A DNA stretch of 60,396 nucleotides from a bacterium (GTDB lineage Bacteria; CLD3; SB21), in NCBI GenBank assembly GCA_016787925.1, contig JAEUSK010000175.1:1-60396 (forward strand), written 5' to 3'. Below, piece after piece: positions 1-60,396 of the stretch. Under the pieces are notes generated by a model that worked only from the letters and a program-made list of their open reading frames with translations, searched no databases and was not told the DNA's origin. The first letter of the stretch is position 1. Each line of letters begins with the position of its first letter. The position numbers and the translations under genes are program-made.

Positions 1-1169
1 TCTCCATAGCGCCGATAAATATACTCCAGCATCCGGTCTCTGAATCGCCAATTGAAATCCAGATCGATGTCAGGCGGTTTACCGCGGGAATAATTCAGAA
101 ACCGCTCGAAATAGAGATTATAACGGATCGGGTCCACTTCCGTAAGTCCGATGCAGTAACTGACGAGGCTATTGGCGGCAGAACCTCGTCCTACATGCCA
201 ATAACCTTGGCTGTGCGCATACGTGATCATGTCCCAGCATATCAAAAAATAATCGCAGAAATTGAGATTTGATATTACTTCTAATTCGTAGTTTAAACGT
301 TGGATCAATACCTCATAATTGAACGGTTTGCTCTTTTCGGTAATTTGGTACCGGGTTCTCAAACCGTCATGGGATAATTGGCGAAGCATCTCTGGGCTTG
401 AATCCACGACTTTTCCGTCAATGGTTCGGTATCTCGCGCAGTGGTATTTCTTTAATTCAAATTCAAACTGACACGCTTTGACTATTTTTTGCACATTAGC
501 CACCGGTTCTTTCATAGCGCCGGTAATTGTCCTCATCTCCTCAGGTGATTTGAGATACTGTTCCGATATAACCTCATCCTGTAGATCATAAACTGTTGTG
601 AGTTGTTTGATTGAAGCAAGAATGCGGTAAGTCTCATGTTTTTCCGGAGTATCGAAATACACGTCGTTGGTGATTACCAATGGAATTTCATTCTTTGAAG
701 CGTATTCGTACATGAGGCGGTTTCGTTTTTTTAGCGACGGAAGCAGAATGAGTTCTCCGTAAAGATCACGTATGTGTCCTTTCAAGCTGCGTAAGACATC
801 CAGGGAATCGGTTATGACAAAGAGTCCTTCGGAATGCTGTTTTAGTTCGGCAACCATGTCAAAATCTGTTTTTAATTGTCGGTTTGACACAATCTCACAT
901 AAATGATAGTAACCACTTATATTACGACAGATAACGGCTGCCCTATGATCTGCATTTTTTGGGGCGTCAATTTCGCATCCGATTAATGCAAAAAGGCCGT
1001 ATTCTTTGCACATGGAATAAAATTCCACTACTCCCGCCATCGTATTCAGGTCGGTTAGTGCCAATGTTTCGTAACCGCATTCTTTAGCTCTGACCACAAG
1101 ACTTTCAATACTGCAACTGCCTTTGCCGTAGGTGTAATAGGAATGGACACGTAAATGAGTGAACGACAT
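1..1169 (-). CDS. DNA polymerase III alpha-type polymerase (DnaE/DnaE2-like), C-terminal part outside window
   Basis: This is the N-terminal 389 codons of a C-family replicative-type DNA polymerase, open to the left window edge. An N-terminal PHP domain is visible (LRVHSYYTYGKG near residue 4, then ALTDLNTMAGVVEF). The catalytic motif PDIDLDF lies near residue 370, about where the palm aspartates of E. coli DnaE fall. The canonical TDH of a metal-binding PHP reads TDL, so PHP nuclease activity is doubtful. The ATG at 1169 has a closely spaced AAGGA. The gene is third downstream of lexA, behind an unknown gene and a DinB-family polymerase. That context favours an error-prone DnaE2/ImuC-like role in SOS translesion synthesis over the main replicase, but without the C-terminus this is inference. 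Confidence 0.85.
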   Translation of the reverse strand, partial: MSFTHLRVHSYYTYGKGSCSIESLVVRAKECGYETLALTDLNTMAGVVEFYSMCKEYGLFALIGCEIDAPKNADHRAAVICRNISGYYHLCEIVSNRQLKTDFDMVAELKQHSEGLFVITDSLDVLRSLKGHIRDLYGELILLPSLKKRNRLMYEYASKNEIPLVITNDVYFDTPEKHETYRILASIKQLTTVYDLQDEVISEQYLKSPEEMRTITGAMKEPVANVQKIVKACQFEFELKKYHCARYRTIDGKVVDSSPEMLRQLSHDGLRTRYQITEKSKPFNYEVLIQRLNYELEVISNLNFCDYFLICWDMITYAHSQGYWHVGRGSAANSLVSYCIGLTEVDPIRYNLYFERFLNYSRGKPPDIDLDFNWRFRDRMLEYIYRRYG

Positions 1170-1177
1170 ATATCCTT

Positions 1178-1222
1178 AAAATAAAAAACCCGATTCCCGC
1201 AGAATTTCTTCTGCAGAAATCG
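1178..1222 (-). terminator. Intrinsic terminator between dinB and dnaE
   Basis: On the minus strand, a 14-bp stem (arms 1209-1222 and 1191-1204, two G-U pairs in the RNA) closes a GAAA tetraloop at 1205-1208. It is followed by GG and the tract TTTTTTATTTT. The T tract ends eight bases before the dnaE ATG, so the hairpin lies between dinB and dnaE and overlaps the dnaE leader. It should reduce dnaE transcription relative to lexA and dinB, or act as an attenuator. Confidence 0.8.
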
Positions 1223-1242
1223 AGCTTGGTGCTCCCAACGAC

Positions 1243-2409
1243 TCAATTATTTATTAATGCTACTGACCCTACTCGCACAGCGCTATTGCCGTATCTATGA
1301 TTGATAATGTCTACGGCTTTGAGTAACCATTCTCTACGCTCCTCATTTTGCCTTAGGAGATCGATAGTAAATCTGTCTTGTGTGAATTTTGTTATCCCAA
1401 CTCCAATTAAACGTATGGTGACGCGTCGGTCATCCGCCTTATGGAACAGAGATAATGCCGTTTTGTAGATCACGATAGGATCGTTGGTCGGCTCTACAGT
1501 GATCTGTCGTGTATGGTCTACCCAGTCGGAATAGCGAAGTTTTATCCTAATGCACCGTGCCCTGAGATCCATGGAGCGCAATTCCTCTGAGATTTCCAAT
1601 GACATATCGTGAATCATATTCGATAGGAACCCGGCGTCTCTTGTGTCCGTTGCGAATGTTTCTTCGCGAGAAATTTGTTTTTGTTCTATGGCCGTGATCA
1701 GATATTGCTCACCGTAACCCTTTGCATACGATTGAATAGCCAGCCCCGATTTACCAAACGCCTTGCCGACATAGTCGGAATCGAGCTTGGCAAATTGCCC
1801 GCAGGTTCTGATTCCTCTGGAATTAAGCCTTTCTAACATCACTGCGCCCACGCCGCTAAGGACGCTTACGCTTAAGGGCTCCAGAAATTGAGCCTCTTTG
1901 CCCGGAACGATTTCAATTACGCCGTCCGGCTTGGCCTGATCGCATGCCACCTTTGCAGCCATCTTATTTGAAGCAATGCCGATGGCGCAGGGCAACCCGA
2001 AATTCGACAGGATCGTCTTTTGCAATCGTAATGCAAATTTATATAAGTCCCCGCCAAATATTCTTTCACATCCTGTCCAATCCAGATAAAATTCGTCAAT
2101 GCTGGCCGATTCAAAACGAGGAGCATAATACTTGATCAACGCCTGAATTTTTTCGGAATATTCCTGATAAACCGAAAAGTGTCCGTCGATACGGATCGCA
2201 ACGGGACATTTTTTTTCCGCCATGGCCGTGGACATACCGGCGCGGACGCCGTATTTGCGAACTTCATACGACGCACAGGTCACAACGCCCCGGCTTGACG
2301 AGGGTCCGGCAACCATGATAGGCTTTCCGACCAGACTTGGATTGAGGATCCGCTCCACCGAAACAAAAAACGCCGTAAGGTCGATATGAACTATTCGTAT
2401 AATAGGCAT
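1243..2409 (-). CDS. dinB: Y-family DNA polymerase (DinB/Pol IV-like)
   Basis: A 388-residue translesion DNA polymerase. The palm motif HIDLTAFFVSVE (metal-binding Asp10) and the second catalytic pair SIDEF (Asp105, Glu106) are present, followed by the FGLPCAIGIASNKMAAK segment and a helix-hairpin-helix-like LSGVGAVMLERL region near residue 185. Length suits a full Y-polymerase with little finger. The start lies two bases after the stop of the preceding small gene, indicating translational linkage in the lexA operon. In other bacteria an ImuB-type Y-family protein occupies this place in lexA/imuA-imuB-dnaE2 cassettes. Here the catalytic residues are intact, so an active DinB-type enzyme is more likely than a catalytically dead ImuB. 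Confidence 0.92.
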   Translation of the reverse strand: MPIIRIVHIDLTAFFVSVERILNPSLVGKPIMVAGPSSSRGVVTCASYEVRKYGVRAGMSTAMAEKKCPVAIRIDGHFSVYQEYSEKIQALIKYYAPRFESASIDEFYLDWTGCERIFGGDLYKFALRLQKTILSNFGLPCAIGIASNKMAAKVACDQAKPDGVIEIVPGKEAQFLEPLSVSVLSGVGAVMLERLNSRGIRTCGQFAKLDSDYVGKAFGKSGLAIQSYAKGYGEQYLITAIEQKQISREETFATDTRDAGFLSNMIHDMSLEISEELRSMDLRARCIRIKLRYSDWVDHTRQITVEPTNDPIVIYKTALSLFHKADDRRVTIRLIGVGITKFTQDRFTIDLLRQNEERREWLLKAVDIINHRYGNSAVRVGSVALINN

Positions 2410-2411
2410 TG

Positions 2412-2810
2412 TCAGTTCATCTGATTTTTAAAAATACTTTGAATTTTAATAAACACGTTCTTTATTCTCATTTTTCGTTCAGGTTCAAATTCACATACAA
2501 TCTCCATGTTTCCAAATAGATCACTCGGCGTTTGCATATTTAGCGTTCTTAAAATACCGAAAGCGTTCTGCTTTATTTTTTCTTTATCCAAATGACTTAA
2601 AGGCGGCATGATGCAGTTGATGTTTCCTAAACTGGAAGAATTTGCTCTGTAGAAATTCAATTGAGAATTAACGACTTTACCGTTTTGAAAGGATATTTCG
2701 ACTCCAATGCGATCCGTGAAAAATTGGAATATATTATAGGTCGATAATATATTATGCAGGTTTCCCGATATTAATTCTTCCTCAGTCACTGTGAAATTGG
2801 ATTTATCCAT
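2412..2810 (-). CDS. Uncharacterised small protein in the lexA-dinB-dnaE operon
   Basis: A 132-residue protein of a family I do not recognise. The ATG at 2810 is preferred because AAAGG sits at a good distance upstream; an in-frame TTG two codons earlier is less likely. It has no signal peptide or membrane segment and looks soluble. A hydrophobic/aromatic N-terminal half (ILSTYNIFQFFTDRIGVEIS) is followed by a basic C-terminus (ERKMRIKNVFIKIQSIFKN). It begins 10 bases after lexA and ends two bases before dinB, so it is almost certainly co-transcribed and SOS-controlled. It occupies the slot where imuA/sulA-like genes sit in known mutagenesis cassettes, but I see no RecA-like Walker motif, so it is not ImuA. 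Confidence 0.8.
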   Translation of the reverse strand: MDKSNFTVTEEELISGNLHNILSTYNIFQFFTDRIGVEISFQNGKVVNSQLNFYRANSSSLGNINCIMPPLSHLDKEKIKQNAFGILRTLNMQTPSDLFGNMEIVCEFEPERKMRIKNVFIKIQSIFKNQMN

Positions 2811-2820
2811 TAACAACCTT

Positions 2821-3387
2821 TCAATATTTTCGACGTGATTCGATCACTTTTCCAATTAGGGTAAACTCTTTTTCGATGGGCTCATACTTCTCATTAGCCG
2901 CTTCCAGAAATATCTTCCCCCGTTTTCTTCGAAATCGTTTTACCGTAACTTCATCGTCCAACAATGCGATCACAATGTCTTTGTCCTCAGCTGTTTCCTG
3001 CTTATGAACGATCAGAACATCGCGATCAAGAATACCTGCGTCGATCATGCTGTCACCGGTTACTTTAAGAGCAAATACTCCTTCTGTTTTTTTATAGCTG
3101 TCCTGAACGTAACCTTCGATGTTTTCGATAGCAAAGATCGGCTTTCCAGCTGCAACTTTACCGTATACAGGAATGCCGTGAGAAACGGGCTCATAACCTC
3201 TTGCCGTATTTGGCTTCACTTTCAGGTATCCTTTAGCTTTCAATAAGGAAATATGATCCTGGATCGTTCCTAAGGATAATGAAAACTTATTCCCGATTTC
3301 CCTCAAAGTCGGTGGAAATCCATTTTTTTTAATACTTTGGAGAATAAATTGATAGACAGCATCCTGTTTCTTAGTGAGTTCCTCCAT
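2821..3387 (-). CDS. lexA: LexA repressor
   Basis: The SOS transcriptional repressor and self-cleaving S24 protease, 188 residues. The N-terminal winged helix-turn-helix (residues 1-65, with FPPTLREIGNKFSLSLGTIQDHISLL) is followed by the cleavage site Ala80-Gly81 in GKVAAGKP, Ser113 in GDSMID and Lys150 in EVTVKRF. All residues needed for RecA-stimulated autocleavage are visible. It is the first gene of a leftward operon with the unknown small gene, dinB and the dnaE-type gene. A perfect palindrome 43 bases upstream of its ATG is the likely autoregulatory operator. Confidence 0.97.
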   Translation of the reverse strand: MEELTKKQDAVYQFILQSIKKNGFPPTLREIGNKFSLSLGTIQDHISLLKAKGYLKVKPNTARGYEPVSHGIPVYGKVAAGKPIFAIENIEGYVQDSYKKTEGVFALKVTGDSMIDAGILDRDVLIVHKQETAEDKDIVIALLDDEVTVKRFRRKRGKIFLEAANEKYEPIEKEFTLIGKVIESRRKY

Positions 3388-3430
3388 GACATAATCCCAA
3401 CGTAAAGTTTAAAGAACGATGTTTTCAATA

Positions 3431-3450
3431 TACCATACAAATGTATGGTA
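3431..3450. promoter_or_regulatory. Probable LexA operator (SOS box) shared by lexA and the SRAP gene
   Basis: A perfect inverted repeat of two 9-bp arms, TACCATACA and TGTATGGTA, separated by AA. It lies between the divergently transcribed lexA (start 3387) and SRAP gene (start 3535). Symmetry, position and the SOS nature of both flanking genes make it the best operator candidate. A single related half site, CCCATACCTTA, occurs near 3493. The match to LexA is inferred from position, since LexA sites differ between phyla. Confidence 0.75.
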
Positions 3451-3534
3451 GTCAAGAAAATTATGAAAAAACAAAATATTTGATTTTACGTAACCCATAC
3501 CTTATAGTTTAGAATTAACAACAAGGAGGTCGCT

Positions 3535-4242
3535 ATGTGCGGGCGGTATACTCTGACAGCTACTCTTCGCGTCATTCAGGAGCAGTTTGATCTTGCAAAT
3601 GACGACATCAAAGAGATTATTGACAACTACAGACCAAATTATAACGTTGCACCAACGCACAAAATGCCTATTGTAATTCAGGTAGAAGGAAAAAGGAGTC
3701 TTAAACTAATGCAATGGGGGCTACTGCCAAGCTGGAGCAAGACTGATAAACCCCAATTCAACACGATAAATGCCAAGGGTGAGGAAATTGCACAGAAACC
3801 TACTTACCGCAATCGCATAAAGAATGGACGTTGTCTTGTAATAGCCGACGGATTTTATGAATTTGAAAAACACGGGCAGGATAAATGGGCAGTAAGATTC
3901 ATTATGAAAGATAAAAAACCGTTCGCATTCGCCGGGTTGTATGATAATTGGCACGGAACCACCTCAAAAGGTGAAAAGAAATCCATTTCTTCATTTACAA
4001 TAATTACAACCTCCCCCAATAAAATTGTTGAGCCTGTACACACACGCATGCCGGTCATACTTTCCAGGGCGGACGAAAAAGAATGGCTCAATCCAGACTA
4101 CCAGAAATACGATGATGTGTCACACCTTTTGAAACCCTTCAGCGACAAAAGCATGATGCGGTATTATGCCAATCCGGGAGTAAACAGGGCTGGAAATAAT
4201 TCTGCCGACCTTATTGAGGAGTTTGACAGGAGCGAAGGGTGA
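3535..4242 (+). CDS. SOS response-associated peptidase/abasic-site protein (SRAP; YedK/HMCES family)
   Basis: A 235-residue SRAP-domain protein. These proteins crosslink to abasic sites in single-stranded DNA through Cys2 and so shield them. The N-terminus MCGRYTL exposes Cys2 after Met removal. NVAPTH, the FYEFEKHG segment and HTRMPVIL contain the conserved Asn, Glu and His of the active site. A strong AAGGAGG lies eight bases before the ATG. It is divergent from lexA across a perfect palindrome, consistent with the frequent SOS control of this family. The length is normal and the domain looks complete. Confidence 0.95.
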   Translation: MCGRYTLTATLRVIQEQFDLANDDIKEIIDNYRPNYNVAPTHKMPIVIQVEGKRSLKLMQWGLLPSWSKTDKPQFNTINAKGEEIAQKPTYRNRIKNGRCLVIADGFYEFEKHGQDKWAVRFIMKDKKPFAFAGLYDNWHGTTSKGEKKSISSFTIITTSPNKIVEPVHTRMPVILSRADEKEWLNPDYQKYDDVSHLLKPFSDKSMMRYYANPGVNRAGNNSADLIEEFDRSEG

Positions 4243-4378
4243 ACTTTTCGGTAATTATTCTTCGGGTAATTATCCGAGACATTGTACTTAGTATTGACGG
4301 CTTTTGCGATATTGTCGCTTTATACAAGTGTTTCGCCAATCTGAAAACGCTGGGTGACCTAGAATCTCTCTTTTCATT

Positions 4379-5011
4379 TCAATGCTTTTTAAGTTCAAAT
4401 TTTTTCTCGCCCGCCAGAACTGAAATAAGCAGATGATTTTCCTTCGGCGGATAGGGGCAGTTATAATTATCGCTGTAAGCACACCACGGATTATAAGCGG
4501 AATTGAAATCAAGAATATAGTCATCGGTTGACTCATTCAATGTCAATTCTATGTATCGGCCCGCCGAATACGTTTCATTTCCATTCGTTGAATCTTTAAA
4601 TGGGACAAAAAGATAGTCCGCGTGGCCTTCAATTGCTGGTTTTGGCCGGTAAACGTTCAATTTCTGTCGCCCGTCAAAATCAAATTTAAAATATCCATAT
4701 TCAATATAGTGTTTGATCTTGCCTTTGGAAGTAATCATGTCCAATTCACGCGGCTTGTCATACTTATGCAGTTCGACATTGAATACATATAGTGAATCGA
4801 ATGCGTAATAATTCAGACCATGAAATAGCGCTTTCAAAGTGTCATTTAATGGCGACTCTGCAGATGCAAAGTACTTATCCTTTTCAACCCGATCCTGGTT
4901 TATCGAGAATTCGATCTTTTGTAATTCATTCGTAGAAAGCATCTTATTTGGCAATTTTCCACATGCCGCCAAGAAGACTGTTCCAAGTAACAAGACGATG
5001 TAGCGATTCAT
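4379..5011 (-). CDS. DUF1684 family lipoprotein
   Basis: A 210-residue predicted lipoprotein with signal peptide and lipobox LAAC (Cys17). The C-terminal half carries the DUF1684 signature: LNVYRPKP, FVPFKDSTNGNETYSAGRYIE, then LDFNSAYNPWCAYSDNY and CPYPPKENHLLISVLAGEK with conserved cysteines and prolines. The biochemical role of this family is not established. The start follows the selD stop by three bases, so it is co-transcribed with selD, although no functional link to selenium is evident. The pairing may be incidental. Confidence 0.85.
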   Translation of the reverse strand: MNRYIVLLLGTVFLAACGKLPNKMLSTNELQKIEFSINQDRVEKDKYFASAESPLNDTLKALFHGLNYYAFDSLYVFNVELHKYDKPRELDMITSKGKIKHYIEYGYFKFDFDGRQKLNVYRPKPAIEGHADYLFVPFKDSTNGNETYSAGRYIELTLNESTDDYILDFNSAYNPWCAYSDNYNCPYPPKENHLLISVLAGEKKFELKKH

Positions 5012-5014
5012 TAA

Positions 5015-6058
5015 TTACTCCAGTATAATTTGTCCAGCCCCTTCTGTTACAAAACCAATAATACGAGTCGACAGATAGCCGCACTTCCGCAGGCAGGCAA
5101 CCAACTCATCGGCCAGAGATTTTTGAACTGCAATCAACAGCCCTCCGGATGTTTGGGGATCGAATAGGAGCCTTTTCGAGCTCTGATCTACAACATTAGA
5201 TTGAGTTAGGTTATCTCCAATTAATAGACGGTTTACCTTGTTTCCTTTGGTTAAATACTTTTTATGCAGAGCAAACTTCCTTGCGTTTCTGAAAAATGGA
5301 ACCTGGCTCACCACGATAATTAAATTGACCCTACCGGCGGCTGCCATTTCAAATGCGTGTCCCAGCAATCCAAAACCTGAAACATCGGTTGCTGCGTTTG
5401 CCTTGAATTGTCGTATCAGATCTGCCGCACCGCCATTCAGCTGGATCATCGACTGCACAATCTCTTTCACGTCCGAGGGCGACGCATCGCCCTTTTTTAA
5501 TGCAGTAGCTATGATACCCGTTCCAATCGGCTTGGTTAAAATCAGAACATCGCCTGGTTTTGCATTAGCATTTGTTATAATATTATTAGGAGAGATAATT
5601 CCGGTAACCGATAGGCCATATTTGATTTCTTTATCCTCAATCGAATGACCGCCTACTAATACCGCGCCGGCTGCTTTAATTCGCTCTGCTCCTCCCTCCA
5701 GGATTTTCTGTAAAACATCGATGGGCAATTCTTTGGTTGGAAAGCACACTATATTCATAGCCGTAAGCGGCTTGCCTCCCATTGCATAAATATCCGACAG
5801 CGCATTCGAGGCGGATATTTGGCCAAAGGCGTATGGATCATCCACTATCGGAGTGAAAAAATCCACCGTTTGGATAAGGGCGGTTTGTCCATTGAGGCGA
5901 TACACGCCGGCGTCGTCGGATGTTTCCAGCCCAACCAATAAATTATCATCTGTGAATTTCGGCAGACCTGCCAAAGCGGTCCTCAAATCGAGAGGACTCA
6001 TTTTGCTGGCTCAACCGGCGCATTCAACAGTTTGGGTAAGGCGAATTTTCTTTTTCAT
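5015..6058 (-). CDS. selD: Selenide, water dikinase (selenophosphate synthase), itself a selenoprotein
   Basis: Makes selenophosphate from selenide and ATP, the selenium donor for Sec-tRNA and selenouridine synthesis. From the ATG at 6058 the protein is 347 residues, the length of E. coli SelD, and begins MKKKIRLTQTVECAG. An in-frame TGA (6011-6013, codon 16) is followed by ASKMSP. The TGA falls exactly where E. coli has catalytic Cys17 (GCGCKISP), and the following Lys is kept, so I read it as selenocysteine. A hairpin directly 3' of the TGA supports this. A caller that treats TGA as stop would begin at the Met at 6001 and lose the active site. Later motifs (DDAGVYRL, TVDFFTPIVDDPYAFGQI, LVGGHSIED) are normal. 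Confidence 0.9.
5970..6010 (-). promoter_or_regulatory. Candidate bacterial SECIS hairpin in selD
   Basis: Immediately after the selD TGA the mRNA can form a perfect 6-bp stem, GUCCUC (5992-5997) with GAGGAC (5979-5984), closing the 7-nt loop UCGAUUU. A possible outer helix is GCCA (6007-6010) with UGGC (5970-5973). The apical loop begins 19 nt after the UGA, within the spacing known for bacterial SECIS elements, and contains a G. Folding was done by eye. Confidence 0.65.
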
Positions 6059-6080
6059 GTTTTCCAGTATGTGGATTACT

Positions 6081-7784
6081 CTATGCGCTAAGACTTGAAA
6101 TAAGCTCTTTTGCGTTCTCTAAAGATGCTTCCGTGACCTGTTCGCCACCCAGTAATTTAGCAACTTCATGTAGTTTATCGTCTTGTGAAAGTCTGTTGAT
6201 TGCGGTAACCGTCTTGTTCTTACTAAAGCGTTTTTCAACGGAATAATGCGATTGTGAAAAGCCGGCAATTTGAGGCAAATGTGTAATGCAAATAGTTTGG
6301 TGAGATTGTGCAAGGTGGTATAATGATTTGCCAACCGCCTGCGCAATGCGTCCGGAAATGCCGACATCGATTTCATCGAAAACCAAAGTAGGAATCTGAT
6401 CCGACCCTGCCAGCACGGATTTAAGACTTAACATGATGCGCGATACTTCACCGCCCGATGCCACCTTGGCCAAAGGTTTTGGCGATTCTCCTAAATTTGT
6501 GGAGATCATGAATTCAACGAAGTCCAGGCCAGATGATGACGCGTTAACATGAATGCCGTTCACGGTGATGAAACTTTCCGGGTTTTCACTGTATTTAATT
6601 TCAGTTCTAAATTGGGCGTGTTCCATACCCAAATTCCGCATTACCAAAACGACTTTTTTGTCGAGGTCAACGGCAAATTTACGTCGTTGCGAAGTTAATT
6701 CAGCACAGATTCTGGTGTAATTCTCAACTTCCACGTCAAGTTGCTTTTGCATGTTACTTAATTCAAAATCAAAGTTATCCGATATATTAATAGCTTCTTC
6801 GATTTGAGCTTTCTTTTCAAGAATTTCGTCGATCGATCCGTATTTCTTTTTCAATCGTTGGATGGCCGCAATTCTCATCCTAATTTCTTCAAGCCGCTCC
6901 GGTTCAAAGGTTATTTTCTGATGGTAATCACCGACCCATCGCGACACTTCTTCCAGTGTGATTTTTGCCGTGACAAATTGGGAAATTATGTCATTCAGCC
7001 GCTCGTCAACTTTTTTAATTTCTTCAAAATCACGAAACGTTTCGCCTAATATTTCCACGACCGATCTCTCTGTGTCATATAGGGCATCATATATTTTTTT
7101 TGTCAGCTCAAAAAGTTTTTCAGAATTAGAAAAGATCTTTTCTTCCCGTATTAATCTAACGTCCTCATCGATGTCCGGCGAAATATCCTTAATCTCCTTT
7201 AATTGATGCTGAAAGAATTCACGCTTGTCAAGATAGGTTAGTTTATGGTCTTCAAGCTCTCTAATTTTATTCTTGATTTCGCTGATCCTTTTGAATCTCT
7301 GTCTGACTTCGTTTCTCACAGGCTCAAGACAACCGTAAGAATCCAGGATATCGACATGAATTTCCTGATGCAGCAGAGACTGATGGTCATGTTGCCCGTG
7401 CAGATCAACAAGGAGGTCACCTATTGACTTAAGAAGTGAAGTCGTAATGAGTGTATCATTGACAAAACATCGATTCTGACCTTTAAGAGAAATTTCGCGA
7501 CGAATCAAAATCTCATTGTCATTAATCTCGATATCGTTTTCTTGCAGTAAACTTCGTAAGCCGCTGTTATTGTCAATTGTAAACGTACCTTCAATTACTG
7601 ATCGGTCTGCGCCGGTGCGGATATTATCAGTTGCTGCCCGTTCTCCAAGGATCATGGATAACGCGCCAAGGAGAATAGATTTTCCTGCGCCTGTTTCGCC
7701 GGTAATGATGTTTAAACCAAGTTCAAATTGAATTTCGGCGTCTTCAATCAGGGCGAAGTTCTTTATACTAAGCGTTCTAAGCAT
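6081..7784 (-). CDS. recN: DNA repair protein RecN
   Basis: An SMC-like ATPase for double-strand break repair, 567 residues. Walker A GETGAGKS is at residues 29-36. A long coiled-coil middle region spans about 150-370. The ABC signature region (KVASGGEVSRIMLSLKSVL) and Walker B (TLVFDEIDVGISG) lie in the C-terminal head, followed by the TICITHLPQIA H-loop. Length is typical. It sits between ribH and selD on the same strand with short gaps (48 and 22 bases). recN is SOS-controlled in many bacteria. A half-site resembling the lexA palindrome (CCATAC) lies upstream near 7812, but symmetry is lacking. Confidence 0.97.
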   Translation of the reverse strand: MLRTLSIKNFALIEDAEIQFELGLNIITGETGAGKSILLGALSMILGERAATDNIRTGADRSVIEGTFTIDNNSGLRSLLQENDIEINDNEILIRREISLKGQNRCFVNDTLITTSLLKSIGDLLVDLHGQHDHQSLLHQEIHVDILDSYGCLEPVRNEVRQRFKRISEIKNKIRELEDHKLTYLDKREFFQHQLKEIKDISPDIDEDVRLIREEKIFSNSEKLFELTKKIYDALYDTERSVVEILGETFRDFEEIKKVDERLNDIISQFVTAKITLEEVSRWVGDYHQKITFEPERLEEIRMRIAAIQRLKKKYGSIDEILEKKAQIEEAINISDNFDFELSNMQKQLDVEVENYTRICAELTSQRRKFAVDLDKKVVLVMRNLGMEHAQFRTEIKYSENPESFITVNGIHVNASSSGLDFVEFMISTNLGESPKPLAKVASGGEVSRIMLSLKSVLAGSDQIPTLVFDEIDVGISGRIAQAVGKSLYHLAQSHQTICITHLPQIAGFSQSHYSVEKRFSKNKTVTAINRLSQDDKLHEVAKLLGGEQVTEASLENAKELISSLSA

Positions 7785-7832
7785 CTCAATGGAACGTTTT
7801 GTTTACGGAATAGTATGGAAAAGGCCACAATG

Positions 7833-8294
7833 TCATTTTAATTGTTTCAACAAATTTACCATTTCAATAGCCGTCAATGCCGCATCCCAGCCCTTATTCC
7901 CGCTTTTAGAACCGGCGCGCTCAATTGCCTCTTCCAGTGTATCGCATGTAAGAACGCCAAAAATGGTTGGGATACCCGTTTGAAGTGCGACTTGCCCGAT
8001 GCCTTTTGCGGCTTCCCCTGCAACATAGTCGAAATGGGATGTCTTGCCGCGAATAACCGCGCCCAGGCAAATTACGGCATCATATTTTTTCGATTGCGCG
8101 GTCCTTAGCGCAGCGAGCGGAATTTCGAATGATCCTGGAACTCTGACGATGTCGATATTTTCTTCGTTTCCGTCATGACGTCGGATGCAATCCGTTGCAC
8201 CCTCTAGTAGCTTATCCGTTATGAAGCTATTAAAACGGCTTACGATGACTGCATATTTGTGATTCTGCGCTGATATCTTTCCCTCGAATTTCAT
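7833..8294 (-). CDS. ribH: 6,7-dimethyl-8-ribityllumazine synthase
   Basis: The penultimate enzyme of riboflavin synthesis, condensing 3,4-dihydroxy-2-butanone 4-phosphate with the ribitylaminouracil. It has 153 residues from the ATG at 8294, chosen because GAGGA lies at ideal spacing; a TTG four codons earlier overlaps that site. Visible motifs are the substrate-binding [37 protein letters not shown] with the catalytic His, and [16 protein letters not shown]. No other riboflavin genes are nearby and I saw no FMN riboswitch. It is read with recN and selD downstream. Confidence 0.96.
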
Positions 8295-8312
8295 AAAAAT
8301 CCTCAATGTTTC

Positions 8313-9290
8313 TTAATATGTAAATCGTATAGTAGAAAATGTGATTAGTTCATTTTGATGCAGCTTCTGTTCGAGCCTCATAGATAAACTTAGTTTAGCT
8401 GATTCCTCCCTATTCTTTCGTTTTACAGTCCAGACGGCGTCTGTCATGCTTAAAAGGTGATTGATCATAATTAGACCGGTCATTCCGCGAGCCGTGCTCA
8501 GGTATTCATTGCTCTTGATACGCATTCCTCGGTAGTCTATCATCAATGGCGTGAGGTTATTTCTTGTATACCCAGTATACGGATATGTGTTCTGATTATT
8601 TATAGCATCACTCCAGCCAAGCCCAAATTGTTCGGGATATTTGTAAATCATCTCGTAATACTGCTGACGGGAATTTTCATAAAGATGATGAACTGAAACT
8701 CCGGTGTTAGCCCCCCATTCGTTTTCAGCAGACTCCAATAATGCAAAATTAATTCCGCTGTCTTTTCGGCCTAAGTCGCCGGGTCCTATTGTAAAATTCG
8801 GATCATTTTGCAGTGACGTTTCCAAAAATTGAAGATACTTATCAACATCCCAATGATTGTCGGCAAAGTTCTCATATCTTCTCTCGAACTTCTTTCCCTT
8901 ATTTTTGTTATGAAAATAAAGCACCCATCCCGTAATTTCCAAGACTAAAAAGGAGGCGCCCTTTATCACGCTTTCCCGGCCTTTTTGGGAATAAATCTGG
9001 CCTGTGCCCGGTAGAAGTGCAGACATGCTCATGGCAAAAAAGGCAGATTTCTTTTGATGGCCTGAACCGGAATTACTCAAGTAGGATTCCTGAAAATCCG
9101 TATGCTTTTGTGATACATAAAAAGGCCGACGCAAGGAGTCAATGTGAAAGCGGTTCACATGATGGAAAGCAACAAGCGTTTTGGTTGGAACCACTTTTCC
9201 ATCTGAAGCCAAAACATCCTGCCACATCAGAAAAATAATAAGACTGTAAAGTGCTGGTTTCAATTCACCGTGGTTGATGTTTAACGTCAC
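8313..9290 (-). CDS. DUF5683-like secreted/membrane protein
   Basis: An uncharacterised protein of up to 325 residues. The GTG start at 9290 lacks a good ribosome site; an in-frame TTG about ten codons later, preceded by GGTGA, would start at the signal-like segment LKPALYSLIIFLMWQDVLA. The recognisable part is MSALLPGTGQIYSQKGRESVIKG near residue 105, followed by a hydrophobic segment. This is typical of the DUF5683 family found in FCB-group bacteria. The C-terminal half is rich in aromatic and polar residues and has no motif I know. It directly follows the GWxTD gene (three bases), so the two probably act in the same envelope-related process. Confidence 0.65.
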   Translation of the reverse strand: MTLNINHGELKPALYSLIIFLMWQDVLASDGKVVPTKTLVAFHHVNRFHIDSLRRPFYVSQKHTDFQESYLSNSGSGHQKKSAFFAMSMSALLPGTGQIYSQKGRESVIKGASFLVLEITGWVLYFHNKNKGKKFERRYENFADNHWDVDKYLQFLETSLQNDPNFTIGPGDLGRKDSGINFALLESAENEWGANTGVSVHHLYENSRQQYYEMIYKYPEQFGLGWSDAINNQNTYPYTGYTRNNLTPLMIDYRGMRIKSNEYLSTARGMTGLIMINHLLSMTDAVWTVKRKNREESAKLSLSMRLEQKLHQNELITFSTIRFTY

Positions 9291-9293
9291 CTT

Positions 9294-11450
9294 TTACTTC
9301 TGAATGGTCTCTTCTCTTTTCTTTTCTTCGTCTAGAATAGTTAAGTTGATAACGCTGCTTGATTCCTTTGAAGAATTCAGATCCTTAACTTTAACTTCGA
9401 GCGTCGCCACTCCGGTTGGCAATTCGCTTATGTCGAAGCCGATATATTCCTTTTCACTCGTGGATTTGCCTTCTTTTGTTGTAATAGATGAGGTGGAGGC
9501 CTCTTGTTTATTGCCAAATACTCCTGTGATCGCTTTTAGAAAACCCTGTCCGCCTTCAGACATTTTGATAGAATATGAAATTTGATACAGACTCTTTCCG
9601 TCATTATTCAATGTCAGGTTATAAATTTCATAATATACCGTTAATGGTTTATTTCTTAGAAGACCGGCGGCAGGATTAGGTACTACTTTAAGAGTTGACT
9701 TGGGTTTGACAAACTTTTCTTTTGTTATCGTGTTATCGACGTATTGTGCTATCTCTATATCGCTCACCGTGAGTGTATCTGAGGAATAATCACGAACAGA
9801 AACCACGAATTGGTATATCCCGACACGGTCTTTTTCATTATTTCTTATTTCAAGTGCGGCGACATATTTTCCGGGTGGAATTTCATTGTCGAGCTGGTCG
9901 ATATAAAAGTGAGAAGTTATCTCGTTTCCTCCCGCCGTAATATTATAATCCCGATCCAGTTTCATTATTTCATCATATTTCAGATCAAACAATGCAAAAT
10001 TAAGCTTAAGACTGGTTGAGAACTTGTTCGTCTCCGAAATACTGGGGACAAAATTCAGTTGATTAAAGGGAACGACGTAATAAAACTCTAATCTCGAATC
10101 TTTTTTGTTGCCTTTAAATGAGGCGAAATTGCAATTGATCGGCAGGTGCGGCGCACCAACGTCGAAAATGAAATTTTGTTTGTTCGTGTAACTGAGGTTC
10201 AAACTATTGTCTTGAAGATTTTGATTTGTTTGCAGAGCACCGGCTGCGCTCTGTATCCTATTCATTCGTTCCAGATATCCCACACTGGGCATGCCCGTAA
10301 CATTTTGCATTTGTTCTTCAACCCGTTGCTGTTCCACATCTGCCTGAGTCTTTATTTTTAATGCGATTTTTTGATAGTACATGTTGTAACTCGATCTCTC
10401 ATTGAATAATTCTACGATGTCCTGAACAGTGGCACTATGATCCACAGCGTCAAAAAGAGAAGTGAGTTGATAGGATCCATGAAAGTCCACAAAATCGTAG
10501 AATAGTCCGGCTCTAATGTTATCGTAAAACCAGGATTCGTTTTCTTTTATATTCTGTCGAGGTCTTCCGTAGTATACCCTGTCTGGTTTGCCAAGTTTGA
10601 TATATAGCGCTCCCCTGTCATCATACCATGGTTTGAAGGCCTTACTGTAAGCTTGTCGGGCATAATTCAGTCGCTTGTAATGCTCAATAAGACGCTGATT
10701 GACTGGGTCTATCGGATTTGGATCACGACGTTTCCAAAAAGTTTTCAAAAATACCAGTTTTTCAGTACTGGACTTTAGCGCATCCCATTGTTTCGTTTCG
10801 TCATTGGTAGCGATCTCTTTGGCGTCGATAAAGACTTTTTCAATTGCATTTACATCTCTAATGTCATTTAGTCCGCCATAAAACGCTTCGCAGGCCTCTT
10901 CATCTTTGCCAATGTCCATAAAGACCAGTGAAAGCTGGATGAGAGGAAACGTATCTTCAAGGTTTATGAGAGCGCCCTGTTTGTAGGCATCAATAGCAAG
11001 ATCATATTCTCCCATTTCACGGTAGGTTGAACCTAATTGGAGCCAAACATTAGGCAAATCAAACGCTACAAACCTGTCGTCCTTGGAAATTACCTTCTTA
11101 AATGAGGCTTCAGATTCTCTAAATTTCCCTTCAAATCTTTGCAGCATGCCTTTCAAGAAGATCCCTTCCGTATCTTCATCGTTGTTCCTAAGAATATTGG
11201 AAATATATTGAGAAGAACGCTTGAGATTATCGCCAAAAAATTTTGAAAAAATTCGAAGTGCCCCGGACATGTTTTCGTAGTTTTTTAACTCTGTCAATGC
11301 CAATCTCTTATAATAGACTGAAGAATCCTGTACATTGATTTGCGCATTACTCGCTTTTTCCCTCACAATCTCATTTGATTGAGCATCGGTTTGCGCGAAC
11401 CCGAATTGTAAAAGCAAAAATACCGCCAGGCACCAAGAAAACAAACGCAT
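9294..11450 (-). CDS. GWxTD domain-containing TPR protein, exported
   Basis: A 718-residue exported protein. A signal peptide (about residues 1-20, FSWCLAVFLLLQFGFAQ) precedes TPR-like helices (about 75-200). Next comes the GWxTD-domain signature: WKRRDPNPIDPVNQRLIEHY, then KPWYDDRGALYIKLGKPDRV, where the name-giving motif reads WYDD. The C-terminal part is beta-rich and ends in a charged tail. GWxTD proteins are known mainly from FCB-type phyla and their function is unknown, with a role in the cell envelope suspected. It starts the leftward series followed by the DUF5683-like gene, three bases apart. The 234-base region to mtnA presumably holds both promoters. Confidence 0.85.
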   Translation of the reverse strand: MRLFSWCLAVFLLLQFGFAQTDAQSNEIVREKASNAQINVQDSSVYYKRLALTELKNYENMSGALRIFSKFFGDNLKRSSQYISNILRNNDEDTEGIFLKGMLQRFEGKFRESEASFKKVISKDDRFVAFDLPNVWLQLGSTYREMGEYDLAIDAYKQGALINLEDTFPLIQLSLVFMDIGKDEEACEAFYGGLNDIRDVNAIEKVFIDAKEIATNDETKQWDALKSSTEKLVFLKTFWKRRDPNPIDPVNQRLIEHYKRLNYARQAYSKAFKPWYDDRGALYIKLGKPDRVYYGRPRQNIKENESWFYDNIRAGLFYDFVDFHGSYQLTSLFDAVDHSATVQDIVELFNERSSYNMYYQKIALKIKTQADVEQQRVEEQMQNVTGMPSVGYLERMNRIQSAAGALQTNQNLQDNSLNLSYTNKQNFIFDVGAPHLPINCNFASFKGNKKDSRLEFYYVVPFNQLNFVPSISETNKFSTSLKLNFALFDLKYDEIMKLDRDYNITAGGNEITSHFYIDQLDNEIPPGKYVAALEIRNNEKDRVGIYQFVVSVRDYSSDTLTVSDIEIAQYVDNTITKEKFVKPKSTLKVVPNPAAGLLRNKPLTVYYEIYNLTLNNDGKSLYQISYSIKMSEGGQGFLKAITGVFGNKQEASTSSITTKEGKSTSEKEYIGFDISELPTGVATLEVKVKDLNSSKESSSVINLTILDEEKKREETIQK

Positions 11451-11595
11451 AATAACTCCTTTTTTTTGACTAAAAGAATATAAACTTAGAATTGTAATAA
11501 AGCAAATAATTTTGTCACCGACGTTAAGTTCAACGATTATAATATCTTTACGATTACTTTTTTATTTGTTTCATCAAAAAAATTTGCCTTAACAC

Positions 11596-11609
11596 CAAGT
11601 TTAAACTTG
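11596..11609. promoter_or_regulatory. Perfect 14-bp palindrome upstream of mtnA
   Basis: CAAGTTTAAACTTG is self-complementary over its full length. It lies 75 bases before the mtnA ATG in the divergent region shared with the GWxTD gene. The region is very AT-rich and the palindrome could be an operator, but chance cannot be excluded. Confidence 0.3.
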
Positions 11610-11684
11610 ATTTTTGAAATAGCATTAAATATATTTTCCAGATTCTTTTGATTTTGTTTTTTTTGAATTTAAAAAAGATCTGTT

Positions 11685-12707
11685 ATGATTGAAACTATTC
11701 GATGGGTTAATAATTCCATACGAATAATCGATCAAACCGAACTTCCGAGTAAAGAGGTTTACCTTAACATATCAAGAGTAGATGAACTCATAGGAGCGAT
11801 AACGAAGTTACAAGTTCGCGGCGCTCCCGCCTTGGGAATTGCCGGCGCCTACGGTATGGTTTTGGGTTTGCAGGAATTAATAACATCAAACGAATTTGTT
11901 TCCGGCAAGAAAGTAGATGAAATTGCAGCAAGTTTGATTGGAAGCCGTCCAACAGCTGTAAATTTGAAATGGGGCGTATTAAGAATTAAAGGATTGATTG
12001 ATTTGACAAAAAATAAAAAAACAAGTGAAATGATGAGCAGCATGATATCAGAGGCTCATGCAATTTTGGTGGAGGATATTGAATCTTGTGTTGCACTGGG
12101 ATTACATGGGGCTCAGCTGGTTAGTGATAAATTTTCGATCTTAACTCATTGTAACACAGGTGGACTGGCAACCGGCGGTTTCGGTACGGGTTTGGGTATT
12201 ATTGTGACGGCGCACCAGCAGCATAAGCGTATTCATGTATATGTGGATGAAACCAGGCCGCTTCTGCAAGGCGCCCGACTAACCTCATGGGAGTTAACAA
12301 AAGAAGGAATTGATCACACGATAATTGCCGATAACATGGCGGGTTATTTAATGGCTCAGAAGAAGGTGGATTGTGTCATTGTTGGCGCAGACAGAATTGC
12401 CAAGAATGGAGACGCTGCTAATAAAATCGGCACATATTCGCTGGCCGTTCTGTGTGAAAAGCACAAGGTTCCGTTTTACGTAGCAGCCCCTACTTCAACT
12501 ATTGATTCGGCGGCGAAAAACGGCAATGACATACCGATTGAAGAACGTAATCACGATGAAATCACTCATTATCATGGGAATCGCATCGCACCTGCTGGCG
12601 CCAGAGCGTATAACCCTGCATTTGACGTAACGCCGGCATCAATGATAACGGCAATCATAACGGAAAAGAAAATATATAAAGGGCCGCATTATAATTTCGC
12701 GGACTGA
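11685..12707 (+). CDS. mtnA: S-methyl-5-thioribose-1-phosphate isomerase
   Basis: The methionine-salvage isomerase that converts methylthioribose 1-phosphate to the ribulose form; fold shared with eIF2B subunits. It has 340 residues, full length. Key motifs are RGAPALGIAGAYG, THCNTGGLATGGFGTGLG with catalytic Cys156, VDETRPLLQGARLTSWEL, and GADRIAKNGDAANKIGT with catalytic Asp236. These residues distinguish the enzyme from eIF2B-like ribose-1,5-bisphosphate isomerases. No other salvage genes are in the window. It heads a rightward series with a TPR gene and purB. Confidence 0.95.
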   Translation: MIETIRWVNNSIRIIDQTELPSKEVYLNISRVDELIGAITKLQVRGAPALGIAGAYGMVLGLQELITSNEFVSGKKVDEIAASLIGSRPTAVNLKWGVLRIKGLIDLTKNKKTSEMMSSMISEAHAILVEDIESCVALGLHGAQLVSDKFSILTHCNTGGLATGGFGTGLGIIVTAHQQHKRIHVYVDETRPLLQGARLTSWELTKEGIDHTIIADNMAGYLMAQKKVDCVIVGADRIAKNGDAANKIGTYSLAVLCEKHKVPFYVAAPTSTIDSAAKNGNDIPIEERNHDEITHYHGNRIAPAGARAYNPAFDVTPASMITAIITEKKIYKGPHYNFAD

Positions 12708-12737
12708 TTAGTTAAAATGAATAATTCGGAGGAAATA

Positions 12738-14246
12738 ATGCATTCTTCAAGACTCAAAATATCAGTGACATTGGTCGGATTTATTACAATGTGTTTGTTG
12801 CTTTTTATGGCCGACTTGGCGGTATCCCAAAACAAAAGTCACTCAGCTGTAATTGGCGGGGTAAAAGTTAGATTCAAGAACGCGGTTAGTCAGCCGGCCG
12901 ACGCACAAAAGTACTACGAAGAATCGATCGATCTCTTATTGAAAAATAACGTCGTTAGAGATGAGCGTGAAAAAGACAAAGAAGAGACGTATTTCTATTT
13001 AGGTTCTGTCTACTACTATATGCGAGAATATAAACTGGCTTACGATGCTTTTCAAAATTCATTGAGTCACGGGAAGAAATTTCTTGAAAAAGGTGAACAT
13101 ATTACTGGCGGTATTGAATTATTTTCGATCAAGGAATGTATCAACGATATGAAATTGAAGACATTTAATCAAGGTAACAAAGCATTTAACACCGCGTTAA
13201 CTATGTCTGCCGGGGATAGCTCCCGGACACTGTATTATCAAGCCATTGATAAATATAATCTCATTCTGGCCTGGGATCCTCAGTCGGTTATTAACGGAAC
13301 CAGCTATGCAGCGACCGTATATAATTTATTGGCCAATTCTTATATTCAATTGATGAACTCTGAAAAGGACGAAGCCAACAAGAAAATTCTCCGCGAGAAG
13401 GTGTTGGAAAACTTGCTGAAATTGTCAGATGCGGACAAATCCAATCTGACGGTCATGTACAATATTTTCATCCAGTATTACGATGAGAAGAATTATGATA
13501 AATCGATTGAGTGGATAAATAAAGCGTTGACGGTTGAAACAAATGACAGTCTGGCAAAGGTTATTAAGTCCACTTTGGTGCAACAGAAGGCCTATATTTA
13601 CGACAATATTCTAGGCAAAACAGATGAGGCTTTTAAGACATATGAAGAGCTTATTAAATCGGATCCCAACAACCCAGATTGGCATTTCAATTTAGCACGC
13701 CTATATTTCGGCAAGAATCAGAATGACAAAGCCATCGAAGAACTGAAAATAGTAAAGAGACTGAAGCCGTCAGACGAAGAATCTAATTTTCAGGTTGCAG
13801 ACGAGATGTTTTTTGCCTACCAAAAGCAACGCAGTAGTGAAATTGAAAAACACGGCGGGGTTGCAAAAGCGGACATGAAGATAGTTACGGAGATCCTTAA
13901 GCCTGATATTGAGGCATGCAAAAAAAACATAATGGAAGCTATAGACGTGATGGGTAAAAACCTTGAAACATCATCTGACAGAGCGGAATCGCACTATCGC
14001 ATTGGTAAGTTTTACAATCTCCTTGCAGAATTAGAAGGAAACTTAGCCTACAATCTCGAAAACAAAGAAAAAGTTAAGCTTCAAAAGCCGTACTTTGAGA
14101 AGGCGGTAAATAGTTTGAAAGAGACAATCAAAATAAATCCAACGCACAAGAATGCGTGGCAGAATCTGTTCGTGGCATACACTAACCTGCAATTGGTTAA
14201 AGAACGTGATGAAGCCTTGAAAAAATTTAATGAGCTTGGCAAATAA
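12738..14246 (+). CDS. Exported TPR-repeat protein
   Basis: A 502-residue tetratricopeptide protein. The ATG at 12738 is chosen because GGAGG lies directly upstream; an ATG seven codons earlier would overlap that site. An N-terminal signal/anchor (ISVTLVGFITMCLLLFMADLAVS) is followed by TPR-like helical repeats across the protein, for example ETYFYLGSVYYYMREYKLAYDAF, PDWHFNLARLYFGKNQNDKAIEEL, and a last repeat ending at the C-terminus. TPRs mediate protein contacts; the partner is unknown. The stop and the purB start share one base (TAATG), so translation is coupled to purB, without an obvious functional reason. Confidence 0.85.
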   Translation: MHSSRLKISVTLVGFITMCLLLFMADLAVSQNKSHSAVIGGVKVRFKNAVSQPADAQKYYEESIDLLLKNNVVRDEREKDKEETYFYLGSVYYYMREYKLAYDAFQNSLSHGKKFLEKGEHITGGIELFSIKECINDMKLKTFNQGNKAFNTALTMSAGDSSRTLYYQAIDKYNLILAWDPQSVINGTSYAATVYNLLANSYIQLMNSEKDEANKKILREKVLENLLKLSDADKSNLTVMYNIFIQYYDEKNYDKSIEWINKALTVETNDSLAKVIKSTLVQQKAYIYDNILGKTDEAFKTYEELIKSDPNNPDWHFNLARLYFGKNQNDKAIEELKIVKRLKPSDEESNFQVADEMFFAYQKQRSSEIEKHGGVAKADMKIVTEILKPDIEACKKNIMEAIDVMGKNLETSSDRAESHYRIGKFYNLLAELEGNLAYNLENKEKVKLQKPYFEKAVNSLKETIKINPTHKNAWQNLFVAYTNLQLVKERDEALKKFNELGK

Positions 14247-15541
14247 TGATAACGAGGTATACGCGTCCTGCATTCGCAAAAATATGGTCTGACGAGAATA
14301 AATTTCAGAAATGGCTCGAGGTAGAAATCGCTGTTTGCGCGGCACAAGCTGAATTGGGTTATATTCCCCAGAGTGCTATAGATTCGATCAGGAACAAAGC
14401 CAAATTTGATACTTCTCGTGTGTTAGAAATTGAGTCTGAAGTTAAACATGACGTTATTGCATTTCTGACGAATGTAGCTGAATATGTGGGCGAAGATGCA
14501 AGATACATTCACTTAGGTATGACATCCAATGACGTTCTCGATACGTCCCTGTCATTACTTCTTCGTGAAGCTGGAGAAATTCTTGTCGCTGATTTGAGAA
14601 TGCTCCGGGATGTTGTGCGGAACCGTGCGATAGAATTCAAGTATACACCATGTATTGGAAGAACGCACGGGGTTCACGCTGAACCTATTACATTTGGTCT
14701 AAAGCTGGCGCTTTGGCATGATGAGATCGTAAGAAACTTGGTGCGTCTTGAAGAAGTTATTGACGGTATTTCGGTTATAAAGATCTCCGGAGCGGTTGGA
14801 ACTTTTCAACATTTAGATCCCCGCGTGGAAGAAAAAACAGGGCGCATGTTGGGGTTAAAGCCTGTCAACGCTACCCAAGTCGTCCCGAGAGATCTGCATG
14901 CCGATTTCTTAACGACATTAGCTGTAATCGGGGCATCGATTGAAAAATTTGCTACGGAAATTCGCAGTTTGCAACGCACGGAAATACTGGAGGCTGAAGA
15001 ATATTTTTCCAAGGGGCAAAAAGGTTCCTCCGCCATGCCGCATAAACGAAACCCAATCACGTGCGAGCGCGTAGCCGGATTAGCCCGGCTTCTGAGGTCG
15101 AATGCTATGGCTGCGCTAGAGAATGTTGCGCTCTGGCATGAGAGGGATATTACGCACTCCTCCGTTGAACGTGTTATATTGCCGGACAGCACCGTTTTGC
15201 TGGATTACATGCTAACCCAATTTACGAGTGTCATTCAAAGTCTTATAGTTTATCCTGACAACATGTTAAGAAATATTAATAAAACCCGAGGATTGATTTT
15301 CAGCCAGCCTGTTCTGTTGGCTCTAACGAGCAAGGGTATGCGTCGTGAAGACGCATATAAAGCTGTTCAGGAAAGTGCAATGTCCGTTTGGCAATCGGAA
15401 AATGAAAACTTCACAGAAGTTATTTCTAAGAACGAGATTGTCAGAAAATTACTGAGCGAACACGACCTTAGTCAGTGTTTCGACATGTCAAGAAGTTTGC
15501 AGCATATTGACTATTTATTTGAACGATCCGGAATAAAATGA
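14246..15541 (+). CDS. purB: Adenylosuccinate lyase
   Basis: Catalyses two fumarate-releasing steps of purine synthesis, on SAICAR and on adenylosuccinate. It has 431 residues, typical for the bacterial form. Motifs are HLGMTSNDVLDTSLS near residue 90, GRTHGVHAEPITFGLK with the catalytic His, and the superfamily signature GSSAMPHKRNP near residue 260. The ATG overlaps the stop of the preceding TPR gene. It is followed after 34 bases by purC, whose product makes SAICAR, the substrate of the first lyase step, so the two genes form a functional pair. Confidence 0.97.
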   Translation: MITRYTRPAFAKIWSDENKFQKWLEVEIAVCAAQAELGYIPQSAIDSIRNKAKFDTSRVLEIESEVKHDVIAFLTNVAEYVGEDARYIHLGMTSNDVLDTSLSLLLREAGEILVADLRMLRDVVRNRAIEFKYTPCIGRTHGVHAEPITFGLKLALWHDEIVRNLVRLEEVIDGISVIKISGAVGTFQHLDPRVEEKTGRMLGLKPVNATQVVPRDLHADFLTTLAVIGASIEKFATEIRSLQRTEILEAEEYFSKGQKGSSAMPHKRNPITCERVAGLARLLRSNAMAALENVALWHERDITHSSVERVILPDSTVLLDYMLTQFTSVIQSLIVYPDNMLRNINKTRGLIFSQPVLLALTSKGMRREDAYKAVQESAMSVWQSENENFTEVISKNEIVRKLLSEHDLSQCFDMSRSLQHIDYLFERSGIK

Positions 15542-15575
15542 ACTAAACGTTATTAAGGCATCGCAGGAGGCTACC

Positions 15576-16337
15576 TTGGAAGTCAACATTAAGAAATTAG
15601 AAAAAGAGCAGCTGTATTATGACGGCAGCATGAAAAAGCTTTACAGCACCAGCAATCCCGACTACTTGTTTATGGAATTCAAAAATGAGGTGGTTGCTAT
15701 TGACAGCAAGAAAGCTAAGAAAGTGAGGGGTAAGGGCCAAACCAATACTGAAACATCCTCATATATATTTCAATTTCTTGACAGCTATCATATCCCGACT
15801 CACTATATCGGGAAGCTCAATGAAAAATGGCTGGTAGTCCGTAAATTAGAAATGGTTCCAATCAATGTTATCGTGCGCAATGTTTCTGCTGGAACTTTTG
15901 CAAAAAATTTCAGAATGGAAGAGGGCCAGGTACTCCCCGCTCCCATTATTGAGTTTTATTTCAAGAATGAAAAGATGGGAAACCCGATGGTTAATGAATA
16001 CCATCTGTATGCTTTTGGATCTGCTAATCAGGATGAAATCAGAATGATCCAGCGTCTCTCGGCTAAAGTAAATGCAGTAATGAAAAACTTTTTTGAGCGC
16101 CGAAATTATCAACTGGTGGATATAAAATTGGAATTTGGCCGTTCTAAAGGAAAAATCTATCTTGGCGATGAAGTCACGCTTGACACATGCCGAATTTGGG
16201 ATAACGGAAATAATTCAAAGTTAGAAAAAGAGATCGCGCATGGCAAAGATAATGAAATAGGCAAAATATATAATGAAGTGAAACAACGAATTTTACATCC
16301 GCGCGCCAAGGACGAAAAACTTAATTTGGTCGGCTAA
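15576..16337 (+). CDS. purC: Phosphoribosylaminoimidazole-succinocarboxamide synthase, short divergent form (first of two)
   Basis: SAICAR synthetase of the short form (253 residues), joining aspartate to CAIR with ATP. It starts with TTG after AGGAGG. Recognisable segments are the opening YYDGSMKKLYST, the core MVPINVIVRNVSAGT, and LVDIKLEFGRSKGKIYLGDE followed by DTCRIWD. Several normally constant positions are altered: the region that usually reads FKDDATAFNG here reads FKNEVVAIDS, and the usual KR after the AGS motif is KN. It lies next to purB. A second, longer and more canonical purC lies at 29445-30323, so this copy may be specialised or on the way to losing activity. Confidence 0.85.
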   Translation: MEVNIKKLEKEQLYYDGSMKKLYSTSNPDYLFMEFKNEVVAIDSKKAKKVRGKGQTNTETSSYIFQFLDSYHIPTHYIGKLNEKWLVVRKLEMVPINVIVRNVSAGTFAKNFRMEEGQVLPAPIIEFYFKNEKMGNPMVNEYHLYAFGSANQDEIRMIQRLSAKVNAVMKNFFERRNYQLVDIKLEFGRSKGKIYLGDEVTLDTCRIWDNGNNSKLEKEIAHGKDNEIGKIYNEVKQRILHPRAKDEKLNLVG

Positions 16338-16379
16338 GGCGTAAACGCATTTGATTTATTAACATGGAGTAAAAAGAAC

Positions 16380-17027
16380 TTGAAAATATCGAAAGAAGGA
16401 ACGGTCACGATTGTTTTAGTTAATATTTTTGTTTCGATGGTCATAATTTTTCTTATTTTTTTTGGTAATCCGGTTCTGTACTGGTTGCTTATTCCGTTAT
16501 TAATCGTAGAATTCTTGGTCGTTTATTTCTTCCGTGATCCTGAGCGTAATATTCCATTAGCCGCCGGCGTGATAGTTTCTCCGGCCGACGGGAAAGTCGT
16601 GCTGATTAAGGATGTTTATGAAGATCAGTTTTTGAAATCAGACGCTGTGCAGATCAGTATTTTTCTGTCTGTTTTCAATGTTCATGTAAATCGAATTCCC
16701 GTCAGCGGAACGATTAAGTATTTCCGTTACATGCGTGGCGCTTTTTTGGCCGCCTTTAATCACGATGCATCGGTCAAGAATGAACAAACAGTCATTGGTA
16801 TTGAAATGGGTAACGGTAAGTTATTGTTCAAACAAATAGCAGGATTGTTAGCACGCCGAATCGTGTTTGATCCAAAAGAAAACGACAGCGTAGTTGCAGG
16901 TGAGCGCTGTGGCATAATTAAATTTGGATCACGCGTTGATGTGATCGTACAGAAAAACGTTGACATAAAAATCAAGGTTGGCGACAAAGTAACCGGCGGA
17001 GAGAGCATTATCGGAGTCATTCGATAG
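16380..17027 (+). CDS. psd: Phosphatidylserine decarboxylase, short type
   Basis: Converts phosphatidylserine to phosphatidylethanolamine at the inner membrane through a pyruvoyl cofactor. It has 215 residues, matching the short soluble-type family. It starts with TTG preceded by GGAG. Two N-terminal hydrophobic segments (about residues 10-50) anchor it. FFRDPERNIP, VSPADGKV, and FLSVFNVHVNRIPVSG follow. The self-cleavage site is Gly-Ser in KFGSRVDV near residue 182, which generates the pyruvoyl group. pssA follows after 30 bases, giving a complete two-step route to phosphatidylethanolamine. Confidence 0.94.
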   Translation: MKISKEGTVTIVLVNIFVSMVIIFLIFFGNPVLYWLLIPLLIVEFLVVYFFRDPERNIPLAAGVIVSPADGKVVLIKDVYEDQFLKSDAVQISIFLSVFNVHVNRIPVSGTIKYFRYMRGAFLAAFNHDASVKNEQTVIGIEMGNGKLLFKQIAGLLARRIVFDPKENDSVVAGERCGIIKFGSRVDVIVQKNVDIKIKVGDKVTGGESIIGVIR

Positions 17028-17057
17028 ACTTAGTCACAAAAAATTGGAGATTTCTGT

Positions 17058-17804
17058 TTGAGACCATCGCCTAAAAGACACCTTCCGTCATTGGTAACTG
17101 CATTGAATCTCTTTGCGGGATTCTTGTCAGTGGTGTACTCAATAAATGGCGATTATGTTACGGCAGCCTGGCTGATCGTTGTCGCAGCTGTCATGGACGT
17201 ACTTGACGGCAAGGTTGCGCGCCTGGTTAAGTCCAGCTCTGACTTCGGCGTAGAGCTCGATTCTTTGGCTGATGTATCTAGTTTTGGTTTTGCGCCAGCT
17301 ATTCTGATCTACCAGTCCTATTTTGCGTCATGGGGTTTTTTTGGAATATTTCTCAGTTTTTTGCCTCTTGTTTTCGGCGGGATTCGGCTTGCGCGATTTA
17401 ATACGCAGGCTACTGAACTTGGTGAAAAGGACGCGTTTTTCAAGGGTTTACCCATTCCCTCATCAGCCATTTCGCTTGTAGGATTTGTTGTTTTCGAGAA
17501 ATCTATATTTGGGGGATTCAAGCACCCGGAAATTCTCACCGGCTTGACCATCCTCGTATCCGTGTTAATGGTTAGTAAGATTCGCTATGACGCCATGCCT
17601 AATTTTTCATTTAAGCGGCAGCAAGACGTTATTAAAATCATTTTGATGATCGTCATTCTTCCCCTACTTGCGCTATTTCCATCAAAAATAATATTTCCGG
17701 GAATGATGATGTTTATCTTGAGCGGTCTATTGCGGGCACTAATTGAGCATTTTAAGAGGGCTGATGATGATGATGAAATTTCAGATATCCCTGCCGTAGA
17801 ATAA
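17058..17804 (+). CDS. pssA: CDP-diacylglycerol-serine O-phosphatidyltransferase
   Basis: An integral membrane phosphatidylserine synthase of the CDP-alcohol phosphotransferase family, 248 residues. The family signature appears near residues 50-75 as DVLDGKVARLVKSSSDFG followed by ELDSLAD, with the metal-binding aspartates in place. Several membrane segments follow, and the C-terminus is acidic. It starts with TTG after GGAG. Psd, encoded just upstream, uses its product. The gene ends three bases before the convergent tyrS stop, leaving no space for a separate terminator. Confidence 0.94.
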   Translation: MRPSPKRHLPSLVTALNLFAGFLSVVYSINGDYVTAAWLIVVAAVMDVLDGKVARLVKSSSDFGVELDSLADVSSFGFAPAILIYQSYFASWGFFGIFLSFLPLVFGGIRLARFNTQATELGEKDAFFKGLPIPSSAISLVGFVVFEKSIFGGFKHPEILTGLTILVSVLMVSKIRYDAMPNFSFKRQQDVIKIILMIVILPLLALFPSKIIFPGMMMFILSGLLRALIEHFKRADDDDEISDIPAVE

Positions 17805-17807
17805 CTC

Positions 17808-19022
17808 TTATGTCTTCTTGACAATTTTCAGAAATTTTCTTTTGCCTACCTTTAAAATCAAATCGCCATCCAGTTTCACATTTAGCCTGTCATCTGTTAT
17901 TTTTTGGCCGTTTAAGCTGACCGCGCCTTGTTGTATCTGTCTTCGGGCTTCATTTCCGGAATCAACCAGTTTCGTTAATGTTAACAATTTTACCATAGTC
18001 ATTTCGTCTGCCGTCACGCTAAAAATGGGGACGTCTTCCGGGACATCTTTCTTTTTGAAAATCAAATCAAATTCCTCTTCTGCTCTTTCGGCGGATAATT
18101 TATCATGATATAATGCAATAATTTCCATTGCCAGTTTTCGCTTAAGCAGTGAGGGATTCACCGACTTGTTTTCAAGATCCTTTTTTACTGTTTCTAATTC
18201 CGCAATCGAAATGTTTGTCGTTAACTCAAAGTATTTATATATCAAAGAGTCCGGTATAGACATGATTCTTCCGAACATCTCTTTCGGGGCATCGTCAATT
18301 CCGACATAGTTGTTCAGAGATTTGCTCATCTTCTGAACCCCATCGGTTCCTTCAAGCAAAGGCATGGTGATGATGACCTGTGGTTCCTGGCCGTATTCTT
18401 TTTGTAGGTCTCTTCCAACCAGCAAGTTAAATCGTTGGTCCGTCCCGCCCAACTCAACGTCAGACGCAAGTGCAACCGAATCCATCGCTTGGGCAAGCGG
18501 GTACAAGAATTCATGCACGCTGATGGGTTCGCTATTTCTATAGCGGTTCTGGAAATCATCACGCTCCAGCATTCGGGCAACGGTATACATACTTGCCATT
18601 TTCACCACGTCAGCAAAGGTCATTGGTGCTAGCCATTCTGAATTATATACAATTTTAGTTTTTGCAGGATCCAGAATCTTAGAAGCCTGTTCAAAATAAC
18701 TCTTGCCATTATGACGTGTTTCTTCCAACGATAAAGAAGGCCGTGTCTTGTTCTTGCCAGTCGGATCCCCTATCATACCCGTAAAGTCGCCGATCACCAA
18801 TATGGCTTCATGTCCAATGTCCTGGAATTGTCTTAATTTCCGAAGAACAACTGAGTGGCCAATGTGCAAATCCGGCCGCGACGGGTCACAACCCAATTTA
18901 ATTTTTAGAGGCTTATTTTCTTCTATTGAACGTTCCAGTTTCCTTAAGAGTTCATCTTCCGGTATGATATCAACCGTTCCGCGTCGAATTATCAGAAGTT
19001 GTTCTTCGATAGAATGAAGCAT
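17808..19022 (-). CDS. tyrS: Tyrosyl-tRNA synthetase
   Basis: Charges tRNA-Tyr. It has 404 residues with the class I motifs HIGH (residues 53-56, PDLHIGH) and KMSKS (in [12 protein letters not shown] near residue 235), and a C-terminal S4-like RNA-binding domain ([23 protein letters not shown]). The HIGH/KMSKS pattern and length fit the TyrZ-like subgroup. Its ATG overlaps the stop of the preceding sensor kinase gene (TAATG), so it is translationally coupled to two signalling genes. That is an uncommon arrangement for a synthetase. Confidence 0.97.
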
Positions 19023-20170
19023 TAATTCTCCAATATAATGGGTTTAAGTGGAAATTTTATAGTCACCGTGGTTCCGATGTTTTCGCGGCTGTGAACTTGA
19101 ATTGTACCGCCGTGTCTCTCGACCAGCATTTTTACTATGGACATACCCAAACCAATTCCTTTGGGCTTTGTTGTATACAATGGCTCAAACATCTTTTCAA
19201 GGTCGCTTTGCGGGATGCCGCAACCGGTATCTTTGATTGTGAGATCAACAAATTCCTTATTCAGCATGGTCTTCACATATATCTTGCCGGAATCATCAAT
19301 GGACTGTATTGAATTTAGAATTAAGTTAACTAATATCTGCTGAATTTGGCCATCATCAAGATACAGTTCTGGAATGGTTTCGTCCAATTCTTGTTCAACG
19401 TGTATATAGTCAGGGAATCTAAGTCGAGTAAGTGTACCGTTTATGATCTCATTGAGAATGCACGGTTTCAGACTTGGTTTTCGTTCCCTGGAGAAATCGA
19501 GTAAATCGTTTATGATCTTTGTGGAAATCATAACTTCATTGTCAACTATCTTCAACAATTCGTCGGTTTCTGAGGTTGCCTCTCTGATTTCATTTTTCAT
19601 CAAAGCGGCGGCAGTCTTGATCCGTGAGAGAGGGTTACGCAGTTCATGCCCGATGCTCGCCGTTAATTGACCTACAACTGCCAGCTTTTCAGTTCGCACG
19701 AGTTTATCTTGAGTTTCTTTTAATTCGAGTATATTCCGCTCAAGTTCTCGATTCTTGCTCAGCAATTCTTCCGTCAGGTTCTTATTATCATTGAGCAAAT
19801 CGAATCTCTCAAAAGCCTGTCGTATGGTAATTCGTAATTCATCCGTATCCCATGGTTTTACAAGGTATCGGTAAACAATACCGCTATTAATAGCGTCGAT
19901 AGCAACCGACAGATCTGTATATGCTGTAAGAATGATATTTACTGTGTGTGGAATTATCAGTTTGGCCTCTTTCAAAAATGCCATACCACTCATTTTTGGC
20001 ATACGTTCATCGGTAATTATGACTTTCACCGGCGAATGTCTTAATATTTCAAGAGCATCAAATCCATTGTTTGCAGAAAGCACTACATAATCCGACTCAA
20101 ATGTCTTAATCAGTACGTCCAATACGCGGATTTCATCATCAACTATGAGCAATGGTTGGATGTTTTTCAT
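19022..20170 (-). CDS. Response-regulator/histidine-kinase hybrid
   Basis: A cytoplasmic two-component protein of 382 residues. An N-terminal receiver domain (1-120) has its phosphoacceptor Asp54 in [13 protein letters not shown] and the RYLVKPWD ending. A coiled-coil (120-165) connects it to a HisKA domain with His175 in [11 protein letters not shown]. The HATPase domain (about 260-375) has the N box [20 protein letters not shown] and [10 protein letters not shown]. All kinase residues look intact. No membrane segment is present, so the input probably arrives through the receiver. It is coupled by one-base overlaps to the GAF/receiver gene upstream and to tyrS downstream. The likely partner is the protein at 20170-22203. 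Confidence 0.92.
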
Positions 20171-22203
20171 TAGACCTCTATTGGTTTGGACAGTTTTAGT
20201 GATCCATCGACTGCGTCCAGAAGATCAATCAGATTGAAGGGTTTTGACAATATAAAATCAACCTGAGGGTTCTCTGCTTTTATCTTGTCCATTTCTGAAG
20301 TCCATCCCGTGACCATAATAACTGGAACTTCAGGGCTCATTTCTTTCACTCTTGACGCGAGTTCTAACCCGCTAATTTTCGGCAAACTTAGATCTGTAAT
20401 AACCAAATCGAATTTTTCTTTCTTGAATTCTTCAATCGCCGACGCTGCATCGTGATGACAGGAAACTAGAAGATTCCGTGATTCGAGTATGGCGACCATC
20501 AGTTCGCTCAAGGCTTCGTCATCATCAACTACAAGTATATTAATTGACTCATTTTCAATTTTAATATCATTCCGCAGTCCTATTTCCGGACGTAATAAGG
20601 GCGCTGAATTTGCCTGGTCAAAAATGAATTCACAGGTGTAACTGCAGTCGGAAGACAAGTCAAATCTGAAATCTATACCAGTCAGACTCAGGAGCATTTT
20701 TGTTGTTCTGAATACAAGTTCCGATCTTTTCTGATATTCCTGAATCTTTTCAGGATGCCGGCCGTCGGACAAATCGTTTTGGAGGTTTTTTAGCGTTATA
20801 TGCGTTCGGCCCTTGCGCTCGCGACTTTCAAAATAAATTGTACTATTCGGATGTGATCTGGTAATTAAGACGGACAACAAATTGTTCAATATCTGGTCAA
20901 ATTCATTTTTGTCCAGCTCTGTAAATCCACATGAAACGGTTTGGTTACTAAGAAGGACATTGTTGACGGCCAAGCTGTTTTTGATGACGCTTTCTTCTAT
21001 TCCGAAGAGAGCCTCATCAATCATCAATTTAATGTCAACCAAAACATGGCTGGAATTATCAAGAGCAAAACTGTTGTCCTTGATCTGGATTACCGCCTTG
21101 GTCATTTTCTCCAGAATATCCACTGTATGTGATAAGGCCACATCTGATTGTCGATTCTCGGTCTCACAGAGAATACCTACATTTCTGATGATCTGTATTA
21201 AGTGATCCCGGGCGTCTGACAATAATTCTGCTCGGGTATCTTGCAATGAATAATTATTCTTCAATATATGCAATTCTCTTTCGATTACAGTCAGTTGTTG
21301 TGTCAAGTGATCAAGACTCTTACTAATATTATCTCTGCCCATGCAAATGGATAAGTACCATGCGAGCTCCTCTACTAAATAGACGATTGATTTATTTAGC
21401 ACTGCATTGGGTTTAAATCCGACATTTAACGTCCCGATAATGTGGTCTTTGGCTATAATTGGCGCCACAATAAACGTTTGCTTGGTCTTGCTTTTGAAAG
21501 GAGAGTCCTGTATGTCAGGGAATTTGGCTGAACTGTAGACATAGGACTGGACCGTATTCTGTATGGTTTTATAAACCAAATGACCGTGTGTTAGTTTCTC
21601 GCGTTCAAAATTCTCAGCAATGATTGTCGTCTTATCAAAAGTGAATTCGGATGTAGAGAAAAAACACTCTTCTTTAGTGTCATATTCCGTGATCAATACA
21701 TGGTCAGCCGAAAACAAGTAATTTATTCTTTCAGCCAGAAAACGGCAAATGACGCCGGTCTCCATACCAATGCCAATTGCCCGCACAAGTTCGTTTCTAA
21801 ACTCGCCATCCTTTTGATTATCAACCGGCTGGCAGAATATATTAATAGTACCAATGACTTTGCCGTCTATTCCGTGTACAGGGACTGTAGTTTGTATGAG
21901 TTCAAACCCGAGTGAAGTAGAATTTTGCGTGATAACCTCATTTTTCGCGATGGCTTGATGAATTTTGAAATAATCATTGATTTTCTGTTTTTCGATGATT
22001 GGCAATTCTAAATTTTGACCGATGAGGGATGTCACAAAAACGTCCATATCCGTCACGGCTATTGAAAAATGGGGTGGTAAGAGGGTTTTGAACGAATAGC
22101 AGAATTCAACCAGCGATTCCAGAAATTTCCCATTTGGATTTATTTCGTAAAAGCGTCTTTCAAAAATAATGATGTTTTCAACTATATCTTGAAGGTTGTT
22201 CAT
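20170..22203 (-). CDS. GAF-domain signalling protein with degenerate kinase core and C-terminal receiver
   Basis: A soluble 677-residue protein. The N-terminal half contains two GAF/PAS-like sensory regions (about 1-150 and 155-300; for example TFIVAPIIAKDHIIGTLNVGF). A coiled-coil and a region resembling a histidine-kinase core follow (about 300-530). The HisKA motif is not recognisable, and the ATPase part keeps only an N-box-like QILNNLLSVLI without clear G boxes, so it is probably catalytically dead. The C-terminal receiver (about 550-670) is complete, with LVVDDDEAL, LVITDLSLPKISG and a final SKPF. Stop and start are fused (TAATG) with the next kinase gene. A phosphorelay between the two is a reasonable inference. 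Confidence 0.85.
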   Translation of the reverse strand: MNNLQDIVENIIIFERRFYEINPNGKFLESLVEFCYSFKTLLPPHFSIAVTDMDVFVTSLIGQNLELPIIEKQKINDYFKIHQAIAKNEVITQNSTSLGFELIQTTVPVHGIDGKVIGTINIFCQPVDNQKDGEFRNELVRAIGIGMETGVICRFLAERINYLFSADHVLITEYDTKEECFFSTSEFTFDKTTIIAENFEREKLTHGHLVYKTIQNTVQSYVYSSAKFPDIQDSPFKSKTKQTFIVAPIIAKDHIIGTLNVGFKPNAVLNKSIVYLVEELAWYLSICMGRDNISKSLDHLTQQLTVIERELHILKNNYSLQDTRAELLSDARDHLIQIIRNVGILCETENRQSDVALSHTVDILEKMTKAVIQIKDNSFALDNSSHVLVDIKLMIDEALFGIEESVIKNSLAVNNVLLSNQTVSCGFTELDKNEFDQILNNLLSVLITRSHPNSTIYFESRERKGRTHITLKNLQNDLSDGRHPEKIQEYQKRSELVFRTTKMLLSLTGIDFRFDLSSDCSYTCEFIFDQANSAPLLRPEIGLRNDIKIENESINILVVDDDEALSELMVAILESRNLLVSCHHDAASAIEEFKKEKFDLVITDLSLPKISGLELASRVKEMSPEVPVIMVTGWTSEMDKIKAENPQVDFILSKPFNLIDLLDAVDGSLKLSKPIEV

Positions 22204-22235
22204 AACTGGTGGTATAGATTAGGCAGGGTGCGCTA

Positions 22236-22793
22236 CTATTTCCATCTCATTTTTTCTGAGTCATAATTCATAAACATTCTTGAACCAACAGGCTTAACGG
22301 TTCGCTCAGAATACTTAGCCGAACTTTTCTTATTATACGGGACTTCTGTAATTCCGGATACTTCAAAGTATATGAGCTGGCCGATGGGCATTCCGGCATA
22401 TACCATTACAGGCTGCTTCACAGAAATTTCAAGAGTCCAAGTGTTGCAATACCCAACATCACCCTTGCCTGCCGTTGCATGAATGTCGATGCCGAGCCGA
22501 CCAATGCTCGATTTGCCTTCAAGAAAAGGGACGTGTTTAAGTGTCTCAGTGTATTCCTCTGTGACGCCAAGATATAATTTTGTTGGTAAAAGCAAAAATC
22601 CTTCAGGCGGTATTTCAAAATGCGAAATGGGATTATCCTTCCGGCTATCAATTATATCATCTGTATAGACGGCTAAATATTTCGCAAGGTGCACATCGTA
22701 ACTATTCGTCCCGAGGCATTCTCTTCGATAAGGTTCGATAACGATTGTCTTAGACTCAATTTCAGCCAGTATTTGTCTGTCTGTGAGAATCAT
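22236..22793 (-). CDS. dcd: dCTP deaminase
   Basis: Deaminates dCTP to dUTP in pyrimidine deoxynucleotide supply. It has 185 residues. The trimeric dUTPase-fold signature LEGKSSIGRLGIDIHATAG is at about residues 91-109, followed by the catalytic Glu in WTLEIS. Where the common sequence has IDPGF, this one has GDVGY. Length and the N-terminal MILTDRQI also match. It ends 32 bases before the next leftward gene (the GAF protein), and it is divergent from mutY. Confidence 0.93.
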   Translation of the reverse strand: MILTDRQILAEIESKTIVIEPYRRECLGTNSYDVHLAKYLAVYTDDIIDSRKDNPISHFEIPPEGFLLLPTKLYLGVTEEYTETLKHVPFLEGKSSIGRLGIDIHATAGKGDVGYCNTWTLEISVKQPVMVYAGMPIGQLIYFEVSGITEVPYNKKSSAKYSERTVKPVGSRMFMNYDSEKMRWK

Positions 22794-22926
22794 CTGTTTT
22801 TTGTAGTTTTGTGTTTTGTATTATTTTTGCTAGATTGGTCAATCAAAAAATATAGATAAATGCCGTTCCAATATCAATATTATTGTTTACGGATTGTTTC
22901 AATTACGTTAAATAAAATCACAAAAG

Positions 22927-24012
22927 TTGACTGCCGACCAAAAAAAGAGACTGAAAAAGGGTTTGGTGCAACCTATCCTCAACTGGTACCGGAAAAACAA
23001 ACGGGATCTGCCATGGCGAAGCACACGCGATCCGTACAAGATTTGGATTTCTGAAATCATGCTTCAACAAACACAAGTTGAACAAGTTATTCCATATTAC
23101 AGTCGCTTCCTAAACAAGTTTCCCTCGATCAATACCCTGGCTAGATCTGATATTGACGACGTCCTGAAAGTCTGGGCCGGAATGGGATATTATCGAAGAG
23201 CACGCTATTTGCACGAAGCGGCAATAATCATGGCGGAGAGACACGACAGCAAAATTCCAAGCAATTATGAATTGTTGGCCGCCCTCCCAGGATTCGGGCC
23301 GTACACGTGCGGCTCAGTTTTGAGCATTGCGTACAACCTTCCCTATCCGGCAATTGACGGAAATGTCACTCGACTCATATCCCGACTCTTTAAAATTGAA
23401 TCGGATATCACACGGACTGCAGCAAAAAGAACGATTGAAAATATCGTTGATAATCTGATACCGATGAATAAAGCTTCCGAATTTTCACAAGCCTTGATGG
23501 AAATGGGGGCTACGGTATGCAAATCGAAAAAACCGAAGTGTCAAAGCTGTTGCTGCAGAAAGATCTGTCGAGCCTATAATGAGATGTCAAATCCAGAAAT
23601 CCTTCCAATAAAAACAAAGAAAAAACGGAACGTTCATTTTCATATTGCCGCTGGAATCGTCAGGAATGGAAACACTGTTTTGATTTCTAAACGTCCAGAG
23701 AATGTCATATTGGGTGGTCTATGGGAATTTCCCGGTGGTAAGAAGGAAAAGAAAGAATCCTTGGGTGCCGCATGTGTCAGAGAATTAGAAAGTAAAACCG
23801 GGATTAGCGCCAAAATAGTCAGGCCTCTTATGTCAATTAAGCATCATTATTCTCATTATAGTATTACAATTCATTTCTTTTGCTGTTCATACTCAAGTGG
23901 TCGAGTTGATACATCGATTTCAAAATGGGTCAAAATAGACGATCTCGACAAGTATGCGTTTTCAAAAGTGCACCAGCAGATTGCATTAAAGATCAGGGAT
24001 GGGGGTTGCTAG
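22927..24012 (+). CDS. mutY: Adenine DNA glycosylase MutY
   Basis: Removes adenine mispaired with 8-oxoguanine. It has 361 residues. Catalytic Glu43 is in ISEIMLQQTQVE. The helix-hairpin-helix is LPGFGPYTCGS, with Asp144 in PAIDGNVTR. An iron-sulfur ligand set C-x6-C-x2-C-x5-C uses Cys198, 205, 208 and 214. The C-terminal NUDIX-like domain that recognises 8-oxoG starts near 240 and keeps GGLWEFPGGKKE. The TTG start at 22927 has no clear ribosome site, so the exact start is uncertain by a few codons. The 3' end overlaps the convergent VanW gene by 20 bases. Confidence 0.95.
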   Translation: MTADQKKRLKKGLVQPILNWYRKNKRDLPWRSTRDPYKIWISEIMLQQTQVEQVIPYYSRFLNKFPSINTLARSDIDDVLKVWAGMGYYRRARYLHEAAIIMAERHDSKIPSNYELLAALPGFGPYTCGSVLSIAYNLPYPAIDGNVTRLISRLFKIESDITRTAAKRTIENIVDNLIPMNKASEFSQALMEMGATVCKSKKPKCQSCCCRKICRAYNEMSNPEILPIKTKKKRNVHFHIAAGIVRNGNTVLISKRPENVILGGLWEFPGGKKEKKESLGAACVRELESKTGISAKIVRPLMSIKHHYSHYSITIHFFCCSYSSGRVDTSISKWVKIDDLDKYAFSKVHQQIALKIRDGGC

Positions 24013-25870
24013 TAGAGTCAATACGAGATGCTGCCGGAATGTTAAAAACAGTAGTATCCAATGATATGGGAACAAAGATACTGTCTTTTTTCTCAAGTAA
24101 ATTTTCCGGCTGGTGTTTCTTTACCAGGTCTTTATTTCTATATACTGAAATAAACTTGTCATTTTTCTCCTTCCCATCAGCAAACTCTACATATCGGTAC
24201 CATGTAACACGATAGTGCTCATTTTTTTCGCCAACGGGACCATCCTGAATTGGCCCATCGAAACGCAATCGTCTTCCATCGTTTTTACCAAATAATTTGA
24301 AGTACATCTTGGTCCTTTTGAGATCGACCAAATTTTGCATTAGGACTATATTTTTAGTGTCATTTTCAAATACCAGATCCGGGCCAAAATCGGCAACGGT
24401 TGCGTCAAGTCCGGAAGGCAAATAGTATTTAACTTCAAATGAATGATTGGCGCGTTTCAGGATTTTTAAGCCCGAAAAGAATACCGTGCGAAAAAGAGTG
24501 CTGGATACCTGACACATGCCCCCGCCATACTGCGGCTCCGTGCTGTCTCCATTTATAATAACAAGCTCCTTCTCATATCCGGTGGTACTGTCAACTTTAC
24601 CCATTTGCTTCAAAAAAGAAAATTTCTTGCCGGGTTCAATGACAACGTTTTGAAACGTTTGCGAAGCATGGTTAATGTTAAATTTTCTATTTTCAGGTGA
24701 GCCGAAAAAATCGGTTACGCCGGTTGCTAATACATCAGACACACCAAATTCATTATTTGGGTTGGCAACCCCACCCAATAAATGCGCAACCACCAGCGGT
24801 ACTGCGTAGTGACCCGAAGTGTCGAGTTCGTTAGCGATGATCGTGTTATTAATGGCTATGATCGTTTTGGGCACGTCCAGATAATATCCATCCTTGGCAA
24901 TGCCTTCGACGTGAATTTTTCCACCCTCGTTTGATATAGTAATATCTTCTTTTGCCCGATACATATAAGGCGCAATGCGTTTATTCAGATCGTTTCTCAA
25001 TTTATCTGAATTAAGGACAGGATATAATGAGTAATTTCCAAACTCCACTATCTTTCGAAATTCAATCCAGTTTCTTCTCTCGTAATTGTCGATCTTCCAC
25101 TCATCGAAGTTGTAACCGTCATAACTGTAAATCATCACGAGCCTGCGGTGGACCAGCTGATTTGCGCGGCGTTTTGCAAAATGCGCCATATCCAGCGTGA
25201 TATCGGGCGACTTTTGCTCTATATTGATCATAATTGGTTCGGGCTTTAATGAAGCTAGAATATTGTGATACTGTTCAAGTGCTGCCTTGTCATTGAATCC
25301 GAACCCCTCCTGCCCCGGCAAGGCAATAAACTCTTTTCCACTCAGTACTACTGAGGCATCAAGCACCTTGTTGTTACGCAATTTTGGAATACGTTCAATG
25401 ACATTTAATACAAATCGTGCTTCATCAAACCAAATCTCCAAATAAAGTGTCGTCGTCTTTAGGATGGAGAAAATGCGGACTTTTTGGTTATCAACAAAGT
25501 CTTGCTTGTGACCTATCTCATAAGCATCGTGCAGTACAGCATCCAAATCAAACTGAGGCTGAATCTCCTCGTTTATTATGGTGTAATTACCTTCGTTGCT
25601 TCTTAAGGTGACGGCCATGCTTTTGAATTCTCTCAAATAGTCATTTACGAGAGTACGTGCTTCGGAAATTGTTTTACCGCCTACATCAAGCGGGCCAACC
25701 CGCGAATTCCACACCAACCTCTCATCGAGGTATGCGTTGTTAATTGCAACTGCCGTAATAAGCCATCCGGCCAGCAATAAGGTTCCTGCTACGGCTTTCC
25801 TTCTTGGATTGGAATATTCTTCATGTCCCATCCAAATCTTGGAGGATATATTTTGATCTGTCTGATTCAC
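23993..25870 (-). CDS. VanW family protein with N-terminal membrane anchor
   Basis: A 625-residue envelope protein. A single transmembrane helix (AVAGTLLLAGWLITAVAI, about residues 25-42) precedes YoaR-like/putative peptidoglycan-binding regions (about 55-370). The VanW domain (about 385-545) contains FNINHASQTFQNVVIEPGKKFSF and GGGMCQVSSTLFRTVF, which are diagnostic. VanW was first seen in glycopeptide-resistance clusters, but homologues are widespread and their activity is not defined; there is no van cluster here. It starts with GTG at 25870 without an obvious ribosome site. It overlaps the end of mutY tail-to-tail. Confidence 0.88.
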   Translation of the reverse strand: MNQTDQNISSKIWMGHEEYSNPRRKAVAGTLLLAGWLITAVAINNAYLDERLVWNSRVGPLDVGGKTISEARTLVNDYLREFKSMAVTLRSNEGNYTIINEEIQPQFDLDAVLHDAYEIGHKQDFVDNQKVRIFSILKTTTLYLEIWFDEARFVLNVIERIPKLRNNKVLDASVVLSGKEFIALPGQEGFGFNDKAALEQYHNILASLKPEPIMINIEQKSPDITLDMAHFAKRRANQLVHRRLVMIYSYDGYNFDEWKIDNYERRNWIEFRKIVEFGNYSLYPVLNSDKLRNDLNKRIAPYMYRAKEDITISNEGGKIHVEGIAKDGYYLDVPKTIIAINNTIIANELDTSGHYAVPLVVAHLLGGVANPNNEFGVSDVLATGVTDFFGSPENRKFNINHASQTFQNVVIEPGKKFSFLKQMGKVDSTTGYEKELVIINGDSTEPQYGGGMCQVSSTLFRTVFFSGLKILKRANHSFEVKYYLPSGLDATVADFGPDLVFENDTKNIVLMQNLVDLKRTKMYFKLFGKNDGRRLRFDGPIQDGPVGEKNEHYRVTWYRYVEFADGKEKNDKFISVYRNKDLVKKHQPENLLEKKDSIFVPISLDTTVFNIPAASRIDSTSNPHP

Positions 25871-26137
25871 AAGGCGGTTATGTTATTGTATGCATTAATA
25901 ATACTTCGGAGGTAAAATACTTCTCGTCCTCTTGCCAATAAATTGAGCGCAGACCTTGTTGTCAATCAAATGTGCTCCAAAAGTTTGGTAAAATAATAAA
26001 ACTTCATCCACAATAACAATAGTTAGTTTAATCAATTTCTTGTGTTATCGCAGAAAATTCCCTATCTTTATTGCCCAATATATCGTTTCAAATTTGCTTT
26101 TCAACACCGTTTCTTATCCATCATTACTTGATTCAGA

Positions 26138-26797
26138 ATGATTACCAATAAAAATATTGGAATAATCTTAAAAAGAATAGAGAAAAAAACGAGACATAAT
26201 GTATTGCCCTCTGTCAGTATAATTGCGTCCGGATCTTCCTCGCCGTTTCATGTACTAATCGCCACAATATTGAGTTTACGGACTAAAGATGCCGTAACTC
26301 TGGAAGCCAGCATTCGGCTGTTTAACACAGCCGAAACACCGGAGTCTTTGATACTCCTGAGTCAAAAGGAACTTGAAAAACTAATTTACCCTGTAGCTTT
26401 TTATCGAAATAAATCAGCTCAGATTCTAGAAATCTGCCGCAGACTTATCAACGAACACAGCGGGATTGTTCCTAAAGAACTTGATGAATTGCTGAAGTTT
26501 AAAGGTGTTGGCCGAAAGACGGCAAACTTAGTGCAGATACTCGGCTTTGGAATTCCCGCCATGTGTGTCGATACGCACGTGCATAGGATTTCGAATCGTT
26601 TCGGATATATTAAAACCAAAACACCTGACGAAAGCGAACTGAAATTGAGACAGAAATTACCCATTAGATATTGGCTTAGTTATAATGATCTCTTGGTAAC
26701 ATTCGGACAAAATCAATGTAAACCCGTTTCACCAGTTTGTTCGACTTGTCCTGTTACCAAAGAGTGTCCAAAAGTCAACGTCAGCCGGCATCGTTAA
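26138..26797 (+). CDS. nth: Endonuclease III
   Basis: A DNA glycosylase/AP lyase for oxidised pyrimidines, 219 residues. The HhH motif FKGVGRKTANL contains catalytic Lys127, and Asp145 is in CVDTHVHR. The C-terminal cysteine pattern C-x6-C-x2-C-x5-C (QCKPVSPVCSTCPVTKEC) binds the 4Fe-4S cluster. The motif that reads LSAQATD in E. coli reads LSLRTKD here, replacing the intercalating Gln by Arg. A similar LS-x-RT sequence is known in some archaeal relatives. It is followed after four bases by the small exported protein and the NtrY-like kinase. Confidence 0.93.
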   Translation: MITNKNIGIILKRIEKKTRHNVLPSVSIIASGSSSPFHVLIATILSLRTKDAVTLEASIRLFNTAETPESLILLSQKELEKLIYPVAFYRNKSAQILEICRRLINEHSGIVPKELDELLKFKGVGRKTANLVQILGFGIPAMCVDTHVHRISNRFGYIKTKTPDESELKLRQKLPIRYWLSYNDLLVTFGQNQCKPVSPVCSTCPVTKECPKVNVSRHR

Positions 26798-26801
26798 TCC
26801 T

Positions 26802-27404
26802 ATGATAACCCATTCACCAACACGTCAATTTGGTATTACCATATTCTTCTTGTTCAACTTTCTGATACCAAGGATTGAGATTATTCAGATTATCCCATAC
26901 CAAGACTCGGGTGAGCTAAAATGCGATGTTGTTATCAACGATCTGTTCAACTCAAAGACTCATTCAGTCCTCTTTAGCGGCATACCGATTCATGTTGTCA
27001 TAACTGCAAAACTGCAGCGTGTTGAGAGCAAAGAGGTTCTGGTCAATGAAACGAAGATTATTCTTTCTTATGATGTTTGGAATGAAGAGTTTACTTTTGA
27101 ACAATCAGGTATCAAGGAGCAAATCCATAATTTGGATTCGTTGAGAAACCGCCTTAAAACACTGAGGGGTATCCCAATATCAAATCTGTCTCTATTGACG
27201 GAGGACCAAAGATTATATATATCGATGAAGATTCATGTCTACAATGAACGATCAGGCAGCCTTATAGATTCGATTAGCCAGACGTCGTCTAACAAAAAAT
27301 TCACTCTTGGAGCTGTTATAAAGTTTTTTTTCGGCAAATCTGAACCGGATGACCATTGGTATCACTCCGGCACATTTACGTTACATGAATTGAAATCGAA
27401 TTGA
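26802..27404 (+). CDS. DUF4390-like exported protein upstream of an NtrY-like kinase
   Basis: A 200-residue protein of low similarity to anything I can name with certainty. A hydrophobic N-terminus (FGITIFFLFNFLIPRIEII) looks like a signal or anchor. The rest alternates beta-strand-like stretches (HVVITAKLQRVESKEVL, IILSYDVWNEEFTF) and resembles DUF4390, a family that often precedes NtrY-type kinases. The start is four bases after nth and the kinase begins three bases after its stop. The placement suggests an accessory sensing role for the kinase, which is inference. Confidence 0.6.
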   Translation: MITHSPTRQFGITIFFLFNFLIPRIEIIQIIPYQDSGELKCDVVINDLFNSKTHSVLFSGIPIHVVITAKLQRVESKEVLVNETKIILSYDVWNEEFTFEQSGIKEQIHNLDSLRNRLKTLRGIPISNLSLLTEDQRLYISMKIHVYNERSGSLIDSISQTSSNKKFTLGAVIKFFFGKSEPDDHWYHSGTFTLHELKSN

Positions 27405-27407
27405 CGT

Positions 27408-28994
27408 ATGCAATTTAACAAGATCAAATACAAACTCATTGCAGGCATAGGAATTATAGCGATCTTACCGGCTATTCCTCTCTCTTACCTTTTTGAGAAT
27501 ATGATTGATAAGCTGTTTAGTCTTAGGATGAATAATCGTATCGAGACGGCTTTAGAAGACGCCGTGGATATTTCTCGTTTAATGATACAAAGTGAAAAGA
27601 AAGTCAGCCTGAAGAATACCAGACAATTTGTTGAAAACCCGATGGTGCTGGCGCTGTTGAGAAAATATACTACTCGACAACTGAACGAAAATGATGTTAA
27701 TGACTTGGTAAAAATGGCGCTTTTGGAGGCAAATAAACTCGACGGAGTGGCAATTTATGATAATTCACTTCAGCCGATATTTCTAAACACCGTTTACCAA
27801 AACAAAGATATAGTGAATGGCCTGAAAGATACACTATTTGCCCGACAGCGGCTTCTTGCCAATTCAGATTATGCTGACTATCGTGAAGCAGAGCATTTGC
27901 TCATTGCAGGCATTCCGCTATCATTACCTAATCAGCAACGCGGAGTTATTGTCAGCGTGGTCGTGGTTACCCCTGGGTTTTATGGGAAAACCGAAAGTGT
28001 TCTTACCGCCTTACAATTATATAAGACATTCAATGTGGAAAGTGAAAACATAAAAGCCAGTTTCCTCTATGCGTTTCTGTCTGTATACTTCATCATCATT
28101 TGTCTATCAATCGGATTAAGCGTATTTTTTTCTGCCGTCATGACACGCCCAATCAACAAATTAGCGCTTGGAACGGAACAGATATCAAAGGGAAATCTTG
28201 ATTATCAAATTAATATAAAACCGCGAAGCGACGAGATTGGCCAGCTCATGATTTCCTTCAATCAGATGGTGCAGAATATTAAACACGAACAAGACCGTGT
28301 ACTATACCTTGAAAAGATTTCGACATGGCGTGAAATCGCGCAGCGTTTGGCGCATGAAATAAAAAACCCATTAACACCTATACAACTTACCATACAGCAG
28401 ATAAAAGACTCATACGAAGGCGACGACCCCAAATACAGAAAGATTCTTGAGGAGTGTTATGAAATTGTCGATGAAGAAATTCAGAGTCTTAGAAATTTGA
28501 CCAAAGAATTTTCCGAATTTGCACGTATGCCTAGCATGTCGTTTAAGCCCACACAGTTGAACCAGATCATACAAGATGTCGTCGCATTTTACGCAAATGT
28601 CAGATTCAAATTATTATTACAGCAAGATCTGCCGACCGCGGAATTAGATGCCGAGGCGGTCAAACGCATCATGATTAATCTGGTAGATAATTCGTTATCT
28701 GCAACCGGCGGGAAGGCGGATTCTCAAATAACGATATCAACCCGGTCGTCTGAAACGGCGATCCGGCTGATCATTTCAGATAATGGACACGGCATTCCAA
28801 AAGAAAATCTTGTAAAAATATTCGAACCTCATTTCTCAACAAAAACATCGAGCATGGGGCTCGGCCTTGCAATTGTCAAGTCAATTATTGATGAACACAA
28901 AGGACAAATTGAAGTTGACAGTATTGAGAATCTTGGCACGACTTTTACGATTGATTTCAGAATAAAGGCGCCTAATCTACTTGACAATGGGTAA
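27408..28994 (+). CDS. NtrY-like sensor histidine kinase
   Basis: A membrane histidine kinase of 528 residues. A transmembrane helix at about 8-28, an extracytoplasmic sensor region and a second helix near 220-240 are followed by a HAMP domain (TRPINKLALGTEQISKG, about 245-295). The HisKA motif RLAHEIKNPLTP near residue 315 is characteristic of the NtrY group. The HATPase domain has NLVDNSLSAT, DNGHGIPKENL and MGLGLAIVKSI. No response regulator lies next to it; the usual NtrX-like partner must be elsewhere. Its end overlaps neither neighbour and the EVE gene follows at once. Confidence 0.9.
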   Translation: MQFNKIKYKLIAGIGIIAILPAIPLSYLFENMIDKLFSLRMNNRIETALEDAVDISRLMIQSEKKVSLKNTRQFVENPMVLALLRKYTTRQLNENDVNDLVKMALLEANKLDGVAIYDNSLQPIFLNTVYQNKDIVNGLKDTLFARQRLLANSDYADYREAEHLLIAGIPLSLPNQQRGVIVSVVVVTPGFYGKTESVLTALQLYKTFNVESENIKASFLYAFLSVYFIIICLSIGLSVFFSAVMTRPINKLALGTEQISKGNLDYQINIKPRSDEIGQLMISFNQMVQNIKHEQDRVLYLEKISTWREIAQRLAHEIKNPLTPIQLTIQQIKDSYEGDDPKYRKILEECYEIVDEEIQSLRNLTKEFSEFARMPSMSFKPTQLNQIIQDVVAFYANVRFKLLLQQDLPTAELDAEAVKRIMINLVDNSLSATGGKADSQITISTRSSETAIRLIISDNGHGIPKENLVKIFEPHFSTKTSSMGLGLAIVKSIIDEHKGQIEVDSIENLGTTFTIDFRIKAPNLLDNG

Positions 28995-29007
28995 AAAGGA
29001 GGGCTGT

Positions 29008-29418
29008 ATGCCGTACTGGATTTTAAAATCAGAACCGAACACATATTCATTTGATAATTTAGTTAAGGACAAAAAGGCAACATGGGACGGGATACGTAAT
29101 CCACAGGCTCTAATACATATTCGTTCCATGAAAAAGAAAGATCTGGCTATGATTTACCACAGTAGTGAGGGTAAATGTATCGTCGGATTAGCGGAAATTG
29201 TTTCTGACCCGTATCCCGATCCGAAGCTGAATGAAAACAAATTCACTGTGATTGATCTCGTTCCAAAACGTAGGTTAAAGAAGCGCGTGACATTGTCTGA
29301 AATTAAGGCCAATCCGAAGTTGTCCGAATTAAAACTGGTAAGGCAATCGCGGCTTTCAGTGATACCTGTTCCGGAAGTGATGTGGCATGAATTGCTAAAA
29401 ATGGCAGGAGAAGAATAA
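29008..29418 (+). CDS. EVE domain-containing protein
   Basis: A 136-residue single-domain EVE protein (PUA-like fold, related to YTH), which binds modified bases in nucleic acid. The ATG at 29008 has AAGGAGG at good spacing; the frame is open further upstream but that part overlaps the kinase. Diagnostic features are the N-terminus YWILKSEPNTYSFDNL, TWDGIRNPQA and the DLAMIYHSS strand. Members occur widely as housekeeping genes and also in defence contexts. Here the neighbours are ordinary genes, so no defence role is suggested. Confidence 0.9.
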   Translation: MPYWILKSEPNTYSFDNLVKDKKATWDGIRNPQALIHIRSMKKKDLAMIYHSSEGKCIVGLAEIVSDPYPDPKLNENKFTVIDLVPKRRLKKRVTLSEIKANPKLSELKLVRQSRLSVIPVPEVMWHELLKMAGEE

Positions 29419-29444
29419 TCATTGGATCGTAACTCAAGAAAGAA

Positions 29445-30323
29445 CTACTCAAGCCTTGTAAACAAACGCAATGCTTCTAAATATTTTTCGCTCGTTTTCT
29501 TGATGATGTCCTCTGGCAATACAGGTGCAGGCGTATTATTGTCCCATTTAATTGATATCAAATAATCACGCAAAAATTGCTTATCATAACTGGGTTGACT
29601 GCCGCCGGGCTTGTATTGGTCTGCCGGCCAGAATCGGGATGAATCCGGCGTTAGCAATTCATCAATGAGAATTAATTCCTCATCAAGGAGTCCAAACTCC
29701 ATTTTTGTATCGGCGATAATAATTCCCTTCTCCGATGCCAACTTTTGTGCATGCAAATAGATCTGTATACAGGTTTCCTTAATCTTATTGGCAATTGTAG
29801 TCCCGACCATATCTTTTACATTTTCAAATGAAATATTCTGATCATGCCCTTCCTCGGCCTTCGTAGAAGGTGTAAAAATCGGCTCAGGAAGTTTGTCTGA
29901 TTCTTTTAATCCATTGGGCAATTTGACCCCGCAGATTGAACCCGTTTTCAAGTACTCCTTCCAACCGGATCCGGACAGATACCCACGCACAATACACTCA
30001 ATAGGCAGCGCACGTGATTTATGAACCAACATACTGCGTTTTTCGAGTACCGAATCATAGGGTTTACATATATTCGGAAATGTCTTGACATCTGTGGAGA
30101 CAACGTGATTTCGTACAATAGTATCGGTCTGACCAAACCAAAAAGCCGAAATTTGATTCAATACCTCCCCTTTTCGCGGTATTGAGTTGGGCATTATGAC
30201 GTCGAAAGCTGATATGCGGTCTGTGACAACAATGAGCAGATAATTGTCCAGGTCGTACACATCACGTACTTTTCCGCGGCGCATGAGCGGAATTTTTTCA
30301 AAATTAGTTTGCGTCACAAGCAT
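29445..30323 (-). CDS. purC: Phosphoribosylaminoimidazole-succinocarboxamide synthase, long canonical form (second of two)
   Basis: SAICAR synthetase of the about 290-residue type known also from yeast ADE1. Motifs are the nucleotide-binding [11 protein letters not shown] near residue 15, [28 protein letters not shown] and DTKMEFGL followed by [14 protein letters not shown]. All conserved positions I know are present, so this is probably the main purine-pathway enzyme. It ends a leftward run behind secA (14 bases apart). The short divergent copy next to purB at 15576-16337 belongs to a different subfamily. Confidence 0.94.
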
Positions 30324-30337
30324 GTTACTTCCTCGCC

Positions 30338-33300
30338 TTATTTTCCGTGACAGTGTTTAAATTTCTTTCCGCTTCCGCACGGGCATGGGTCATTGCGGCC
30401 AACTTTTTGTTCTGCCCTGACCGGCGTGTGGCTGACTCTAGCGGGTTGCTCCTCTCCTTGCCCATCAGATGCTCCGGAAAAACCCATGCCATCAGTAGAT
30501 GCATGTACCGTGCGTAACACCCGCGCGCGTTTGATCATTTGTTTTTCCATTTCTTCGGCAGGTTCAGCCCGGAATACGAATTCAACGATTTCAGCGGTAA
30601 TACGGTCAAGAAGCTGCATGAACATATCGAATCCTTCTTTCTTATATTCGATCAAAGGATCTTTTTGCCCGTAACCCCGTAAATGGATGCCCTCCTTGAA
30701 TTCCTCCATTTCGCGCAGATGTTCTTTCCAGCGTTCATCAATAGTCTTCAGTAATGCGATACGCTCTATTCTGCGCATGTTTTCTGAAGTCCAGACAGTT
30801 TCTCTTGACTCGTAGCGCTCCATGAGGTGCTTCCGCAAATAGTCGCTAAACTCCTCGAGCCTTATGCCAAATAGTTCATCATTATTGAGCGCAATTCCGC
30901 AGGTTCTCAATAAGTATTCCGTTAGGCCTGCAATATCCCAATCTTCAGAATGCGGACGATCTCCGACATACTTTTCATTTACCATTTCAACAAATTCGTC
31001 AAGAACATCCAGAAATTCATTCTTGACATTTTCATTCAGCAATGCCCGGCGGCGGCGGCTGTAAATGATTTCACGCTGCTGGTTCATCACATCGTCATAT
31101 TCCAATAGTCTTTTTCGGATGCTAAAATTGCGCGCTTCAACCCGTTTCTGCGCACGTTCTACCGCTTTGGTGATCCAGCGATGTGAAATAACTTCTCCTT
31201 CCTCTGCGCCTAATCTGTCCATGACGCGGGCAATTCGATCCGATCCAAACAAGCGCATCAAGTCATCTTCGAGCGAAATAAAAAACACAGAGGCCCCCGG
31301 ATCACCCTGCCTGCCGCTTCGCCCGCGCAACTGTAAATCAATACGCCGCGATTCATGACGCTCTGTTCCGATAATCTGAAGACCTCCCGCCGCCTGAACG
31401 CCTGACCCAAGCTTGATATCCGTTCCGCGTCCTGCCATGTTTGTTGCGATAGTCACTGCACCTTTTTGACCGGCATTTGACACGATCTCTGCCTCGCGCT
31501 GATTTTGTTTTGCGTTGAGAACTTCGTGCTTTATTCCCTTTCGCGTAAGCATTCGGCTAATAGTTTCTGATACTTCCACGGAGGTTGTTCCGACAAGCGT
31601 TGGTTTGTCCGCTTTTTGGTTTTCCCCGATAAGATCGACCACCGCATTGTATTTCTCGCGTTTTGTTCTGTAGATCTGATCTTCGTAGTCACTTCGAACT
31701 ATGGGACGATTCGTAGGTACGACCGTTACGTCCAGCTTGTAAATTTCGAATAATTCAGTTGCTTCCGTTACCGCGGTACCGGTCATACCGGCCAACTTCT
31801 TGTAAAGTCGAAAATAGTTTTGCAGCGTAATGGTTGCGAGCGTTTGCGTGTCGCGTTCGACTTTGACTCCTTCTTTTGCCTCAATCGCCTGGTGCAGGCC
31901 GTCGCTGTAGCGGCGACCATGCAAAATACGTCCGGTAAATTCGTCCACGATTTGCACTTTTCCGTCCTGCACAACATATTCAATATCTTTTTCGTACAAC
32001 GAATATGCTAACAGAAGTTTTTCAATACTGTGTATTCTATCGCTGCGCTCCGCAAATACTTTCCCTAATTCGTCTTTCTTGATGGCCCGTTCACGCTCAC
32101 TGAGGTCGTGATTCGTATCAATCTTTATGATTTCATCCGAAAGATCCGGAATAATAAACATCTCCGGGTTTGTCGGCGACATGGTATTTCGTCCCTTTTC
32201 AGTCAGATCTATGGCATGACTCTTTTCATCGATTGCAAAATAAAGTTCTTCGTCAATTTCATGAATTTTCTTATCCCGCAAATAATTATTCTCCGTCGCC
32301 TGTATGAGTTGCGCGACACCTTCCTGCGTCATAGCTTTCATTAACCGCTTGTTCTTTGGCGCGCCGCGCAATGCCGTAAGCAGTTTGATCCCCGCCTCTA
32401 CATTATCCCCCTTCTTAAGCGCCTGATCACCATCTGCAACAAGCTGATTAACCAAACGGGTTTGCATGTCGAGCAGCTTCTTTACAAGGGGGTTACTTTC
32501 CTCATATTTTTGATTTGTAGGCGTGTCCACTGCTCCGCTGATAATCAATGGCGTTCGCGCCTCATCGACCAAAACTGAATCCACCTCATCCACAATCGCA
32601 TAGTAATGCCCACGTACCTGTACCACATCGTCCGGCGACGTTGCCATATTGTCTCGTAAATAATCAAATCCAAACTCATTGTTGGTCCCGTAAGTGATAT
32701 CGCAATTGTATGCCTCTCTCCGCTGCGCAGGATTCATGTCATTAAGAATCACACCGATAGTTAGTCCAAGAAATTCATAGACTTTTCCCATCCACTCTTT
32801 GTCGCGTAAAGCCAGATAATCGTTTACGGTTACCAGATGGACGCCTCGCCCTGCTAACGCATTTAGGTAAATTGATGCTACGGCAACTAATGTCTTGCCT
32901 TCTCCGGTTGCCATCTCTGCTATTTTGCCTTGATGTAAAACAATTCCTCCGATCAGCTGGACATCATAAGGAACCATATCCCATGTTACTTGCCGGCCGC
33001 ACACCATGTAGGAGCTCCCCTTTAGGCGTTTACAGGCTTGTTTTACATTTGCAAAGGCCTCCGGCAATATGTCATTTAGCGCAGCCTGCTGCATGTCAAA
33101 CAACCGCTTTTCAGCGTTCTTGAGTTCATCCACTAATGCTTTTGCAAGATTGTGATCGGAACTGGTCTGGACCTTTTCTTTAATTTCCTGAACGGCGGCA
33201 GCTTCTTCTTTAGTAAGTTCTTTGATTCTGTCTTTGAATTCGCCCGTTTTCTCGGCAAGCTGCTCAGCGCTCAAATCGTCATATAATGCATCGTATCGAT

Positions 33301-33385
33301 TAATTTCTTCAACAATAGGCGATATTTTTTTTACATCGCGTTCATGTTTATTACCTAATATGGCTCTTAGTACGGCTGAAATCAT
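30338..33385 (-). CDS. secA: Protein translocase ATPase SecA
   Basis: The motor of Sec-dependent export, 1015 residues, longer than the about 900 of E. coli. Walker A region [11 protein letters not shown] lies near residue 158, with [20 protein letters not shown], the GRGTDIKLG motif and the [14 protein letters not shown] motif following. An additional segment of about 100 residues after VDTPTNQKY (about 290-390) is known in FCB-group SecA proteins. The C-terminal zinc-binding tail with [13 protein letters not shown] is intact, so SecB/ribosome contact is expected. It is followed by purC and preceded, after 89 bases, by a phosphoesterase gene. Confidence 0.98.
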
Positions 33386-33474
33386 GGGTTAAAGCGACTC
33401 CTTCATCTATTCAACAGTTAAATTGTATTTTCGCATTATATTTTTCTATTATTCCAGTTACATGTCTATAGTTG

Positions 33475-34185
33475 CTATCTGCCTTTAATCAAACGATCGG
33501 CCAGAAAAGGGGGCAGCCCTCTGTCTCGTATTTTTTGAGCGGTCACTTCCATGTTGTATTCAAAGCGATAAGGCTGGTAATACCATTTATCGGTATCAAA
33601 AATTCCGAAGCTCAGGCGCGGATTACCATCTCTCGGTTGTCCAATGCTTCCAACATTAATCAAATATTTGGTCTCTTTACTCAGCGAAAACGACATAACA
33701 GTGCTGGTATCGCGATAGTATATCTGAGGCACGTGAGAATGGCCGATGAAGCATACTTTTTCTTCAAAATGATCGAATTGCGTAATAGCATCATTCCAGG
33801 TAAACACATAATGCCATTCTTCAGGCTCCTGCGGCGTCGAATGAACAAAATATATGTCATTGAGCTTGTGCGTATATGGCAGTAGTGAGAGAAAGTTAAG
33901 ATTATTTGCACTGATCTGCTCGCGAGTCCATAGTACTGCTTCCTTTGCAATTGGGTTAAAATTATCTGTTGCTTCAATATGCGTTACGGCGTAATCATGA
34001 TTTCCCATGAGGACTATGCAGGAGCGCTTCCGCATTATATCTACGCACTGGTCCGGATCAGGTCCATAACCCACAACGTCTCCCAGACAAATGATCTCGT
34101 CGGGTTTTTGATCATCGATCACATTGAGCGCTTTGGTTAAGGCCTCTAAATTAGCGTGAATGTCAGAAATGATGGCTATTCGCAT
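33475..34185 (-). CDS. Metallophosphoesterase (YfcE/MJ0936-like)
   Basis: A calcineurin-like phosphoesterase of 236 residues. The metal-binding motifs are ISDIHANLEAL at the N-terminus, CLGDVVGYGPDP, LMGNHDYAV, and later FIGHSHVPQIYY with the final GH-x-H. Substrates in this family are mostly phosphodiesters or phosphoproteins and cannot be predicted here. It starts 21 bases after the sugar permease gene. No signal peptide is present, so it is cytoplasmic. Confidence 0.9.
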   Translation of the reverse strand: MRIAIISDIHANLEALTKALNVIDDQKPDEIICLGDVVGYGPDPDQCVDIMRKRSCIVLMGNHDYAVTHIEATDNFNPIAKEAVLWTREQISANNLNFLSLLPYTHKLNDIYFVHSTPQEPEEWHYVFTWNDAITQFDHFEEKVCFIGHSHVPQIYYRDTSTVMSFSLSKETKYLINVGSIGQPRDGNPRLSFGIFDTDKWYYQPYRFEYNMEVTAQKIRDRGLPPFLADRLIKGR

Positions 34186-34206
34186 GTGGAATATTTCGTA
34201 TGTAGT

Positions 34207-34986
34207 TTATTCTTTCACTGCTCCGCTGGTGAGCCCGGATATTATTTGTTTTTGAAATAAAAGAAAAATAATGATCATCGGAATAGACGAAATACCGGCT
34301 CCTGCCATTAGGTGCGGTGTGTCAATATCCTGGTAACCGCTGAAAAAAGCCAAACCGACGGGCAATGTTCTCATAACATCAGAATCTGTGAAAAGAAATG
34401 GAAACAAAAACTGATTCCAATTATTCACAAAAATGTAAATTCCTAGAACCGCTAATGCAGGCTTTGCCATGGGCATGATGATACGAAATAATATGGTCAT
34501 TTCGGCGGCTCCGTCCATGCGCGCCGATTCTTCCACAGAAACGGGTAATTTTTCAAAGTACTGTTTCATCAAGAAAATTCCAAACGGATTTACGACCCAA
34601 GGAATAATGAGTGCCCAGTAGGTATCTAGCCAGTTGAAATGATTCATCAACATGTAGAGAGGAACCATGACAATCTGTCCGGGGATAATTAAAGTCAAAA
34701 GGACCGTAATAAAAAGTATATTTTTATAGCGAAAATTCTGTCTTGCAAAAAAGTAGCCCGCCATCGAACAAAAGATCAGATTACCTGCCGTAACCGCTAC
34801 CGAGACAATTAAACTATTAAAGAAATATCGCCCAAATAATCCTGAATTCCAAACGTCAAGATAATTTTTGAAAGAAAAAGTTTTTTCGGGATATTCAACC
34901 AAAGAGACAACTATCATCCATGCGACGGGAGCAATACAAACAAGGCTGACAGTGAATAAAAGTGAATACCTATTCCATGAAGTCAT
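34207..34986 (-). CDS. Sugar ABC transporter permease, MalG family
   Basis: An inner-membrane permease of 259 residues with six predicted transmembrane helices. The cytoplasmic EAA loop that contacts the ATPase is seen as EESARMDGAAEMTILFRIIMP near residue 155. The C-terminus QKQIISGLTSGAVKE is typical of carbohydrate MalG-type permeases. The MalF-type partner and the ATPase are not adjacent. A family-1 sugar-binding lipoprotein occurs at 53240-54499, about 18 kb away, and could be the matching component. No clear ribosome site precedes the ATG. Confidence 0.9.
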   Translation of the reverse strand: MTSWNRYSLLFTVSLVCIAPVAWMIVVSLVEYPEKTFSFKNYLDVWNSGLFGRYFFNSLIVSVAVTAGNLIFCSMAGYFFARQNFRYKNILFITVLLTLIIPGQIVMVPLYMLMNHFNWLDTYWALIIPWVVNPFGIFLMKQYFEKLPVSVEESARMDGAAEMTILFRIIMPMAKPALAVLGIYIFVNNWNQFLFPFLFTDSDVMRTLPVGLAFFSGYQDIDTPHLMAGAGISSIPMIIIFLLFQKQIISGLTSGAVKE

Positions 34987-35133
34987 TCGTTCGTTCTTTG
35001 GAGGCTAAATGGCTGCAATACTTTGCTCAGGCTAACTTCCTAATTGACCTGCGAGATTCAAACAAGATGAGGATTAATAACTACAGACTAATTAATCGGC
35101 ATCGTGTTCACCGCGAATCGTTGTGTATGATGA

Positions 35134-37122
35134 CTATTTCATATCTGCGGCAACGGCAATATCTTCGACGTCCTTGTGCTCTTCCGGCTCAGCTAAATTA
35201 CCATTCTGGTCGGTGCCATCTGCATCCAAGGACTTCTTTGAACCTAGGATCTCCTCAATTTCCTTTTTATCCAGAACTTCTTTCTCCAGTAATTTTTTAG
35301 TCAAAGACTCTAATTTGTCGCGCTTTTCGATCAACAGGTTTCGGGTCTTTTCGTATGCCGCATCAATGATGGCTTTAACTTCCGAGTCTATCAGTTTTGC
35401 CGTTTCTTCGCTATACGGTTTCATCGTAACTCCGCCAAGAAAATTTTCACGTCCGTTCTCTATGTATGAAATATTACCCAGCTTTGTTGACATACCATAC
35501 ATCGTCACCATGCGCGTGGCAATTTCTGTAACACGCTCAAGATCATTCGATGCGCCGGTGGAGATTTGGTTAAAGACAATGTCCTCAGCGGCACGCCCGC
35601 CAAGCAAACTGCATAGTTTCTCGATCAATTCATCACGAGACAACAAATATCTGTCTTCAAGAGGAGTCTGCAGCGTATAACCAAGCGCAGCTACGCCGCG
35701 CGGAACAATGGAAACTTTATGTATAGGATCCGCATTCTCGAGATAATGTCCGACTACCGCATGGCCGGATTCATGATAGGCAACGATGTTTTTTTCTTTT
35801 GGACTAATGATCTTATTTTTCTTCTCTAGTCCGCCGATAACACGTTCAATTGCATCCTGGAAATCAGACGTATCAATTCGCTCCTTGTCTTTTCGAGAGG
35901 CCAGCAAAGACGCTTCGTTACATACATTGGCGATCTCAGCGCCCGCAAATCCGGGGGTCTGGGCTGCCAATGCCTGTAGATCCATATTATCAGCAAGAGG
36001 CATGCCTTTTGTGTGAACTTTAAATATTTCCATTCTGGCCTTAAGATCCGGTCGGTCTAATACCACCTGACGGTCAAATCGTCCGGGTCTTAATAACGCA
36101 ACATCTAAAACATCCGGCCGATTGGTCGCTCCAACGATAATCACGCCTTTGTCGGTATTAAAACCGTCCATTTCAACCAGTAATTGATTCAAAGTATTTT
36201 CACGCTCGTCATGGCCGCCCATGATCATTCCCTTTGCCCGGCTCCGGCCAATGGCATCAATTTCATCAATGAATATAATACACGGCGCTTTTGATTTTGC
36301 CTCGGCAAATAAATCTCTGACGCGTGAAGCACCGACACCAACAAACATTTCCACAAAATCAGAGCCGCTCAAATGAAAAAAAGGCACATTAGCCTCACCA
36401 GCGACCGCTTTTGCAAGCAGTGTTTTCCCTGTTCCAGGAGGACCGACTAATAGAACTCCTTTGGGCAGTTTTGCCCCGAGTTTGGTATATTTTTTTGGAT
36501 TTTGCAGGAAATCAACTATCTCACGAACCTCTTCTATCACTTCTTCAACACCGGCAACATCGTTAAACGTTACTTTTGTCTTTGAATCCGTAGCGTAAAT
36601 TTTCGCCTTACTTTTTCCGATGCTCATCACATTGCCGCCGCCGCCCATCCGTTTAAAAATAAATCCCCACAAAAGAAAAAGCAGAAGTAGCGGAAAAATC
36701 CAGTAAATTAGAATATTCTCAAGCCAATTACTGTCAATCACGCCCTTGTAATTTACACCGGCAGCTTGGAGGTCTTCAACTAGCTTATCGTCGGTTAGAG
36801 AGTTGACAATAAAAGTCTGACGGAGGTCTTTTTTAAATTGACTTTCAAAAAAATTTCCAAGTCGAATCCGTTCGGTGATATCCGTAGGCTGCTGGTTTGC
36901 TTTTTCCTGCTGAGCAACGAGACTATCGGGCAATTTAAATTTTCCGAATATCTTGTCGTTGGTGATTTGAACTTCGTCGATTTTTCCTGCGGCTAATTTA
37001 TCGCGAAACTCCTTGTATGTTATCTCTGCGTCTTGTCCGCTTGGAAATAGTATCGGATTTAGGAGAACAAATAGAAATAGAACGCCCAATATGATAGGTA
37101 TCTGCAGTTTTTGTTTATTCAT
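35134..37122 (-). CDS. ftsH: ATP-dependent zinc metalloprotease FtsH
   Basis: A membrane-anchored AAA protease of 662 residues that degrades misfolded membrane and regulatory proteins. Two transmembrane segments (about 8-25 and 136-156) flank a periplasmic domain. Walker A GPPGTGKT is at 227-234, Walker [12 protein letters not shown] near 283, and the SRH region [21 protein letters not shown] near 331. Zinc ligands are in HESGH (450-454). The C-terminus is acidic. It begins 31 bases after lon, in line with htrA, the dnaK group and other quality-control genes. Confidence 0.98.
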
Positions 37123-37153
37123 TATATATTCCTTATGAGCCCTTTTTGAGTTG

Positions 37154-39601
37154 TTATTTTTTTGTGAGCCTTTTAGACTTTTGTTTTTTCTTACTTTTTG
37201 GTTTCATTCCGTTGTTATGGACCCGCAGGGATTTAACGATCGGTTCAAGTGCGATCTCAACAACCTTGGAAACTTCTTTAACCAGAACAAACTTGATCTC
37301 ATCGCGGATTTGTTTTGGAACTTCGTCAAGATCATTGGCATTCTTATTCGGAATAATTATGGTTCGTATTCCTGCGCGATGCGCCGCGAGTATTTTTTCT
37401 TTTACGCCCCCAATTGGCAAAACGGCGCCTCTCAGAGTAATTTCTCCGGTCATTGCGATATCATTTCGAACTAGTCTGTTCGTTAATAGCGAATAAATCG
37501 CCGTATACATCGTGATTCCTGCTGATGGCCCATCCTTCGGAATTCCTCCTGCCGGTACGTGAATATGTATGTCTATTTTGTCGAATTCATCTTTGATTCC
37601 TAGTTCTTCTGCCTGCGAACGAATTTGACTCAATGCGGCAATTGCTGATTCCTTCATGATATCACCCAGCTGCCCCGTCAGTGTCAAGCTGCCCTTTCCC
37701 CTCATTTTTGTAGCTTCAATAAACAGTATGTCCCCGCCGGCAGCAGTCCATGCCAGCCCTGTGACAATTCCAGGCTTATTGATTCGCTCGACGGCATCCG
37801 AGAAAAACTTTATCTTGCCGAGGTACGTATACACGCTTTTCTTGTCAATCGTGGTCTTCGTAATTTTTCCTTCGGCAATTTGGTGTGCCACGCCTCGGCA
37901 AATCGTCGCAATTTCCCGTTCCATATTTCTTAGCCCCGCCTCGCGTGTGTGATCGCGGATAATATGCTTGATTGTTTCACGGTCAAATTTGATTTGTTTC
38001 TCGCTTAAACCGTGTTCGCCTATCTGTTTTGGAATAATGAATTTTTGCGCAATATTTATTTTCTCTTCTTCCGTATAACCCGGAATTTCAATGATCTCCA
38101 TGCGATCACGCAGGGCGGGTATGATCGGATCTGCTAAATTAGCTGTTGCTATAAAGAGAACTTTTGAGAGATCAAACGGTACATCCAGATAATGGTCTGC
38201 AAAACTGAAATTCTGTTCAGGATCAAGCACTTCAAGCAATGCGCTCGACGGATCCCCGCGAAAATCCATTCCAACCTTATCAATCTCATCAAGCATGAAT
38301 ACAGGATTGATGGAGCCGCCTTTCTTGATACCTTGTATCACGCGCCCCGGTAATGCGCCGATGTATGTTCTGCGGTGGCCTCGAATCTCCGCTTCATCAC
38401 GAATCCCGCCTAAAGACATGCGCACGAATTTTCGTCCAAGCGCCTTCGCAATAGAACGGCCTAACGACGTTTTGCCGACGCCCGGGGGACCAACAAAACA
38501 AAGAATTGGGCCTCGCATATCGTTCTTGAGTTTACGCACTGACAGATATTCCAATATTCTTTTCTTCACCTTTTCCAAACCATAATGGTCCGACTCAAGG
38601 CTTTTTCGCGCCGCATCTATCTTCATATTGTCTTCTGTAAATATGCTCCATGGCATGTCTACAAGCCAGTCAATGTACGTGCGCGATACTGTATATTCGG
38701 CCGCCATAGGCGACATTCGGCCCAGACGCTCCAACTCCTTTTTTGTGACATCATACACTTCTTTCGGCATCTTCGCTTTTTCGATCTTTTCTTTTATCTC
38801 TGTGATTTCCGGATTGGCGGATTCCGCATCACCGAGCTCACGCTGAATTGCCTTTAACTGCTCACGCAAATAGTATTCCCGTTGCGTTTTACTGATTTCG
38901 TCCTGCACGTCGCTTTGAATTTTGTTCCCTAATTCCAGAGTCTGCAAAACCTTACTTAACATCACATGAGTTTTATCCAGCCTCTCCTTCACATTCAGAA
39001 CCTGCAGTATCTCCTGTTTTTCTTCTGTTGAAATATTCAGCGCTGAAACCGCTACGTCGGCAACTCGGCCCGGCAGTTGAACATTTAATATCATCGACGT
39101 CTGTTCTGCGGTAAGGTACGGCGCTAAACCGGCCATTTTTTGAAAAATACTCTTTATATTCATGACCAACGCATCTATCTCAAGATCATCACGTGATGGA
39201 GGAATATCAACCAATTCATCAATCTTTGCCACCCAATAGGGATCATCCTGTATAAATTCTTTGAGTCTGATCCGCTGCACACCCTGAACGATGACACTCT
39301 TGCTGCCGTCCGGCATGTCGAATACTCGCATAATCGTCGCGGCTACTCCATATTCATACATGTCTGAGTGGCTGGGATTCTCAATCGAGCTCTCCTTCTG
39401 CGCTACAACGCCAATCAACCGATTGGCGTCGGAGTATTCTGAAATCAGCTTAAGCGTCTTGTCTCTCCCGATGGACAAGGGCATGATCTGCTGGGGAAAT
39501 AGCACCGTATTGCGCAATGGAATAATCGGCAGCGACTCAGGCAACTGGCCTTTTTTCTTTTTTTCCTTGAGTGAAATCTGCTCCTCGAAAGTTTTTGTCA
39601 T
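37154..39601 (-). CDS. lon: ATP-dependent protease Lon
   Basis: A soluble AAA+ serine protease of 815 residues, degrading misfolded and regulatory proteins. An N-terminal LON substrate domain (PIIPLRNTVLFPQQIMPL, about 25-215), a coiled-coil, Walker A GPPGVGKT at 371-378 and a protease domain are present. The catalytic Ser693 is in PKDGPSAGI and the Lys near 736 in GGVKEKIL. The C-terminus is strongly basic. An AAGGA-like site precedes the ATG. A terminator sits 42 bases upstream, between htrA and lon, so lon needs readthrough or a promoter overlapping that element. Confidence 0.98.
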   Translation of the reverse strand: MTKTFEEQISLKEKKKKGQLPESLPIIPLRNTVLFPQQIMPLSIGRDKTLKLISEYSDANRLIGVVAQKESSIENPSHSDMYEYGVAATIMRVFDMPDGSKSVIVQGVQRIRLKEFIQDDPYWVAKIDELVDIPPSRDDLEIDALVMNIKSIFQKMAGLAPYLTAEQTSMILNVQLPGRVADVAVSALNISTEEKQEILQVLNVKERLDKTHVMLSKVLQTLELGNKIQSDVQDEISKTQREYYLREQLKAIQRELGDAESANPEITEIKEKIEKAKMPKEVYDVTKKELERLGRMSPMAAEYTVSRTYIDWLVDMPWSIFTEDNMKIDAARKSLESDHYGLEKVKKRILEYLSVRKLKNDMRGPILCFVGPPGVGKTSLGRSIAKALGRKFVRMSLGGIRDEAEIRGHRRTYIGALPGRVIQGIKKGGSINPVFMLDEIDKVGMDFRGDPSSALLEVLDPEQNFSFADHYLDVPFDLSKVLFIATANLADPIIPALRDRMEIIEIPGYTEEEKINIAQKFIIPKQIGEHGLSEKQIKFDRETIKHIIRDHTREAGLRNMEREIATICRGVAHQIAEGKITKTTIDKKSVYTYLGKIKFFSDAVERINKPGIVTGLAWTAAGGDILFIEATKMRGKGSLTLTGQLGDIMKESAIAALSQIRSQAEELGIKDEFDKIDIHIHVPAGGIPKDGPSAGITMYTAIYSLLTNRLVRNDIAMTGEITLRGAVLPIGGVKEKILAAHRAGIRTIIIPNKNANDLDEVPKQIRDEIKFVLVKEVSKVVEIALEPIVKSLRVHNNGMKPKSKKKQKSKRLTKK

Positions 39602-39642
39602 CTTCTATTCCTTGATAATGAACTCATGTAATAATAAATAAT

Positions 39643-39678
39643 AAAAAAGCATCAGGGACCGCAAAAGATTCCTGATGC
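39643..39678 (-). terminator. Intrinsic terminator after htrA
   Basis: Arms GCATCAGG (39649-39656) and CCTGATGC (39671-39678) form a perfect 8-bp stem, extendable with one mismatch. On the minus strand the stem is followed by TTTTTT and an AT-rich tract. It lies 28 bases after the htrA stop and 42 bases before the lon start, so it should end htrA transcripts. Confidence 0.85.
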
Positions 39679-39706
39679 TAATGCACAAGAAATCGGATTG
39701 TATCGC

Positions 39707-41206
39707 CTAGTTTGGCATATTAAACGCGACAAACAATGAACTTCCTTTGCGATTTACCAGCAGCAGCACTGTTTCTCCTTTGGTCACCTTATCTACTTCA
39801 TCAATAAATTCCTTCACATTCTTAACGTCCTTCCGTCCAACACGCTGAATAATATCGCCTTGTCTAAGCCCTGCGCCAAATGCAGCACCATCCTGTTCAA
39901 TGTCCGTGATTATGACGCCCGGAATATTTGAGACGCCGAACTTACTTGCCAGATCCTTATTCATCGTGGTAACATTTATTCCCAATCGTTCAAAGCTCTT
40001 TTTAGCAGGAGCTTCCTCTTTTACAGCCATCGGCTCGCCGGGGGCTTCCGCTAATGTCACTTTTACGATTATTTCTTTGCCGTCCCGTATGAGTGTAAGA
40101 TCAACATCGGTTCCTGGTTGCTTTGGAATTATTTGTTTTCTAATCTCGACGCTATTGGCAACTTCTTTGCCGTTCACCTTGACAATTACATCGCCTTGTT
40201 TCAATTGTGCTTTATCAGCCGGACTGCCTTCCACGATTTGAGCAATGACAGCGCCTTTGGCCGACTTTAATCCAAGCGCTTTTGCCATTTGTTCATCCAC
40301 GTCCTGCATACTCACGCCAACAAAGCCGCGGACAACTTTACCAGATTTGATCAATTGATCCATAATAGATTTCGCGGTATTAGAAGGTATGGCAAAACCG
40401 ATTCCTTCATAGCCGCCGCTTCTTGACATAATTGCAGCATTTATGCCGACTAATTCTCCGCTCATATTGACCAACGCGCCGCCGCTGTTACCGGGATTAA
40501 TGGCTGCGTCCGTTTGCAGAAAATCAACGTCGGTATCAAGTCCCACGGAGGAACGCGACATGCCGCTGATAATGCCGGCAGTTACTGTATGACTAAGCGA
40601 CTTGCTGAATGGATTTCCAACAGCTATCGCCCATTGGCCGACTTTTATATTATCCGAATTGGCAACTTTGATGGCCGGTAGTCCTTTTTCATCAATTTTT
40701 ACAACGGCAAGATCTGTCCTAGGGTCTGTACCGATCAGTTTTCCTTCATACGTCTTTCCGTTTGACAGAGTGATTTTTATCTTGTCTGTTCTGTCGATCA
40801 CATGATTATTAGTTATAACATATCCGTCGGTGCTGACAATTACTCCAGATCCAAGACCAGCAACTTTTTGTTCTTGTTTTGGCTGGCTCCGTGGGTTTCC
40901 GAAGAACCGTCTAAACATATCGTCCCCGCCCATAAAATCATTGAAAGGGTCGGTATATTTTACTGTGGTTTCAGTTTCAACCGTGACCACGCTTGGTGTT
41001 ACGTATTCCGCAACAGCGGCAAACCCTTCACTCCAGTCCTTCATAGCCGCCATCTTCTCTTCTAATTGCAGTCTGAGTTCAGTATCCGATCCCGCTCGCC
41101 CTTTAAAAGTCATATCTAAGTTAGCGGTCAGCAGGATGCCGGCGACTATTCCAATAATTACTAGTACTAGTCCTATGATCAGTCTAGACGATCTCGCTGT
41201 ATGCAT
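39707..41206 (-). CDS. htrA: Do/HtrA-type periplasmic serine protease
   Basis: A chaperone-protease for misfolded envelope proteins, 499 residues. The N-terminal hydrophobic segment (LIIGLVLVIIGIVAGILL, about 9-26) is a signal or anchor. The trypsin-like triad is His135 in ITNNHV, Asp165 in PRTDLAVVKI and Ser241 in NPGNSGGAL. Two PDZ domains follow, at about 290-375 and 405-495. GGAGG precedes the ATG with good spacing. A 141-base upstream gap that separates it from the dnaJ-like gene probably holds its own promoter, and an intrinsic terminator follows it. Confidence 0.97.
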   Translation of the reverse strand: MHTARSSRLIIGLVLVIIGIVAGILLTANLDMTFKGRAGSDTELRLQLEEKMAAMKDWSEGFAAVAEYVTPSVVTVETETTVKYTDPFNDFMGGDDMFRRFFGNPRSQPKQEQKVAGLGSGVIVSTDGYVITNNHVIDRTDKIKITLSNGKTYEGKLIGTDPRTDLAVVKIDEKGLPAIKVANSDNIKVGQWAIAVGNPFSKSLSHTVTAGIISGMSRSSVGLDTDVDFLQTDAAINPGNSGGALVNMSGELVGINAAIMSRSGGYEGIGFAIPSNTAKSIMDQLIKSGKVVRGFVGVSMQDVDEQMAKALGLKSAKGAVIAQIVEGSPADKAQLKQGDVIVKVNGKEVANSVEIRKQIIPKQPGTDVDLTLIRDGKEIIVKVTLAEAPGEPMAVKEEAPAKKSFERLGINVTTMNKDLASKFGVSNIPGVIITDIEQDGAAFGAGLRQGDIIQRVGRKDVKNVKEFIDEVDKVTKGETVLLLVNRKGSSLFVAFNMPN

Positions 41207-41347
41207 TGAGTGCCTCCAAAATTAGTTATAAATAAAGCTTTTTTTTTCTTACGTTATAATAGACTGAAAGTTTTGTCGATAATTCAAAAATAACTTGTCA
41301 GGTAAACATGGATACATATTATAATATTTAGAGTTAACTCATATCGG

Positions 41348-42220
41348 TTACCATTTCATACCGGTTTCATTTGCAAATGCTTCCAGCAGGTCTTTTTGTT
41401 TTCTTGTCAAGTTTTTTGGAACTAAAAGTGCCAAAGTAACGTACATGTCGCCTTTTTTTCCACTGTGACGAACGCCTAAATTTGAAAGCTTCAGCATGGT
41501 TCCGTTTTGAGTTCCGACCGGAATTTTGACTTCCACGTGGCTTCCATAAACTGTCTTAACTTTAACTGTGCTCCCAAGCGACATCTGTGCGAAATTGACA
41601 GGAATTTCGCAATAAACATCATTACCCTTTCTTGAAAAAAACGGATCGGACTGAACGCGTACCGTCAACAGTATGTCAGGGGAATTGTTTTGATGTATAC
41701 GCAATTGCTCGCCGTCGTTAATTCCCTCTGGCAATTTTACTCGTATCGTGCGCGGAACATCACTGTTTATAGCAAACTCCACGTCTCCACCATTTATCGA
41801 TTTCTGAAACGGAATAGATAATTCAACATTGATTTCCTGTTTTTGCGTAGTGTTGCCAAAGAACATGTCATCCAGTATATCTGCAAACGATTCACGCCCG
41901 CCAAATCCGTAAGATTTACCGCCTGATTTCATGTTTTTCATAAAATCATTAAGTTCCGAATCGGAAAAATTTTCAGAGTATTGATAATTTTTTCCGCTTC
42001 TCTGTCCGCCAAATCGCCGCAGGGCATCATACTCTTTACGCTTTTTCGTGTCGCTTAGGGTATTATACGCTTCAGACATCTCCTTGAATTTTTCCTCGGA
42101 CTGCTTGTTCCCGTGGTTTCTGTCAGGATGAAATTTTTTCGCCAACGTTTTGTAAGCTGTCTTTATCGCCTCTTCCGAAGCAGACTCGGAAACGCCCAAT
42201 ATTTTATAATAATCTTTCAA
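41348..42220 (-). CDS. DnaJ-class co-chaperone (CbpA-like)
   Basis: A 290-residue J-domain protein. The J domain (1-65) has the HPD tripeptide at 31-33, which stimulates DnaK ATPase. A Gly/Phe-rich linker (about 70-110) is followed by the two C-terminal beta domains for substrate binding (about 120-285). The four-Cys zinc region of canonical DnaJ is absent, so this is a type II, CbpA-like protein. It starts 11 bases after htpX, in the operon led by dnaK, its expected partner. Confidence 0.93.
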
Positions 42221-42231
42221 GCAAATCTTTC

Positions 42232-43113
42232 TTACAATGACAATCCAGATTCCTGGGCATACTGCGTGAGTCTTTCAACGCGCTCTTCCGTCGTTGGATG
42301 CGTTCTGAACAAGCCGCTCAGGCCGCCTCCTGTCAAAGGGCTAATGATGAACATATGAGCGGTCGCATTAGTTGCGTGTAATGGCAGCTGCAAATTTCCT
42401 TTTTCTAATTTAATCAAAGCGTTTGCCAGCTGCATCGGCCTGCGAGAGATTTCAGCACCTGTTCTATCCGCCAAAAACTCACGCGACCGTGATATGGCTA
42501 ACTGAATGATGGTCGCGACAATTGGAGCAAGAATTGCCATGATAAGAAATGAAAAAATGTTACCGCTGCCGCTGTCATCATCATCTGAACTTCTGTTGAA
42601 GCCGCCGAAAATGGCAGCCCACTGCGCCATGCTGGCAATATATCCGATCGCACCTGCGAAAGTTGCCACGATTGAACTGATCAATATATCGCGATTCTTA
42701 ACGTGCGCCAGTTCGTGCGCCATTACGCCCTCAAGCTCATCTTCGCTCAACCTTGACAAAATACCTTCTGTGGCTGCAACTGCAGCATGCTCCGGATCAC
42801 GTCCGGTAGCAAATGCGTTTGGTGAATCTGTCGGAATAATATAAAGCCTCGGCATTGGCAGACTTGCATTGGTTGCCAACCGCTGAACCAAATTATAAAA
42901 CTTTGGGTTATCGTTATATTGAATTTCTTTCGCGCCATACATTTTCAGCACGATTTTATCGCTAAACCAATAGCTTATAAAATTTATAATACCGGCCAAT
43001 ACCAGGGCGATAATTGCACCCGACTGACCGCCAATCATGTTTCCGATAAACACGAAGAGTAATGTCAATATCGACAGTAAAAACATCGTTTTAAATGTGT
43101 TCATGAAAAACAT
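42232..43113 (-). CDS. htpX: Membrane zinc metalloprotease HtpX
   Basis: A heat-shock-type membrane protease of 293 residues. N-terminal transmembrane helices (about 8-28 and 32-52) precede the zinc motif HELAH (133-137) in [15 protein letters not shown]. Further helices follow and the third ligand is expected in [13 protein letters not shown]. It helps FtsH remove damaged membrane proteins in E. coli. Two in-frame ATGs lie three codons apart and either could be used. It sits between the FmdB-like gene and the dnaJ-like gene in the dnaK operon. Confidence 0.96.
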
Positions 43114-43143
43114 ACTTGAAACCCTTTCTCTGATAATTTTTGT

Positions 43144-43389
43144 CTAGTCCTTCTTCCCGGAATCAGCCTTCTTTTCTTTTTTTTCACCATTTGAGCCGTT
43201 CGATGCTCCGGTTTTCTTATAATCAGTTATGTAAAAGCCGGACCCTTTGAACATAAGGCCAGACCCCGCTCCGATCATTCGTGCTGAAGGTTTTCCGCAA
43301 GTCGGACATGTCGTTGACGGTACATCGCTGATACGTTGGAACTCTTCGAATACATGCCCTTCCGGACATTTGAAATCATAAGTTGGCAT
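43144..43389 (-). CDS. FmdB-type zinc ribbon protein
   Basis: A small 81-residue putative regulatory protein. The zinc-ribbon part is MPTYDFKCPEGHVFEEF followed by TTCPTCGKPSARMIG. Family members usually have C-x2-CGH in the first knuckle; here only one Cys and the His remain (CPEGH), so metal binding could use C-x3-H plus C-x2-C. The C-terminus is Lys-rich. It lies 17 bases after dnaK and 30 before htpX, so it is co-transcribed with chaperone and protease genes. Its function there is unknown. Confidence 0.85.
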   Translation of the reverse strand: MPTYDFKCPEGHVFEEFQRISDVPSTTCPTCGKPSARMIGAGSGLMFKGSGFYITDYKKTGASNGSNGEKKEKKADSGKKD

Positions 43390-43406
43390 ACATTGTTCTT
43401 TCGTAT

Positions 43407-45317
43407 TTACTTCTTTTCTTTATCGTCAACTACTTCATAATCGGCCTCTTCCACTTTCTTGCCCTGATCACCTTCCGCGGCCTCTTGACCCGGTTGCGCC
43501 GCTTGAGCACCTGCTCCCGCCTGATACATTTTTGTGGAAATTTCATTCCACACGCTTTCCAATGATCCGGATGCAGATTTGATGTCATCGACGTTATTTG
43601 AAGCGATTGCGTCGCGTAATTTCTGCAATTCAGTTTCAAGGCGGCTCTTGGAGTCGGCGTCAATTTTATCGCCAAATTCTTTAATGTTCTTTTCCGTTTG
43701 ATACGCAAGGCTTTCACCATGATTTTTCGCATCAATTCTATCCCGACTGCGCTTGTCTTCGTCAGCGTGTTCTTTTGCCTGGTTAACCATGCGCTCGATT
43801 TCTTCAGAATTCAATCCCGACGATGATTCAATTCGAATGCTTTGTTCTTTGTTGGTCGCTTTATCCTTCGCGAGCACATGCAAAATGCCATTGGCATCAA
43901 TATCAAACGTCACTTCGATCTGAGGCACTCCGCGCGGCGCAGGAGGGATTCCGACTAATTCGAATCGTCCGATTTCCCGGTTGTCCGTAAAGAGCTGACG
44001 TTCGCCCTGCCCTACGCGAATAGTTACCGCGGTTTGGCTGTCAGCCGCAGTAGAAAATATCTCGCTTTTCTTCGTTGGGATCGTCGTATTACGCGGAATC
44101 ATTGTTGTGAATACTCCGCCGAGCGTTTCGATTCCAAGCGACAACGGCGTCACATCGAGTAACAACACATCCTTAACTTCGCCGGCCAATACGGCGCCTT
44201 GAATTGCCGCGCCGACCGCAACAACCTCGTCCGGATTGACGCCTTTATGCGGTTCTTTTTTGAAGAGGTCCTGAACCAGCTGTTGTATCTTTGGTATACG
44301 CGTCGAGCCTCCTACGAGAATCACTTCATCAATTTGCGAATACTGCAGTCCCGCGTCTTTCATAGCCTGCTCAACCGGGCGAACGGTTCGCTGTATAAGA
44401 TCTTCGCAGATTTGTTCAAATTTCGCGCGCGTCAAGACAATATCCAAGTGTTTAGGCACGGAATCCACCGCTGTAACATACGGCAAATTGATCTGTGTCT
44501 GCATCGAGCTGGATATTTCTATCTTCGCTTTTTCAGCTGCATCTTTTAACCGCTGCAGCGCCATGGCGTCTTTACGCAGATCTATACCTTCATTCTTCTT
44601 GAATTCATCTGCGAGCCAGTTTACGACGCGCTCGTCAAAATCGTCTCCGCCCAGATGCGTGTCGCCGTTTGTCGAGAGAACTTCGAACACGCCGTCTCCA
44701 ATTTCCAAAATTGAAATATCAAAAGTGCCTCCTCCTAAATCGTATACCGCTATCTTCTCATTTGATTTCTTGTCAAGTCCATATGCTAATGCAGCTGCAG
44801 TCGGTTCATTTAAAATCCGCAACACATTGAGGCCCGCTATTTTACCCGCGTCCTTCGTTGCCTGCCGTTGTGCGTCATTGAAATAGGCTGGAACCGTAAC
44901 AACAGCATCCGTCACGGCTTGTCCCAAATAATCCTCAGCTGTCTGTTTCATTTTCTGCAATACCATTGCGGAAATCTCAGGAGGTGAAAAAACCTGATCA
45001 TTAATCTTCACGCGCGCCGAATTTCCGTCGCCGCTGATAACCTCATATGGCACTTTTTGACGCTCTTCTACTACTTCATCATGGCGCCGCCCCATGAATC
45101 GTTTGATTGAAAAAATCGTATTTTTTGGATTGGTAATGGCCTGCCGTTTGGCCGGGCCGCCGATAATTCTTTCGCCAACTTTTGTGAATGCGACAACTGA
45201 CGGCGTCGTGCGTCCGCCTTCAGCATTTGCAATGACAACAGGCTGTCCGCCTTCCATAATTGCAACGCAAGAATTAGTTGTTCCAAGATCGATTCCTATG
45301 ACTTTTCCTTTGGTCAT
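43407..45317 (-). CDS. dnaK: Chaperone DnaK (Hsp70)
   Basis: The main Hsp70 chaperone, 636 residues, full length. The ATPase domain has [17 protein letters not shown] at the start, [18 protein letters not shown] and [15 protein letters not shown]. The substrate domain and the helical lid follow, ending in a Gly/Ala/Gln-rich tail and an acidic terminus. It is the first gene of the operon dnaK, fmdB-like, htpX, dnaJ-like. grpE and a canonical dnaJ are not adjacent. I found no CIRCE element upstream, so HrcA control is not evident. Confidence 0.99.
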
Positions 45318-45629
45318 GATTCTACTCCTTTTTATGTTCTTTCTTCAATTTATTTCTTACTTATATGTAAAATTATCGCAGTTGCACAAACTTGTACAAT
45401 TACCAGTCATTGCAAACCCTATACCGCGCAAAATCATGTATTTTTACGCATTTATGTCCATAATTTGTCTCCTTCGTGTCAATTAATCATGCATTTATGT
45501 CAGTCAAAGCTCTTTCATGTCATTATGTCTGATTACGACGAGTATTTCATTTGAAAAATTGCTTTGAAAATGAGTGAAACTATGTTAGATTTATCATGAA
45601 TTTGATCATCAATTGACTGGAAATTTATT
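45318..45629. promoter_or_regulatory. Divergent regulatory region between dnaK and the PLD-like gene
   Basis: A gene-free 312-base AT-rich stretch. It contains two exact copies of GCATTTATGTC (45448-45458 and 45491-45501) and a related TCATGTCATTATGTC near 45514. On the minus strand, AAGGAG precedes a five-codon open frame (ATG at 45461, stop ending at 45444) that could be a leader peptide. No CIRCE inverted repeat and no clear sigma-70 or sigma-32 promoter was recognised. Confidence 0.35.
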
Positions 45630-46949
45630 TTGCAGTACGCGACGTCAAACATTCTTTGGTTGTTGCTTTTACATGGAATTATTTGCAACGAAACCCTTGC
45701 CGCTCAGGTTCGATATAATTTAAGTCCTACCCCTGTCTTTGGTGGAAAAGGACATATCTATTTTAACGGAACCGCCGACAGCGCATACGCAAGTCCCGGA
45801 AATACTGCAAATGGAAATGAAAACCTGGAGCAACGCGTCATTGATGCGGTCAATAACGCAAGGAAGAGCATTGATCTGGCTGCTTTTGAATTAAACAGCC
45901 TAAATATTGTAGTGGCTCTTTGTCAGGCGAAAGTCAGAGGAGTAAGAGTTCGCATAATATTTGACGATGAAAGTGCACCGAATAATAACAAAGACCTTTG
46001 GAAAGTTGCCCGCAGTCTTCTTCAGAACAAATATCAAATACCCATGCTAAGCGATGCCGGCTGGCCAGCTGTAAAATCCAAAAAGAATTTCTACAAAGGG
46101 CGAAGCGCTTTCATGCATAACAAATTCTTGGTGACAGATTATCTCACAGCGGATTCGACGGATGATGTAGTGATTACCGGATCATATAATTTTACCATCA
46201 CGGGTATGGTCAGCATGCAAAACGTGATAAAAGTTCAAAACCGCGCCCTGGCAAGGGCATATACAGAAGAATTTGAAACTATGTGGGGCGGTACTGGTGA
46301 AACTCCAGATACTTTAACGGCTGCGTTTCATCAATACAAGAAAAAATCGTCAAATGCGAAAACTTTGGTTGGAGCCAAAAGCAGAGTCGAAGCTTATTTT
46401 GCTCCGATGAGCAAAGATAAGAGTCGGCCTAGTTTGCTCGAAATTGTTGCGGATCTGATTTCCAAAGAGGCCGATCATGACATTAAGATATGCGCGTTCT
46501 CTTTCAGTACCGGCGTAGAGATTGACGAGGCAATCCGTGAAAAATTTGAATTAAAAAACCTGGACCTTAAAGCGGTTTTTGACAAAACCGGCAGAACTTC
46601 CCACGGCCTCTACAGCGCAATGACATTAGATTCAATTTCACGTAACCCTTGGGCCAAAAAAGCGGAAGCCTTTCTTGCCCATGAAGATCGCCAGCTTCAC
46701 CATAAGTACATTCTCATTGACGCTGAAAATCCGGATACGGAAGATATCCCTGTCCTCATTACAGGCTCATTTAATTTCAGCAAGAATGCCAATGAGGCTA
46801 ATGACGATAATTTTCTCGTCATTTATGACAGACAGGCCGCTAATCAGTTCTTGCAGGAATTTTACGCACGTTTTAATTCGGCAAAAAAACATGCGCTGAG
46901 AAAAAGCATGTCCGCTGAGGTTGAATCAGAAAATGAAGATGTAGACTAA
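45630..46949 (+). CDS. Exported phospholipase D-like (HKD) protein
   Basis: A 439-residue PLD-superfamily protein with two HKD half-sites: MHNKFLVTD near residue 166 with GSYNF following, and HHKYILID near 355 with GSFNF following. Both catalytic His/Lys pairs are intact. The N-terminus ILWLLLLHGIICNETLAA looks like a signal peptide, so the protein is probably exported. It starts with TTG. The substrate could be phospholipid, nucleic acid or another phosphodiester. Homology does not decide this, and the secreted location argues against cardiolipin synthase. The 3' end overlaps the convergent ppx/gppA gene by four bases. Confidence 0.88.
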   Translation: MQYATSNILWLLLLHGIICNETLAAQVRYNLSPTPVFGGKGHIYFNGTADSAYASPGNTANGNENLEQRVIDAVNNARKSIDLAAFELNSLNIVVALCQAKVRGVRVRIIFDDESAPNNNKDLWKVARSLLQNKYQIPMLSDAGWPAVKSKKNFYKGRSAFMHNKFLVTDYLTADSTDDVVITGSYNFTITGMVSMQNVIKVQNRALARAYTEEFETMWGGTGETPDTLTAAFHQYKKKSSNAKTLVGAKSRVEAYFAPMSKDKSRPSLLEIVADLISKEADHDIKICAFSFSTGVEIDEAIREKFELKNLDLKAVFDKTGRTSHGLYSAMTLDSISRNPWAKKAEAFLAHEDRQLHHKYILIDAENPDTEDIPVLITGSFNFSKNANEANDDNFLVIYDRQAANQFLQEFYARFNSAKKHALRKSMSAEVESENEDVD

Positions 46950-48508
46950 TAACGTTTCAATACGACCGGCTTACGAAACACTTCCTCAAATAGCCCCTTT
47001 TTCATATTCACGGCCCATTCTTCCAGATCTATCTTTGACGAAGCCTTGATCCTCAAAATAAAACTCCGTGGCTGAACTCTGCATTTAACGGACGACACTT
47101 TACTAATGTGGCTTCGATCAAGGCCGTCTGCCAATCGTAATATTCCTGCCAATTTCTTTACGGTCAATCTTTCATTTTCGGTTAAACGGCTGTATCCGTC
47201 ATGTTTGGGTTTCGGGTGGCTCTTTCGATGATAACGCGCGATATTTGCAATGATTTCTTTTTCGGTATCCGTAAAACCGGCCAATTCCGAATTACGTATC
47301 AAATAATAAGTATGGCGATGATGCTGAGCATGCGAAATAAAGAAACCAATCTCATGAAGTAATGCCGCATATTCAAGAAATTCTCTTTCCCGTTCTCCTA
47401 GCTTATGCAAATTCTTCGTCTGGTCAAAAATGCTCAATGATAATTTTACCGCCTGATTGGCATGATGTGTATCATAATTAAACGTCTTTGCTAATTGCGT
47501 TACGCTTTTGTATCGAATATTTGATAAATGATGATGATGGTCGACTTCATACAAACGGCTTTTCAAATAATCATAGATAATGCCCTCCCGAAGCGCAAAT
47601 TCAGAAACCGTGAGTTTTCTAATTCTTAGCAAACTAAATGATTCTTGTAATACGAGAGCGCCCGCAACAATTATGTCCACACGCTTAGGATCGAGCCCTG
47701 GAATTTGACTACGCTGGGCGTCGGTTCTTGCCCGCAATAGAATCTTCACAACCTTGTTGAGTTCATTTTTTGTAAATGAAAAATTATTAACCTGCAAACT
47801 CACGATTTCGCCGCGCATAGCCCGGATAATATTGGCTATGTTTTGTATCGTTCCTGAACTGCCAATTGCAAACTCATATCGGTATTTCTTGATCTCCCTG
47901 GCAACGGGCGAAATGAAACCAACAATGTGTTCGCGGCAAGCCTTAATATCTTTATCTTTTAAACTGGACTTAGAAAAAAATCTCTCTGTTAATCGGATAC
48001 ATCCTATTTTTAGACTATTGGCATATAACGCCTCGCCTTTTGATCCGACCAGATATTCCACGCTGCCGCCGCCGATATCGAGACATAATACTTTCTTCTC
48101 AAAAACCGGCAGAGCCTGCAAGACGCCCAGATAAATCAGACGTGCTTCTTCAAATCCGGAAACCACCTCTACCGTGATGCCGGTACGCGCATGAACTTTC
48201 TTGACAAATTCGTTTTGATTTAATGCTTCGCGTACGGCGCTGGTTGCAACCGCCCGGATAGGGGCTTTATAACTTCGCGCTATTTCAACAAAGTGCTTTA
48301 AGGCCGTAATGCCGCGCGCTGTCGCGTCCGGGGTGATAGTCTTCATATCTTTACCGCCGCTGCCGAGACGTACGTTTTCTTTAGCGCGATCCAGAATTTT
48401 GACGTTCCCATCGGGGAGGATTTCTACAATCACCAGGTGAAAGGAATTGGTGCCAATATCAATCGCGGCGAGGTAATTATTTTTTTGATCAGTCTTTTTT
48501 TTTCTCAT
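46946..48508 (-). CDS. Exopolyphosphatase/pppGpp phosphohydrolase (Ppx/GppA)
   Basis: A 520-residue Ppx/GppA protein, which hydrolyses polyphosphate or pppGpp. The N-terminal ASKHA ATPase-like fold is clear: AAIDIGTNSFHLVIVE, RAVATSAVREA, SGFEEARLIYLGV and LCLDIGGGSVEYLVG. A C-terminal HD-type domain (about 330-480) has ALLHEIGF and HRHTYYLIRN. Ppx and GppA cannot be separated by eye. sixA and apgM lie upstream on the same strand. The sixA pairing is common and may reflect phosphate metabolism. Confidence 0.93.
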   Translation of the reverse strand: MRKKKTDQKNNYLAAIDIGTNSFHLVIVEILPDGNVKILDRAKENVRLGSGGKDMKTITPDATARGITALKHFVEIARSYKAPIRAVATSAVREALNQNEFVKKVHARTGITVEVVSGFEEARLIYLGVLQALPVFEKKVLCLDIGGGSVEYLVGSKGEALYANSLKIGCIRLTERFFSKSSLKDKDIKACREHIVGFISPVAREIKKYRYEFAIGSSGTIQNIANIIRAMRGEIVSLQVNNFSFTKNELNKVVKILLRARTDAQRSQIPGLDPKRVDIIVAGALVLQESFSLLRIRKLTVSEFALREGIIYDYLKSRLYEVDHHHHLSNIRYKSVTQLAKTFNYDTHHANQAVKLSLSIFDQTKNLHKLGEREREFLEYAALLHEIGFFISHAQHHRHTYYLIRNSELAGFTDTEKEIIANIARYHRKSHPKPKHDGYSRLTENERLTVKKLAGILRLADGLDRSHISKVSSVKCRVQPRSFILRIKASSKIDLEEWAVNMKKGLFEEVFRKPVVLKRY

Positions 48509-48533
48509 GGCATCGTATCGGTATGGAAATCAA

Positions 48534-49034
48534 TTAAGCCTGACTAATGATCTTTAACTGACGCGGCGTCAGATACCATTTTAGATTGCCGCGGGGCGTC
48601 GGCGTAAGGCGCTCCACATCGATCTTACACAAGCTTCCCTTTTTCAGCGCAAGGAACAGCTTACTATTTCCGACAAAATATCCGGCAAGCTTTCCAAGGT
48701 CAGGCTGATGTCCAACTAAGAGAACTTTGTAGTCATTCTGAAATGACTTGAAAGACTGCATCAGATCGGCAACAGACATTGGAATCGCTAAAGCAGCGCA
48801 GTTGTGGATTTTGTTCGTGCAATCCAGCACATCGCCTACAATTTCTGCGGTCTGTTTTGAACGCACGAGCGGGCTTGTTAAGACGACGTTAAAATGCAGT
48901 CCGAGTCTCTTCATTCCCTTGGCCTCATCGCGCATTAGCCCCACTCCGTCTTCGGTCAGCGGTCTGGCTGCGTCGGATCTAATCTTACCGCCGATATCTT
49001 CGGCAACACCATGGCGCAATAAATAAATTTCCAT
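48534..49034 (-). CDS. sixA: Phosphohistidine phosphatase SixA-like
   Basis: A small histidine phosphatase (166 residues) that removes phosphate from phosphohistidine, in E. coli from the NPr/HPr-like domain. The catalytic RHG is at 7-9 in LLRHGVAED, and the second His is in LLVGHQPDL near residue 108. RSKQTAEIV holds the conserved Arg. It lies seven bases after apgM and 25 bases before ppx/gppA. The C-terminal TPTPRGNLKWYLTPRQL segment is typical of SixA in this context. Confidence 0.9.
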   Translation of the reverse strand: MEIYLLRHGVAEDIGGKIRSDAARPLTEDGVGLMRDEAKGMKRLGLHFNVVLTSPLVRSKQTAEIVGDVLDCTNKIHNCAALAIPMSVADLMQSFKSFQNDYKVLLVGHQPDLGKLAGYFVGNSKLFLALKKGSLCKIDVERLTPTPRGNLKWYLTPRQLKIISQA

Positions 49035-49040
49035 TTTTTT

Positions 49041-50258
49041 CTAAGCTCCGAATTTTTTTAATTTGCCGGCATTAGCCAGCGCCAGTTCCATAATATAAAA
49101 CGACGGGAAATTACCCAATTGTCCTTTTGAACATTCAGTTTCATTAAAACCCTGTGCATCGTCGAAACTACATACGGCTGAATTAATCATGAATGGAACC
49201 GGATGCCAACTGTGGCTTTTCATCGGCGGCGGCGTGGAGTGATCGCCCGTCACCATGATCACGTCCGGATGCAATTCCCGTAACATTGGAATATGCCTAT
49301 CCACTTCTTCAAGTATCTTCATTTTACCTTCCGGATTCCCGTCTTCACCGTACGAATCTGTTTTCTTTATGTGAATAAAAAAGAAATCGTATTTGCTCCA
49401 ATTTTCTTTCAGAGTTTGAAATTCATCTGAAATCTCCATTCCCGTATGCAAAACATCCATGCCCACAACGCTTGCGACGCCGCGGTACAAGGGATAACTC
49501 GCTATACAAACCGGTGAGATATTGAATCGTTCTGACATCGAAGGCACATTCGGCAATACTGAAAATCCGCGCATGAGGATGCTATTGGCCTTAAGCTCAC
49601 CTTTTAAAACCTGATTTGCTTTGTGAATAAATTTATTTGCGATGAGCGCCATGCGTTTTGAGGCTGCATTATTTGCAACAGCCTGAAGCGCTTTGACGCC
49701 GGTAACTTGCGGATCGGTATCTTTGATACGCCCATCCAGTTTTTTCCCGCGAAAGACTACGACAAAACGGTATTGTTCCCCCGGCCTAATGATCACTTTA
49801 ACATCATCGATTTTTTTGATCTTGTTGGACAATAATTCACATAACCGCACGCATTCTTCTGTAGGAATACGTCCGGCACGCCGGTCTGTTAATAACCCTT
49901 TTTCATCGATCGTGGCAAAATTACATCTCGTTGCCACATCGCCGGCCTGTAATTTCATATCCAATCCGAGCGCCTCCAAGACGCCGCGGCCGATCTGAAT
50001 CTGGTCGTCGGTCGGATCATAACCGAATAAAGAAAAATGAGCCGGCCCGCTGCCGGGCGTTACGCCGTATGAAACCGGCATAATTCGCCCGCAAAGTGAT
50101 TCTTTTGCAAGCCTATTCAAATTAGGTATATTCGCTAATTCTAATTCGGTTTTAGGACGTTCATTCGTTCGTATACCGCCAAGCCCGTCCATTACTAAAA
50201 GTACGATCTTGGAATCGGTTTTTTGTGAGAGCATTTTGATTAAGTCACTGTGCACCAT
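49041..50258 (-). CDS. apgM: 2,3-bisphosphoglycerate-independent phosphoglycerate mutase, archaeal type
   Basis: A glycolytic enzyme interconverting 3- and 2-phosphoglycerate, of the archaeal-type alkaline phosphatase superfamily. It has 405 residues from the ATG at 50258, chosen because GAGG lies upstream; an ATG four codons earlier overlaps that site. Metal-binding residues are visible in LVMDGLGG, the region GVTPGSGPAHFSLFGYDP with its active-site Ser, and MVTGDHSTP. Conventional GpmA or GpmI types are not present in the window. It leads the sixA and ppx series. Confidence 0.93.
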   Translation of the reverse strand: MVHSDLIKMLSQKTDSKIVLLVMDGLGGIRTNERPKTELELANIPNLNRLAKESLCGRIMPVSYGVTPGSGPAHFSLFGYDPTDDQIQIGRGVLEALGLDMKLQAGDVATRCNFATIDEKGLLTDRRAGRIPTEECVRLCELLSNKIKKIDDVKVIIRPGEQYRFVVVFRGKKLDGRIKDTDPQVTGVKALQAVANNAASKRMALIANKFIHKANQVLKGELKANSILMRGFSVLPNVPSMSERFNISPVCIASYPLYRGVASVVGMDVLHTGMEISDEFQTLKENWSKYDFFFIHIKKTDSYGEDGNPEGKMKILEEVDRHIPMLRELHPDVIMVTGDHSTPPPMKSHSWHPVPFMINSAVCSFDDAQGFNETECSKGQLGNFPSFYIMELALANAGKLKKFGA

Positions 50259-50345
50259 GGTGAGCCTCATTGGGTGTGGTTAGATGAAGAAATATACTTT
50301 TTTTTTTGATATGATTCAATATTTATGCAATGACCTGGCTTTGCG

Positions 50346-50370
50346 CCAAACGAATTCCTTCATCGTTTGG
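50346..50370. repeat. Inverted repeat upstream of tRNA-Gln
   Basis: Arms CCAAACGA and TCGTTTGG (8 bp, perfect) around a 9-base loop. It is not followed by a clean T tract on either strand, so it is not a convincing terminator. Confidence 0.5.
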
Positions 50371-50391
50371 CTTTATAATAGCTGGTTTATT

Positions 50392-50410
50392 ACATTCTCA
50401 CAGAGAGTGT
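50392..50410. repeat. Second inverted repeat upstream of tRNA-Gln
   Basis: Arms ACATTCTC and GAGAGTGT pair over 8 bp with one T-G pair, around a 3-base loop. It lies about 100 bases before the tRNA in an otherwise gene-free stretch. Confidence 0.4.
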
Positions 50411-50511
50411 GATTCCATGGTGTTATTTCGTTTTCTGATCATTTCTAAATTCGTAACTTAGAACTTCTATGTTGCATTTTTATTATGGGTTGAATATATT
50501 GAGCCGTTCTT

Positions 50512-50582
50512 TGGAATGTCGTCCAATGGTAGGACCATGGACTCTGGATCCATTAATCGGGGTTCGAATCCCTGCATTCCAG
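50512..50582 (+). tRNA. tRNA-Gln (anticodon CTG)
   Basis: A full cloverleaf of 71 bases can be drawn. The acceptor stem is TGGAATG with CATTCCA. The D stem is GTCC/GGAC. The anticodon stem ATGGA/TCCAT closes loop CTCTGGA with anticodon CTG. The T stem is CGGGG/CCCTG with loop TTCGAAT. The U1-A72 pair and G73 fit glutamine identity. CCA is not encoded. A terminator follows nine bases later. Confidence 0.95.
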
Positions 50583-50590
50583 CAAAACAA

Positions 50591-50615
50591 AGAGTAGCTG
50601 CCGCTACTCTTTTTT
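50591..50615 (+). terminator. Intrinsic terminator of tRNA-Gln
   Basis: A perfect 8-bp stem AGAGTAGC/GCTACTCT with loop TGCC, followed directly by TTTTTAT on the plus strand. It lies just after the tRNA gene and before tatA. Confidence 0.88.
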
Positions 50616-50697
50616 ATTTGTTGCATTTAATTTCACAAAACAATACATTCGATTGTGTAAAAAATCGCTTTATTAACTCCCATTGGAGGTGTTTCTC

Positions 50698-50883
50698 ATG
50701 AATTTAGGTATGCCAGAGATCATTATCATTTGTATCGCAGTTTTAGTTCTTTTCGGCGCTAAGAAAATACCGGAATTTGCCCAAGGCCTGGGTAAAGGTA
50801 TCAGAGAATTCAAACGCGCGATGCATTCGACCGAAGAAGAGATCAAAAAAGGAATTACTGAAGATCCGGATAAGAAATCATAA
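50698..50883 (+). CDS. tatA: Twin-arginine translocase subunit TatA
   Basis: A 61-residue TatA/E protein that forms the pore of the Tat export system. A single N-terminal helix (MPEIIIICIAVLVLFG) is followed by the hinge FGAKKIPEFA and the amphipathic helix GLGKGIREFKRAM, then an acidic tail. The ATG at 50698 follows GGAGG; an upstream in-frame codon would extend into it. tatC is not adjacent. A terminator follows. Confidence 0.94.
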   Translation: MNLGMPEIIIICIAVLVLFGAKKIPEFAQGLGKGIREFKRAMHSTEEEIKKGITEDPDKKS

Positions 50884-50909
50884 TAAATTTCGGAAACTAT
50901 ATTTTTCAG

Positions 50910-50951
50910 AAATCCCGATCATCCGACTTGTCGGTGTGTCGGGATTTTTTT
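50910..50951 (+). terminator. Intrinsic terminator after tatA
   Basis: Arms AAATCCCGA (50910-50918) and TCGGGATTT (50939-50947) form a perfect 9-bp stem. An inner stem CCGAC/GTCGG adds to it, and a T tract runs to 50951. The A run on the other side could allow function in both directions. Confidence 0.88.
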
Positions 50952-51017
50952 ATAGGATAACTATCGGGACGAGACGCGTTAACCAGTGACGAAAGGTTAT
51001 AAAATGACGAACGCTCT

Positions 51018-51719
51018 ATGAAAGTAGATGCGATAATTTGGGACTACGATGGTACTTTGGTAAATTCAGTGCCAAAAAACCTTGACGTTACCAAACAGAT
51101 CCTTTCTGTTGTTGCTCCTCGCCTAACTGGTGAACATTTACCGAACAGCCTGAAAAGCGAGTTCGTCTACCGCACAGCCAATCATCAAGCCAAAAATTGG
51201 CAGGATTTGTATGTTTCTTATTTTGGAATGACTGAAACTGAAATGCTTGAAGCGGGAAAATTGTGGACGGAATACCAATTGAAAAACTCGACACCTGTAG
51301 AATTGTTTCCCTTGATAAGACAAACCATTGATCAAATTGGTGTGCCGCAAGGGATTTGTTCCCAGAATTCCTCGGAAAACATAAATCGAGCGTTAAAGAA
51401 AAATAATTTATCTCATAAATTTAGTTCAATCGTCGGATACGACGACATTCCACATAATGAGCAAAAACCATCCGGATTTGGCGGAATAAAGTGTCTGGAG
51501 CAGCTATTGGACACGATAACGGAGAAATCTATACTTTATATTGGCGACCATGAGATGGATGTCGAATTTGCAAGAAACCTAAAAGAGAGATTGTCCGATA
51601 ACAGCACAGTGGTTTCAATAGTTGTCAAATATAGCGGGGCGGATACAACATCGTGGATACACAAACCTGATTTTGAAATTTCTTCGCCGCCTGAGTTATT
51701 GCATATAATCAATACTTAA
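51018..51719 (+). CDS. HAD-superfamily phosphatase (phosphoglycolate phosphatase-like)
   Basis: A 233-residue HAD hydrolase. Motif I is IWDYDGTLVNS with the nucleophile Asp and acid Asp. Motif II is probably the CSQNSS segment, motif III the Lys in NEQKPSGFGG, and motif IV is YIGDHEMDVEFA. A small cap domain lies between motifs I and II. The substrate is not predictable; phosphoglycolate phosphatase and beta-phosphoglucomutase-like enzymes share the fold. It is a single gene between the tatA terminator and gatA. Confidence 0.88.
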   Translation: MKVDAIIWDYDGTLVNSVPKNLDVTKQILSVVAPRLTGEHLPNSLKSEFVYRTANHQAKNWQDLYVSYFGMTETEMLEAGKLWTEYQLKNSTPVELFPLIRQTIDQIGVPQGICSQNSSENINRALKKNNLSHKFSSIVGYDDIPHNEQKPSGFGGIKCLEQLLDTITEKSILYIGDHEMDVEFARNLKERLSDNSTVVSIVVKYSGADTTSWIHKPDFEISSPPELLHIINT

Positions 51720-51789
51720 TGCTCTTGTGAACCGTCTACCTTTTACGAATAAATTTCTGCGGGCGTTCTGATTTGTTTTAAACAATTAA

Positions 51790-53229
51790 ATGGAGATAGA
51801 ATCGGTGAATAAGATTTTCTCTGAAATATCAATGGATTTGAAAAATGAAAAGACAACCTGTAAAGCGTTAATTGACAGTTATTTGCAAAATATTGAAAAG
51901 CAAAAGGAATTAAACGCATTTATTACGGTCTTCGATAAAGAAAAGTTGGCGAAACGTGCCGAACAAGTGGATTCAAAGATTAATTCCAAGTCTGCCGGCA
52001 AATTAGCCGGGCTGGTTGTTGCTGTGAAGGATGCTATTGTAGTAAAAGATGAACGCAGCACATCCGGTTCAAGAATTTTAGAAAACTATATTTCTCCTTA
52101 TAATGCAACCGTGATCGAGCGGTTAGAAAATGAAGACGCTATCATCATTGGCAAAGCAAACATGGATGAATTTGCTATGGGTTCGTCCAATGAAAACTCT
52201 GCTTATGGGAACGTCTTGAATCCGATAGATACGTCGCGTGTTCCAGGCGGTTCCAGCGGCGGAAGTGTAGTTGCAGTTGCTGCGGACATGAGCACGGTTG
52301 CCTTGGGTTCGGAAACAGGCGGTTCTGTGCGTTTACCGGCAAGCTTTTGCGGTGTTGTGGGTTTAAAACCAACTTATGGAAGAATATCGCGTTATGGTTT
52401 ATCTGCTTTTGCATCCTCATTTGATCAGATCGGGCCGATTGGAAATAATGTTGAAGATACAGCGCTATTGACGGAAGTTATTGCCGGTTTGGATTCACGC
52501 GATTCCACCAGCGCCAATGTGCCGGTCCCCCCTTTTACGGATCAAATTACCAAGGGCGTCAAAGGACTGCGCATTGGAATTCCGAAAGAATATTTTGGTA
52601 AGGGCCTTGACCCGGAGATCGAAAGCAGTATACGATCGGCGATGGACAAATTATCTAATGATGGAGCAGAAATTGTCGACGTTTCACTTCCAAATACTGA
52701 ATATGGGATTGCAACTTATTATATTCTCGTAACCGCTGAGGCGTCTTCTAATCTGGCGCGCTATGACGGAATTCGTTATACGCATCGCAGCCGTGAAGCC
52801 AAAACCATCGCTGAGACGTTTGTCAAAAGCCGGAGTGAAGCTTTTGGGGAAGAAGTCAAGCGGCGTATCATGTTGGGAACGTATGTGTTAAGCGCCGGAT
52901 ATTACGAAGCCTACTACAAAAAAGCGCAGAAAGCACGAACGCTCATCAAGAGGGACTTTGTAGACGTATTTTCTAATAGAATTGATTGCCTGCTTGCGCC
53001 GACGTCACCAACGGTGGCATTTAAGTTTGGTGAAAAAACTAAAGATCCCCTATCCATGTACCTGTCGGACGTTTATACCGTGAATATTAATATCGCGGGT
53101 AACCCTGCTCTCAGCGTACCCTGCGGAAAAAATTCAGAAAACATGCCGATAGGCATTCAGGTTATCGCTAAGGACTTTGATGAAGCCATGTGTTTCCGCG
53201 TCGGCCATGCAATTGAAAAATTAGTCTAA
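51790..53229 (+). CDS. gatA: Glutamyl/aspartyl-tRNA amidotransferase subunit A
   Basis: The amidase subunit of GatCAB, which makes Gln-tRNA-Gln (and Asn-tRNA-Asn) from the mischarged forms. It has 479 residues. The Ser-Ser-Lys catalytic set is visible as Lys80 in VAVKDAI, Ser155 in GGSSGGSV and Ser179 in GSETGGSVRLP. A GTG five codons downstream of the ATG is an alternative start, with GGAG in front of it. gatB and gatC are not adjacent. A tRNA-Gln gene lies 1.2 kb upstream. Confidence 0.96.
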   Translation: MEIESVNKIFSEISMDLKNEKTTCKALIDSYLQNIEKQKELNAFITVFDKEKLAKRAEQVDSKINSKSAGKLAGLVVAVKDAIVVKDERSTSGSRILENYISPYNATVIERLENEDAIIIGKANMDEFAMGSSNENSAYGNVLNPIDTSRVPGGSSGGSVVAVAADMSTVALGSETGGSVRLPASFCGVVGLKPTYGRISRYGLSAFASSFDQIGPIGNNVEDTALLTEVIAGLDSRDSTSANVPVPPFTDQITKGVKGLRIGIPKEYFGKGLDPEIESSIRSAMDKLSNDGAEIVDVSLPNTEYGIATYYILVTAEASSNLARYDGIRYTHRSREAKTIAETFVKSRSEAFGEEVKRRIMLGTYVLSAGYYEAYYKKAQKARTLIKRDFVDVFSNRIDCLLAPTSPTVAFKFGEKTKDPLSMYLSDVYTVNINIAGNPALSVPCGKNSENMPIGIQVIAKDFDEAMCFRVGHAIEKLV

Positions 53230-53239
53230 AAGAATATTT

Positions 53240-54499
53240 TTGTTCTCCCGGTATCTATTACCAAGTTTAAACTTCTATCCATCTGTGAAATCAATCTTAT
53301 TTATTTCGTTTTTTTGTATCGTTTCATATTCATGTTCTTCTAAAGTTCCAGCGAACGATAGAACAGTCATAACCTGGTGGCAATTTTGGGCGGAGCCTTA
53401 TCAAAAGCCGGTTGTGAAACAACTGATAGATGAATTCGAAAAACTTCATCCCCGCATTAAAATTGAGATGACCGAATTAACCTGGTCCGGCGGGCATGAC
53501 AAAATCGTAGCTGCATTTGCCTCAGGACGCGCCCCGGATGTACTTGAATTAGGCTCCGACTGGGTCTATGAATTTGCTTCGCGTGGTGTTTTAGCGGAGG
53601 TCAGTTCAGAAGCGATCAAGATTAAAAATGATTTCTTAGGATGGGAATCCTGCCAGGAAGGCTCACAAATCTTTGGTTTTCCGTGGATGCTGGGTTCGCG
53701 CGTCATCTTCTACAACAAAGACTTAGTTAAGAACGATAGCATTCGCACGTGGGATGAATTTCTTACTGAAGCAAAAAAGGTGCATCAGCCTGAACGCGGG
53801 ACGTACGGATTTGGTAATACAAAAAAGGAACCCCATCAGTTATATAAGAAAGTCCTGCCCTTTTTTTGGACCAATGGCGGCGATGTATTGTCACTGGATA
53901 AGAAGGCCTCGGTCATTAATTCTCCTGAGAATATAGAAGCCCTCGAATATTATTTAGAGTTATGCAAATATGGGTTATTGGAAAATCAAAAAAATCTAGA
54001 TGATAAATTTGTCGAAGGACATATCGGATTTGTTTTTTCGGGTGGCTGGCTGATAAAAAAAATAATCGATCAGAACCCGGGGCTGAATTACAGCGTAATA
54101 ATGTTTCCAAAAAACAAAAATGAAAAACAACCTTTTTCGTTTCTTGGCGGTGAATACCTTGTTATTAACAAACAATCTGCAAAAAAAGATAGTGCCATCG
54201 AATTCATCCGGTTCCTGACAAAGAAGGAAAACGCATTAAAGCTCTGTTCTATATCCAAAGTAACGCTGCCGGCGGCTAAATCTGCCGGTAATGATCCCTA
54301 TTACGAGGATAAACCCATTGAAAGCATTCTTTTTGAGCAGCTGCGCTTGTCCCGCCCATCCCCTATTCATTCCCAATGGGTAAAAATAGAACACGTGATT
54401 GAGGATGAATTAGAATACGCGATTTACAAAAAGAAAACGGCTAAACAGTCTTTAGATGATGCCCATCAACGATTACAAACTATTTTGGCGCTACCATGA
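53240..54499 (+). CDS. Sugar ABC transporter substrate-binding lipoprotein (family 1)
   Basis: A 419-residue extracellular solute-binding protein. The mature protein starts with ITWWQFWAEPYQKPVVKQLI near residue 43, typical of sugar-binding family 1. The signal segment and lipobox CIVSYSC place the lipid Cys near residue 32. The TTG start at 53240 has no ribosome site; a GTG at 53285 would give MKSILFISFF and a normal-length signal peptide, and is probably better. It follows gatA closely, and its stop overlaps the propeller gene by four bases (ATGA). A MalG-type permease is encoded at 34207-34986. The ligand is unknown. Confidence 0.85.
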   Translation: MFSRYLLPSLNFYPSVKSILFISFFCIVSYSCSSKVPANDRTVITWWQFWAEPYQKPVVKQLIDEFEKLHPRIKIEMTELTWSGGHDKIVAAFASGRAPDVLELGSDWVYEFASRGVLAEVSSEAIKIKNDFLGWESCQEGSQIFGFPWMLGSRVIFYNKDLVKNDSIRTWDEFLTEAKKVHQPERGTYGFGNTKKEPHQLYKKVLPFFWTNGGDVLSLDKKASVINSPENIEALEYYLELCKYGLLENQKNLDDKFVEGHIGFVFSGGWLIKKIIDQNPGLNYSVIMFPKNKNEKQPFSFLGGEYLVINKQSAKKDSAIEFIRFLTKKENALKLCSISKVTLPAAKSAGNDPYYEDKPIESILFEQLRLSRPSPIHSQWVKIEHVIEDELEYAIYKKKTAKQSLDDAHQRLQTILALP

Positions 54500-56208
54500 A
54501 AATTATGTTCAAGTATTGTGTTGTGCTTGGAATGTTGTTCTCCAATGCCACCGTTTTTCTGTATTCCCAGATCAAGAAAGACGTAGAAAAAATATACTAC
54601 CAGCTTAACTACAGGCCGGGAGACTGGATTACGTTCTCCGCAAACCGGTACAGCACGTCGGTTGCGGTCAGTTATAAGATTGCTTATATCGGAACATTAG
54701 GTGGTGTCCTTCGCTATGATTTTATAAAAAAACAATTTGATTATCCGTTGACCACGAGCAACGGTTTAATGGATAATTACGTTAAAGTTGTCGCAGTTGA
54801 AAAGCAAAACGACTTTCTTTGGGTTGCGACAAGGGACGGCCTGCAAATATACAACCCGGTATCTCAACAATTTACGACGGCGACGTATTTTCAGATCGGC
54901 ATTCATTTGGATGAGGAAATTCACTCCATTGGGTTTGAAGGCAACAAGATTTGGCTCCAAACTAATAAAGGATATTTATCCTCCGGTAATTCATTATTCG
55001 GCTTTACAAGAGAACAAGAGTCCGAAACTGCCGTAGTCCTCTGGTACGGTTTGCGCGCGTCGCCGCAGGGCAAATTACCGCATATTTTTACAAACACCGA
55101 AACCGGTTTTCAATTTGACGACCACGAGAGAGCCTTTACGGACAACGAATTTCGTAAATTTCCTGTGACCTCATCCATATACGATCATCTCGGAAATTTA
55201 TGGCTAACAACCTATGGCGCCGGCGTCTGGAAGGCAAACAGCGTTTCCTATTTAGCAGAACCCCTGAACTATGGGCTTGCAATGCAGGATGTGTCTGCAA
55301 TGTGTTTTGACGATGTAACCATGTGGACCGGCGGAAACATTCGTTCACCAAATGACCGCGCCTATTCCACCCCGGTCTCCGGGATCACGGAATGGAATCA
55401 GGAAAAGGATGTTTTTAAATATTACGACTCCGGCTTCAAGTCGGGCCTGAGGCTTCAAAATGTAAACTGCATGATTAGTGATAATGAAAATGTGTGGATC
55501 GGAACTGATGAAGGCTTAGTCCAGCGAATAAAAAAAATGGAATATTGGACAACCTATAGTGCCTACAGCGGTTTGTATCACCCGTCAGTATACTCAATTG
55601 CACTGGATGGGAGAAGCCTCTATATCGGAACGCAGCAAGGTTTAAACATAGCCAGGCCAAAGCAAAAAGAATATGCGATCTCCAAAATTGAAATTCCCGA
55701 ATTATTTAACGTCACAATCTATAAAATATTGGTCACCAATAAGACCATGTGGCTCGGCACAAGTAACGGGATTTACGCTGTGTCGTTATCCGACAACACA
55801 TTCTCTCATTTTAACGCAGTAGGATTTAAAGTTAGTTCCTCCCAGTTTCTGGACCAGCAGATTAGGGGACTTACGGAAGATTCGACGTATATATATTTCG
55901 CATCTGAATTAAGCGTTATCAGGTATCATAAAACGAAACTGATTTGGGAGTCCATTCCCGTCAATACTCAATACTTAATACCCGGCGTTAATGATGCCGT
56001 TTGCGATGAAAATAATATATGGATCGGGACGAATAACGGTGTTCTCCGATACATCAAACGTAAGCAAAAGTGGATCTACTATGGGACCCAAGACGGATTA
56101 GCCGGCGGACGCGTAAAGAAAATACTGATTGACGGCGATTATGTATGGTTTGGCACGAACAAGGGATTAACTCAGTTTTTCTGGAATGCTCCGCACCTTA
56201 TCGAGTGA
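54496..56208 (+). CDS. Exported beta-propeller protein of the two-component regulator propeller type
   Basis: A 570-residue exported protein. After a signal peptide (about residues 1-24) it contains at least seven repeats of the form W/Y-x-GT-x-x-G, for example YIGTLGGVLRY, WVATRDGLQIY, WIGTDEGLVQ, YIGTQQGLNI, WLGTSNGIYAV, WIGTNNGVLRY and WFGTNKGLTQF. These are the Reg_prop blades found in sensor domains of hybrid kinases. Here no kinase or membrane segment follows, so it is a stand-alone propeller. Its start overlaps the end of the sugar-binding gene by four bases. A role in ligand sensing with that protein is a plausible inference. Confidence 0.85.
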   Translation: MKIMFKYCVVLGMLFSNATVFLYSQIKKDVEKIYYQLNYRPGDWITFSANRYSTSVAVSYKIAYIGTLGGVLRYDFIKKQFDYPLTTSNGLMDNYVKVVAVEKQNDFLWVATRDGLQIYNPVSQQFTTATYFQIGIHLDEEIHSIGFEGNKIWLQTNKGYLSSGNSLFGFTREQESETAVVLWYGLRASPQGKLPHIFTNTETGFQFDDHERAFTDNEFRKFPVTSSIYDHLGNLWLTTYGAGVWKANSVSYLAEPLNYGLAMQDVSAMCFDDVTMWTGGNIRSPNDRAYSTPVSGITEWNQEKDVFKYYDSGFKSGLRLQNVNCMISDNENVWIGTDEGLVQRIKKMEYWTTYSAYSGLYHPSVYSIALDGRSLYIGTQQGLNIARPKQKEYAISKIEIPELFNVTIYKILVTNKTMWLGTSNGIYAVSLSDNTFSHFNAVGFKVSSSQFLDQQIRGLTEDSTYIYFASELSVIRYHKTKLIWESIPVNTQYLIPGVNDAVCDENNIWIGTNNGVLRYIKRKQKWIYYGTQDGLAGGRVKKILIDGDYVWFGTNKGLTQFFWNAPHLIE

Positions 56209-56209
56209 A

Positions 56210-56258
56210 CTTCAGCAATAATTTTTCTCCTAAATATTTAAATGGATTATTCCTGAAG
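56210..56258. repeat. Inverted repeat between convergent genes
   Basis: Arms CTTCAGCAATAAT (56210-56222) and ATTATTCCTGAAG (56246-56258) pair over 13 bp with one mismatch around a 23-base AT-rich loop. It starts one base after the propeller stop. It may work as a transcription end for the two convergent genes, but lacks a clear T tract. Confidence 0.4.
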
Positions 56259-56293
56259 CTCACCTGATTTGGCTATAAGGTGGTTCTATGATT

Positions 56294-56653
56294 TTACTGG
56301 CAGCATGCATCCAATTCGTCATATGCTTTTTTATCACGTTTTACTTCATTGGCATCATAACCGGATTTTGAAATTGCTGTTTCCAGATCTGTTACTTTCA
56401 CTTTTGACGGGTCGTATTTAACAACAGCCATTTTAGTTTTTTTGTCAACATTGACTTCTTCCACGCCTTTCAATTCTTTGAGCGCTTTCGTTACCGTTTT
56501 TACACAGGACCCGCACTTAATTGTCGGAACATTGATAGTTACCATTTTCGAAATACTATCAGTTTCGGTTGCTTGTGTTTGCTGTGCCCAAGCTTTTACA
56601 TTCAGACATAAAGTTAACGTTACAATCATTGAAAAGGTCATCATCGTTTTCAT
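56294..56653 (-). CDS. Exported heavy-metal-associated (HMA) domain protein
   Basis: A 119-residue protein with a signal peptide (MTFSMIVTLTLCLNVKAWA) followed by an HMA domain like CopZ/MerP. The metal-binding loop is IKCGSC (Cys47, Cys50). The usual GMTC start is altered. A conserved ferredoxin-like pattern follows (KELKGVEEVNVDKKTKMAVVKYDP). The C-terminus ends in DACCQ, adding two cysteines. It probably carries Cu(I) or another soft metal in the periplasm. It is the last gene of the leftward metal cluster that includes the CusB-like adaptor. Confidence 0.9.
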   Translation of the reverse strand: MKTMMTFSMIVTLTLCLNVKAWAQQTQATETDSISKMVTINVPTIKCGSCVKTVTKALKELKGVEEVNVDKKTKMAVVKYDPSKVKVTDLETAISKSGYDANEVKRDKKAYDELDACCQ

Positions 56654-56780
56654 AAATCGATCCTTAGTTTAATTAATGAAATTTAAGTTAAAGTTAATTT
56701 AAAAAATTATTTAAAAAATATTCAAGCTACCTCTTTTTCATGTTATGTGGACAATAAACACAGCCAAAGATTTCTTCCGG

Positions 56781-56909
56781 CTATTCTTCGGCTATATCTC
56801 CATCCTGCACATCTCCACTTACGATTTGAGCTGAAGCTGTGTTGGAATCCAATAGTTTTGTAATTAACACGAGACCCACCATCTTTCTGGAATGATGCGT
56901 TTCTCCCAT
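56781..56909 (-). CDS. Possible small ORF of 42 residues in the metal cluster
   Basis: An open frame in the 287-base gap between the HMA gene and the Met-rich gene. Its predicted product begins MGETHHSRKMVGLVLITKLL and is acidic at the C-terminus. The frame continues upstream with a His/Gly-rich stretch (GHGGHD) without a start codon, which resembles other His-rich proteins of this cluster. No good ribosome site is visible. It could be a gene remnant or a small metal-related protein. Confidence 0.25.
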   Translation of the reverse strand: MGETHHSRKMVGLVLITKLLDSNTASAQIVSGDVQDGDIAEE

Positions 56910-56940
56910 ATCATGACCGCCATGTCCGCTCCTAATTTTA

Positions 56941-57519
56941 TTATTTGTTCATTTTCATTATATTGTTACCCGTAGTAAAATTAATCATCATATCACCGTA
57001 CATCATACCGCCGGCATTACCCATCATTCCATGATTGTCGTTCGACATCATTCCGTCCCCATCCATCATGCCTGTCATTACCATCATTTCTCGCCCCATG
57101 TGCATTTGGTATTGCGCACCGGGCATCATAAGAGAATCCGGATCGAACGTGCACTGTGTCGAATCAGAATTCCACATGAAGGTACCGTGCATAGTATTGC
57201 TATCCATCATTCTCATCATGTCGTTATAAATCGTCGCTGAATCGTTGTGGGTCATCATCCCCATCATTCCCATAGAAGCCATTATAGAATCTGCAATGCC
57301 TTGCATTTTTTGCGTCGTCATCATGTGAAAATTCTTTTGAACAACCGAACGCACCAGCGGTGTATCAAAATTCAGTACGACATTTTTATTCAAGGCAACA
57401 TTGGTTTCGCCGTCGTTGGGACTAATCCTGAGCGCCTGCATCATATCGTCGTTATCGTTGCAACTCATTACCCACAGCAAACCAATAATTGCCACCGTTG
57501 AGATTTTCATCGTTTTCAT
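56941..57519 (-). CDS. Methionine-rich lipoprotein with Ig-like domain
   Basis: A 193-residue predicted lipoprotein. The ATG at 57519 follows AAGAGG; a GTG/ATG further upstream is less likely. The signal peptide ends at lipobox WVMSC. The mature part opens with an Ig-like/Big_5 motif (RISPNDGETNVALNKNVVL) and then becomes extremely rich in Met (about 39 of 193), with MM and MG pairs such as MGMMGMM, plus His and Asp. Such Met motifs bind Cu(I)/Ag(I) in known proteins. I do not recognise a named family. It lies among CusB-like and HMA genes, so periplasmic copper binding is a fair inference. Confidence 0.8.
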   Translation of the reverse strand: MKTMKISTVAIIGLLWVMSCNDNDDMMQALRISPNDGETNVALNKNVVLNFDTPLVRSVVQKNFHMMTTQKMQGIADSIMASMGMMGMMTHNDSATIYNDMMRMMDSNTMHGTFMWNSDSTQCTFDPDSLMMPGAQYQMHMGREMMVMTGMMDGDGMMSNDNHGMMGNAGGMMYGDMMINFTTGNNIMKMNK

Positions 57520-57609
57520 AAAATAATCCTCTTTTGTTTTTTTTGAATATGGAAAACACACGTCTGCAAATTACTTTTTAAGACGCAATAATATCAATTT
57601 GAAGTCGTA

Positions 57610-58179
57610 TTAGTTATAATTACGTCCGATCATAAAGACCATCATCACCGCCATAACTGCAACGCCCAAAATAATCATGGGCGTCATAGAGCGACCGTCG
57701 TGGCCTTCTTTTATGTGCGTGACCTCCGTGGTCATAGCCAAAACAAGCGGATCAGAATTTTCAGAACGAGAAATCAGCGCTGTGATACGAATGGAGCCAT
57801 GATCCTCAAAGCGACGTTTTAGGCTATACGTACCCTTTTTTGACGTCTCCACAACTGCCAGTTCTTTACCTCCGGACGAACCGTGATTCTGGTGATCCTT
57901 CATGTTCTGTTCAGCATCAAATTGTAAAGTAATCTGAGCTCCTGATAAGTCCATTCCATGGCGGTCATAGACATTCACTACGATTTCCGACTCCTTCCCC
58001 ATGGCGAGGGTTGGCACAGTCAAAATAGCTTTTACATCGTTATTTTGTGCTTCGACAGAACGGCTCTGCTGCGTTCCGTGGTTGGAAGGCGAGTCGTGCT
58101 CCATACCCCCCATTCCCATCATCATGCAGCCATTTAATGTTAATGCTGCGCTGATGATCAATACCAAATACTTCTTCAT
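57610..58179 (-). CDS. Met/His-rich lipoprotein with YtkA/FixH-like domain and C-terminal membrane helix
   Basis: A 189-residue predicted lipoprotein. The lipobox LNGC is followed by MMMGMGGMEHD, a possible soft-metal site. The middle (about 48-150) is beta-rich (ILTVPTLAMGKESEIVVNVYD, KGTYSLKRRFEDHGSIRI) and resembles YtkA/FixH-type domains. A C-terminal hydrophobic stretch (MIILGVAVMAVMMVFMIG) is a likely membrane helix. It lies between the DUF2231 gene and the Met-rich gene with short gaps. Family assignment is tentative. Confidence 0.7.
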   Translation of the reverse strand: MKKYLVLIISAALTLNGCMMMGMGGMEHDSPSNHGTQQSRSVEAQNNDVKAILTVPTLAMGKESEIVVNVYDRHGMDLSGAQITLQFDAEQNMKDHQNHGSSGGKELAVVETSKKGTYSLKRRFEDHGSIRITALISRSENSDPLVLAMTTEVTHIKEGHDGRSMTPMIILGVAVMAVMMVFMIGRNYN

Positions 58180-58208
58180 GTTCGTTTTCTTTCTTTTTGA
58201 GTAATTAA

Positions 58209-58728
58209 TCAGTGTTTATGTTCGTGTTCGTCATGGTGCACTTCAGTTCGTGCAGAGTCTTTTTTACTTTCTTGAACGGGTTGCTCACTCTTCTTGTTTT
58301 CATGAGGCTTCAGTGCTTGTATACTTGTTCCGATTCCGAACCTGTAGACAAGTTCACCGCCTAAGTAGGAACCGTAAGTCATGAATCCGGCGCAGATGAG
58401 AGCTAACATTAATCTTAGTAATTGAATTCTTTTTTTTGACAAACAATATTAGTAATACAATGAAAACAGAACTGCCCGTTGCAATCAATTGAAATAGTTT
58501 ATGATCTTGCATAATGTGATGCGCCTCCTCGCTGTGCGGGACACTGTTTTCTGCTAAAAGTCCAGTGATAGCAGATGCAACAAATGCAATAGCGCTGAGA
58601 ATAAATAGATTGGAAGCCGTATTCTCTAAAGCTTCGTTTTTTCGAACAAAAGAAACCAACTCAAAAACCACCGCTGTTAGAAATAAAGCGATAGGAAAGT
58701 GAATTAACATAGGATGAATGTTTTGCAT
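58209..58728 (-). pseudogene. DUF2231 membrane protein, apparently frameshifted at an A8 run
   Basis: Two overlapping frames together make one DUF2231 protein. The first (58728 to 58354) gives MQNIHPMLIHFPIALFLTAV and three membrane helices, then runs out of homology after VKKKN. The second (58442 to 58209) supplies the normal C-terminus, ALICAGFMTYGSYLGGELVYRFG, and a His-rich tail HHDEHEHKH. They meet at eight consecutive A on the minus strand (58430-58437). Removing one A would fuse them (VKKRIQLLRL). It is either a true mutation, a base-call error or a slippery site. DUF2231 proteins are often near metal genes. Confidence 0.7.
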
Positions 58729-58802
58729 AAATGTTCTTCTGTTTAAATTATCAGAAATGTTGATTTATTTAATTTTTGTAACTAGGAGCTTATATAATTG
58801 TT

Positions 58803-58867
58803 CCCCGCGGATGCCGCTGATTTACGCGAATAAAACTTTCTGCGCATATCTGCGCAATTCTGCGGGA
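58803..58867. repeat. Palindromic intergenic repeat of the CTGCG type
   Basis: GC-rich, imperfect inverted repeat in the 251-base gap between the DUF2231 and CusB-like genes. The left arm starts CCCCGCGGATGCCGCTGATT and the right arm contains CTGCGCATATCTGCGCAATT followed by CTGCGGGA. It resembles dispersed TCTGCG-containing repeats common in environmental genomes. The rest of the gap has nothing recognisable. Confidence 0.6.
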
Positions 58868-58979
58868 GATGAATTCATAGTTTATTCACCTTCCTGATAA
58901 CGTCTTTTGTAATGTTATCATAAATGTAGCGAAGCCACATTCCGCAATTTTCCATCCTAATCTTCATCTCACTTGCTGT

Positions 58980-60275
58980 TCAGTGTTTGTGTGCTTCACT
59001 TTCTTTTAGCTCCTTTTTTGGTTCCTTGATAACCTCTTCCATTTTCATTCCTTCATGTTGATGCCCCGTAGTCTTTCCGCTGCGAAGCTGGCTTTCAGAG
59101 TCAATCAAGAATCCGCCAGTCACGGCTACTTCATCGCCTTCTTTCAGTCCGGATAACACTTGATATTTTCCGTTATTCTTAATTCCCAAATTCACTTCTT
59201 TGGACTCGAAATGGTCTTCTGCCGTTTTCACCCAAACAATCTGACGTTTTCCTGTAAACAAAACCGCGTCTTGAGAAATCACAAGTTGTTTTCCAAGATC
59301 TTTTTTGATGATAATCTCGCCATACATCTGCGGGCTGAGTTTATGGTTCATATTAGAAAATTCAGAACGAACCTTTACCGTACGCGTTTGCGAGTTAACC
59401 ACAGGATATATCAAACTCACAGTGCCGTCAAACGTATCATCCGGATATGCCGGAAGGCGAAGCTTGACCTTGTTGCCAACTTTAATCAAAGACAAATCTT
59501 TTTCATAAACTTCAGCAATACCCCATAAGGTGGACATATCGGCGATTTCGTAAAGAAGCGTGCCTTCATTTACATACGCTCCCTCCTGAATCTTTTTTTC
59601 AATAACCGTTCCGCTAATAGGCGAATAATAGGTCATAGTGTATTGCAGCACACGAGTAGAATCAAGGGTCGCAATTTGTTCATGCGTCAACCCATATAAT
59701 TCAAGCCGCTTTCGTGAAGATTTGACTAAAATGTTAGTATTGGCAGCATCATTCAATGATGCTTTGCGTATCGATGCTGTATTTTCAAGTGCAATGAGAT
59801 ATTCGTTCTGCGCTTCAAGCAAATCCGGGCTATAAATCTCAAATAACGGTTGTCCTCGGCTTACGTAGTCGCCTGTCTTATCGACTAGTAGTTTTTCAAT
59901 CCGACCGTTAAATCTTGCAGAAATAAACCTTCTATTCGGTTCTGCAAAGTCGAGATAACTATAGGACACGAGTTCTTTTGAAAACTGTTCCTTTTGAATT
60001 TTGACTGTAGAGACGTTTGCCATAACTTGTTTTTGCACAGTCAGGTTAATCATTCCTGGCATGTCTTCCATAGTCGCCTTTTTCTCATCAACCTTTTTTA
60101 CAAGATCCATGTTGCATATCGGGCAGACGCCGGGCTTTTCTGAGGTAACTTCGGGATGCATCGGGCAATAATAGACTTCTTTTGTATTCTCTTTTGCATC
60201 ACCAGTCGACTCCTTATTTGAACAGCCGTCAATCCCGAACATTATCAGTATTGATAAAGCCAAAATATATTTCAT
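58980..60275 (-). CDS. cusB: CusB-like periplasmic adaptor of a heavy-metal RND efflux system
   Basis: A 431-residue membrane-fusion protein linking an RND pump to an outer-membrane channel. The ATG at 60275 follows AAGGAGG. The signal peptide ends at lipobox IDGC. Next comes a heavy-metal-binding domain with YYCPMHPEV and GVCPICNMDL (about 31-57). The adaptor body with barrel-sandwich (FNGRIEKLLVDKTGDYV), alpha-hairpin and beta-barrel parts follows. The C-terminus is His/Met-containing (GHQHEGMKM, ESEAHKH). Domain order fits CusB-type Cu(I)/Ag(I) adaptors. The pump gene is expected to the right, outside the window. Confidence 0.92.
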   Translation of the reverse strand: MKYILALSILIMFGIDGCSNKESTGDAKENTKEVYYCPMHPEVTSEKPGVCPICNMDLVKKVDEKKATMEDMPGMINLTVQKQVMANVSTVKIQKEQFSKELVSYSYLDFAEPNRRFISARFNGRIEKLLVDKTGDYVSRGQPLFEIYSPDLLEAQNEYLIALENTASIRKASLNDAANTNILVKSSRKRLELYGLTHEQIATLDSTRVLQYTMTYYSPISGTVIEKKIQEGAYVNEGTLLYEIADMSTLWGIAEVYEKDLSLIKVGNKVKLRLPAYPDDTFDGTVSLIYPVVNSQTRTVKVRSEFSNMNHKLSPQMYGEIIIKKDLGKQLVISQDAVLFTGKRQIVWVKTAEDHFESKEVNLGIKNNGKYQVLSGLKEGDEVAVTGGFLIDSESQLRSGKTTGHQHEGMKMEEVIKEPKKELKESEAHKH

Positions 60276-60320
60276 ATAAACTACCTCCTTAAAATGATCC
60301 ATTCATCAAGCGTAAATTCT

Positions 60321-60396
60321 TTATCCTTCTCTCATCCAATCCGCCATTTTGGATTTCTCGAGTATTCCTTTTTTTAGTGCGCGTTCCTTCATAATG
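60321..60396 (-). CDS. C-terminal end of a gene upstream of cusB (partial)
   Basis: An open frame enters from the right edge and stops with TAA at 60321-60323. The visible end reads MKERALKKGILEKSKMADWM and then REG. It lies 45 bases upstream of the CusB-like start. An RND pump (CusA) or outer-membrane component would fit the position, but too little is visible to identify it. Confidence 0.4.
   Translation of the reverse strand, partial: IMKERALKKGILEKSKMADWMREG

Follow-up and report, generated by a model that had tools for sequence, protein, structure and literature searches.

SelD ranks as one of the two bacterial selenoproteins with the widest distribution, and Sec-containing forms of the enzyme are already known (PMC1794560, PMC13188914). 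In the published model of the bacterial SECIS (bSECIS), 16–37 nt separate the UGA from the apical loop (PMC13188914). bSECISearch misses 13% of bacterial selenoprotein genes (PMC12013277), and reviews note that some bacterial SECIS elements lie outside the model and raise the possibility of distinct classes (PMC13188914, PMC12013277). We analyzed a selD gene located in a 60,396-nt stretch of bacterial DNA (hereafter the window; Table 1). The gene resembles bacterial Sec-SelD of the SPS2 type in the fold and family of its product, in the Sec codon at the position of E. coli Cys17 and in the presence of selA, selB and selC in the genome; however, its SelB-type loop lies 41–42 nt downstream of the UGA, with another hairpin in front of it. 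The hairpin carrying this loop (H2) is similar to a classical SECIS (E. coli fdhF; bSECIS), with a 6-bp stem (up to 7–8 bp in relatives) and an AGGUCU loop identical to that of fdhF (fdhF sequence verified across 5,388 E. coli genomes), but its spacing exceeds 16–37 nt and a hairpin (H1) lies in between. Our search of the open-access literature returned no account of a bacterial SECIS with two hairpins or a spacer hairpin.

Table 1 Features of the selD locus and of a second selenoprotein gene in the same genome (G000).
Feature	Position	Strand	Basis or remark
selD, selenide water dikinase, 346 residues	5015..6055	(-)	Translation with TGA = U; TIGR00476; PRK00943; PDB relatives
selD start ATG; stop	6055-6053; 5017-5015	(-)	Purifying selection sets in sharply at the ATG
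ATG of the mechanical ORF start	5999..6001	(-)	Just after the conserved Lys
Sec codon UGA, aligned with E. coli Cys17	6011..6013	(-)	TGA or Cys codon in all 125 SelD loci; Sec machinery in genome
Hairpin H1, GUCCUC-UCGAUUU-GAGGAC, probable spacer	5979..5997	(-)	nt 17-35 from UGA; folding and synonymous null
Hairpin H2, UUUGGC-AGGUCU-GCCGAA, probable SelB-binding SECIS	5957..5975	(-)	nt 39-56 from UGA
SelW-like (Rdx) selenoprotein, L267	G000 contig C288:25821-26033	(-)	In-frame TGA, SECIS; L268 and L269 in congeners

The selD gene and its in-frame UGA

Translated with TGA read as U, the gene yields MKKKIRLTQTVECAG-U-ASKMSPLDL..., in which Sec is residue 16; this TGA is the only one in frame within selD. 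The product belongs to the SelD protein family, with a TIGR00476 match (E=2.1e-114) above cut-off in a profile search, a PRK00943 match likewise over its cut-off, and solved selenide, water dikinases (2yye, 3u0o) among its PDB relatives. The original prediction of a 347-residue read-through product was one residue too long when counted from ATG to stop; the RLTQ that it placed near the N-terminus is present (MKKKIRLTQ...). It was also right that the usual start call would remove the active site: translation from ATG 6001, the mechanical ORF start, loses both Sec and the catalytic Lys. In three congeneric comparisons, the 15 codons 5' of the TGA showed nine synonymous and no non-synonymous changes, and the codons just upstream of ATG 6055 changed freely. 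We take ATG 6055 as the start because purifying selection begins sharply there. The mechanically called start needs correction to this codon; a start at 6001 would delete the active site.

The selD TGA aligns with the E. coli catalytic residue Cys17, which stands in a GCGCK motif. Its counterpart in Aquifex SelD is likewise the catalytic Cys (GCAAK, PDB 2yye). Alignment of 125 distinct loci, including both Sec-SelD and Cys-SelD, bore out the predicted position: TGA occupies it in 67 and TGC or TGT in 58, with no other codon seen. The conserved Lys, predicted to follow the TGA directly, lies three residues downstream (U-A-S-K). Exactly one TGA was found in the SelD of both congeners, of G003 (a member of the window's family) and of most others among 98 related genomes searched; it stands at the same codon in the congeners (83–84% identical) and in G003. 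No relative was seen with a normal stop followed by a separate start at 6001, the pattern named beforehand as evidence against readthrough.

At the position two residues after Sec, Sec-SelD proteins mostly carry Ala, Ser or Gly (GUASK/GUAAK) and Cys-SelD proteins a second Cys (GCGCK/GCACK); Cys occurs there in 2 of 44 Sec rows versus 53 of 54 Cys rows, and in a few more Sec rows of the wider set. Open frames of about 745 residues with a Cys-type SelD domain were observed at L045 (G038), L046 (G009) and G053:C33:26310-27335, and are presumably the known oxidoreductase-SelD fusion; in G038 and G053 they coexist with separate Sec-SelD genes.

The genome of the window (95% complete) encodes SelA (E=3.7e-146), tRNA-Sec with anticodon TCA (selC) and SelB, the last in two pieces at two contig ends and whole in the congeners. 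All three genes that the original prediction implied are therefore present, among them selB and selC, whose absence was to count against it. Across nine genomes of the class, SelD and SelB are both present in six, each with a Sec-SelD, and both absent in three. The genomes G004, G005 and G006, from the same family as the window, have neither SelD nor SelB; the trait was therefore lost or gained inside the family. Two DNA polymerase IV (DinB) genes were observed, one in the window at 1243–2409 (-) and one on contig C163 of the same genome at about 7674–8870 (-), the second adjoining the tRNA-Sec gene.

SelD is not the sole selenoprotein of these organisms, a possibility that we rejected after a coding-TGA scan of ~2 Mb (almost the whole of congener G002) found a SelW-like (Rdx) gene (CVVU) whose in-frame TGA is present in the window genome and both congeners. 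Its SECIS, CCGCC-GGUCU-GGCGG, has the canonical GGUCU loop in all three. The SelW-like gene thus shares the in-frame TGA and the GGUCU loop with selD, but its SECIS is near (loop nt 25–29) and without a spacer hairpin. The TGA codons sought in formate dehydrogenase did not appear (none in six molybdopterin-oxidoreductase matches), nor was a Sec peroxiredoxin found among nine AhpC-TSA matches (none with TGA), and a search for SelU/YbbB (selenouridine) returned none. The sequences flanking a further TGA in the window, at 27402–27404 (+), both look coding and share its frame (234 and 529 codons); congener locus L220 has a counterpart, and two congeners keep the frame open before and after the TGA. 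This TGA probably separates two adjacent genes, because a Met follows two codons after it.

The conservation of the TGA, the Sec machinery and the upstream purifying selection support the prediction that SelD is encoded as a selenoprotein, and the sequence evidence indicates that selD is the gene of a Sec-containing selenophosphate synthetase. The TGA, its conservation, the machinery and the hairpins described below can be read directly in the DNA; insertion of Sec at the UGA is what we infer.

Two hairpins downstream of the UGA

With the UGA numbered nt 1–3, H1 consists of a 6-bp stem (nt 17–22 with 30–35) and the 7-nt loop UCGAUUU at nt 23–29. Folding gave pair probabilities of 0.99–1.0, and synonymous codon randomisation rarely matched its stability (p<1/500; p=0.007 with bulges allowed). 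Both congeners and G003 also have a hairpin in this interval, which in G003 is rebuilt with a different sequence. The perfect 6-bp hairpin with a 7-nt loop that had been proposed after the TGA therefore exists and folds, but it is probably not the SelB-binding SECIS: the loop is without the GG or GU found at the start of SelB-binding loops. H1 sits where the SelB-binding hairpin of other selD genes is located, at a distance within the 16–37 nt bSECIS spacing but with a loop that departs from the bSECIS loop rule. H2 is the better SECIS candidate.

H2 begins three nt past H1, and its loop contains GGUCU, the loop of the organism's own SelW-like SECIS. Set against the bSECIS model, the H2 stem has 6–7 bp with a GGUC or AGGUCU loop, and the UGA-to-loop distance is beyond the model's range; an extra pair (nt 38–57) forms in the congeners. 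Folding energies of H2 alone were -6.8 (window), -9.1 (congeners) and -12.9 kcal/mol (G003), and that of H1 plus H2 was -17.3 kcal/mol, the energy criterion of the bSECIS model being an MFE of at most -7.5 kcal/mol. Thirteen nucleotides of H2 are invariant in four genomes of the family, and no other part of the region is conserved as well. In the family alignment, 96.4% of H2 cells are paired, with two double compensatory pairs; two pairs are altered on both sides in G003 with pairing retained. Furthermore, the three central codons of H2 are identical in all four genomes, compared with only 29 of 144 same-residue columns. In the single-gene synonymous null, H2 of the window selD reached p=0.014 (0.045 with bulges allowed) and its relatives 0.003–0.020; these within-family values (0.003–0.045, bulges allowed) are modest. 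SelB probably binds H2, as suggested by a loop identical to that of E. coli fdhF and shared with the organism's own SelW-like SECIS. Rfam SECIS_1 matched neither the whole genome nor the site (cmscan), a result that is uninformative because E. coli and other control genomes give no match either.

Near and far SECIS elements among SelD genes

Since a distance of 41–42 nt is outside the published range, we compared all Sec-SelD loci in the sample. A GG/GU-loop hairpin with p<0.05 against synonymous randomisation was called near when the loop lay at about nt 20–25 and far when it lay at nt 36–46. Among the 67 Sec-SelD loci, 31 had a near hairpin, 21 a far one and none both; the same criteria gave four near and two far in 58 Cys-SelD controls. 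A far SECIS is found in 24 of the 67 sampled Sec-SelD genes, about a third, from Bacillota, Myxococcota, Zixibacteria and further lineages, and most others have the classical near type. In the 20 far genes other than those of the window's family, the far hairpin (nt 28–48) is paired in 166 of 180 cells, versus 42–84 in slid registers, and most variable positions show several pair types. Inheritance of the far genes as one clade was rejected: parsimony demands at least 10 near/far changes on a weakly supported tree, three or more of which are unavoidable given its well-supported branches.

A hairpin without a SelB-type loop occupies the H1 interval in 23 of the 24 far genes, the exception being L043, where it is missing or marginal. 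Outside the window's family these hairpins are short (3–7 bp, only 3–4 bp in several) and their single-gene p-values weak. Counting one gene per clade, the interval is more stable than under synonymous randomisation (Fisher 1.7e-9) and than other parts of that gene (3.6e-9), in tests that treat related genes as independent. The baseline of the Cys controls is mildly raised in this interval (median p 0.27–0.37), and part of the signal therefore reflects coding constraint. H1 spans 19–23 nt with the SelB-type loop at 41–42 nt in the window's family, and 9–17 nt with the loop at 33 nt in the other far genes. Removing the H1 length leaves ~20–24 nt, near the classical distance, a pattern that fits a spacer and in which the window's family alone supplies a distinct second point; the constancy of this remainder is weak evidence in the other far genes, because it is confined by geometry. 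We consider it rather probable that H1 is a spacer hairpin and not a SelB-binding SECIS. The spacer role is our least certain inference, since H1 is short in many genes and coding constraint may contribute.

H2 could instead serve as the SECIS with a SelB that simply tolerates 41–42 nt, leaving H1 as a pause element or as what is left of an ancestral near SECIS. Two genomes of the window's class, G007 and G008, carry a near SECIS at nt 17–34, of which H1 could be the remnant and from which we conclude that the SECIS arrangement changed within the class; the published distance range, moreover, already extends to 37 nt (PMC13188914). Against this, the retention of H1 beyond the synonymous expectation and its reconstruction in G003 are more than a decaying remnant would be expected to show, and some hairpin is kept in the interval in all but one of the far genes. 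We regard this explanation as unlikely, though it is the strongest competitor of a spacer.

Still less probable is that the Sec-SelD is real but H1 binds SelB, with H2 a coding coincidence. H1 is stable, stands at the classical distance and has an invariant G-A in its loop in four genomes; however, the G-A opens a conserved Asp/Glu codon, and the loop lacks the G that the bSECIS model requires in its first two positions (PMC13188914). The same SelB must also read GGUCU in the SelW-like gene, a motif that stands in H2 and not in H1, and it is H2 that is best conserved. Finally, a true stop or sequencing error at the TGA, with a truncated SelD from ATG 6001, is refuted on present evidence: that ORF is formally open, but its product would be without the catalytic residue and Lys, the TGA recurs at this codon in some 60 further loci besides both congeners and G003, the codons upstream of it are under purifying selection, and the Sec machinery is present.

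A possible mechanism and its implications

We hold it likely, judging from sequence comparison, that the locus encodes a Sec-SelD whose mRNA is bound by SelB at H2, with H1 probably acting as a spacer. When the ribosome arrives at the UGA, SelB carrying Sec-tRNA-Sec (anticodon UCA) would bind the AGGUCU loop of H2, and Sec would be placed at the catalytic position. H1 would then sit where the mRNA enters the ribosome, a place taken by the SelB-binding loop in other selD genes, and would probably fold away about 19 nt, bringing H2 to roughly the usual distance from the UGA. The resulting SelD would make the selenophosphate required by SelA to charge tRNA-Sec, and the charged tRNA would serve SelD itself and at least one further selenoprotein, the SelW-like protein.

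Whether bacteria possess a second SECIS class, with the UGA followed first by a short spacer hairpin lacking a SelB-type loop and then by the SelB-binding one, that arose repeatedly in the selD genes of several phyla is in our judgement evenly balanced. The SECIS arrangement matters more than the Sec-SelD itself, which is of a known kind. It is poorly defined how SelB gauges the UGA-to-SECIS distance; a spacer hairpin offers a simple, testable rule. If true, this rule would extend the SECIS model and improve selenoprotein prediction, and the two-hairpin class could explain why the standard SECIS model overlooks some known selenoprotein genes.
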